Part shown: positions 1 through 41,074 of the stretch, one piece after another | How the letters are laid out: every line of letters starts with the position of its first letter | How positions within the stretch are numbered: position 1 is the stretch's first letter | Assembly: GCA_903854535.1 (NCBI GenBank) | Contig: CAINWR010000027.1 | Location: forward strand, 1 to 41,074 | Length of the DNA: 41,074 bases | From: Candidatus Staskawiczbacteria bacterium | GTDB lineage: Bacteria > Patescibacteriota > Minisyncoccia > Minisyncoccales > Staskawiczbacteraceae | Reading direction: 5' to 3' | Made by a program: the position numbers and the translations under genes | Notes under the pieces: model-generated | What the model saw: the letters and a program-made list of their open reading frames with translations, nothing else | What the model was told of the DNA's origin: nothing | Database searches by the model: none

Positions 1-1655
1 AAGAACTGCAAGCCGAGCAAATGATAAAAATTCCTTTAGAATTAGTTGACCCTCAAAGAAATGAAAACTGGAAGGAAATAATTGATAAAGTTGTAGCAAA
101 AAGAGAGGAGCTAGAAAAAATTGCAATAAAATTGAAAAATAATAAAGGAGTTTATATAAGACCTATTGCTTTATTGCAGGCAGAAAGAGCAGGAAAAGAT
201 CAAGAACAAAATATAAATTTTGTGCATACAGAACACATTAAAAAATATTTACTTGAAAAACAAATTCCATTATCGCAAATTGCAATAAAAACCGCAGAAA
301 AAAATGAAATAAAAGAAGAAAATTTGTTATCAGAACAAAGTGAAATCCGCTATATTCTAACCAAAGAAGCATTAAAAGAGGGCTGGGATTGCTCTTTTGC
401 TTATGTTTTGGGAGTTATGCCAAATGCAAGAACAGAGTCATCTATGGTACAGTTAGTTGGTAGAATTTTAAGGCAACCATATGGAAAATATACAGAAGTT
501 GAGGCGTTAAATAAAAGCTATGTTTATTATTCTTATCATCGAGAGGGCAGTAGCGAGCAAGTTTTAAAAAATATTTGGAAGGGCTTTGAAGAAGAAGGTT
601 TGGAGGATTTATCAAAATTTGTTTCTAGTGATTCTGGTCCTAGTGGGTCAAAAGCTAAAATTGTTAAAATTAAAGAAAATATTCGCAAAAAATATCAGAA
701 TTCTTTATATTTGCCTACTTGGGTAATTACAAAAGAAAAACGAAAATTTTATTATGATACAGATATTAAAAAAAATATAAATTGGGATAATATAGATAAA
801 AAAGTTTTTGAATATCTGCAAGATAATATTTTAAACAATTTAAGTGAAATACAAAGTGATATTGGCTATCTTATAGATTTAGATAAAAAATCAGAAAAAA
901 TTGTTTTAGAGGAAACATATAAGAAAGAATATTTTGATGTTTTGTATTTAGCTAAAAGAATTTTTGAGGTTGTAGAAAATGGATTTATTTCTTATGATTT
1001 ATCTTTGAAAATTATTAAAAATTTAGAAAAATTAAAAAATACAAATTTATTAAAAAATAGATTTGGCTTTATTGCTTCGCAAGTTGTAGTATTTTTAGAA
1101 ACAGAGAAAAAAGAGCAAGAAAGAAAAGTTTTTGAGAAAATGCTTAATGGAAATATATTGAATTTGATTGTTTCAAATAATGCTTTGGGGTATAAATTAC
1201 CAGAAAAAATGGAAATTTATCCTGAAGGAAGAAATTACGAAAAAAATTTGTTTGAAGAGTCCAGCTCCGTATCTATGAATACATTGGAAAAAAGTGTTGC
1301 TCAACTAATTGATGAAAAAGAATCTGTCTTGTGGTGGGTGCGAAATTTTGCTAGAAGTAGGGGTTGGTATTTTGTAAAAGGTTGGCGAAAAAATAAAATT
1401 TATCCTGATTTTATTATTGCTCAAAAAGACAAAAATGAAAATTTAAAATTGGTTTATATTTTTGAATCAAAAGGAGAACATTTAATTGGTAATGAAGATA
1501 CAAATTATAAGAAAGCTATTTTTAATTTTATAAATTCGCAAAATAAAAATATAGAAGAAATTGATAATCTGAAGTTTAAAATAAATAAAAATTTTGATTT
1601 TGAATTTATTGAAGGGGAAAAAGAAGAACTGGAAATAAACAAATTATTAAACTAA
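1..1655 (+). CDS. Type III restriction enzyme Res subunit (helicase C-terminal part plus PD-(D/E)XK nuclease domain), 5' truncated by window edge
   Basis: ORF is open upstream of the ATG at 21 (E-L-Q-A-E-Q-M). Helicase motif EGWDCSFAYVLG..MVQLVGRILRQPYG; C-terminal YPDFII..YIFESKGEHL nuclease-like motif. Confidence 0.88.
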   Translation, partial: ELQAEQMIKIPLELVDPQRNENWKEIIDKVVAKREELEKIAIKLKNNKGVYIRPIALLQAERAGKDQEQNINFVHTEHIKKYLLEKQIPLSQIAIKTAEKNEIKEENLLSEQSEIRYILTKEALKEGWDCSFAYVLGVMPNARTESSMVQLVGRILRQPYGKYTEVEALNKSYVYYSYHREGSSEQVLKNIWKGFEEEGLEDLSKFVSSDSGPSGSKAKIVKIKENIRKKYQNSLYLPTWVITKEKRKFYYDTDIKKNINWDNIDKKVFEYLQDNILNNLSEIQSDIGYLIDLDKKSEKIVLEETYKKEYFDVLYLAKRIFEVVENGFISYDLSLKIIKNLEKLKNTNLLKNRFGFIASQVVVFLETEKKEQERKVFEKMLNGNILNLIVSNNALGYKLPEKMEIYPEGRNYEKNLFEESSSVSMNTLEKSVAQLIDEKESVLWWVRNFARSRGWYFVKGWRKNKIYPDFIIAQKDKNENLKLVYIFESKGEHLIGNEDTNYKKAIFNFINSQNKNIEEIDNLKFKINKNFDFEFIEGEKEELEINKLLN

Positions 1656-1708
1656 TTTCAATGGCTCAATGGGTTTTGTTGTTGGACTGATGGGATTTTG
1701 TGTTATAA

Positions 1709-1738
1709 CAATTCGCTCAAGCCCGTGTGAGCGAATTG
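1709..1738. repeat. 10-bp perfect inverted repeat CAATTCGCTC/GAGCGAATTG
   Basis: Read directly; 10-nt loop AAGCCCGTGT. Confidence 0.7.
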
Positions 1739-1751
1739 CGTAAAAGTTTTG

Positions 1752-1774
1752 CACAACTTGGGTTGTGTTTTTTG
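1752..1774 (+). terminator. Intrinsic terminator after the type III R gene
   Basis: CACAAC-TTGG-GTTGTG followed by a T-run. Confidence 0.75.
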
Positions 1775-1832
1775 TTTTGTAAAAATGTTAAAATAAACTA
1801 ATTTATTATTAAAATTAAAATTTAAAAATTTT

Positions 1833-2180
1833 ATGATTACAAAATTGCAAAAAGGTTTATTATGGTTATTTGGAGCAATGTTTTTAGTGCCCGAAATTTT
1901 ATGGAGTCCAGTTTTGAATTTCTCTTATTCTATTTGGGAAGGGAAAAATATCCCAACAATTTTGAGACCAAATTTTCTAATAAGTTCGGATTACAGGAAA
2001 TTGGCGATTGGGGTTGTTTTAATTCAGTGCTTGGGTTTAGTTATGAGTTTAATTTTTATTCTTAAGTCTGATTATAAAATTATTTTAAAAACATTTTTAT
2101 TAATTGTCGTATCTTTGTTGCTGATGTTATCAATATTAGTTTTTATTTTTTTGTTAGCCACAATTAACATGGGTTTTTAA
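1833..2180 (+). CDS. Small multi-pass membrane protein of unknown function
   Basis: 115 aa ORF with several hydrophobic segments. Confidence 0.6.
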   Translation: MITKLQKGLLWLFGAMFLVPEILWSPVLNFSYSIWEGKNIPTILRPNFLISSDYRKLAIGVVLIQCLGLVMSLIFILKSDYKIILKTFLLIVVSLLLMLSILVFIFLLATINMGF

Positions 2181-2203
2181 AATTATTATTAACAAAAAAT
2201 CTT

Positions 2204-4729
2204 ATGAAAAATAAAATCACAAATAAATTACTATCATTATTAATTTTGGTAACATTGTTAATTCCTCTGTTTTCGAATGCTTGGATTATTGTTCCCTCTG
2301 TAAACCTAACTATAGTTGTTAATACAGAAGGGCAAGAAAATAATTTTAACTTCAAAATTCAAAGTGAAGCTTACAACTGTGAATATGACCCAACAACAGG
2401 TGGAGAAATTTGTTCATATTCTTGGCAAGACATAGATAATTTTTCTTTGCAAACAATAAATTTTACAGCAGAAAAGAATTTCCCAGAATTTGGTGCTTAT
2501 GGACCATATAAAATTACTCAAGAAATACAAGCAGGTTTTAGGATTGATAGTATAAGTTGTATTAGTGAAGATCCAGAAAACCTTTTTGCATATCAGCCAG
2601 ATGGAATAATTTTTACTCCAAAAGCTTGGACAAGCATAATTTGTAGTTTTAATAATAAAAAAGTTACAGATAAAACTCCTGTTTTGATTGTTCCTGGGAT
2701 TACTGGGACGGAAATGAAAAAAGATAGCGAGTTGTTGTGGGCAGATATTACAAGAATGTTAAATCCGTTACAATCAGACAGTTTTTTAGATCCATTAGCG
2801 TTTAATGATGATTTAAGTCCTTCAGATGTCGGAGTTTTTACAGGTGATGTTTTAAGAAATCCAAATGGACTTTTCGATTATACTCAATCTCTTATTAGCG
2901 AATTTATTAATCAAGGATATATTGAGAACGAGACTCTTTTTACATTTCCTTATGATTGGCGATATGGGGTGAGTGGTGTGAATGGAGATGGCTCGCCCAA
3001 TGGCGAAGCGGGCAAAACTAATTCTGATTTGCTAAAAGAAAAAATAATACAGATTCTACAGCAAACAGGGGCAAGCAAGGTTGATGTAATAGCTCACAGT
3101 ATGGGTGGATTAATTGTTAAAAAATATGTGATAGACAATACAGACCCAGCAAACCACAAAATCAATAAAGCAGTATTTGTGGGGGTACCGAATACAGGTT
3201 CGGTAAAAGCTGTAAAAGGTTTGATATTGGGTGATAATATGGGAGTATATTTTGGCCCACTTGGATTAAATGATAATGAAATGAGAAAAATATCTGCCAA
3301 TATGCCCGGGGTTTATGACCTTTTGCCTTCACAGAAATATTATGACACTAAGGGCAGTTTTATTAAAACCATAGACTACAAAAACCCAATTAATTTGTTT
3401 GACGATGAAGTAAAAGATTTAAATTATCAGGAGTTTGAAAATTATTTAGTGCAAGATAAAAATTTAAATGGTCAGGCATTTAATAATTCTGAAAATCTGC
3501 ACACACAGAGTTATGATGATTTTGATTTAAGAACAGCGGGAATAGATTTGTATAGAATAACAGGATGCAAGGCAGGAACTATGAATAAAATTACAGAAAG
3601 AAAAGAAGGAATTATGAGCCTTTGGGAAGGCATGGAATTTGGCAAGGGAGACGGTACGGTTATTTTGGAAAGTTCTACAAATTTACCCATAGATCAAGAT
3701 AAGAAATATTTTGCCCTTGTTTCTGATCACGGAAAAATGCTAAGTCAAAATGGTATTCGCCAACAGATTGCAAACATAATATCGGGTAGTAATTTGGCAG
3801 TTAGCTCAAGTATAATTACGCAAGATGTAAACCAGTGCCAGCTTAATGGCAAGGCAATAGAAGTTTTTAGCCCTGTAGATATTTTTGTTACAGATCAAAA
3901 TGGAAACAAACTTGGTTTGGCAGAAGATAAAAGCACAATCAACGAAATTCCAAACGCCAGTTTTGAGATAATGGGCGAACATAAGTTTGTATACTTACCA
4001 ACAGATAATAACCAAACATATACAATAAATATGCAAGGCACAGGCACAGGAACATACACAATAAATGTAAAAGACATTCAAAATACAGAAACTACAAAAA
4101 TAGAAAGCTTTATTAATTTACCAGTTACTGCAAGTTTGATTGGCACAGTCAATTTGGCTGAGGCAAGGTCTCAGACAACTTTAACTGTAAAAGAAACTCC
4201 AAGTTCTGAAGTAATTACAATTTATCCAACTCCAGAGGATACTATTGCTCCAGAGGTGGTAATTGAGTTTGATCCAGTTAAAAAAGATTTAAAGTTTTCT
4301 GGTAAAGATAATTTGAGTCTACCTTCAGAAATAACAATTACAGATAAAGATGATATAATCACGCTTACCGACGAAGCAGGTAACACAACTGAAATTAAGC
4401 TTAAAGACAAAAACAGAAAAATAACAATGAAAGCCGAAATCAAGTCCATAAAGTATAATGGAAAGCTTGCAGATACAAGCAAAAACAAAATGGCATTCTT
4501 GTGGCTATATGACAAAAATAAAAATCTTAAAATGCTTTCCCAATATGTAGCTTCAACCCTTCGACATAGCTCAGGGCAAGAGAAAGATTATAATGTGTTG
4601 GCAGTTTATAACGGCAAAAATACAACCTTGCTTGGCAAAGATGCTTCGGGTAAAATACTTAAAACTGAGAAAGGTTTAAAGATTCTCAAGGTCACCACAA
4701 ACAATGGAGACCTAAATTGGAGTTATTAG
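2204..4729 (+). CDS. Secreted LCAT/PGAP1-like alpha/beta hydrolase (lipase/acyltransferase)
   Basis: N-terminal signal peptide; VLIVPGITGTEM, FPYDWRYGV, VDVIAHSMGGLIVKKY (GxSxG). Confidence 0.85.
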   Translation: MKNKITNKLLSLLILVTLLIPLFSNAWIIVPSVNLTIVVNTEGQENNFNFKIQSEAYNCEYDPTTGGEICSYSWQDIDNFSLQTINFTAEKNFPEFGAYGPYKITQEIQAGFRIDSISCISEDPENLFAYQPDGIIFTPKAWTSIICSFNNKKVTDKTPVLIVPGITGTEMKKDSELLWADITRMLNPLQSDSFLDPLAFNDDLSPSDVGVFTGDVLRNPNGLFDYTQSLISEFINQGYIENETLFTFPYDWRYGVSGVNGDGSPNGEAGKTNSDLLKEKIIQILQQTGASKVDVIAHSMGGLIVKKYVIDNTDPANHKINKAVFVGVPNTGSVKAVKGLILGDNMGVYFGPLGLNDNEMRKISANMPGVYDLLPSQKYYDTKGSFIKTIDYKNPINLFDDEVKDLNYQEFENYLVQDKNLNGQAFNNSENLHTQSYDDFDLRTAGIDLYRITGCKAGTMNKITERKEGIMSLWEGMEFGKGDGTVILESSTNLPIDQDKKYFALVSDHGKMLSQNGIRQQIANIISGSNLAVSSSIITQDVNQCQLNGKAIEVFSPVDIFVTDQNGNKLGLAEDKSTINEIPNASFEIMGEHKFVYLPTDNNQTYTINMQGTGTGTYTINVKDIQNTETTKIESFINLPVTASLIGTVNLAEARSQTTLTVKETPSSEVITIYPTPEDTIAPEVVIEFDPVKKDLKFSGKDNLSLPSEITITDKDDIITLTDEAGNTTEIKLKDKNRKITMKAEIKSIKYNGKLADTSKNKMAFLWLYDKNKNLKMLSQYVASTLRHSSGQEKDYNVLAVYNGKNTTLLGKDASGKILKTEKGLKILKVTTNNGDLNWSY
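4557..4580 (+). repeat. Dispersed repeat CCCTTCGACATAGCTCAGGGCAAG inside the lipase CDS
   Basis: Near-identical to the reverse complement of 6276-6299. Confidence 0.75.
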
Positions 4730-4774
4730 CGCAAGTTATGGACTTTTGGAATATAATATGCTATTATAATCGTA

Positions 4775-4798
4775 TATTATGTTAAAAATAACATAATA
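4775..4798. promoter_or_regulatory. Perfect 10-bp inverted repeat in the abiE promoter region (candidate AbiEi operator)
   Basis: TATTATGTTA-AAAA-TAACATAATA just upstream of abiEi. Confidence 0.6.
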
Positions 4799-4817
4799 CA
4801 CGAACAAAGTAATAAAT

Positions 4818-5432
4818 ATGCAATTTATTGATTTTAAGCAACAATTAAGTAATTTTGTAATTTTTAATCTGGCTGATATAAGAAAAATCGAGGCAGGTTT
4901 TGATTTACGCAGATTATCTGAGTGGCAAAACAAGAGCTATATAAAAATGATCCGCAAGGGTTATTACATATTTTCTGATATAGAAATAAACGAGCAGATT
5001 TTGTTTTTGATTGCAAACAAAATTTATGAGCCGTCTTATGTTTCTTGCGAAATGGCTTTGTCTTTTTATGGGCTCATTCCAGAAGGAGTTTATTCTGTAA
5101 CTTCAATTTCAAGTAAAAACACAAGTAGGTTTAAGACACCCGTTGCCGAGTTCTCGTATCGCAAGGTAAAGCCAGAATTATTTTTTGGCTATAAGTTAAT
5201 GACGATAAATAACCAACAATATAAAATTGCAGAAATTGAAAAGACAGTTTTGGATTATTTGTATTTAAATCCGCAAATGAAAGATAGTGCAAACTTTTCA
5301 GAGTGGAGGTTTAACGCTCAAGATTTTTTAGCAAAAGTAAATATGGAAAAGTTTAATGAATATTTAAAAGTTTTTAACAACAAACAACTAAACAAAAGAG
5401 CAGAAAAATTTTTAAAGTTTATTAAGCAATAA
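4818..5432 (+). CDS. abiEi: AbiEi-like type IV antitoxin / transcriptional regulator
   Basis: Winged-helix-like N-terminus (MIRKGYYIFSD..YEPSYVSCEMALSFYGLIPE) directly followed by an AbiEii gene. Confidence 0.8.
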   Translation: MQFIDFKQQLSNFVIFNLADIRKIEAGFDLRRLSEWQNKSYIKMIRKGYYIFSDIEINEQILFLIANKIYEPSYVSCEMALSFYGLIPEGVYSVTSISSKNTSRFKTPVAEFSYRKVKPELFFGYKLMTINNQQYKIAEIEKTVLDYLYLNPQMKDSANFSEWRFNAQDFLAKVNMEKFNEYLKVFNNKQLNKRAEKFLKFIKQ

Positions 5433-5437
5433 AAATT

Positions 5438-6223
5438 ATGTTAACCTTGCAACAGATAGAACAGCAATACCCAGAAAATATACGGGCATTTAAGCGGGGA
5501 ATTTTGCGTGAGTATTTGCAATACAAAATTTTAGAGATTATTTTTTCTTCTGAATTTGCCAGTAAGCTTTCTTTTATGGGTGGCACGGTTCTGCGACTGG
5601 TTTATGGAAATACAAGATTTTCAGAAGATCTGGATTTTGATAATTTTGGTCTTACAGAAAATGAATTTAACACATTGTCTCTAATAATTAAAAAGGGCTT
5701 GGAAGCACAGGGCTTAAAAACAGAAATTAACACAGTTGCTAAAGGAGTTTTTAGATGCAATATACGGCTACCAGAAATTTTGTTTGCTAACCAACTTTCA
5801 CCATTTAGAGAAGAAAAGATTTTAATTCAGGTAGATTCTTTTGCTCAAAATTTTGATTACAAACCGGAAAAAAAGAACATCAATAAGTTTGATGTGTTTT
5901 CTGAGATTTTTACAACCCCGCCAGATGTTTTACTTTCTCAAAAGATTTATGCAATTTTCAATCGAAAAAGAGCCAAGGGTAGGGATTTTTACGACATTGT
6001 GTTTTTGCTTTCTTTTGCAAAGCCCAATTATGAATACTTACAGCAAAAGTTAAACATAAGTTCGCCAGATGAGTTAAAGCAAAAAATTGCTTTGATTTGT
6101 AGGGAATTAAATTTTGCGGAATTGGCAAAAGATGCCGAGCCATTTTTATTCTCACCTCAAGATAGTAAAAAGATTAAGCTATTTTTAGATATAGTGAGTA
6201 GTGGGGTAGGGCAAATAATTTAA
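5438..6223 (+). CDS. abiEii: AbiEii-family nucleotidyltransferase toxin
   Basis: MGGTVLRLVYGNTRFSEDLDFD nucleotidyltransferase motif; 5 nt after abiEi. Confidence 0.85.
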   Translation: MLTLQQIEQQYPENIRAFKRGILREYLQYKILEIIFSSEFASKLSFMGGTVLRLVYGNTRFSEDLDFDNFGLTENEFNTLSLIIKKGLEAQGLKTEINTVAKGVFRCNIRLPEILFANQLSPFREEKILIQVDSFAQNFDYKPEKKNINKFDVFSEIFTTPPDVLLSQKIYAIFNRKRAKGRDFYDIVFLLSFAKPNYEYLQQKLNISSPDELKQKIALICRELNFAELAKDAEPFLFSPQDSKKIKLFLDIVSSGVGQII

Positions 6224-6275
6224 TAGAGTTTGGCTTGTGTTTGTGACAGATCTGGAATGAAAAAGCTTTCGTCGG

Positions 6276-6299
6276 CCTGCCCTGAGCCGTGTCGAAGGG
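6276..6299 (-). repeat. Dispersed repeat, reverse complement CCCTTCGACACGGCTCAGGGCAGG
   Basis: Second copy of the repeat at 4557-4580, opposite orientation. Confidence 0.75.
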
Positions 6300-6346
6300 T
6301 AGTTTGCCAAAAAGTTCTAACAGCATCTACTAGCCCGCTCAAGCAT

Positions 6347-6375
6347 GAGCGAGGCTCGCCAGTGGCGGCCCGCTC
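6347..6375. repeat. Bulged hairpin repeat GAGCGAGGCTCGCCAGTGGCGGCCCGCTC
   Basis: 29-nt match with 27896-27924; folds GAGCG/CGCTC, GGC/GCC, CGCC/GGCG with conserved single-base bulges. Confidence 0.75.
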
Positions 6376-6431
6376 CAAGAAAAAATCACATTTAAATGTG
6401 ATTTTTTACTGTATGATTATTATTATAGTTT

Positions 6432-7844
6432 TTAGAATATTAATCCTTGGCAATCAGAGCTCATTGTGCCGTTATCAATAAATCCTTGTATACATGTAGC
6501 TCTTCTATATACACTGTTTGCATAAGCAGAAGATCCGCCATAATATCTTGAAGCAGCATTTTTTTCTGCTGTAGCTGTCTGTTTATCAGCTCCAAGATCT
6601 GCAAGATAAAGTCCAGAAGCTGTAAAAGAGTCTTTAATAGCCCATGGGTCTGGTGATTTTCCTAAAAGTGTTTTGAGTTTATCATCATATAATTTCCAAG
6701 TAGATGGTATGAACTGAGCTGGTCCCATAGCTCCACCCCAACCTGAAGGTTGGCCCGAATAATAGACTGGTATCCAACAGGATACAGGTGTGTTAAAAGG
6801 GTCTTTACCCAATCTTGTTGTAATTTCAACAAATGGCAATACATCTCTAGTTGGTTTCATTACCCTAATAACTGTAGCTCCGGTTTTAATTCTTTTCCCA
6901 GTTCCAGTACTTTTATCTACTAAAACACATTGCCCAACATTTTTACCAATAGCTGACTCTTGGCTTATAATTGCCAGCAAGAAAGCTGGTCTTAATCCTA
7001 CCAAACTAGCTGCTGATTTTGCTATTTCTAATGCTTCTCCAAAAGTTGGGGCTTTTGAAACTCCAACCATTTCAAATAATTTAGCTCTAATAGCAGCTAC
7101 TTTTTTTTCAGCTTCTTGTTTATCTTTTAGTTGCTCTTGGTATTGAGCTTCAGTTAATTTTAAATATTGCTCTTTTTCTTTTTTGGCTTGTTCTGATTGT
7201 TGTTTTTGTAGATTTTGTAAAGCTATAGCTTTTTGTAATTCATCAACCTCATTATCCATTTTACTTTTTTGTTCTTCTAAGTAATTCTTTAGGTCTTGTG
7301 TGCTATCAAGTAATTCAGATACCTTAGAATTTAATCTTTCAAGATAAACTAAATTACTAAAAAAGTCAGAGATATTTCCCTCTAATAAAATTTCAATTGT
7401 TGATTTTTTATTTTCTTCATATATTGATCTTAAGATGTTTGTAATTTGTTCTTGAGAACTATAAATTTTATTTGATGTCTTATCAATTGAATTTTTAGTA
7501 TCACCAATTTGAATATTTAAACCCTTTACTTTAATAGTGCCTTGTTTTATTTGAGTTTCTAAACTAGAAATTTTTTGCTTAGAATTTGCAATAGCTGTGG
7601 TTAAAGTCTTTTTCTCAGCTGCGGTCTTGGTCATATCATTTGCTATTTTTTCAGCTTCTGCTTCATAGTACGTGGCACATTTTTCTAAGGTTATTTTACA
7701 GTCTGTAGCTGATAAATTAGAACAGCCGTTTTCATTTTCTGAAATATTTTTACATGTAGCAGATAGATCTTCAGCTAACGCAAAATAGGGCATAAAAACC
7801 CCTAGTAATAGTAATAAAAAACATGCGAAAAATTTCTTAAGCAT
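6432..7844 (-). CDS. Exported coiled-coil peptidoglycan hydrolase with lytic transglycosylase domain
   Basis: Signal peptide, long coiled coil, then LLAIISQESAIGKNVGQ..GWGGAMGPAQFIPSTW. Confidence 0.85.
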   Translation of the reverse strand: MLKKFFACFLLLLLGVFMPYFALAEDLSATCKNISENENGCSNLSATDCKITLEKCATYYEAEAEKIANDMTKTAAEKKTLTTAIANSKQKISSLETQIKQGTIKVKGLNIQIGDTKNSIDKTSNKIYSSQEQITNILRSIYEENKKSTIEILLEGNISDFFSNLVYLERLNSKVSELLDSTQDLKNYLEEQKSKMDNEVDELQKAIALQNLQKQQSEQAKKEKEQYLKLTEAQYQEQLKDKQEAEKKVAAIRAKLFEMVGVSKAPTFGEALEIAKSAASLVGLRPAFLLAIISQESAIGKNVGQCVLVDKSTGTGKRIKTGATVIRVMKPTRDVLPFVEITTRLGKDPFNTPVSCWIPVYYSGQPSGWGGAMGPAQFIPSTWKLYDDKLKTLLGKSPDPWAIKDSFTASGLYLADLGADKQTATAEKNAASRYYGGSSAYANSVYRRATCIQGFIDNGTMSSDCQGLIF

Positions 7845-7862
7845 GTTTTTATTATAAACTTA

Positions 7863-8519
7863 TTATTTAATTTCTTCAACTACATCCTCAGTTTTCTTCT
7901 CTTTTTCTACTTTTTCAACTTTGCTTACATCTTCTTCTACCGGTGTAGATAATTCTTCTTCAACGCTTTCTACAGCTACAGCAACAGCTATAATTTCCTC
8001 AGGCTTTTTTAAGATTTCTACATTACTTGCAACTTTCAAATCTTTAATTAAAATATGATCTCCAATGTTCTTTAATAAAGTTAAATCAACTTTAATTTCA
8101 TGTGGTAAATTTTGTGGTAAAGCTTTGACTTCTATTTCTGTAAAATTTTTCACTAAATTAGCTCCCAAATCTTTTACTGCAAAAGATATGCCTTCAAACA
8201 CTAGTGGTATTGCTACTTCTACTTCTTCTTTAAGGGAGGCTTGGAAAAAGTCTATATGAATAGGACTGCCTGTTATAGGATCTCTCTGAATTTCGTGAAT
8301 TAAAACAGATCTTTTTTCTTTTTTGTCATCTATAGATAATTCAATTAATGAGCTTTCTCCTGCAACTTTTAAAACTTTTAAGAATTCTTTTAAATTTACT
8401 TCTATAGAAGCATTTTTCTCTCCTGGCCCATAAACTACAGCAGGTACAATATCTTGCATTCTTAACTTATTAGTAAGCCTACCAAGAATTGTCCTTGTTT
8501 TTGCATTTAAAGTAATCAT
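7863..8519 (-). CDS. rplY: 50S ribosomal protein L25 (CTC form)
   Basis: MITLNAKTRT..VPAVVYGPG..HEIQRDPITGSPIHIDFFQ; extended C-terminal TL5-like domain. ORF track extends to 8546. Confidence 0.9.
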   Translation of the reverse strand: MITLNAKTRTILGRLTNKLRMQDIVPAVVYGPGEKNASIEVNLKEFLKVLKVAGESSLIELSIDDKKEKRSVLIHEIQRDPITGSPIHIDFFQASLKEEVEVAIPLVFEGISFAVKDLGANLVKNFTEIEVKALPQNLPHEIKVDLTLLKNIGDHILIKDLKVASNVEILKKPEEIIAVAVAVESVEEELSTPVEEDVSKVEKVEKEKKTEDVVEEIK

Positions 8520-8599
8520 ATTTTTAAAATCAATCCCTACTCTCATCTTTTAATTTATTACTAAGAAATTAAAAGATTACCATTGTGATTAATTATTTT

Positions 8600-8818
8600 T
8601 TATTTCTCTATTATTATACATTGAACAGGGCAAGATTCTGCTGCTGTTTGTGCGCTATCTAAATCATTTGTTTCAAGCTCGAAATTTCCAGCTGAGTTTT
8701 TTTCACAACCTTTTAATTTTGATTTGCCATCATCTGCCATTTCAAAATATTTTGAGCATACAGCTGCGCATGACCCGCAACCAATGCATTTTTCATGTTC
8801 TATTATAATTTTCGCCAT
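8600..8818 (-). CDS. 4Fe-4S ferredoxin
   Basis: CIGCGSCAAVC..CPVQCI. Confidence 0.9.
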   Translation of the reverse strand: MAKIIIEHEKCIGCGSCAAVCSKYFEMADDGKSKLKGCEKNSAGNFELETNDLDSAQTAAESCPVQCIIIEK

Positions 8819-8893
8819 AAAAATTTTATATTTAATAATGTTTATATATTAGTATATTTTAGTCTTTTTGTAAATACCTGTCTGTAAAATAAT

Positions 8894-9880
8894 CTATTTA
8901 ATTTCTTCTTTTTCTACTTTTACTTTTTCAAATTCTTGCAAGCTGGTTAAAAGGCCATTTTTAGCTCCAGTTTGAGATAAGCAACTTGTAGAATTAGCAA
9001 TGCCAAGCTGAATGGCTTTCTCAATATTACCATTTTCTTTAATAAATGCTGATACAAATCCAGAAGCAAAAGCATCACCAGCTCCTACTGTATCAGCTAC
9101 TTGGGTTTTAAGAGTTTTAGCTGAATAAATGAATTCTCCATCAGAAACTACTACACCATCTTTGCCTTTAGTCATAATTGCAATTCCTGGGCAAAGTTTA
9201 TCTAATTTTTCAAAAATTTGTTTTTCTTTTTTAAATGGAATCTTAGTAAGAAAAGAAGCTTCTTCTTGATTGAGAATTAAAATATCTATTTTAGCTAATA
9301 TTTTTTTAAGTAAAGCTTTTGGTAAAGATAATTGAGAGTGACCTGGATTAGCAACTGTTTTTATGTTATTTTCTTTAGCAAAATCCACAATAGCTTCAAA
9401 GTTATTGCACAAATCTCCAGCAAGTGGAGCTAAATAAAACCATCTTGTTTCTCTTATGTCTTGCCAAGGAATCATATCTTTGTGCAAAAGCTCAGAAGCT
9501 CCTCTGTATACAAATATAGTGCGATCTTCTTTGAGCCCAGAAAGCACTACAGAGTGGCTGGTGGCTCTTTCAGAAAATCTTTTTACAAAACGAATATCTA
9601 CATTAAATTTAGAAAGTTCATCAATCAGAGCTGTTCCCGAAACATCAAGCCCTACTGCTCCGCAAAAAGCAGTTAAAAATCCTTGCTTAGCAAATCCAGC
9701 TGCTGTATTAGTTCCACCTCCACCAGAAGAAAAGTGCATTTCTTCTACATCAACTTTACTGCCCAATCCAAAGCAAACTCCTTTGCCAGTAATAAATTTT
9801 GTTGATCCTAAAATTTTAAACTTTTCAGGTTTAATGTATATATCCTGAATAGCTGACCCAAATGTAATTATATCGTACAT
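8894..9880 (-). CDS. PfkB-family carbohydrate kinase
   Basis: GGGGTNTAAGFAKQG and C-terminal DTVGAGDAFASGF. Confidence 0.88.
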   Translation of the reverse strand: MYDIITFGSAIQDIYIKPEKFKILGSTKFITGKGVCFGLGSKVDVEEMHFSSGGGGTNTAAGFAKQGFLTAFCGAVGLDVSGTALIDELSKFNVDIRFVKRFSERATSHSVVLSGLKEDRTIFVYRGASELLHKDMIPWQDIRETRWFYLAPLAGDLCNNFEAIVDFAKENNIKTVANPGHSQLSLPKALLKKILAKIDILILNQEEASFLTKIPFKKEKQIFEKLDKLCPGIAIMTKGKDGVVVSDGEFIYSAKTLKTQVADTVGAGDAFASGFVSAFIKENGNIEKAIQLGIANSTSCLSQTGAKNGLLTSLQEFEKVKVEKEEIK

Positions 9881-9951
9881 TTTTGTGAATTTTCAATTTT
9901 AAATTTCTAATTTTCAATAAATTTTTCAATTAGACAATTTTCAATTGAATT

Positions 9952-10632
9952 TTAAATATGTTCTTTTACGCAATCAAGAGAGAGGTTTTTAAACTTATTT
10001 ATTGCTTGTTTGTTGAATAAATTTTCCTGCCTTAAAAATGGTTTGATTATTCTTAATGCAAACGCCCAAGCCTTTCTTTCTGATAACACAATTTCTTGAT
10101 TTGTATTTGTTTTTCTAAATGGTTTTCCATATTTCTCTGGCTCTGCGTGAATATGACCAATTTCATGTAATAATGCAAGTATTACTTTTGGTTCTGTTAT
10201 GTCTCCATAAACAGTTACGATTTTTTCTTCAGGGTATTCGCCACTTTTTTCTAAATCATTAGATTTTGGATCAAATAAAGCTCGGCAATCTTCTGGCATA
10301 ATATCCATTATATTTATTTCATAGTCATCAATTTTTAAAATTAGGTGGCTAATTTCTAAAAAAAATCTTTTTTGTTCCTCATCTGAAAAATATGCAGATG
10401 TTCTATACTCAATAAGTAAGGTGATGCCCCCATTTTTAATTTCCATTCCACAAACCTCGTCATATTTTACTTCGCCAATTTTTTGCGATAGAAAAATTAA
10501 AGCACCCCTAGTTGCTTCTTGTTCTTTTGGGTTGCTTATTCTTTGTTTAATAATTTTTTCTACTCCTTCTGATATTGGGTAGGAATTTTCTAATTTTAGC
10601 CCTTCATTTTCTCGTTCAATTGGTTCTTTCAT
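9952..10632 (-). CDS. Hypothetical protein with HExxH-like zinc peptidase motif
   Basis: ALLHEIGHIHAEP. Confidence 0.55.
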   Translation of the reverse strand: MKEPIERENEGLKLENSYPISEGVEKIIKQRISNPKEQEATRGALIFLSQKIGEVKYDEVCGMEIKNGGITLLIEYRTSAYFSDEEQKRFFLEISHLILKIDDYEINIMDIMPEDCRALFDPKSNDLEKSGEYPEEKIVTVYGDITEPKVILALLHEIGHIHAEPEKYGKPFRKTNTNQEIVLSERKAWAFALRIIKPFLRQENLFNKQAINKFKNLSLDCVKEHI

Positions 10633-10660
10633 AATTTTTTATTTAATTTAAATTTGTCCC

Positions 10661-10688
10661 TTGACAAGAAGTTTTAATTTGCTATAAT
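10661..10688 (+). promoter_or_regulatory. Consensus sigma70 promoter TTGACA-16-TATAAT with no downstream ORF
   Basis: Exact -35 and -10 hexamers read directly. Confidence 0.8.
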
Positions 10689-10694
10689 TAATCT

Positions 10695-10766
10695 ACAAAC
10701 GGCTTCGGCCCTCTCTTGCTTAAAAACAAGAGTAACTATCTGAGAAGCGCTATAAGCGCTTCTTTT
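10695..10766 (+). ncRNA. Candidate small RNA antisense to the 3' end of the MazF-like gene
   Basis: Consensus promoter, GGCTTCGGCC tetraloop hairpin, CTCTTG..CAAGAG hairpin, then 9-bp AGAAGCGCT-ATA-AGCGCTTCT plus T-run. No ATG-initiated ORF on + strand. Confidence 0.55.
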
Positions 10767-11113
10767 AGTTTGGTAAAATTATTCTCGCTCATTGTATCAA
10801 TTTTATACTGTAATCTTTTTGTGTCTATCAATCTAATTTGTGACAATATCGCTACGCTTTGATTTGAAATTTTAAAGTAGTATTTTCCTATTTTATCGGT
10901 TCTAGTTAGTGGTAATATCCATGCTACATCATTATTAAATTTTAGTAAAATAACTGCAGGTCGCAAAAAATTTTCACCACTGCCATCTTGTTCAAATCCA
11001 ACATTTTCTCCAAGCGAAGCAAACCAAATTTCTCGTTCATGAAAAAATGGACGTTTTTTATCGTTATGGATTTTTGATTTTCTATCGTGCCATTTTTTAT
11101 AATCCTTTTTCAT
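10736..11113 (-). CDS. PemK/MazF-like protein
   Basis: REIWFASLGENVGFEQDGSGENFLRPAVIL..ILPLT..SQIRLIDTKRL. Confidence 0.75.
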   Translation of the reverse strand: MKKDYKKWHDRKSKIHNDKKRPFFHEREIWFASLGENVGFEQDGSGENFLRPAVILLKFNNDVAWILPLTRTDKIGKYYFKISNQSVAILSQIRLIDTKRLQYKIDTMSENNFTKLKEALIALLR

Positions 11114-11115
11114 TT

Positions 11116-13569
11116 CTATTTTTGTAATTTTTTTTCAAGAGCTGATATGGCGATTTTGGTTTTTAAAACTGCATCGGGGGAGAGGGATAAAGACTCTATT
11201 CCTTTTTCTACTAAGAACTCTGCAAAGTCTGGGAAAGTAGATGGGCCGTCGCCACAAATTCCAATATATTTGTCATTGTTTTTACAAACTCTTATTGCTT
11301 CTTCAAAAAGTTCTTTGGTAGCTTCATTTTTTTCATTGCCAATATGAGCTATTTCTCCATTATCACGATCTAAGCCCAAGGTCAATTGAGTCAAATCATT
11401 TGATCCTATAGAAAATCCATCAAAAATTTCTAAAAACTTTTCAGCTAAAATCACATTAGCTGGGATTTCACACATAACATAAATTTTTAATCCAGATTCT
11501 TGAGATAACCCATTCTCCTTCATTATGGCAATAACTTTTTTACCCTCTTCTACGGTCCTACAAAATGGAATCATAACTTGCACATTATCAAGCCCATATT
11601 CTTCTCTTACTTTTTTGATAGCCCTACACTCTAAAGCAAAAGCATCTTTGAATTTTGGATCATAGTAGCGCGAAGCTCCGCGAAAACCAATCATAGGGTT
11701 TTCTTCTTTTGGCTCAAAAGTTTCTCCCCCAACAAGCGACCTATATTCATTGGTTTTAAAATCTGAAAATCTTACAATCACTTGTTTTGGATAAAATGCT
11801 GCCCCTATTTTACCAATACCTTGAGCTAATTTATCAATATAAAATTGTATCTTACTCGCCTCGCGTCGAAGCGGGTCATCCCATCCTGCTGTAATTTTAT
11901 CTACTTGAGTTTTTGTTTTTTTATCTAATTTATTATAATTTAAAAGAGCAAGCGGGTGTACTTTTATATAATTGGCAATTATGAATTCTTCGCGAGCAAG
12001 CCCCACGCCATCATTTGGAATAAAGCTTAAGGCAAAAGCATGATCTGGCTCTCCCAAGTTCATAGTAATTTTGGTTTTGGTTTTTTCTATATTAGATATA
12101 TCTGTTTTTTTAATTTCAAAAGGTATTATGCCCTCATAAACTTTCCCTTCTTCGCCTTCTGCACAAGAAACTGTAATTTCTTGCCCAGATTTTATTTTTT
12201 TAGATCCTGTAACAGACCCAACCACAACAGGAATACCAAGCTCTCTTCCAATTATTGCAGCATGGCAAGTTCTACCACCTCTATCTGTGACAATAGCTGA
12301 AGCTATTTTCATAGCAGGCACCCAATCTGGATCTGTCATTTCAGTTACTAAAACTTCCCCAGCTTTAAATTCTGCTACATTTTTTACATCTTTTATTACG
12401 TGAGCTTTCCCTTGCCCAATTTTATTTCCCACACTAAGGCCTATTACTATAGTTTGTAGTTTATGATTTATAGTTTGTAGTTTATACTCCTCTAGTACAC
12501 TTAAATTTTTTTTGCTTTGAACTGTTTCTGGTCTTGCTTGTACAATAAATAATTTTCCTGTTTTTCCATCTTTAGCCCATTCCATATCCATAGATTTTTT
12601 GTAATGTTCTTCAACTATTATTGCCCATTTTGCTAATTGCAAAGCTTCATCATCTGATATAGAAAAACTTTCACGTTCTTTTTTGCTTGTAATAATATTT
12701 TTTGTTGGATCTTTGGCTTTGGTGTTTGGATTATAAACTAATTTTTCTTCTTTAACTCCTAGTTTCTTATCTATAACTGGTTTAAAACCCTTTTTAAGCG
12801 TAGTTTCGAAAATATAAAATTGATCAGGATCAACTCTTCCTTTTACTATATGTTCTCCTAATCCATAGCTAGCATTAATAAGCACTACATCACCAAATCC
12901 AGATTCAGTATCACAAGAAAACATAATTCCAGAAACTCCAAGATCAGATCTTACCATTTTTTGTATTCCTACAGATGAACCTACTTTGAGTTGATCAAGT
13001 CCAAGCTGATTTCTGTAAACAATAGCTCTATCTGTAAAGAAAGAAGAAAAACAATCTTTGACTGCTTTAACTAATCTCTCATGGCCAGAGATATTTAAAT
13101 AGGTCTCAAATTGCCCAGCGAAAGAAGCATCTGGATTATCTTCTGCAACTCCTGAAGTTCTTACTGCTACATCAGTATTTTCAAATTGTTCTGAGCTTGT
13201 TGAAGGGTATTTTTTTGACAAATCATCATAAGCATCAAATAATTCTTTTTGCAAATCTTCTGGTAATTCTGCGTTTAGTAATAAATCTCTGCAAGCCTTA
13301 CCAACTTGTTGGACGCTTTTTACATTTTTAGGATCTAAAGTTTTAAAGACATTATTAAGTTTTTCTTCTAATCCATTTTCTTTGATAAACTTCCAATAGA
13401 AATTTGTAGTTAAAGCAAATCCATCTGGTACAGCAACCCCTTTTGAAGTAAGCTGTGTAAACATTTCACCTAAGCTTGCATTTTTTCCACCAACTAGCGG
13501 GACATCAGTCATTCTTAATTCTGAAAAGTGTAAAATATTTTTTTGATCTCTATTTATTTCATTTGCCAT
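11116..13569 (-). CDS. ppsA: Phosphoenolpyruvate synthase (pyruvate, water dikinase)
   Basis: VGGKNASLGEM, DRGGRTCHAAIIGRELGIPVVVG, C-terminal PEP-utilising TIM barrel (SIGSNDLTQLTLGLDRD). Confidence 0.95.
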   Translation of the reverse strand: MANEINRDQKNILHFSELRMTDVPLVGGKNASLGEMFTQLTSKGVAVPDGFALTTNFYWKFIKENGLEEKLNNVFKTLDPKNVKSVQQVGKACRDLLLNAELPEDLQKELFDAYDDLSKKYPSTSSEQFENTDVAVRTSGVAEDNPDASFAGQFETYLNISGHERLVKAVKDCFSSFFTDRAIVYRNQLGLDQLKVGSSVGIQKMVRSDLGVSGIMFSCDTESGFGDVVLINASYGLGEHIVKGRVDPDQFYIFETTLKKGFKPVIDKKLGVKEEKLVYNPNTKAKDPTKNIITSKKERESFSISDDEALQLAKWAIIVEEHYKKSMDMEWAKDGKTGKLFIVQARPETVQSKKNLSVLEEYKLQTINHKLQTIVIGLSVGNKIGQGKAHVIKDVKNVAEFKAGEVLVTEMTDPDWVPAMKIASAIVTDRGGRTCHAAIIGRELGIPVVVGSVTGSKKIKSGQEITVSCAEGEEGKVYEGIIPFEIKKTDISNIEKTKTKITMNLGEPDHAFALSFIPNDGVGLAREEFIIANYIKVHPLALLNYNKLDKKTKTQVDKITAGWDDPLRREASKIQFYIDKLAQGIGKIGAAFYPKQVIVRFSDFKTNEYRSLVGGETFEPKEENPMIGFRGASRYYDPKFKDAFALECRAIKKVREEYGLDNVQVMIPFCRTVEEGKKVIAIMKENGLSQESGLKIYVMCEIPANVILAEKFLEIFDGFSIGSNDLTQLTLGLDRDNGEIAHIGNEKNEATKELFEEAIRVCKNNDKYIGICGDGPSTFPDFAEFLVEKGIESLSLSPDAVLKTKIAISALEKKLQK
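12448..12487. repeat. Two tandem copies of a roughly 21-nt unit (TATAGTTTGTAGTTTATGATT) in the ppsA linker
   Basis: Encodes KLQTINHKLQTI. Confidence 0.7.
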
Positions 13570-13623
13570 AATTTTTTATATTTTAAAAAATAATATTCAT
13601 TAATTATATCTTTTTGTAGGGAA

Positions 13624-13639
13624 GTCCGCAAACCTTGAC
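13624..13639 (+). repeat. GTCCGCAAACCTTGAC, copy 1
   Basis: Identical to 16337-16352; overlaps the putative -35 of the 13720 gene. Confidence 0.75.
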
Positions 13640-13719
13640 TTTTTATAAATTGTAGTATAAACTATATCTGTGGATCATTGACAACAATTTCTTGTTCTTG
13701 TGAATTTCCGGAGGATAAA

Positions 13720-14871
13720 GTGATTGATCAAGAACTTCAAGCAAAACTTGATGCCCTAAAAGAAATTAAGGGGCAGTACATGGTCGGATCCCAGACTGCT
13801 TACTGGTTTCTAAAGGCGCGGCGACACTATGACAACTTGTGCAATCGTCTCCACAAGTTGGGGTGCAACATCAGTGTAAACGAAGCGTCTTTGGTAACCG
13901 GCAACATCTTGACCGCATCGAAGACTGCAATAGCGATGACCTTGGTTGTAAACAGCACCATGGATCATCCGTATGTTGGTCTCGACACCTGTGTCCATGC
14001 ATTTGTACTCCCGACGCTACTTCAAGAAAGGAAAACAAAAATAAATAACTTGCATCAAGTCGGCGAAGTGGTCTGGACAGTCGATCCGTTGCCGATTTTC
14101 AAGCTCGTGCTAGACGAGTCTCGGGCGACAGACATATCGCCAGAATTCTCGGTTGGCGCGGTGCTTAAGCTCTTACTTTCGGATGTCGCACGACATGTAA
14201 AGTTCTTGGTCTGTTGCAGGACCGGAGAAAGAGTTTCTCTTTCAAACGTGGCGGAGAGAACGGAATTCCGCAATGCCCGCCGGGATACTCTTGAAGATCT
14301 GATTTTGCAAAGATTGGAATACCTTAATACGTTAGATGATGAAGTGGCCGAGGAAATTGACGAAGATTATCTTCGCCTCGTCCGGCAACTTTCAGAATCT
14401 TACGATCAAAAAGATCTTTCACAGTGCCATCTGATAATGCAGGTGATAACGGTGAGGGAAATCACTCAATCGCTCGAAATGGAAATGGTCACGGTGGTTC
14501 GCGAAAGTTGCTTGCAAGAAGAATGCCTGCTTCTGCTCGGGGTTGAGCAAATCTTTGCCAGAGCCGAAGCAGAGTATACTCTCGGCACGATCGATGTGGA
14601 GCGGCGTATAGCAGTGAATCTCGTCTATGAGCACATGCAATCAGTCGGAGAGATCACACGATCAGAGCAATCTGAGCAGTTGATCGACCTTGCGATTGCG
14701 GAGTTTCTCCGTAAAAGAGATGTTAGTAAAAGACGTCTTGCGCAGTTGGTTGATCTTGATGTTCCAGACCAGATCATTCGAGACGAGGAATATCTACTTA
14801 AAAAGCGACGATACTTTTATTTGTCGCTCAAGAAGAATCGGTCATGGCTGATTGCTTTCTTTGCCAGATGA
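13720..14871 (+). CDS. Orphan GC-richer hypothetical protein (cassette A), GTG start
   Basis: Open frame in ORF track from 13678; SD CCGGAGG sits 5 nt before an in-frame GTG at 13720. No family recognised. Confidence 0.7.
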   Translation: MIDQELQAKLDALKEIKGQYMVGSQTAYWFLKARRHYDNLCNRLHKLGCNISVNEASLVTGNILTASKTAIAMTLVVNSTMDHPYVGLDTCVHAFVLPTLLQERKTKINNLHQVGEVVWTVDPLPIFKLVLDESRATDISPEFSVGAVLKLLLSDVARHVKFLVCCRTGERVSLSNVAERTEFRNARRDTLEDLILQRLEYLNTLDDEVAEEIDEDYLRLVRQLSESYDQKDLSQCHLIMQVITVREITQSLEMEMVTVVRESCLQEECLLLLGVEQIFARAEAEYTLGTIDVERRIAVNLVYEHMQSVGEITRSEQSEQLIDLAIAEFLRKRDVSKRRLAQLVDLDVPDQIIRDEEYLLKKRRYFYLSLKKNRSWLIAFFAR

Positions 14872-14892
14872 GTTGCGATAGCTGGATACGTG

Positions 14893-14928
14893 GCCAGTGG
14901 GACGGGCAAACCGACCACTGGCTTTTTT
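14893..14928 (+). terminator. Terminator of cassette A
   Basis: GCCAGTGG..CCACTGGC-TTTTTT. Confidence 0.85.
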
Positions 14929-15056
14929 ATTTTAGCTTAGCTGTCTAAATACTTTGTGGGTACGATCGTAGTGACAAGGTGTTTTGCAAATTTTTGGGGA
15001 TTTTGGGATTTTATGGTATATTGTAAATAGTTCAAAATATAAAATAAAAATTTTCA

Positions 15057-15575
15057 ATGAAAAAGTTTTTTTTAGCAATATTGTTGTTTTTAGTAATAGC
15101 TATACCAGTGATGGCAGAAGAATGTCCTTTTGGCCTAAAAAATGATGCTTATCCTGGGCAATGTGGAAGATATATAGATAAAAATAAAGACGGCTATTGT
15201 GATTATTCTGAAAACGAAAATGAAGTTGTAAGTTCTACAAATGAAGAAATTAAAAAATCTCCATATAATTTTTTGGCAATTACTTTTATTACAATAGGAG
15301 TTTATATTATTTCTTGGCTTTTGGCAAAAAATAAAAAAATCACTGTAATTCAACATAGAAAATTTTGGAATATTTTGCTTTTAGCTTCTTTTATAATCAC
15401 CGCCATTACTTCTGTAGTTTATCTTTTGCGATTGGAATTTGGTATAGAAATAGGGGAAATTAAAGATTTATCTTTTTGGCACATAGAAATAGGTTATTTT
15501 ATGATTTTAGTTTCTATATTTCATAGTTTGTGGCATATTCCTTATTTTAAGACGATATTTTATGCAAGAAAATAA
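15057..15575 (+). CDS. Membrane protein with signal peptide and DKNKDGYCD acidic motif
   Basis: Signal sequence, CGRYIDKNKDGYCDYSE, three hydrophobic segments, HIEIGYFMILVSIFHSLWHIPYF. Confidence 0.6.
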   Translation: MKKFFLAILLFLVIAIPVMAEECPFGLKNDAYPGQCGRYIDKNKDGYCDYSENENEVVSSTNEEIKKSPYNFLAITFITIGVYIISWLLAKNKKITVIQHRKFWNILLLASFIITAITSVVYLLRLEFGIEIGEIKDLSFWHIEIGYFMILVSIFHSLWHIPYFKTIFYARK

Positions 15576-16296
15576 TATCAAAGAAATTGTAAAAGATGCT
15601 TACAAAAAAATAGCTACAGAAGATAAAAAATGTGGCTGTAGTTGTAGTAGTGCTAAAAATATTTCAAAAAGTATAGGATATACAGAAGAAGAATTGAAAA
15701 TTGTGGGCCAAGCAAATTTGGGTTTGGGGTGTGGCAATCCTTTGGCTTTTGGTAAAATAAAAGAAGGCGATATTGTGCTTGATTTAGGCTGTGGGGCTGG
15801 GATAGATGCAATTTTGGCAGCTAAAAAAGTTGGTAAAAATGGCAAAGTGATTGGCGTAGATATGACAGAGGAAATGATCAAAAAAGCTAAAGAAAACGCT
15901 AAAAACAGCGGAGTTGAAAATACAGATTTTTTATTAGGAGAAATTGAAAATTTGCCCTTGCCAGATAATTTTGTAGATACAATAATTACAAATTGCGTAA
16001 TAAATTTGACTCCAGACAAAGCCAAAACATTTTCAGAAGCTTATAGGGTTTTAAAGCCGGGCGGGCAAATTTATCTTTCTGATATTGTATTATTACAAGA
16101 ACTTACACAAGAGCAAAGAAATAACAATGAATTAATTTCTGGTTGCGTGGCAGGAGCTTTGTTGAGAGATGATTATTTGGCAAAAATAAAACAAGCAGGA
16201 TTTAACGTAAAAATTTTGCATGAAAATACGGGTATTAGCAAACAGCAATATAATGGAATTCCTTTGGAAAGCATAATGGTCCAATTAGTAAAATAA
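15562..16296 (+). CDS. arsM: Arsenite S-adenosylmethionine methyltransferase-like protein
   Basis: GLGCGNPLAFGKIKEGDIVLDLGCGAGIDAILAAKKVG; TNCVINLTPDK; GCVAGALLRDDY. Confidence 0.85.
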   Translation: MQENNIKEIVKDAYKKIATEDKKCGCSCSSAKNISKSIGYTEEELKIVGQANLGLGCGNPLAFGKIKEGDIVLDLGCGAGIDAILAAKKVGKNGKVIGVDMTEEMIKKAKENAKNSGVENTDFLLGEIENLPLPDNFVDTIITNCVINLTPDKAKTFSEAYRVLKPGGQIYLSDIVLLQELTQEQRNNNELISGCVAGALLRDDYLAKIKQAGFNVKILHENTGISKQQYNGIPLESIMVQLVK

Positions 16297-16336
16297 ATTT
16301 TAAAATTTGAAGCTGGGCTTAGTTCAGTTTTTTGTT

Positions 16337-16352
16337 GTCCGCAAACCTTGAC
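16337..16352 (+). repeat. GTCCGCAAACCTTGAC, copy 2
   Basis: Identical to 13624-13639. Confidence 0.75.
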
Positions 16353-16377
16353 ATAAATAACAATCATATGTTATTAT
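16348..16377 (+). promoter_or_regulatory. Putative promoter of the RHH gene
   Basis: TTGACA then TATTAT with 18-nt spacer (TTATTA with 17). Confidence 0.6.
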
Positions 16378-16416
16378 TAAATATGCATTTCAGACGACCT
16401 TAATGGGGAAAATTCG

Positions 16417-16584
16417 ATGTTTAAAGAAGTTTATTCAATTCGATTGTCATGTAACGTGAAGGCCCAACTCGATAAAGTTGCCGAGGCCGAAGAGCGTACC
16501 GTTTCTTGGTTGATTAATCGAGCCGTCAAAGAATTTCTTGCACGCAGAGAAGAAAATCAAGTAGCAGAGAAGCGCGGCAGCTGA
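16417..16584 (+). CDS. Ribbon-helix-helix (CopG/Arc-like) small DNA-binding protein, 55 aa (cassette B)
   Basis: MFKEVYSIRLSCNVKAQLDKVAEAEERTVSWLINRAVKEFLARREENQVAEKRGS; below the ORF-track length cutoff. Confidence 0.8.
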   Translation: MFKEVYSIRLSCNVKAQLDKVAEAEERTVSWLINRAVKEFLARREENQVAEKRGS

Positions 16585-16605
16585 ATCCAGCAGGAATTGC
16601 TATTG

Positions 16606-16658
16606 GCCGTTGAGCGGGGGAGAAGGACTAAAAATTCAAACCCCACCCAACGGCTTTT
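16606..16658 (+). terminator. Terminator of cassette B
   Basis: GCCGTTG..CAACGGC with inner GGGG/CCCC and T-run. Confidence 0.65.
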
Positions 16659-16686
16659 CTATTATATTTTTTTTGTTAAAATTATG

Positions 16687-16711
16687 AAAAAAGGCGACTT
16701 TGTGGGTCGCC
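16687..16711 (-). terminator. Terminator of cassette C
   Basis: GGCGAC-CCACAAA-GTCGCC-TTTTTT on the minus strand. Confidence 0.8.
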
Positions 16712-16735
16712 ACTGTGCACCGCTAAAGTTTTTTA

Positions 16736-17158
16736 TTAGCGGGCGCTCATTTCAAAAGACTCGATCCTTGTCTCGTGGTCTCTTGTTTTTTTGTGCAGAT
16801 AATTTATCCAACGGATTGCACTTAATATAAACTCCTCTTGTTTTTTCTGTTGAGAGATTTGCTCTTGGCACCACTGGCGAAGTTCACCATAGGTGCAAAC
16901 GCTTATCGGAATTTGGAGTGGTAGGAGGCCGATGTCATCTAAAATAATGCCAAAGAAATTGTCTGAAAGTTTTGCTATGCGTACCAATCTTACAGAATCG
17001 CAAGAAAATCTTTGTTCTCCAATTAGAATTATAGCTATGCCATGATTATTGCTGGCATATTTACCACCTAATTGAGAGCCTTCAAATAATTCCTCGCCAT
17101 TGCTTCCTTTAGGAAAAAGAATGATATTGTTAAAGGGTAATTGAATGGGTTCGATCAT
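16736..17158 (-). CDS. Orphan hypothetical protein, 140 aa (cassette C)
   Basis: ORF track extends to 17197; SD AAGGA precedes ATG at 17158. Confidence 0.65.
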   Translation of the reverse strand: MIEPIQLPFNNIILFPKGSNGEELFEGSQLGGKYASNNHGIAIILIGEQRFSCDSVRLVRIAKLSDNFFGIILDDIGLLPLQIPISVCTYGELRQWCQEQISQQKKQEEFILSAIRWINYLHKKTRDHETRIESFEMSAR

Positions 17159-17201
17159 TTTTTTGTTCCTTATAAAAGGGTAAGAAATTGTATGCATTTA
17201 T

Positions 17202-17230
17202 ATATTATGTTTTACATAGACTATTGTCAA
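17202..17230 (-). promoter_or_regulatory. Promoter of cassette C
   Basis: TTGACA-17-TAATAT on the minus strand. Confidence 0.7.
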
Positions 17231-17252
17231 TAGTAAAAAAGTTTGATATTAT
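17224..17252 (+). promoter_or_regulatory. Putative promoter of tig
   Basis: TTGTCA-17-TATTAT; the -35 overlaps that of the divergent promoter. Confidence 0.6.
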
Positions 17253-17288
17253 TAGAAATTGTTATAATTAAATAAAATGTAAATATAT

Positions 17289-18557
17289 ATGAAAGCAGAA
17301 GTAAAAAAGTTGCCAAAAAGCCAACTAGAAATAACCTTTGAAGTAACAGCTGAAGAATTTAAAGAACATACAGAACATGCTTTAGAGCATTTAAAGGCTC
17401 ATGTTAAAGTAGATGGATTTCGCCAAGGAAACGTGCCTTTAAAAATTGTTGAAGAAAAAGTGGGAGCTGAAAATTTGCTTATGGAAGCAGGGGATCATGC
17501 AGTAAAGCATGTTTATTATGATTATATTGCGCAAAATAAATTGGAAGTAATTGGTGAGCCAGAAGTATCTATTGTGAAAATTGCAAAGGGAAGTGAATTT
17601 ATTTTTAAAGCAAAAATTACAGTTTTGCCAGAAGTGGAATTGCCAGATTATAAAGAAATTGCTAGCAAAGTAAAAAGTAAAGATATAGAAGTCACAGAAA
17701 AAGAAATGCAAGAATCTATAAATTACTTACAAAAAACCAGAGCCAAATTTTCACAGCAAGATAAATTGGCTGAGAAGGGTGATTTTGTAGATGTAGAATA
17801 CTCGGCTGTAGAAATTAATGAGGGCAAGGTTGTAAAAGACAAGTTTATTTTGGGTGAAGGTGGAATGGTAAAAAGTTTTGAAGAAAATGTGGTTGGCATG
17901 AAAGCTGGAGAAGAAAAAGAATTTCCAGTTGATTTTCCAGAAAATACTACACGCAAAGATTTAGCTGGTAAGAAAATTAATTTCAAAGTAAGAATGATTT
18001 CTGTGCAAAAAATGGAATTACCAGAAATAAATGATGAATTTGCCAAGAGTCTTGGTGCTTTTGATACATTGGTAGCTTTTAAAGAAGAAATTAAAAAAAA
18101 TATCCATATAGAAAAAACAGAAGAAGAAAAGCAAAGAAAGAGAGGAGAAATTTTAGAAAAAATTGTAGAAAAAGCAAAAGTAGAACTTCCAGAGAAATTA
18201 GTGGGGTATGAGAAAGAGAGATTGTTTGAAGATATGAAACAGCAAATTGCTCAAAATTTCAAAATAACATTTGAAGAGTATTTAGCTTCTGTGAAAAAAA
18301 CAGAACAAGAAATTAAAGACACATTTGCCTTGCAAGCAGAAAAAAGGTTGAAAAGCTTTTTGGTTTTAAAAGAAATTGGAAAAAAAGAGAGTATAATTGT
18401 TGATGAAAAAGAATTAGAAGAAGAGATGAAAAAAGCTATGGCAATGTACACAAAAGAGCAGTTGACTAATATTGACTCAGAGCAGTTAAAGGAATATACT
18501 AAAGGTGTAGTTTATAATGAAAAAGTTTTCCAAATTTTGGAAAATCTTTCAAAGTAA
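17289..18557 (+). CDS. tig: Trigger factor
   Basis: VDGFRQGNVPLKIVEEKVG; PPIase GDFVDVEYSA..FPENTTRKDLAGKKINFKV. Confidence 0.93.
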   Translation: MKAEVKKLPKSQLEITFEVTAEEFKEHTEHALEHLKAHVKVDGFRQGNVPLKIVEEKVGAENLLMEAGDHAVKHVYYDYIAQNKLEVIGEPEVSIVKIAKGSEFIFKAKITVLPEVELPDYKEIASKVKSKDIEVTEKEMQESINYLQKTRAKFSQQDKLAEKGDFVDVEYSAVEINEGKVVKDKFILGEGGMVKSFEENVVGMKAGEEKEFPVDFPENTTRKDLAGKKINFKVRMISVQKMELPEINDEFAKSLGAFDTLVAFKEEIKKNIHIEKTEEEKQRKRGEILEKIVEKAKVELPEKLVGYEKERLFEDMKQQIAQNFKITFEEYLASVKKTEQEIKDTFALQAEKRLKSFLVLKEIGKKESIIVDEKELEEEMKKAMAMYTKEQLTNIDSEQLKEYTKGVVYNEKVFQILENLSK

Positions 18558-18582
18558 AAATTGTTATTAAATTTAAAAAAAT

Positions 18583-18798
18583 ATGGCAAAAAAAATAACA
18601 TTAGATAATTTAGCCATAATGATCGGAAAAGGCTTTGCTGGCGTAGATAAAAAATTTGAAGTTGTGAATAAAAGATTTGATGATATGGATAAACGATTTG
18701 ACAGAATAGAAAATATTTTGATTAAACAACAAAATGAAAGAATAGAAAAATTGGAAACAAGAATGCATCGGCTCGAAGAGGCATTAGTTATAAAGTAA
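18583..18798 (+). CDS. Small coiled-coil protein
   Basis: MAKKITLDNLAIMIGKGFAGVDKKFEVVNKRFDDMDKRFDRIENI heptads. Confidence 0.7.
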   Translation: MAKKITLDNLAIMIGKGFAGVDKKFEVVNKRFDDMDKRFDRIENILIKQQNERIEKLETRMHRLEEALVIK

Positions 18799-18856
18799 AA
18801 ATCACAAAACTGGCAGAAGTGCCAGTTTTTGTTTGCAAAAAATATTCGAAAAAAAT

Positions 18857-18885
18857 TTGACTTTGGGTGCGTAAAAGAGTATGAT
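18857..18885 (+). promoter_or_regulatory. Promoter of clpP
   Basis: TTGACT-17-TATGAT. Confidence 0.65.
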
Positions 18886-18963
18886 ATAAATAACAATTAT
18901 CAAGTATCAATTATCAAGCATCAAGTTTGAAAATTGAGATTTGAAAATTGAAAATTAGTTAAA

Positions 18964-19545
18964 ATGCCGATAGTACCAACTATTGTAGAAAAATCACAGC
19001 GCGGTGAGCGCGCATACGATATATTTTCAAGGCTTTTAGAAGAGCGCATAATTTTTTTGGCGGGTCCCGTAACAGATATGAATGCTAATGTAGTAATAGC
19101 TCAAATGCTTTACTTGGCTTCAAAGGACTCCAAAAAAGATATTAAGCTCTATATCAATAGCCCTGGTGGTTCAGTTACAGCAGGTTTGGCAATTTATGAT
19201 ACAATGCAGTTTTTAAAGTGCCCAGTTTCCACTATCTGCGTAGGGCTTACAGCTTCTATGGCAGCAGTTATTTTATCAGCAGGCACCAAAGGCAAGAGAT
19301 TTGCTTTGCCTAATGCTGAAATTTTGCTTCATCAAGTAGCTGGGGGAGCCCAAGGACAGGCAGCAGATATCGAAATAACAGCTCGTCAAATTATCAAGAT
19401 GAAAGAAAAGCTAAATCAAATTTTGGTAAAACATACAGGGCAAAAGTTTGATAAAGTAGTTACAGATACTGATAGAGATTTTTATTTGACAGCAGAAGAA
19501 GCAAAAGAATATGGGCTTATTGATGAAGTGATAGGTGGAAAATAA
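18964..19545 (+). CDS. clpP: ATP-dependent Clp protease proteolytic subunit
   Basis: [54 protein letters not shown]. Confidence 0.95.
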
Positions 19546-19700
19546 AGCCGACTATTAAACTCGGCAACAAACTTTTTTCCGTTGCTGGTAACCCCCTTTG
19601 CCTCTACGGGCAAGTGGGCCAGGGACTACAAAAAGTTTATTGCCTCGTTCCAAAATATATCGTATAAAAATGCTCACCCGCGCAAGCGAGTTTTTTTGTA

Positions 19701-19737
19701 AAAAAAAGAACCCGATAAGTATCATGACTCTCGGGTT
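19701..19737 (-). terminator. Terminator of cassette D
   Basis: AACCCGA..TCGGGTT-CTTTTTTTT on the minus strand. Confidence 0.8.
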
Positions 19738-19771
19738 GACGAAGAAATTCTTCGACCATCCTCGCATTTTA

Positions 19772-20017
19772 TTAAGCGAGGATTTCAATCACGGCAGGTT
19801 CTCCGGCGATACTGTGCTGCCAATTCATGTTGCCGGTAGCAAAATCAGACGCTGGCAGCCATGCATCATAGCCACACCTTCCTTTAATAAGTAGGTGGTG
19901 TTGCCCTTGTTCAGAAAAACATCTGAATACCTCTCCTTCGATGGGATCGTAGATTCCAGATTTAGTGCTGATGCGAACCTTGACTCCTTTGACTAGCTGA
20001 TCTGGGTACGGATTCAT
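19772..20017 (-). CDS. Orphan hypothetical protein, 81 aa (cassette D)
   Basis: SD GAAAGGAAG before ATG; own terminator; GC-richer. Confidence 0.65.
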   Translation of the reverse strand: MNPYPDQLVKGVKVRISTKSGIYDPIEGEVFRCFSEQGQHHLLIKGRCGYDAWLPASDFATGNMNWQHSIAGEPAVIEILA

Positions 20018-20119
20018 TAAGCCTTCCTTTCATATTTTATGCTGTAAGAGGGGGGGAGAATATTTAAAATATAAACTAAAATTATATAAAAAGCAAGTAA
20101 AATTATTAAAATTAAATTT

Positions 20120-21652
20120 ATGGAACAAAATATTGTATATATAATTATTGGGGCTTTGGCTTTGATAATTGGTGTAATTATTGGTTATTATATTCGTCAA
20201 TCAATAGCTAAAAAAAGAGCAGGTACACTTGAAGCTAAGCTTGAAAAAAGAGTAGCTCAAGTAAAAGAGGAAACATCAGCTTTGGTGAAAAATGCTGAGA
20301 AAAAAGCTTTTGAAATTACAGAGAAAGCTGAAAAAGAAATTGATCAAAGAAGAAAGGAGTTTTTAAGATCACAAGAGATTTTGCTTTCTAGAGAAAAATT
20401 ATTAGAAGATAAAATTTCTAATTTTGAAGCAAAAGAAAATGAGCTTAAAGATAAGGTAGAAAAAGTAAGAGCTATTAAAGAGAGTTTAGATGGTTTAAGA
20501 AAAGAAGCAGAAGTAAAATTAGAAAAAGTCGCCAATCTTTCAAGAGATGATGCAAAAAAGGAATTATTAGCTTTAGTTGAGATAGAGTCTGAAAAAGAAA
20601 TTATAGAAAAAATGAAAAAAATGGAAGAAAGAGGCAAAGAAAGATTAGATGCTAGAGCAAAAGAAATAGTAACTTTAGCTATTCAAAAGTGTGCTGTAAA
20701 TCATACTCAAGAATTATCTACTACAACATTTATGTTGGCTTCAGAAGATCTTAAAGGTAGGATTATAGGTAAAGAGGGTAGGAATATTAAAACTTTTGAG
20801 AAACTAACTGGAGTAGAATTAATAGTAGATGAAACTCCAGATTCAATAGTGATTTCATGTTTTAATCCTATAAGAAGGCAAATTGCTAAATTGGCTTTAG
20901 ATAAATTAGTTCAAGATGGTAGAATTCAACCAGCAAAGATTGAAGAGAAAATTGAAGAAGCAAAAACAGAAATATCAAACACAATCAAAGAAGCTGGTGA
21001 AAAAGCAGTTTATGATACAGGCATAATTGGTATGCATGATAAATTAATTCAAATTTTAGGTAGATTGTATTATAGGACATCTTATGGGCAGAACGTTCTT
21101 CTTCATTCTATAGAGATGGCATTTTTAGCAGAAACTATTGCAGAAGAATTAGGAGCTAATAGTCAAATTGCAAAAAGAGCTGCGCTTTTGCATGATATTG
21201 GAAAAGCTATAGATCAGCAAATGCAAGGTTCTCATATTGAAATTGGAATTAAGATTTTAGAGAAATTTGGTGAGAAACAAGAGATTATTAATGCGATGAG
21301 AGCTCACCATGATGATTACCCAGCAGATACTTTAGAAGCTGTAATTGTAAAAGTAGCTGATGCTATTTCTGGAGCAAGACCCGGAGCTAGGAAAGACACA
21401 ATAGAAAATTATTTGCAGAGATTAAAGAATCTTGAAGATATTGCCAATAGATTTGATGGGGTTGATCGTACTTATGCTATACAGGCTGGTAGAGAAATAA
21501 GAGTGTTTGTAAAAGCAGATAAGGTAGATGATTTACAATCTCAGAAAATGGCCCGCCAAATTGCAGAAAATATTGAAGAAGAGTTGCAATATCCGGGTGA
21601 AATCAAAGTCACAGTAATTCGCGAAACTCGCGTTGTAGAGTTTGCTAGATAA
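20120..21652 (+). CDS. rny: Ribonuclease Y
   Basis: N-terminal TM, coiled coil, KH domain (GRIIGKEGRNIKTFEKLTGVELIVDETPD), HD domain (LLHDIGKAIDQ). Confidence 0.95.
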   Translation: MEQNIVYIIIGALALIIGVIIGYYIRQSIAKKRAGTLEAKLEKRVAQVKEETSALVKNAEKKAFEITEKAEKEIDQRRKEFLRSQEILLSREKLLEDKISNFEAKENELKDKVEKVRAIKESLDGLRKEAEVKLEKVANLSRDDAKKELLALVEIESEKEIIEKMKKMEERGKERLDARAKEIVTLAIQKCAVNHTQELSTTTFMLASEDLKGRIIGKEGRNIKTFEKLTGVELIVDETPDSIVISCFNPIRRQIAKLALDKLVQDGRIQPAKIEEKIEEAKTEISNTIKEAGEKAVYDTGIIGMHDKLIQILGRLYYRTSYGQNVLLHSIEMAFLAETIAEELGANSQIAKRAALLHDIGKAIDQQMQGSHIEIGIKILEKFGEKQEIINAMRAHHDDYPADTLEAVIVKVADAISGARPGARKDTIENYLQRLKNLEDIANRFDGVDRTYAIQAGREIRVFVKADKVDDLQSQKMARQIAENIEEELQYPGEIKVTVIRETRVVEFAR

Positions 21653-21661
21653 TATAAGAAC

Positions 21662-21699
21662 AAAAAAGTGGTGAGCGCTCCGACTGCTCACCACTTTTT
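21662..21699. terminator. Bidirectional terminator between rny and the ABC operon
   Basis: 14-bp stem AAAAAGTGGTGAGC/GCTCACCACTTTTT. Confidence 0.9.
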
Positions 21700-21729
21700 G
21701 TTTGCTAGTTATTAGTTACTAATTATGAA

Positions 21730-22989
21730 TTACTCGTAGCGAAGAGCTTCTATAGGGTCGAGTTTTGAGGCGCTTCGAGCTGGCAATACTCCAAAGCCAA
21801 TTCCAATTATAGCAGAAACTCCTACGCCAAGTATGATTGAATAAAATGGTACTTTATATGCCCATTCTAAGCCACTTGAAACTGCAATCAAAGAAATAAC
21901 CCAACCTCCAAAAGCACCTAAAATAATTCCCAAAATTCCTCCAATAATTGTAACCAAAACAGATTCAACTAAAAATTCTGTTAAAATATCTTTGTTTTTA
22001 GCTCCCAATGCTTTTTTGAGTCCAATTTCAGAAGTTCTTTCTGTAACTACTACATACATAATATTCATAATTCCCACCCCACCAACTATTAAAGAAATGC
22101 TTGCAATGCAAATCAACAAAATTGTAATTCCTGAAAAAATTGTATTGAAAGTGTCCATTGCTTGAGCTTGAGTGGTAACTGTAAAATCATCTTTAACTGG
22201 ATCTGTTATATTATGATTTTTGCGTAAAATTGTTTTTATTTCTTCTGATGTTGCTTCCCCTAAATTAGAATCTTTCAATTGAACTATGCCTACCAATAGA
22301 TGATCAATGCCAAGTAATTTTTTTTGAGCTGTTTGGAGGGGGATATATAATATATCATCTGCTCCAGCTCCACCAAAATTACCTTGCTCATCGTAAACTC
22401 CTATTACTTGAAAGTTTAAATTTCCTACTTTAATTAATTTACCCAAAGGATCATCTTGTCCAAATAAATCATTGGCAATATTATATCCCAAAATTACAAC
22501 TTGAGAAGCTCCCATATCTTCTGCTTGCGTAAAAAATCTGCCAGATTTTAAAGTATTTTTATCAATTTCAAATCTTTTGTAAGAAGATCCATAATAAATT
22601 ACACTTTTTGCATTATCTCTATAACTTGCTACTGCAAGTCCTGTAACAATGCCATAAGATGCTTTTACATTTCCTAATCTTTCAATATCAGTAAGATCTT
22701 TTTGTTTAAAAGTGGTAATTGCTACAGCAGAACTAGCTCTACTAAAATCTGCTGATGTGGCATTGTTTGATGCTCTATTTTTAGTGGTAGGAGGAACTCT
22801 TGTTTCTACAAAAAGTGTGTCTGTGCCATAAGCTTGAAGTTGAGCATCAATCAAGCTACGAAAACCAGCTCCTGCAGAAAGTACCAAAATAACTGTGGCA
22901 ATTCCAATTACAATTCCCAAAGTCGTCAAAATAGTCCTAACTGGGTTAGCTTTTAAAACTTTGATAGATTGTTGTAATGCTTTAAACAT
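21730..22989 (-). CDS. MacB/FtsX-type ABC transporter permease
   Basis: NPVRTILTTLGIVIGIATVI..GGVGIMNIMYVVVTERTSEIGLKKALGA..ARSASKLDPIEALRYE. Confidence 0.92.
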   Translation of the reverse strand: MFKALQQSIKVLKANPVRTILTTLGIVIGIATVILVLSAGAGFRSLIDAQLQAYGTDTLFVETRVPPTTKNRASNNATSADFSRASSAVAITTFKQKDLTDIERLGNVKASYGIVTGLAVASYRDNAKSVIYYGSSYKRFEIDKNTLKSGRFFTQAEDMGASQVVILGYNIANDLFGQDDPLGKLIKVGNLNFQVIGVYDEQGNFGGAGADDILYIPLQTAQKKLLGIDHLLVGIVQLKDSNLGEATSEEIKTILRKNHNITDPVKDDFTVTTQAQAMDTFNTIFSGITILLICIASISLIVGGVGIMNIMYVVVTERTSEIGLKKALGAKNKDILTEFLVESVLVTIIGGILGIILGAFGGWVISLIAVSSGLEWAYKVPFYSIILGVGVSAIIGIGFGVLPARSASKLDPIEALRYE

Positions 22990-23045
22990 AATATTAGTTA
23001 TAAAGTTATCAAGTTATAAAGTTTATAAAGTTCTACGATGACGAG

Positions 23046-23390
23046 TTATAAAGTCTTGATGAAGCCGGAAAGTAATCGGCCGATTTCTGTGCAACGATTT
23101 TGTAGGTCGTCGAATTGTTTTTGATTTATGTAATTTAATTTTAAAGCCAAATTCAACATTGACCTTACTTCGCCAGCCGATCCTTTGGCAATATAAAGAA
23201 AGTTGGTTAACTCTTTATTGCTACGCCTTTCAAAACCTTCTGCAATGTTGTTGGAAATACTTACAGCCGCTCTTTGAATTTGATCTTTGAACCCATAATC
23301 ACGGTTATTTCTAAAAATATCATAAACAATTACTGATAATTCTGTTCCTTTCTGCCAAGAAATAATGTCTTCAAACCTTTCTATTTTCAT
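23046..23390 (-). CDS. Four-helix bundle protein (23S rRNA intervening-sequence/bAvd-like family)
   Basis: FEDIISWQKGTELSVIVYDIF..DQIQRAAVSISNNIAEGFERRSNKEL. Confidence 0.88.
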   Translation of the reverse strand: MKIERFEDIISWQKGTELSVIVYDIFRNNRDYGFKDQIQRAAVSISNNIAEGFERRSNKELTNFLYIAKGSAGEVRSMLNLALKLNYINQKQFDDLQNRCTEIGRLLSGFIKTL

Positions 23391-23407
23391 GAAATAAAGT
23401 TTTCAAG

Positions 23408-23914
23408 TTATAGTTTATTAAAATATTTATCAAATGTTTCTTGTGGCGTTTCATTGCTATTATCAATATAATTTTCTTCACCAATGAAATTTTTTGATTC
23501 TTCAAAATCTTTGTAAAGTCTTTTAACGGACTCGTCCCCAGAAGTCCAACACTCTCTTTTTTTATCTCGTTCAATTGTGGTTTCAACTGAAGGCTGTATA
23601 ACCTTAAATATTAAATTTTTTCCAAAAAGTTTCTTAAATTTATTAATGTAATCTTCTCCTAAAATTACATAGTCAACTACCACACACTCTTTCTTGTTAA
23701 ACATTTCTTTTATCCTTTTTAATAGCTCATTTTTTACAATCTCTAATTTTTCAGGGTACAAAATAATATTCTCTAAACCTGGAAAAAGTTCTTTTTTAGT
23801 TTCGTCACCAGAAATATATTTATATCCAAATTTTTCCGCAACTAATTTGCAGAGGGTTGTTTTTCCCACTCCAGTAGGTCCTGTAATTATTAATACAAAA
23901 TTATTATCTGACAT
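23408..23914 (-). CDS. P-loop kinase-like protein
   Basis: Walker A GPTGVGKTTL; guanylate-kinase/AAA_33-like size. Confidence 0.7.
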   Translation of the reverse strand: MSDNNFVLIITGPTGVGKTTLCKLVAEKFGYKYISGDETKKELFPGLENIILYPEKLEIVKNELLKRIKEMFNKKECVVVDYVILGEDYINKFKKLFGKNLIFKVIQPSVETTIERDKKRECWTSGDESVKRLYKDFEESKNFIGEENYIDNSNETPQETFDKYFNKL

Positions 23915-23975
23915 AAAATATTTTTTTAATCTTCGTACTTTATAACTTTATGAACTTTACAACTTTATAACTACA

Positions 23976-25247
23976 CTATTCGTATCTTAATGCATCTATT
24001 GGATTTAGACTACTAGCTTTAAGGGCGGGGTACAATCCAAAAATTACGCCTGTTAAAATTGAAACTCCGATTGCCAATAAAACAGAATTAATTGAAACCA
24101 CAAACGCCCAATCATATCCTAAATATTCCATAAGCAAAGAAATTAGCCAAGAAATAATTATGCCAATAATAATTCCTACAATTCCACCAAGAAAGGTAAG
24201 TGTGCCAGCTTCTAGTAAAAATTGACGCATAATTGCCATATTGCTAGCCCCAACTGCTTTTCTTAAGCCAATTTCACGAGTTCTTTCTGCTACAGTAGCT
24301 AACATTATATTTAAAATTCCAATACCTCCAACTACCAGAGAAATTCCTGCCATTGCGGTTAAAAATAATCTTAAAGCATCTGTAATTGTGCTTAAGATTT
24401 CTAAAGCATCAGCAATATTTCTTACTGTAAAATCAATATCAGAATCTTTGAGTATCCTGTGGCGTTGTTTTAAAAGGCGAGTAGTATCATCTATTGTTTG
24501 TTGCACATTTTCTGAAAAATCTACTTTTATGTTTATTGCTTGTAAATAATTGATTCCCAAAATTTGTTTTTGTCCAATTGGTAAAGGAATAAAAATCATA
24601 TCATCATTATCTTGAAAGAATGCAGACCCTCTTGGAACTATTGTGCCTATTACGCGCAAAGGTATTCCGCCAGCTTCTTTTTGAGAAGTACTTTTTACTT
24701 TTATAACTTGTCCAATAGGATCTATTCCAGATTGACCAAATAATTGCTCTGCAACATATGATCCTAAAACAACTACATTTGATCCGCCCGAACTTTCTTC
24801 TTCAGTAAAAAATCTGCCTGCTTGCATATCAAAAGCAGTTACTTGAGGTAAGTAAGAATCTGTTCCCATAAAACTAGTATCTAGTGTTTTATTGGTCCAT
24901 GTAACTGAAGCCTGTCCTCTCACCAAAGAATTTACAGCTTTTGCATGTGGTACTTCATTGCCATCTCTTATATCTTGAGCATCTCCATCTGTGAGAGTTG
25001 TAATTACAATTCCAAAAACTTGAGCTGGTGGGCCTTTCTCATTGCTTTTCCCTGGTTGCACAGAAAGTAAATCAGATCCTAGTTTTGTGATTTGTCCTAA
25101 AATTAAACTTTGTGCTCCTGCCCCCAAAGCAATAATTATAATTACTCCAGCTACTCCAATTACAATTCCAAGTATAGTTAAAAATGACCTGCCCTTCCTA
25201 GCAAGTAAAGTACGAATTACTAATTTTATTGTTCCCAAAAAATCCAT
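23976..25247 (-). CDS. MacB/FtsX-type ABC transporter permease (second copy)
   Basis: RKGRSFLTILGIVIGVAGVI..GGIGILNIMLATVAERTREIGLRKAVGAS..ALKASSLNPIDALRYE. Confidence 0.92.
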   Translation of the reverse strand: MDFLGTIKLVIRTLLARKGRSFLTILGIVIGVAGVIIIIALGAGAQSLILGQITKLGSDLLSVQPGKSNEKGPPAQVFGIVITTLTDGDAQDIRDGNEVPHAKAVNSLVRGQASVTWTNKTLDTSFMGTDSYLPQVTAFDMQAGRFFTEEESSGGSNVVVLGSYVAEQLFGQSGIDPIGQVIKVKSTSQKEAGGIPLRVIGTIVPRGSAFFQDNDDMIFIPLPIGQKQILGINYLQAINIKVDFSENVQQTIDDTTRLLKQRHRILKDSDIDFTVRNIADALEILSTITDALRLFLTAMAGISLVVGGIGILNIMLATVAERTREIGLRKAVGASNMAIMRQFLLEAGTLTFLGGIVGIIIGIIISWLISLLMEYLGYDWAFVVSINSVLLAIGVSILTGVIFGLYPALKASSLNPIDALRYE

Positions 25248-25251
25248 GAGT

Positions 25252-25286
25252 TAGTTTGTAGTTTGTAGTTTGTAGTTTGTAGTTTT
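25252..25286. repeat. Tandem heptamer (TAGTTTG)x4 plus partial
   Basis: Read directly. Confidence 0.85.
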
Positions 25287-25316
25287 TTATTCTGCCAACT
25301 ACTCACTACTAACTAC

Positions 25317-26033
25317 TCACTTGACGAGGTCTTTATCTGCTGTGGCTATTGTGCGATTTTTGACTTTTTCGTCTGAAACTATCATTCCATCTTTTACGCG
25401 AATAATTCTTTTAGCGTGGTTTGCAGTATCTGTTTCGTGAGTTACTAAAATAATTGTTTTACCCTCATCATTTAGTTTTTGTAAAATATTCATTACGGTA
25501 TTTCCAGATTTAGAATCTAAGTTTCCTGTTGGTTCGTCAGCAAACAAAACAGCTGGTTCGTTTACAAGGGCGCGAGCAATAGCTACTCTTTGCTTTTCTC
25601 CACCAGAAATTTGATTAGTAAAATATTTTAATCTATGAGAAAGCCCCACAGAAGCCAAAGCCTTTTCTGCTAATTTATCATAGTCTTTCCGCCTACTATA
25701 TATAAGAGGCAATTTTACATTATCTAGCACAGTTGTACGAGCAAGTAAATTGAATGATTGGAATACAAAACCTATTTTTTCATTTCTTAACATTGCCAAA
25801 TAATTATCATCAAAATCTTTGGTGTCTTTGCCTTCAAATTCAAAAGTTCCAGAAGTAGCTCTGTCTAAAAAACTTAAAATATGCATTAAGGTTGATTTGC
25901 CACTTCCTGAAGGCCCCATAATTGCTACAAACTCACCTTCATTTATTTCAAAACTTACATCATGTAAAACATGAGTAATTACTTCATCATTTACATAATT
26001 TTTCTTTAAATTTTGTACTTTTATTAGTGTCAT
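25317..26033 (-). CDS. ABC transporter ATP-binding protein (MacB/LolD type)
   Basis: GPSGSGKST, ISGGEKQRVAIARAL, LFADEPTGNLD. Confidence 0.95.
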   Translation of the reverse strand: MTLIKVQNLKKNYVNDEVITHVLHDVSFEINEGEFVAIMGPSGSGKSTLMHILSFLDRATSGTFEFEGKDTKDFDDNYLAMLRNEKIGFVFQSFNLLARTTVLDNVKLPLIYSRRKDYDKLAEKALASVGLSHRLKYFTNQISGGEKQRVAIARALVNEPAVLFADEPTGNLDSKSGNTVMNILQKLNDEGKTIILVTHETDTANHAKRIIRVKDGMIVSDEKVKNRTIATADKDLVK

Positions 26034-26038
26034 AATTA

Positions 26039-27589
26039 TTATGGCTTTAAGTAAGTTACAACTTCTTGCTCTTCTTCAATGCCTGATAAAATTTCTATTA
26101 ATCCACCATCTGCCTGCAAACCTGTTTGCACTTCCACTTCTTTAAATGATTTTGTTTTAGAATCTGTGATCACTCTTGCATATTGCTTTTTATTTTTATT
26201 AATTACAGCAGAGTAGGGAATAGATAAAATATTATCTTTTTTAGCTACCATTATTGTCATATTAGCTGTCATGCCAGGTTTTATTTCTGGAATATTGTCT
26301 AAACTACCTTTTATCTTGTAATTTACTACTCCAGAAATTACTGTAGATGCAGGATTAATTGTGAGTACTGTACCTGTAAAATGTTTATCTGGTCCTAAAG
26401 CATCAAAAGTATAATCAATATTTTGACCTATTCTTAAAGATGCAATATTTGCTTCTGAAACATCTGATTCTGTATGAAGGCTATTTATATCTTGCAAAGT
26501 TATTACGGGCATTGTGGCTGTAGCTAATTGACCTATTTTTGTATCTACAAGAGTTATAGTGCCTTTTAATGGTGCAGATAATATTGTGTTGTTTAGAGTC
26601 ACTTGAGCTGAAGAAACTTGTCCTTCTGCTGAAATAATTTGAGCTTTATATAAATCAATGTCTTCTTGGCGAGCAGGAGCTTTTTTGAGAGCTAATTGGC
26701 TTTCAGCTTTTTCTAAAGCTATTTGATATGAATATATTGCTTGTTGTGAATTAGATATATTTAAAAGACCGGTATTTATATAACCTTTTTGTAAATCAAG
26801 AGATGATTTTTCTGTTGAAGGAATGCTGGTGTTGTAAATTCCTTGATCGCAAGCATCTCTAGTTATTCTTAAATTTTCTGTGGTTGTGTTTAACTCTTTG
26901 ATTGTTTGCAAAAGCGCTGTATCAATATCAGTATGGATTAAAGTTAATTTTGCTTTATCTAAATATTTTTTTGTGTTTAGTAAAGATTCGGAAATTAAGT
27001 TTTTGCTATTTTGAACTCTTATACCTTCTTGATCTGAACTATTGAAGTAATTATTTTTAAGCGAATCAATTGTTGTGAATGCATTATATATTTTTGTATA
27101 AGCATCATCTAAATATGCAAGTGCGTCATTATATGCGTTTTCTAGATCTTGTTTTGCTGATTTTATTGAATCTTCATATATTTTTATATCTTCTGGCGTA
27201 GAGCCTGCTATTAATTTATTGTAATTTGCTTTAGCTTGCGCTAAAGATCCTTGAGCTATTGTTAAATTAGCTAAAGCTGAACTTTGATCTAAAATAGCTA
27301 AAGTTTGTCCTGTATAAACATCATCTCCTTCTTTTACATAGACTTGCTTTACGATTCCCGAGCCTTGAAAGCTTAAGTTTAAACTAGTTCCGCTAACAAC
27401 TTGACCTGTTGCAAGAACTGTTTGCTCAAGGTTTTGTTTAACTGCTTTAGTAGTTTGTATTGAGCTTAAATCTTTTTCTCTACCAAAAATAAACCAACTT
27501 ATAATAGCAACAATTAAAACTATTATAATTGTCCATATTATTTTTTTCTTTGACCATTTTCTTAAGAATTTGGGTAAATGTATTTTCAT
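26039..27589 (-). CDS. HlyD/MacA-like periplasmic adaptor
   Basis: N-terminal TM; GQVVSGTSLNLSFQGSGIVKQVYVKEGDDVYTGQTLAILD; barrel-sandwich motifs. Confidence 0.88.
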   Translation of the reverse strand: MKIHLPKFLRKWSKKKIIWTIIIVLIVAIISWFIFGREKDLSSIQTTKAVKQNLEQTVLATGQVVSGTSLNLSFQGSGIVKQVYVKEGDDVYTGQTLAILDQSSALANLTIAQGSLAQAKANYNKLIAGSTPEDIKIYEDSIKSAKQDLENAYNDALAYLDDAYTKIYNAFTTIDSLKNNYFNSSDQEGIRVQNSKNLISESLLNTKKYLDKAKLTLIHTDIDTALLQTIKELNTTTENLRITRDACDQGIYNTSIPSTEKSSLDLQKGYINTGLLNISNSQQAIYSYQIALEKAESQLALKKAPARQEDIDLYKAQIISAEGQVSSAQVTLNNTILSAPLKGTITLVDTKIGQLATATMPVITLQDINSLHTESDVSEANIASLRIGQNIDYTFDALGPDKHFTGTVLTINPASTVISGVVNYKIKGSLDNIPEIKPGMTANMTIMVAKKDNILSIPYSAVINKNKKQYARVITDSKTKSFKEVEVQTGLQADGGLIEILSGIEEEQEVVTYLKP

Positions 27590-27707
27590 AATTTTTATGA
27601 TTAAATGATTATTAAAGAATTATAACATAATTACAAAATAAATAAAAGTTGATTTTTGCATATAATATTTTGACTTTTAATAAAATAAATGATATATATT
27701 TATTATA

Positions 27708-27779
27708 CGGGGTATGGTGCAACGGCTAGCACGAGCGCTTTGGGAGCGCTTAATCTCAGTTCGAATCTGAGTACCCCGA
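27708..27779 (+). tRNA. tRNA-Pro (anticodon TGG)
   Basis: Acceptor CGGGGTA/TACCCCG; D stem GTGC/GCAC; anticodon loop TTTGGGA; T arm CTCAG TTCGAAT CTGAG. Confidence 0.93.
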
Positions 27780-27801
27780 CACGTAGTTATTTTGTTGATA
27801 T

Positions 27802-27872
27802 GCGGGTATCGTATATCGGTATTACCTTAGCTTTCCAAGCTAATGAGAGGAGTTCGACTCTCCTTACCCGCT
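27802..27872 (+). tRNA. tRNA-Gly (anticodon TCC)
   Basis: Acceptor GCGGGTA/TACCCGC; anticodon stem TTAGC/GCTAA with loop TTTCCAA; T arm AGGAG TTCGACT CTCCT. Confidence 0.92.
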
Positions 27873-27895
27873 CATTTTTTAAAATTTCAAAAAAT

Positions 27896-27924
27896 GAGCG
27901 AGGCTCGCCATAGGCGGCCCGCTC
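27896..27924. repeat. Bulged hairpin repeat GAGCGAGGCTCGCCATAGGCGGCCCGCTC
   Basis: Second copy of 6347-6375; differences fall in the apical loop. Confidence 0.75.
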
Positions 27925-27932
27925 CATAAAAT

Positions 27933-27953
27933 TCGCCTTTTCGGCGATTTTTT
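27933..27953 (+). terminator. Terminator after the tRNA pair
   Basis: TCGCC..GGCGA-TTTTTT. Confidence 0.75.
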
Positions 27954-27994
27954 GATATTATAAATTTGTAAGAAAATAGTTAAAATTAAAAATT

Positions 27995-28570
27995 ATGAAT
28001 AAGCAAATTAAAGTTATTATTTCAATTGTTGTTGTAATTATTGTTTTGATAATGGGGGTCTTAAGTGTTTATTTGTATAAAGAAAAAATAAAAAAAGATT
28101 CACCAATTGTAAATGATTTTCAAGAATGTGTTGATGTGGCAGGTCTTGTAGAAGAAAGTTATCCTCGCCAATGCAATTTTAATGGTCATAATTTTACTGA
28201 AGATATTGGAAATGAGCAAGAAAAATCAGATTTGATTATTTTAGAAAATCCGCGCCCAAATCAAATTATCCAAAGTCCTTTGTTAATTAAAGGGAGGGCA
28301 AGAGGAATGTGGTTTTTTGAAGCAAATTTTCCTGTAATTCTTGTAAATTGGGATGGCTTAATAATAGCAGAGGGATTTGCTACTGCGAAAGGAGATTGGA
28401 TGACAGAAGAATTTGTGCCTTTTGAAGCAAATCTTTATTTTACAATTGATAAAGATATTTATAGTAATAGAGGCGCTTTAATATTAAAAAAAGATAATCC
28501 TTCTGGTTTACCAGAGCATAATGATGCATTAGAAATCCCAATAATTTTTGAAGATATAAAAAATAAATAA
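27995..28570 (+). CDS. Membrane-anchored Gmad2-type immunoglobulin-like domain protein
   Basis: N-terminal TM; DLIILENPRPNQIIQSPLLIKGRARGMWFFEANFPV. Confidence 0.75.
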   Translation: MNKQIKVIISIVVVIIVLIMGVLSVYLYKEKIKKDSPIVNDFQECVDVAGLVEESYPRQCNFNGHNFTEDIGNEQEKSDLIILENPRPNQIIQSPLLIKGRARGMWFFEANFPVILVNWDGLIIAEGFATAKGDWMTEEFVPFEANLYFTIDKDIYSNRGALILKKDNPSGLPEHNDALEIPIIFEDIKNK

Positions 28571-28604
28571 GTTGGAATTATTAATTTTTATTTTTATTTA
28601 ACTA

Positions 28605-28625
28605 AGCCCTTAATTGGGCTTTTTG
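28605..28625 (+). terminator. Terminator of the Gmad2 gene
   Basis: AGCCC-TTAATT-GGGCT-TTTT. Confidence 0.75.
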
Positions 28626-28632
28626 GTTGTAA

Positions 28633-28657
28633 CAAAAGACCCGAGATATTTCTCGGG
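28633..28657 (-). terminator. Terminator of cassette E
   Basis: CCCGAGA-AATA-TCTCGGG-TCTTTT on the minus strand. Confidence 0.85.
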
Positions 28658-28688
28658 CATGGCTTGGGGAGTAAAGGCCTAGCAAGGC

Positions 28689-28937
28689 TTATCGCCCGCG
28701 ACAAGACCTCTCCTTGTAGTTAAGCTGTCGCTTACGGCGATAACACCTTGGCTCGTTTAACTTTTTCTCGATTGCTTCTTTTACCGCAGTAGGTACTTTA
28801 AAATCATCTGACGAATCTTCAGACCCATCATTGAATCTATAGATGCACCATTCTCCACTGTGATAATCGCCTTTTGCAAAGAAGGTGACTTTTTTGCCTG
28901 TTTTTGTTTCAACACACTCAATCTCTATATAAACCAT
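28689..28937 (-). CDS. Orphan hypothetical protein, 82 aa (cassette E)
   Basis: SD AAAGGAGAG directly before ATG; own terminator. Confidence 0.7.
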   Translation of the reverse strand: MVYIEIECVETKTGKKVTFFAKGDYHSGEWCIYRFNDGSEDSSDDFKVPTAVKEAIEKKLNEPRCYRRKRQLNYKERSCRGR

Positions 28938-29069
28938 TGCACTCTCCTTTGGTTAGAGGATATGTTTACTTATTTTATAGTAGACCTTTTTATTAAAACT
29001 TCAATAGTTTTGTTATTTTTATATTAGTGATATAATAAATCAATATTAATAAATTAAATAAAAAATCAT

Positions 29070-29423
29070 ATGGAAGATTTAAATAATCAATCTTCGCCAA
29101 ATAATTTATCACAAGATAATATTCCATCTCAAGCTTCAAGTACACCTCCTTTGCCAGAAAAAAGAAAATCAACAAGTGTTTTGAAAATTTTAGTTGTTGT
29201 AATTGTTTTGCTATTAGTTGGTGTTGGAGCTTTTGGTGCTGTATTATACACAAGAGTATATGATCCAGCTTGGAGTCCTTTCAGGCCAAACCCAGAGCAG
29301 GTTTTAATGCAGATGATGCAAAATATGCAGAATGTAAAAACTGTTAGCTCTCAAACAAAAATGAGCTTATCTTTCGATGATAGTAAAAAAATAAATATTG
29401 ATTTCTTGATTGCATATCCATAA
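29070..29423 (+). CDS. Short TM-anchored protein, possibly a truncated gene
   Basis: Low-complexity N-terminus, TM helix, then PNPEQVLMQMMQNMQNVKTVSSQTKMSLSF ending abruptly. Confidence 0.5.
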   Translation: MEDLNNQSSPNNLSQDNIPSQASSTPPLPEKRKSTSVLKILVVVIVLLLVGVGAFGAVLYTRVYDPAWSPFRPNPEQVLMQMMQNMQNVKTVSSQTKMSLSFDDSKKINIDFLIAYP

Positions 29424-29656
29424 TTGTAAAATGAAGTTAATTGTAATTGATTTTATTGTTTCAATTTACAATTTCCATCGTCTTACCGCAATGAATTTCG
29501 GTTTGAAATTATATGATTTAACCGACATGCTTTCAGTTTGATTTTATATGATTTAATACGTTAACTTGAGGATATTAGATATTTCTGGTATAATTAGACT
29601 ATAAAAATTGTTTAAAGGTCGGATAAAAATTTAAATTATTAAATAAATAAAAAAAT

Positions 29657-30109
29657 ATGGAAGGAGAAATAAATCATGAGGAAGAACAAGTTTCAACTGA
29701 AAATCCACCTGCAGAGAGCTTAGAAGGTGGAAGCATAGAAGGGCAAGAGATAAATGCAGAAAATATTATAGAAAAAAAGAAAGAATTTAGACAAAGAGAG
29801 AAAAGCTGGAAAGATGGTGTTAATGAAGTAATTGATGCATATAGTGAATTTGGTTTTGCAAAAGCAGGAAAATCAAAGGATGATGAGTATTCTGCATTTG
29901 GAAAAATGTTTTTATATTCAAAAGATAATCCAGAAATGTTTGAACATGGAAGAGGTCAAGAGTTTCTTAAAGTTTTAGAAGTTTTAACTGGAAAGTTTGT
30001 AGAAATTTCTACTCTTAAAGGGGAAATACAAAAGTACGAATATAGAAAAGAGAAACAAGGACAAGATGAAAAAGGAAAATCCTTACTTGATAAACTTAGT
30101 GCAATTTAA
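29657..30109 (+). CDS. Hypothetical protein, 150 aa
   Basis: ORF with A/T leader and downstream terminator. Confidence 0.55.
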   Translation: MEGEINHEEEQVSTENPPAESLEGGSIEGQEINAENIIEKKKEFRQREKSWKDGVNEVIDAYSEFGFAKAGKSKDDEYSAFGKMFLYSKDNPEMFEHGRGQEFLKVLEVLTGKFVEISTLKGEIQKYEYRKEKQGQDEKGKSLLDKLSAI

Positions 30110-30131
30110 TTTTTTGAACTTAGAAAATTAC

Positions 30132-30158
30132 AAAAAAGCCAAAAAAAATGGCTTTTTT
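30132..30158 (+). terminator. Terminator
   Basis: AAAAAAGCC..GGCTTTTTT. Confidence 0.8.
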
Positions 30159-30224
30159 GCTTTTAATTTTAGAATTTTATAAAAATTAATAGTTATTCAC
30201 AGATTTTTGTGCTCAAAGTGGGGC

Positions 30225-30252
30225 TTGACTCGGTTTTTAAATCAAGTAAAAT
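30225..30252 (+). promoter_or_regulatory. Promoter of nrdD
   Basis: TTGACT-16-TAAAAT. Confidence 0.6.
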
Positions 30253-30302
30253 AGATTATGCAACTTATAAAAACAATTTAGAAAAATATTAAAATTAAAA
30301 AC

Positions 30303-32456
30303 ATGTCAAAGCCAAAAAAAGTTAAAAAAATATCAGCTCCAGCAAAACAAGAAAATAAAATAACAAAAGTTTTAAAAAGAGATGGGAGGGTTGTTGAGTT
30401 TGAGCCAGAAAAAATTATTGATGCAGTACACAAAGCCATTACATCTGTTGGGCATGGTAATGGAGCTGAATCAAAAAAAGTTGGCAATAGAGTTGTTGAT
30501 ATTTTAAATAGAAGATTTAAAAAAGATGAAATTCCAACAATTGAACAAATCCAAGATATTGTAGAAGAAGTTTTGATTTTAGAGGGATTAGTTGAAGAAG
30601 CAAGAGCATATATATTATATAGAGAGCAGAGAAGAAAGGTAAGGGAGCTAGGAACTGCTGTTGATGAATCCTCAGAAAAAGTTGACAGTTATTTAAAGGA
30701 GCTTGATTGGCAGGTTAAAGAAAATGCCAACATGACATTTTCTTTGCAGGGACTTAATCAATATGTGGGATCATATATTTCCAAAAAATATTGGTTAAAC
30801 AAGATCTATCCAAAAGAAATTAGAGAAGCTGCTTTTGCTGAAGATTTTCACATTCATAATTTGGAATTAATTGCCCCTTATTGTGCGGGTTGGGATTTAT
30901 ATGACTTTTTAGTAAAAGGTTTTGGTGGAGTGTCGGGAAAAATTGAATGTAAACCTCCAAAACATTTCAGGACTGCTTTGGGGCAATTAGTGAATGTGCT
31001 TTTTACTCTTCAAGGAGAAACAGCTGGGGCTAATGCAGTATCTAATTTTGATACATTACTTGCTCCATTTATAAGATATGATGGTTTAACTTATAAGCAA
31101 GTAAAACAAGCAATGCAAGAATTTTTGTATAATTGTATGGTGCCTACTCGTGTAGGATTTCAAACACCATTTTTAAATGTTTCTTTAGATGTAAAACCAC
31201 CAGCATTTTTAGCTAAAATGCCGGTTGTAATTGGTGGAGAAATAAAAAACGAAACTTATGGGGAATTTCAAGAGGAAATGAATATGTTTATTCAAGCTTT
31301 TTATGAAGGTTTAATGGAGGGAGATGCTAAAGGCAGACCATTTACTTTCCCAATACCAACAGTTTCAATTGGAAAAGATTTTGATTGGGATAATCCAAAT
31401 TTAGATAAATTATGGGAAGCAACTGCCAAATATGGAATTAATTATTTTTCAAACTTTGTGCAATCAGATATGAGTCCAGATGATGCAAGGTCAATGTGTT
31501 GCCGACTTAGATTAGATAATAGAGAATTATATAAAAGGGGCGGGGGGCTTTTTGGATCTAGTCCAAAGACCGGCTCAATTGGAGTAGTTACAATCAATTT
31601 GCCAAGAATTGGTTATTTATCAAAAACTAAAAAAGAATTTTTTGAAAGATTGGGGCATTTAATGGACTTAGCAAAAGAGTCTCTGGAAATTAAAAGAAAA
31701 GCTTTAGACAATTTTATGGATAAAGGGCTTTATCCATTTTCAAGACATTATTTGTCTGATGTGAAAAAAATGAGAGATACTTATTTTGGAAATCATTTTT
31801 CAACGATTGGATTAATTGGAATGAACGAAACTTTGCTTAATTTTATGGGAGTGGGAATTACTGACAAGCAAGGTAAAAAATTTGCTTTAGAGGTTATGGA
31901 CTTTATGAGGGACACAATGATAAAATTTCAAGAAGAAACTGGAAACTTATATAATTTAGAAGCAACTCCTGGGGAGGGGACGGCTTATAGGCAAGCAAAA
32001 GCAGATAAAGAAAGATTTCCAGATATTATTACAGCTGGCACGAAAGAAGTGCCATATTACACAAATTCAACTCATCTGCCAGTAAATTATACAGATGACC
32101 CATTTGAAGCTTTAGAATTGCAAGATGAATTACAAACAAAATATACTGGCGGAACTGTGCTTCATTTATTTTTAGGGGAAAAGATTTCTGATCCAAATTC
32201 AGCTAAAAATCTTGTAAGAAAAGTTTTTGATAAATTTCATTTACCATACATAACCTTAACTCCAACATTTTCTATTTGCCCAACTCATGGATATATTGCA
32301 GGAGAACATTTTGAATGTCCACAGTGTGCTATTAAACAACCTTGTGAAGTATATTCAAGAGTAGTGGGTTATATTAGACCGGTGGGTCAATGGAACAACG
32401 GCAAAAAACAAGAATATGGCGAAAGAAAAGAATACAAAATGCCAGCAAAATGTTAA
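30303..32456 (+). CDS. nrdD: Anaerobic (class III) ribonucleoside-triphosphate reductase
   Basis: N-terminal ATP cone (KVLKRDGRVVEFEPEKI); C-terminal CPTHGYIAGEHFECPQC zinc site; RVVGYIRPVGQWN glycyl motif. Confidence 0.94.
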   Translation: MSKPKKVKKISAPAKQENKITKVLKRDGRVVEFEPEKIIDAVHKAITSVGHGNGAESKKVGNRVVDILNRRFKKDEIPTIEQIQDIVEEVLILEGLVEEARAYILYREQRRKVRELGTAVDESSEKVDSYLKELDWQVKENANMTFSLQGLNQYVGSYISKKYWLNKIYPKEIREAAFAEDFHIHNLELIAPYCAGWDLYDFLVKGFGGVSGKIECKPPKHFRTALGQLVNVLFTLQGETAGANAVSNFDTLLAPFIRYDGLTYKQVKQAMQEFLYNCMVPTRVGFQTPFLNVSLDVKPPAFLAKMPVVIGGEIKNETYGEFQEEMNMFIQAFYEGLMEGDAKGRPFTFPIPTVSIGKDFDWDNPNLDKLWEATAKYGINYFSNFVQSDMSPDDARSMCCRLRLDNRELYKRGGGLFGSSPKTGSIGVVTINLPRIGYLSKTKKEFFERLGHLMDLAKESLEIKRKALDNFMDKGLYPFSRHYLSDVKKMRDTYFGNHFSTIGLIGMNETLLNFMGVGITDKQGKKFALEVMDFMRDTMIKFQEETGNLYNLEATPGEGTAYRQAKADKERFPDIITAGTKEVPYYTNSTHLPVNYTDDPFEALELQDELQTKYTGGTVLHLFLGEKISDPNSAKNLVRKVFDKFHLPYITLTPTFSICPTHGYIAGEHFECPQCAIKQPCEVYSRVVGYIRPVGQWNNGKKQEYGERKEYKMPAKC

Positions 32457-32467
32457 ATAAGAAGCAA

Positions 32468-32504
32468 GCCCTCCTTCGTCCCGCTTAGCGGGACTACGAA
32501 GGGC
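32468..32504. repeat. Long hairpin repeat-like element
   Basis: GCCCTCCTTCGTCCCGCTTAGCGGGACTACGAAGGGC, nested stems. Confidence 0.65.
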
Positions 32505-32524
32505 AAGTAGGACCTCCAAAAAGT

Positions 32525-32548
32525 CGCTTTGCAATGAAGCGGTTTTTT
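32525..32548 (+). terminator. Terminator
   Basis: CGCTT..AAGCG-GTTTTTTT. Confidence 0.65.
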
Positions 32549-32589
32549 TGTATAATAAATAATAAAAATTAAATTTGAAATTTAAAAAT

Positions 32590-33558
32590 ATGCAAGTGAA
32601 AAATTTATTTGATGTGTTAAAAAAACAAAAGATATTAAAGTCTATATTTTTACATTCGTTAACAGTTTTAATTTCTGTGTTAGTTGTTTTTGCAATAACT
32701 AATGCCGGAAGCTTAAGCCCAACACTAAGCCCAGCTTCAACATTTTACACACTTGCAGATATTTACACGCGCCTCACAACCAATGCCACAGCAACAGAAG
32801 CAAACCACGATTTAAATACAAGCAATTCCCCAGCATCAACCTTCTACACACTCAAACAAATCTACGATGTAATTCCTACAATTGACCCAGCAAAAGTAAA
32901 TGTTGGCACAACATATCTTGGAGTTACAGGAACTTTACTTGGCAATATGTGGAATGGGACTGCAGGCATCACTGTTTTGCCTGCTGGTGCATATCCTCAG
33001 TCGCTTGGAGGTGTGGAAGATTGGAATAGAAACACGGTAATGCCAGTAGATACATATAAATCAACTTGGGTTTCTTGTCATGCGGGAAGCACTCCAAATG
33101 ATGCGGGCAACAATTATTGTGGCACAAATGATACGAATGCAGATAAATTAGATGTTGATACTGGTTTAATATGGTCAAAAATGTTAAATAATGGCGTCTC
33201 ACATAGATGGTTTTGGGCAAATAATTGCGCTTATCCAAATGGGCTTCCTGGAGACGATGGAGTTTGTAATTCCAATGGAGAGGTTGCATGTCAGTGTGTA
33301 AAGTTGACTAGTAACAAAACTGGATGTGAGGCGCAAGATGGTTGGCACCTTCCTTATCAAAAAGAGCTAATGCAAGCATATATCAATGGATCTTGGAGTG
33401 GATTGTCTCCAGGGACTTGGTTTTATTGGGCCTCTACTACTGCATCTCAATATACTGAAAGGGCGTGGTTTGTGGATATATCTTCTGGTAATACGGTTTA
33501 TAGTAATAAAACAAATTATAATCAGACTCTATGCGTAAGGTCAATATATAATAATTAA
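32590..33558 (+). CDS. Exported DUF1566 (Lcl C-type-lectin-like) protein
   Basis: N-terminal signal/TM; duplicated SPASTFYTLxxIY; DGWHLPYQKELMQAY..WASTTAS..LCVRSI. Confidence 0.75.
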   Translation: MQVKNLFDVLKKQKILKSIFLHSLTVLISVLVVFAITNAGSLSPTLSPASTFYTLADIYTRLTTNATATEANHDLNTSNSPASTFYTLKQIYDVIPTIDPAKVNVGTTYLGVTGTLLGNMWNGTAGITVLPAGAYPQSLGGVEDWNRNTVMPVDTYKSTWVSCHAGSTPNDAGNNYCGTNDTNADKLDVDTGLIWSKMLNNGVSHRWFWANNCAYPNGLPGDDGVCNSNGEVACQCVKLTSNKTGCEAQDGWHLPYQKELMQAYINGSWSGLSPGTWFYWASTTASQYTERAWFVDISSGNTVYSNKTNYNQTLCVRSIYNN

Positions 33559-33595
33559 AAATATTTATTTTAGCGTATGTTAAGATAAAAATAAT

Positions 33596-33805
33596 ATGAT
33601 AAAATTAGGAAAGTATAGACATTTTAAAGGGAAAGAATATGAAGTTATTGGAGTTGCAAAACATAGCGAAACTTTAGAAGATTTTGTAATATACAAAGCA
33701 CTTTACAATGAAGGACAAATTTGGGCTAGACCAATAAATAATTTTCTAGAAGAAGTTGAAGTCGATGGTCAAAAAATTCTAAGATTTATTTATATAGAAA
33801 AATAA
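33596..33805 (+). CDS. DUF1653 protein
   Basis: GKYRHFKGKEYEVIGVAKHSETLEDFVIYKALYN. Confidence 0.88.
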   Translation: MIKLGKYRHFKGKEYEVIGVAKHSETLEDFVIYKALYNEGQIWARPINNFLEEVEVDGQKILRFIYIEK

Positions 33806-33809
33806 AATT

Positions 33810-34331
33810 ATGTTAACAGTAGAACAAGAAAAATGGTTAGAACATTTAAATAGCACAGATAAAATTGAGATTTTAGCATATAATCCGGAATCAAATATAG
33901 TTTTTGAGGAAATTAAAAAAGAAATTCATAATTTCTTGCCAGAAGTGGAAGTTTTACATTGTGGTTCTACTGCTTTAGAAATTTTGGGTCAAAGTGAAAT
34001 AGACATTTATGTACCTGTTTTAGAAAAAGATTTTGATAGATATCTAGAAAAAATGAAAGAACATTTTGGCCAGCCTGCTAGCTTTTATCCATTAGAAAGA
34101 GTAAGATTTGTAAGGCGTGATAATAGAATGAAAATAACTATATTTTTAATGAATCAAGAGTTAGATAAATGGAAAGATCATATTAAATTTGAAAATTATT
34201 TAAAAGAAAATAAAGAAGCTTTGCAAAAATATATCAAAGTAAAAGAAGAAAGTAACGGCTTATCAACTCGCGAATATTATCGCAAAAAGCTAGAGTTTAT
34301 AAATGAAATATCAAATAAAATAAAAACATAA
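33810..34331 (+). CDS. GrpB-family nucleotidyltransferase-like protein
   Basis: EVEVLHCGSTALEILGQSEIDIYV..HIKFENYLKENKEALQKY. Confidence 0.82.
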   Translation: MLTVEQEKWLEHLNSTDKIEILAYNPESNIVFEEIKKEIHNFLPEVEVLHCGSTALEILGQSEIDIYVPVLEKDFDRYLEKMKEHFGQPASFYPLERVRFVRRDNRMKITIFLMNQELDKWKDHIKFENYLKENKEALQKYIKVKEESNGLSTREYYRKKLEFINEISNKIKT

Positions 34332-34385
34332 TAAAATATCCTTGGTTATCATGTGATAACCTTAAAATAAATTTAGCTAATAAAT

Positions 34386-35189
34386 ATGAGTATGAATTTT
34401 TCAAGAGATCGAGAACCTGTGGCAGGAAGTATTGTGCCAGATTTTGATTATGCAGAATCGCAGTTTGAAGATAGAAAAGCACGACTTCAAGAAATTGCTG
34501 ACAGAAGCCATTTGTTCGAGACTGAGGATGGCTATAAAAGAAAGGTTTTTGCCCATAGTGGATATGTTTTCTTTCCTGATGTTAGTAAAAGAATGGAGTT
34601 TGATAAGTTAAACAATTTAGCTGATAAGGCGCCAAATTTGATTTATGCATTACCACCTTCTTCTGAAATTAAAAAATTAACACCATGGGACAAAGAAGTA
34701 GTAGAGGCATACGCTGGAAGATATAAGATTCACTTGATGCCTTGTCAGGAATATGTTCCGTTTGTGATTGCAAGATTGCATGAAGCCCTAGAGAGTGATC
34801 TTGAATTTAGAAATGCATTGAAAAATTTTAAGGTTTTTGAAGGCACAGAGGATTATAGAAAAAAGCAAAAAGACGTCTTTCCAATTATTGTTTTGTATCC
34901 GCATCCCACAAAAGAAAATGCACAAATTGTTTTAGATAAGGTTTTGGAATGTTTTAAAGATTTTGATAATATTAGCACTGGTGAAACTCCGCGATTAAAT
35001 CAAAAAATTACAGATTTAGTTCATTATGCTCAAGGAGATGCTGATATCAAAAAAAGATATAAAAAACACATTGAATCTTTATGGGGAGAAGGCGTTGCTG
35101 ATTCTGGAGGTATTTTCGAGTCAGACTTTATTCATTTTAAGGGTGATTATAAATTAAAGTTACCAGATATGGGGACAAAAAATAAATAA
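34386..35189 (+). CDS. Hypothetical protein, 267 aa
   Basis: Long ORF in host-style composition. Confidence 0.55.
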   Translation: MSMNFSRDREPVAGSIVPDFDYAESQFEDRKARLQEIADRSHLFETEDGYKRKVFAHSGYVFFPDVSKRMEFDKLNNLADKAPNLIYALPPSSEIKKLTPWDKEVVEAYAGRYKIHLMPCQEYVPFVIARLHEALESDLEFRNALKNFKVFEGTEDYRKKQKDVFPIIVLYPHPTKENAQIVLDKVLECFKDFDNISTGETPRLNQKITDLVHYAQGDADIKKRYKKHIESLWGEGVADSGGIFESDFIHFKGDYKLKLPDMGTKNK

Positions 35190-35207
35190 AAAATAAATTT
35201 TAAAAAT

Positions 35208-35930
35208 ATGATAATAGCTGGGTTGCAAAAAACAACATTAATAGATTATCCGGGCAAGATTGCTTGTATTGTTTTTTTGGCTGGATGTAATTTTAGATGT
35301 CCTTGGTGTTATTCTGCAGAATTAGTTTTGCCAGGAAAAATTATAAAACAGCCAAGAATCTCAGAAAAAGAAATTTTTGATTTTTTAAAAACTAGAAAAG
35401 GACTTTTGGAGGGGGTTGTTTTATGTGGGGGAGAGCCAACAATAAATAAAGATTTGCCAAAGTTTATAAAAAAAATAAAAAATATGGGTTTTGCAGTTAA
35501 GCTTGATACAAATGGATCAAATCCTAAAATGCTTCAAGAATTAATTGATGCAAAATTAATAGATTATGTGGCAATGGATATTAAGACTTCGCAAAAGTCA
35601 AAAGTCAAAAGTCAAAAGTTTAATTATGAAGATTTATTTATTGATGGTGTAGGCATGAAAGACATAGAAAGGTCTGTAGAGATTTTGAAGAAAGGCTTAA
35701 TTGACTGGGAATTTAGAACAACTGTAGTGCCTAGCGTACATACAAAAGAAGATTTTTTACAGATTGCTAATTGGATAGGCGGGCCTAGTGTAAAATATTA
35801 TTTACAGAATTTTGTAGCTCAAAAAACAATTGATCCGGATTTTGAGAAAATAAAGTCATATAACAAAGATTGGTTAGAAGAAGTTGCTAAAGAAATTTCT
35901 CCTTATTTTAAAGAATGTAAAGTCAGGTAA
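35208..35930 (+). CDS. nrdG: Anaerobic ribonucleotide reductase-activating radical SAM protein
   Basis: GLQKTTLIDYPGKIACIVFLAGCNFRCPWCYSAELV (CxxxCxxC), VVLCGGEPT. Confidence 0.88.
   Translation: MIIAGLQKTTLIDYPGKIACIVFLAGCNFRCPWCYSAELVLPGKIIKQPRISEKEIFDFLKTRKGLLEGVVLCGGEPTINKDLPKFIKKIKNMGFAVKLDTNGSNPKMLQELIDAKLIDYVAMDIKTSQKSKVKSQKFNYEDLFIDGVGMKDIERSVEILKKGLIDWEFRTTVVPSVHTKEDFLQIANWIGGPSVKYYLQNFVAQKTIDPDFEKIKSYNKDWLEEVAKEISPYFKECKVR
35592..35619 (+). repeat. Tandem heptamer (CAAAAGT)x4 inside the nrdG-like CDS
   Basis: Encodes QKSKVKSQK. Confidence 0.85.
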
Positions 35931-35940
35931 ATTTTTATAA

Positions 35941-35965
35941 AAGAAAAGTCGCTTTTTGGGCGACT
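35941..35965 (-). terminator. Terminator of cassette F
   Basis: AGTCGC-CCAAAAA-GCGACT-TTTCTTTT on the minus strand. Confidence 0.75.
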
Positions 35966-35989
35966 ATATATTACTTAAAGGCTAAGCTG

Positions 35990-36268
35990 TTAGATATCTT
36001 TTTCTGCAAAAGATATTTTACAGCCATAATCTTCTACAAACTCTTGTAGAGCAGAGTCGAGCTCTTTGTTGAGCTTCTCATTGCGATCTATCCATTTAAA
36101 GCAAATTAAATTGCCTTTTTTGGAGCAACAGGTTCCTGCAACAAATTGTATAATTCTTTCTATTACAGGTTGAGCTAATTGCTTAATATCATCAGCCATT
36201 TGCATGGTGATGATTACAAATTTGCCCAATCCTTCTTCCATGTAACAAGGGTTATTAGTTGTCATCAT
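35990..36268 (-). CDS. Orphan hypothetical protein, 92 aa (cassette F)
   Basis: ORF track uses GTG at 36304; MMTTNNPC at 36268 has weak SD AAAGG; own terminator. Confidence 0.6.
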   Translation of the reverse strand: MMTTNNPCYMEEGLGKFVIITMQMADDIKQLAQPVIERIIQFVAGTCCSKKGNLICFKWIDRNEKLNKELDSALQEFVEDYGCKISFAEKDI

Positions 36269-36338
36269 AGTTTTGCCTTTGCAAAAGAGTGAATGTGCTA
36301 GCACCTATTTAATCATACCAAAAAATAGGAAAAATAAA

Positions 36339-37865
36339 ATGACTTCATCGAAAATATTATTTTTAATTGGCATTTCTTTTATTGGAGGAGTGTTTTTAAG
36401 TTCAATTTTTGCAATACCTCAAATAATTATTTGGGCTTTTTTATTGATAGGAATTTTGTTAATTATTTTTTCTTTTTATAAAAAGATATTTATAATTTTG
36501 GGATTTTGTTTATTAATATTTTGCTTGGGTATTTTAAGATATCAAATATCTATATTTAATATAGAAAATAATGATTTAATCCAGTTAAATGATAAGCAAG
36601 ATGAAATAACTTTAAATGGGACAGTAGTTAAAGAACCAGATAATAGAGATAAAGTTCAGAGATTAAAAGTAAAAGTTGATAATTTTGGTGGCTTAGTTTT
36701 AATAACAAAAAATAGATATCCAGAATATAATTATTTAGATAAAATTGAAATTACAGGTAAGCTTAAAACACCAGCTGATTTTGGAGATTTTAATTATAAA
36801 AATTATTTATTAAAAGATGGAGTTTATTCTGTGATGGATTTTCCCAAGACAGAACTAATTTCTAGATTCGCTTCAAGTAGCTTTGGCCAATTAGGGTTTG
36901 AAAAAGTTTTATTTGTAAAACAAAAATTACGAGAATCTATAAGGCAAATATATTTACCTCCAGAAAGTTTGGTTATAGAAGGCACAATTTTGGGTGATTC
37001 TAGTGCTTTGACTCAAGAACTAAAAGATCAATTAAATATCACAGGACTTCGTCATATTATAGCAGTGTCTGGAACTCATATAATTATTTTATCTTCTATA
37101 TTGATGTATTTGTTTTTATTTTTGGGGTTTTGGAGGGGGCAAGCTTTTTATGGATCTATTGCATTTATTTGGCTTTATATATTACTTACTGGGCTTCCAG
37201 CTTCAGGGATTAGAGCTGGAATTATGGCAACTTTGTTTTTATTTGCTCAGAAAATAGGCAGAAATGCTGGAGGAGAAAGAATAATAGTAATGTCCTGTGC
37301 TTTAATGCTTTTAATAAATCCTTTGCTTTTATTTTATGATATTGGTTTTCAATTATCATTTTTAGCTGTTTTGGGTTTAATTTATTTACAAAAACCAATT
37401 AATGAATTTTTAAAATTTATAGTAAGTTTTATAAAAAATAAAATAAATAAAGCAAAAAAACCTCAAAAAGAAAATGAGAAATTAGATAGTATTTTTAATA
37501 TGGTTTCTGCCACATTATCAGCTCAGATTTTTACAATTCCAATTATGCTGTATAATTTTGGCAATATTTCCTTTATAGCCCCTATAACAAATATTTTGGT
37601 TTTACCTATAGTAGAATATTTAATGATTTTTGGATTTTTATCTTCAATAATTGGCATATTTTCAGAATTTTTGGGATTTATAATTTCAATTCCTAGTTAT
37701 TTTTTAATTATTTATTTTTTAAAAATTTTAGAAATATTTTCGCAAGCTTGGGCAATGAAAGTTTTTGAAAATGTGCATTGGATTTGGCTTATAATTTTAT
37801 ATTTGATTATTATAATTTTTGTAGCTTGGGTAAAAAAGAAAGAAAGAGAAAATAGATTTTATTAA
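36339..37865 (+). CDS. comEC: ComEC/Rec2-family competence protein
   Basis: GLRHIIAVSGTHIIILSSILM; GLPASGIRAGIMATLFLFA; YDIGFQLSFLAVLGLIY. Confidence 0.9.
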   Translation: MTSSKILFLIGISFIGGVFLSSIFAIPQIIIWAFLLIGILLIIFSFYKKIFIILGFCLLIFCLGILRYQISIFNIENNDLIQLNDKQDEITLNGTVVKEPDNRDKVQRLKVKVDNFGGLVLITKNRYPEYNYLDKIEITGKLKTPADFGDFNYKNYLLKDGVYSVMDFPKTELISRFASSSFGQLGFEKVLFVKQKLRESIRQIYLPPESLVIEGTILGDSSALTQELKDQLNITGLRHIIAVSGTHIIILSSILMYLFLFLGFWRGQAFYGSIAFIWLYILLTGLPASGIRAGIMATLFLFAQKIGRNAGGERIIVMSCALMLLINPLLLFYDIGFQLSFLAVLGLIYLQKPINEFLKFIVSFIKNKINKAKKPQKENEKLDSIFNMVSATLSAQIFTIPIMLYNFGNISFIAPITNILVLPIVEYLMIFGFLSSIIGIFSEFLGFIISIPSYFLIIYFLKILEIFSQAWAMKVFENVHWIWLIILYLIIIIFVAWVKKKERENRFY

Positions 37866-37868
37866 ATA

Positions 37869-37905
37869 AAAAAGCCCCGACTCGCACATGGCGTGCCGGT
37901 GGCTT
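37869..37905 (-). terminator. Terminator of cassette G
   Basis: AGCC..GCAC-GCCAT-GTGC..GGGCTTTTTT on the minus strand with internal loops. Confidence 0.6.
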
Positions 37906-37941
37906 GGTTTGCATCTTGGTGACAGATTGTCTCCGCAACGC

Positions 37942-38538
37942 CTAGTCGATTTTGACCACTTCTGGGTTAGGGTTGACTAGACCCTTCTCCTTGTCCGTGA
38001 AGCTGAAATACAACATCACGAGTTCCAGCTCCGGAGTTCTCTTGGCAAAGAACTCTTTGATCGCAGGAAAATCCTTTTTCCCTTGGTGCGGGTCTGTGAA
38101 TCCGTAGTGCTTGATGCAAGCACAATCCTCGTGCTCTGCAACAATAACCATTGTCATTGATGGGGCGGGGTGCTCCAAGATAATGTCTAGGTCGGTTTTT
38201 TCCGCTAGACACTTGCAGTCCATCAGAACTGGGTTTGCCAAGGGATCTGGCCCACCCGGAACGACGATCGGGAAGCACTCTTCCTCCATGAGCCCGTAGC
38301 GTTCCCTGATTTTCTTATACATACACAGGCGCGGGTCGGAGCAGCACACAACGATCGCCCTGACCTTTGGGGATTCGGTTTGTTGTTGCTCTTGAGAGCT
38401 GACTTTCTGGCTCGAGTTTGTCCCAATTGCAATCAGCCAAAATGTTGCTGCGACAATTGCAAGCGCTTGAACCGCATGTAAGATACTTCCCCAGGCTGTT
38501 GGCTCCGGGCCAATTACTAACCTTACCAATTTCTTCAT
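37942..38538 (-). CDS. Membrane-anchored beta-carbonic-anhydrase-like protein (cassette G, gene 2)
   Basis: SD AGAAGGAG before ATG at 38538; N-terminal TM; VVCCSDPRL (CxDxR), VPGGPDPLAN, AEHEDCACIKHYG (HxxC). Confidence 0.72.
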   Translation of the reverse strand: MKKLVRLVIGPEPTAWGSILHAVQALAIVAATFWLIAIGTNSSQKVSSQEQQQTESPKVRAIVVCCSDPRLCMYKKIRERYGLMEEECFPIVVPGGPDPLANPVLMDCKCLAEKTDLDIILEHPAPSMTMVIVAEHEDCACIKHYGFTDPHQGKKDFPAIKEFFAKRTPELELVMLYFSFTDKEKGLVNPNPEVVKID

Positions 38539-38575
38539 CAATCTTCTCCTTCTTGTGAAATTGACCAAACAATGC

Positions 38576-39028
38576 CTAAGTCCACACAATGCCGTTAGCA
38601 AAAAGTTGCTCGAAGGTTTTGTCTTCCCGGAGAAAGTGCGCCGACACTGGTCTGCCGGGAAACATTTCTTCAATGTTCTTTGCAGCAATTACCGTGTCGT
38701 CCATTTTCTCTTGCAAACTGAAATCACATCCCTTGAATCTGGGGAACCTTCCGAGCATTTTGTAAATTCCGCAATCATGTCCAATTATTCGAAAGTTAGG
38801 CTGTGCGAAATTGTCTAATGCAAAGAGAGTGTCTTCCATGATGGCAGCAACTTTCATTGAGAAATACAATGGCCTCGCCAAGGCCGGCACGGTGCCAAAT
38901 AGTCCGATAGGAGCCACAAGTTTGCCTTCTGGCACCAGCAAACGCTTGGCGTATTTCCAAGTGTTAGCTTTTTCGGCGCGCGGATCTGCACACAAAAAAA
39001 AGATGCCGTCTGCTTGTTCGCTTTTCAT
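38576..39028 (-). CDS. Carbonic-anhydrase-like protein with shortened zinc motif (cassette G, gene 1)
   Basis: SD AAGGAG before ATG; FLCADPRAE (CxDxR) and IIGHDCGIYK (HxC). Confidence 0.65.
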   Translation of the reverse strand: MKSEQADGIFFLCADPRAEKANTWKYAKRLLVPEGKLVAPIGLFGTVPALARPLYFSMKVAAIMEDTLFALDNFAQPNFRIIGHDCGIYKMLGRFPRFKGCDFSLQEKMDDTVIAAKNIEEMFPGRPVSAHFLREDKTFEQLFANGIVWT

Positions 39029-39081
39029 TGGTAACTCCTTGTCAAAGAACGATTTTTGTTAGTCAAACGACTTGACTGTAA

Positions 39082-39110
39082 CAGATAAACATTATCATAA
39101 ATTTTGTCAA
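39082..39110 (-). promoter_or_regulatory. Promoter of the carbonic-anhydrase-like pair
   Basis: TTGACA-17-TATCTG on the minus strand. Confidence 0.65.
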
Positions 39111-39152
39111 ATTTCAATGGTGTAACATAATTTTGGGGGTTTTGCACAGCTA

Positions 39153-39181
39153 TTGACTTTAGGCAAGAAAAAAAATAGAAT
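39153..39181 (+). promoter_or_regulatory. Promoter of greA
   Basis: TTGACT-17-TAGAAT. Confidence 0.65.
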
Positions 39182-39262
39182 TAGACAATATCAGATAAGA
39201 TATTTTAAGAAAATTTAAAGAAATTGTTGCTAGAAATAGTATTAAATATATATAAACCTAAA

Positions 39263-39739
39263 ATGGATACAAAAAACTTTTTTCTAACAAAGTCAAAATT
39301 AAAAGAACTTAAAAAAGAGTATGAAGAATTGATTGTTCTAGAAAAGCAAAAATCAAGTGAAGGTGAAGCTCCTAAAATTTTTGAATCTGAAGATTTAAAC
39401 CCTGATTTTGTAAATTTTCAAGATGATTTAAATTTCTTAAGATCTAGAATTGATGATTTAAAAAACGTATTTGAGAACCATATATTAATTAAAAATCCTC
39501 CAAAAGATAAGAAAAATGTAATTGATTTAGGGGCTAAGGTTAAGATTGATATTGATGGGCAAAAAGATGAATTTATGATTGTAGGTACTTTGGAAGCAAA
39601 TCCAATGCTTGGCAAAATTAGTAATGAATCTCCTGTGGGAGCTGCTTTAATAGGTCATAAAGTTGGAGATGAGATAATAGTGCCATCTCCTGTAAAAACA
39701 ATTTATAAAATAAAAAGCATTAAATACGAAATAAGCTAG
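39263..39739 (+). CDS. greA: Transcription elongation factor GreA-like
   Basis: FLTKSKLKELKKEYEELI; NPMLGKISNESPVGAALIGHKVGDEIIV. ORF track extends to 39224. Confidence 0.88.
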   Translation: MDTKNFFLTKSKLKELKKEYEELIVLEKQKSSEGEAPKIFESEDLNPDFVNFQDDLNFLRSRIDDLKNVFENHILIKNPPKDKKNVIDLGAKVKIDIDGQKDEFMIVGTLEANPMLGKISNESPVGAALIGHKVGDEIIVPSPVKTIYKIKSIKYEIS

Positions 39740-39752
39740 TCTTATTAAATTT

Positions 39753-40391
39753 ATGACAAATGTTTTAAAGTTTTTAAATCAAGTTACTAAGCTTAAAGAA
39801 ACTCCAAGGCAAGGTTGGGTTTTGCGTGGAATTAAAAACCCAGAAAGTATCGCAGATCATAGTTTTAGAGTAGCTTTGATGGCTTGGGTGTTAGGTAAAC
39901 AAAAAAATAATCTTAATCTTGAGAAAATTATTAAAATGGCTTTAGCTCATGATTTGTGTGAAGTATATGCTGGAGATATTACTCCTTATGATACAATATT
40001 GCCCAAAGATCCTAAGAAGAGAAAAGAAATGCTCAAAACTTGGCCTAAATTTACAGAATCTCAAAAAAAGAAAATATCTGAAAAAAAATATATTAAAGAA
40101 AAGCAAGGCTTAGAAAAATTAATAAAGGATTTGCCTGCAAACTTAAGTAAAGAGATAAAAGCTTTGTGGCAAGATTATGAAAAAAGATTAAGTCCAGAAA
40201 GTAGATTTTTAAGACAAATAGATAGAGCAGAAAATTTATTACAATCTTTGGAATACTGGCAAAAAAATAAAAATTTACCTCAAAAAGCATGGTGGGTTCA
40301 GGCAAATCAACTTTTTGATGATAAAACAATAATTGATTTTGTAGAACATATGGATAAAGAATTTTACAAAACTCATAAACCAAAACATTAA
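39753..40391 (+). CDS. HD-domain hydrolase (YfbR-like)
   Basis: RGIKNPESIADHSFRVALMAWVL; MALAHDLCEVYAGDITPYD. Confidence 0.86.
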   Translation: MTNVLKFLNQVTKLKETPRQGWVLRGIKNPESIADHSFRVALMAWVLGKQKNNLNLEKIIKMALAHDLCEVYAGDITPYDTILPKDPKKRKEMLKTWPKFTESQKKKISEKKYIKEKQGLEKLIKDLPANLSKEIKALWQDYEKRLSPESRFLRQIDRAENLLQSLEYWQKNKNLPQKAWWVQANQLFDDKTIIDFVEHMDKEFYKTHKPKH

Positions 40392-40405
40392 AAAATAATT
40401 TTAGA

Positions 40406-40430
40406 AAATCTCTGTAAAAGGAGATTTTTT
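40406..40430 (+). terminator. Terminator after the HD gene
   Basis: AAATCTC..GAGATTTTTT. Confidence 0.75.
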
Positions 40431-40431
40431 A

Positions 40432-40460
40432 TTTACATGTTTAAAAATTTCTGATAGTAT
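40432..40460 (+). promoter_or_regulatory. Promoter of cassette H
   Basis: TTTACA-17-TAGTAT. Confidence 0.55.
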
Positions 40461-40510
40461 CTATTTGTCAGTTTGTTGTTCTTTCGAGACTTTATTGTGG
40501 AGAACCTAAG

Positions 40511-40813
40511 ATGGCCAAGAGTAATTTCATTAAATTGGGCAAGGGTAGGTGGGTTAGTGTTTGGATTAGTTCTGTTGGTAAAGACCCTTTACAAGAAATT
40601 GCAAGAGAAACAGGTAGTGTGATCGGATCTAAGGTAAGGTGCTTTTATTGCGACAATAGAAGCGGAAGCGGTTTTGATTTTTTCTGGAGGAAAGATCTTA
40701 ATCCACATGCTGTAGCTGGAGCATTAAACAAGCTAGCTAATATTCTTAAAGCTAAAATTTCATTTGATGATTGCATTGGAGTAATGGGCCACAGAATTGT
40801 AGGGATCAGCTGA
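40511..40813 (+). CDS. Orphan hypothetical protein, 100 aa (cassette H, gene 1)
   Basis: GGAG upstream of ATG; followed by a second SD-led ORF and a terminator. Confidence 0.65.
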   Translation: MAKSNFIKLGKGRWVSVWISSVGKDPLQEIARETGSVIGSKVRCFYCDNRSGSGFDFFWRKDLNPHAVAGALNKLANILKAKISFDDCIGVMGHRIVGIS

Positions 40814-40833
40814 TATTTTAAGGAGTATAGGTT

Positions 40834-41001
40834 ATGGCAGATAAACTAAAAGAAATTGTGATGGAAGCAGATGAAGTCAATGTAATTTTGCGCTTATTGG
40901 AGATTGCACTGATTACGCAGAATTTGAAAGGATTATTCAGTGGAAATGAAAAACAATCTATGAGAAAGGCTTATAAGAAAATTTCTGGCAATGATATTTG
41001 A
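40834..41001 (+). CDS. Orphan 55-aa protein (cassette H, gene 2)
   Basis: SD TTAAGGAG before ATG; MADKLKEIVMEADEVNVILRLLEIALITQNLKGLFSGNEKQSMRKAYKKISGNDI; below the ORF-track cutoff. Confidence 0.65.
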   Translation: MADKLKEIVMEADEVNVILRLLEIALITQNLKGLFSGNEKQSMRKAYKKISGNDI

Positions 41002-41027
41002 TATTGTTGTCAGTTTAAAACTCGCTT

Positions 41028-41050
41028 GAGCTGGGCAACCAGCTCTTTTT
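41028..41050 (+). terminator. Terminator of cassette H
   Basis: GAGCTGG-GCAA-CCAGCTC-TTTTT. Confidence 0.9.
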
Positions 41051-41074
41051 GTTTGCAAAAAGTTTAATTTTAAT

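Follow-up and report, generated by a model that had tools for sequence, protein, structure and literature searches.

A structured RNA gene convergent with a MazF subfamily and its probable role as an RNA antitoxin

A toxin-like gene that has no antitoxin beside it, and a consensus promoter that faces the end of that gene from the opposite strand, together raise the question of what the promoter serves and whether its product has anything to do with the toxin. Both are found in a 41,074-nucleotide stretch of DNA, referred to here as the window, which is contig 27 of the 0.84 Mb genome of a Candidatus Staskawiczbacteria bacterium. The initial annotation had proposed a short structured RNA which either controls the toxin-like gene as a cis-antisense transcript or acts as an independent sRNA. 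The features of the locus are as follows.

10661-10688, + strand: promoter TTGACA-16-TATAAT with TG before the -10 box; 12/12 consensus match, same-strand promoter kept in relatives
10694-10768, + strand: proposed RNA antitoxin gene of about 75 nt, ends predicted; fold z = -5.1, 39 bits with covariance model R1, match to covariance model R2 at 10694-10736
10694-10700, + strand: single-stranded 5' leader UACAAAC (consensus UACAAAY), conserved in alignments
10701-10710, + strand: hairpin 1 (hp1), GGC-UUCG-GCC, covarying with GCC-UUCG-GGC and other stems
10713-10732, + strand: hairpin 2 (hp2), CUCUUG...CAAGAG, arms 10713-10718 and 10727-10732; all 7 hp2 pairs of the R2 alignment change on both sides
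10733-10741, + strand: linker UAACUAUCU from hp2 to the terminator, read from the sequence
10742-10768, + strand: terminator hairpin GAGAAGCGCU-AUA-AGCGCUUCUU and T-rich tail, within the mazF 3' end; position conserved, sequences differing among relatives
10736-11113, - strand: MazF/PemK-like toxin gene, 125 aa; PF02452 E = 2.4e-9 (above cut-off)

The RNA gene and the toxin gene of the window

The promoter was found as first described and is the top match between 9000 and 13000, a region in which promoter-like sites occur at chance level (14 found against 15.6 expected). An inverted repeat, TTGTC-CCTT-GACAA at 10655-10668, spans its -35 box and could be an operator. The predicted RNA, TACAAACGGCTTCGGCCCTCTCTTGCTTAAAAACAAGAGTAACTATCTGAGAAGCGCTATAAGCGCTTCTTTTAG, begins about 6 bases past the -10 box, and the sequence from 10695 to 10770 folds with -26.7 kcal/mol (z = -5.1), a value equalled by none of 200 shuffles. 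All three hairpins of the initial annotation are present, the terminator stem having 10 pairs at 10742-10764 followed by TTAGTTT, and the 3' part of the RNA does overlap the last ~30 nt of the minus-strand MazF-like gene. The RNA is a single hp1-hp2-terminator unit without tandem repeats, both in the window and in its relatives. No Rfam family was reached at gathering score for the window or for ten relatives. On the minus strand at 9952-10632 lies a 226-aa ORF with a HEIGH motif like that of zinc metalloproteases and with no Pfam or PADLOC match.

The profile of the MazF-like protein matches Bacillus subtilis EndoA (4mdx, 3e-8) and its structural model matches Staphylococcus aureus MazF (E = 8.5e-8), and the modelled window toxin keeps the MazF/Kid/ToxN-type endoRNase fold. 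It belongs to a subfamily marked by an added N-terminal helix with a conserved W..K motif (W8/K12), in which the catalytic-type Arg is kept in 162 of 163 proteins. As the initial annotation had noted, no antitoxin gene adjoins the window gene; a PEP-synthase-like gene sits 2 nt ahead of it. PADLOC reported nothing, and NCBIfam has no model for the window protein and gave weak MazF matches for 7 of 25 subfamily members. The window genome carries four PemK-type genes, all of the W..K subfamily. A separate convergent RNA accompanies each of them, and the four RNAs differ in hp1 type (GGCUUCGGCC, UGCCAUUUGGCA, GGGGCAACCC and GGGAUUACCC).

Linkage of the RNA to one MazF subfamily

By DNA search the RNA was located at the 3' ends of mazF-like genes, in genomes belonging to the same genus and the same family. 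A protein search gave 65 loci, the named lineages being Patescibacteria and one labelled Margulisbacteria, and when the 3' ends were read on the antisense strand nearly every locus showed promoter, leader UACAAAY, hp1, hp2 and terminator in that order. Hp2 in many relatives is a GNRA-looped CUCYGYC-GCAA-GRCRGAG. When 286 genomes of the class were scanned with a profile, 64 gave matches, and the scores separated the subfamily clearly from conventional MazF; the subfamily is also present across the phylum.

Of 165 subfamily genes, 146 carry a motif of the hp1-type set in their antisense 3' stretch; the set was found in 19 of 165 on the opposite strand of that stretch, in 7 of 161 upstream stretches and in none of the 12 genes that form the clean conventional MazF group. 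Hairpins were visible by eye at most of the subfamily genes that the motif set missed. A second count came from R2, which was built on the non-coding 5' domain alone with no mazF overlap: its 22 matches in the 286 genomes comprise 21 at subfamily mazF genes and 1 at a mazF remnant. Weaker R1 matches without mazF in the scan of the order (24-38 bits) were rejected as ordinary terminators. The promoter score on the RNA strand is far above that on the other strand (p = 9e-34), in a comparison whose control groups included four fragments of subfamily genes and in which a few loci may repeat near-identical sequences. Given that promoter, hairpins and position are kept in relatives, the RNA locus is not due to chance. 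The check proposed in the initial annotation came out in its favour: the relatives have not kept the toxin gene while losing the RNA, the sole intact-toxin case of this kind being locus L275, where an apparently intact subfamily MazF has no visible RNA. The suggestion of an independent sRNA does not fit, the RNA having been found in the scanned genomes only with the W..K subfamily or its remnant. Viral contigs gave just three weak partial relatives and phage records none.

A shared protein antitoxin was not seen either. Among 135 subfamily loci there was no common upstream ORF (the largest cluster had 3 members), whereas conventional MazF controls in like genomes, a group which included the four subfamily fragments mentioned above, had upstream RHH/MazE-like ORFs.

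The structure of the RNA was examined in an alignment of 71 distinct sequences. In this alignment, which was fitted to the model and so favours it, 99% of cells are paired and 9 of 10 pairs have changed on both sides. Its covariation score of 0.454 compares with 0.142 for shuffles and at most 0.094 for slid partners. Compensatory changes such as GGC-UUCG-GCC to GCC-UUCG-GGC are plain by eye. Read on the RNA strand there are 16 G-U pairs to 3 A-C mismatches, and the UUCG loop stands on the + strand in 65 of 71 rows; together these fix the transcribed strand.

The RNA classes, which were assigned by motif and by eye and not blindly, track the MazF tree with 34 changes against 78 when shuffled, a few near-identical loci possibly being repeated in this comparison. 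In 80% of cases the class is shared with the nearest MazF from a different genome. Paralogues within one genome share a class in 18% of pairs, compared with 31% of random pairs. The agreement across genomes and the low sharing among paralogues are as cognate, mutually insulated pairs predict. Up to eight MazF matches occur in one genome (G359), not all of them of the W..K subfamily.

Decayed copies of the pair were also seen. At L242:1501-1600 (G414 contig 5), between genes reading as pheS and pheT, promoter and RNA are intact while mazF is cut to its last ~28 codons. At L005:1417-1536 and L043:1489-1647, internal deletions have shortened mazF to 39 and 52 aa respectively, and both loci have lost the promoter of the RNA. 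The latter two loci share an upstream TTCAAAACRGAATTNGC beside hp2, perhaps from a common insertion or recombination.

Several loci depart from the simple arrangement. Two mazF-like genes, each with its own convergent RNA, are present at L048, L062 and L103, in tandem at L048 and L062. In a Saccharibacteria locus (L107:3400-3600) the three-hairpin form is replaced by a longer convergent run of about five hairpins, which follows a TTGACA box and ATTACAAAAGC. At L006:70-330 and in L008 near 1300-1548 the same promoter type leads into a short hairpin RNA, a second TATAAT and a tRNA-like element of ~100 nt ending GTGGTTCGACCCCACC..., for which ARAGORN made no call.

Homologues of the MazF-like protein are also encoded on plasmids of cultured Nitratiruptor and Helicobacter, among them small H. 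suis plasmids which carry the module. In both genera an RNA-like hairpin series, preceded by a TATAAT-like box, lies on the opposite strand directly against the mazF stop, and Helicobacter plasmids differ from one another in a compensatory manner (AGCUUGCUG/CAGCAAGUU and AGCUUACCG/CGGUGAGUU; CCCUG/CAGGG and CCCUA/UAGGG). The Patescibacteria covariance model R1 does not detect the Campylobacterota RNAs, so that their proposed homology rests on position and structure. At one Campylobacterota locus (L289) a ribbon-helix-helix gene lies 122 nt upstream. Degraded copies are found on Campylobacter plasmids: L291, L292, L294 and L295 have a frameshifted MazF-like gene, two of these plasmids being typed as conjugative and one named pTet, and L294 and L295 retain a CCCTG...CAGGG hairpin at the end of the frameshifted gene.

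Mode of action of the RNA

What is shown by comparison, at the level of the sequences, is a structured RNA family physically linked to one MazF subfamily, the two travelling and diversifying as matched pairs without a protein antitoxin. The reading that we prefer, with a probability of roughly two in three, makes the RNA the cognate antitoxin, one that acts by neutralising the MazF-like protein directly. This would resemble type III systems, except that the RNA is convergent and not repeated and that the toxin is a true MazF. Direct RNA-protein binding would be the likeliest mode on the same estimate, since the conserved 5' half of the RNA lies outside the mazF overlap and is not specially complementary to the start of mazF. 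It is this conservation outside the overlap, together with the analogy to type III, that suggests binding.

The locus would then be a two-gene toxin-antitoxin module, consisting of a minus-strand MazF-type endoribonuclease and a convergent structured RNA made from its own strong promoter. The RNA would be made in excess and would bind the MazF-like protein, with the leader UACAAAY and hp1/hp2 as the recognition body and the N-terminal helix of the subfamily (W8/K12) as a possible clamp. In the manner of type III systems, bound RNA would obstruct the RNase site; loss of RNA synthesis would set the toxin free. Expression, toxicity, binding and inhibition are steps that we infer. Against the antitoxin reading are the RNA itself, which unlike that of established type III loci is neither repeated nor upstream of the toxin, and the locus L275.

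The proposal of the initial annotation has to be divided here. There is strong support for a dedicated RNA gene with a functional link to the MazF-like gene, but control in cis through the antisense overlap is not favoured. In such a type I-like scheme, pairing of the RNA to the mazF mRNA at its 3' end would bring about decay of that mRNA, as with RatA and txpA. The convergent layout is right for this, the 3' ends overlap, the RNA reaching a median of ~30 nt into the coding region at loci with a terminator, and txpA/ratA likewise acts through a 3' overlap (PMC4147584). However, the overlap region is only the palindromic, self-folding terminator and is absent or at most 5 nt long in 14 of 77 measured loci, while known type I overlaps are ~75 and 120 nt and concern small peptide toxins (PMC4147584). 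The conserved and covarying parts, namely 5' leader, hp1 and hp2, lie outside mazF, the 5' domain has no excess complementarity to the start region of its own mazF (p = 0.78), and pairing would not require the hp1 class to match the clade of the MazF protein. Antisense control is thus unlikely, if still to be taken seriously. The matching of classes to clades, and the obligate pairing of the two genes, would suit any RNA-protein partnership, including one in which the MazF-like enzyme uses the RNA as a regulated substrate or cofactor (e.g. a processed guide or sensor RNA) and the RNA is no antitoxin at all. The leader UACAAAY contains ACA, which is a cleavage site of E. coli MazF. Antidote logic nevertheless fits better with the RNA that outlives its toxin at L242, with an RNA promoter that decays only where the toxin is gutted, and with the carriage of the module by small H. 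suis plasmids, like addiction modules, and a role as substrate or cofactor is considered rather improbable.

The two remaining explanations concern what is transcribed. The hairpins might be the 3' UTR and terminator of the minus-strand mazF mRNA, with the + strand promoter incidental. The terminator stems are indeed palindromic and partly bidirectional, but the promoter is enriched on the + strand only, and both the UUCG loops and the excess of G-U over A-C are on the RNA strand, which makes this explanation very improbable. Alternatively, the RNA might encode a small peptide antitoxin starting at AUGGCUUCGG, where an AUG stands at the start point in 50 of 67 loci. In 10 of the 67, the window included, it is ACG. 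The reading varies in length between 6 and 32 codons or stays open, hp2 indels are not multiples of three, and the changes compensate pairs and not codons. On these grounds a coding RNA is rejected as highly improbable.

Known systems and the meaning of the pairing

The systems that resemble this one do so in part. Type III loci have a tandem-repeat RNA upstream of the toxin, with one promoter and a terminator between the two (PMC5086642). Members of that type (ToxIN, CptIN and TenpIN) are alike in having a structured RNA beside an endoRNase of MazF/Kid-like fold, a fold related to MazF, and no protein antitoxin (PMC5086642), whereas here there is a single RNA with its own promoter, convergent with and downstream of a toxin which is MazF at the sequence level. 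The nearest case of a newer RNA antitoxin is RCd22/AbiF of Clostridioides difficile, in which a non-coding RNA neutralises the toxin by direct RNA-protein contact (PMC12373285), as is proposed here; its toxin is of the Abi_2 family and is preceded by two abiF RNA motifs, unlike the convergent RNA of the present locus. With type II MazEF/PemIK systems the window toxin shares the family PF02452 and the fold of the S. aureus and B. subtilis MazF proteins, but it has no MazE/RHH antitoxin, it has the extra N-terminal helix with conserved W and K, and its best-fitting partner is an RNA. The convergent type I pairs txpA/ratA and bsrG/SR4 also have converging toxin and RNA genes with overlapping 3' ends, yet their toxins are small peptides, their overlaps ~75-120 nt and their mode antisense (PMC4147584); a type I toxin is a small hydrophobic peptide, against a 125-aa protein of MazF fold here. 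No known system compared fits all the features, and a search of open-access papers found no description of a convergent RNA-MazF system.

The balance leans towards a large undescribed class of RNA-antitoxin systems, present in Patescibacteria and also on plasmids of Campylobacterota. In such systems true MazF RNases would be restrained by convergent three-hairpin RNAs without repeats, and one genome of ~1 Mb or less would contain many mutually orthogonal RNA-toxin pairs. Genomes with several MazF proteins and differing RNA classes form a natural set for the study of orthogonal RNA-protein specificity, and the system can be tested directly on its plasmid copies in cultured Nitratiruptor and Helicobacter. 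In databases such genes are entered as toxins of the type II MazF/PemK kind, and no antitoxin adjoins them. Should the partner be an RNA, a single toxin family would straddle types II and III, and an entire group of 'orphan' toxins of the Candidate Phyla Radiation would have its explanation.
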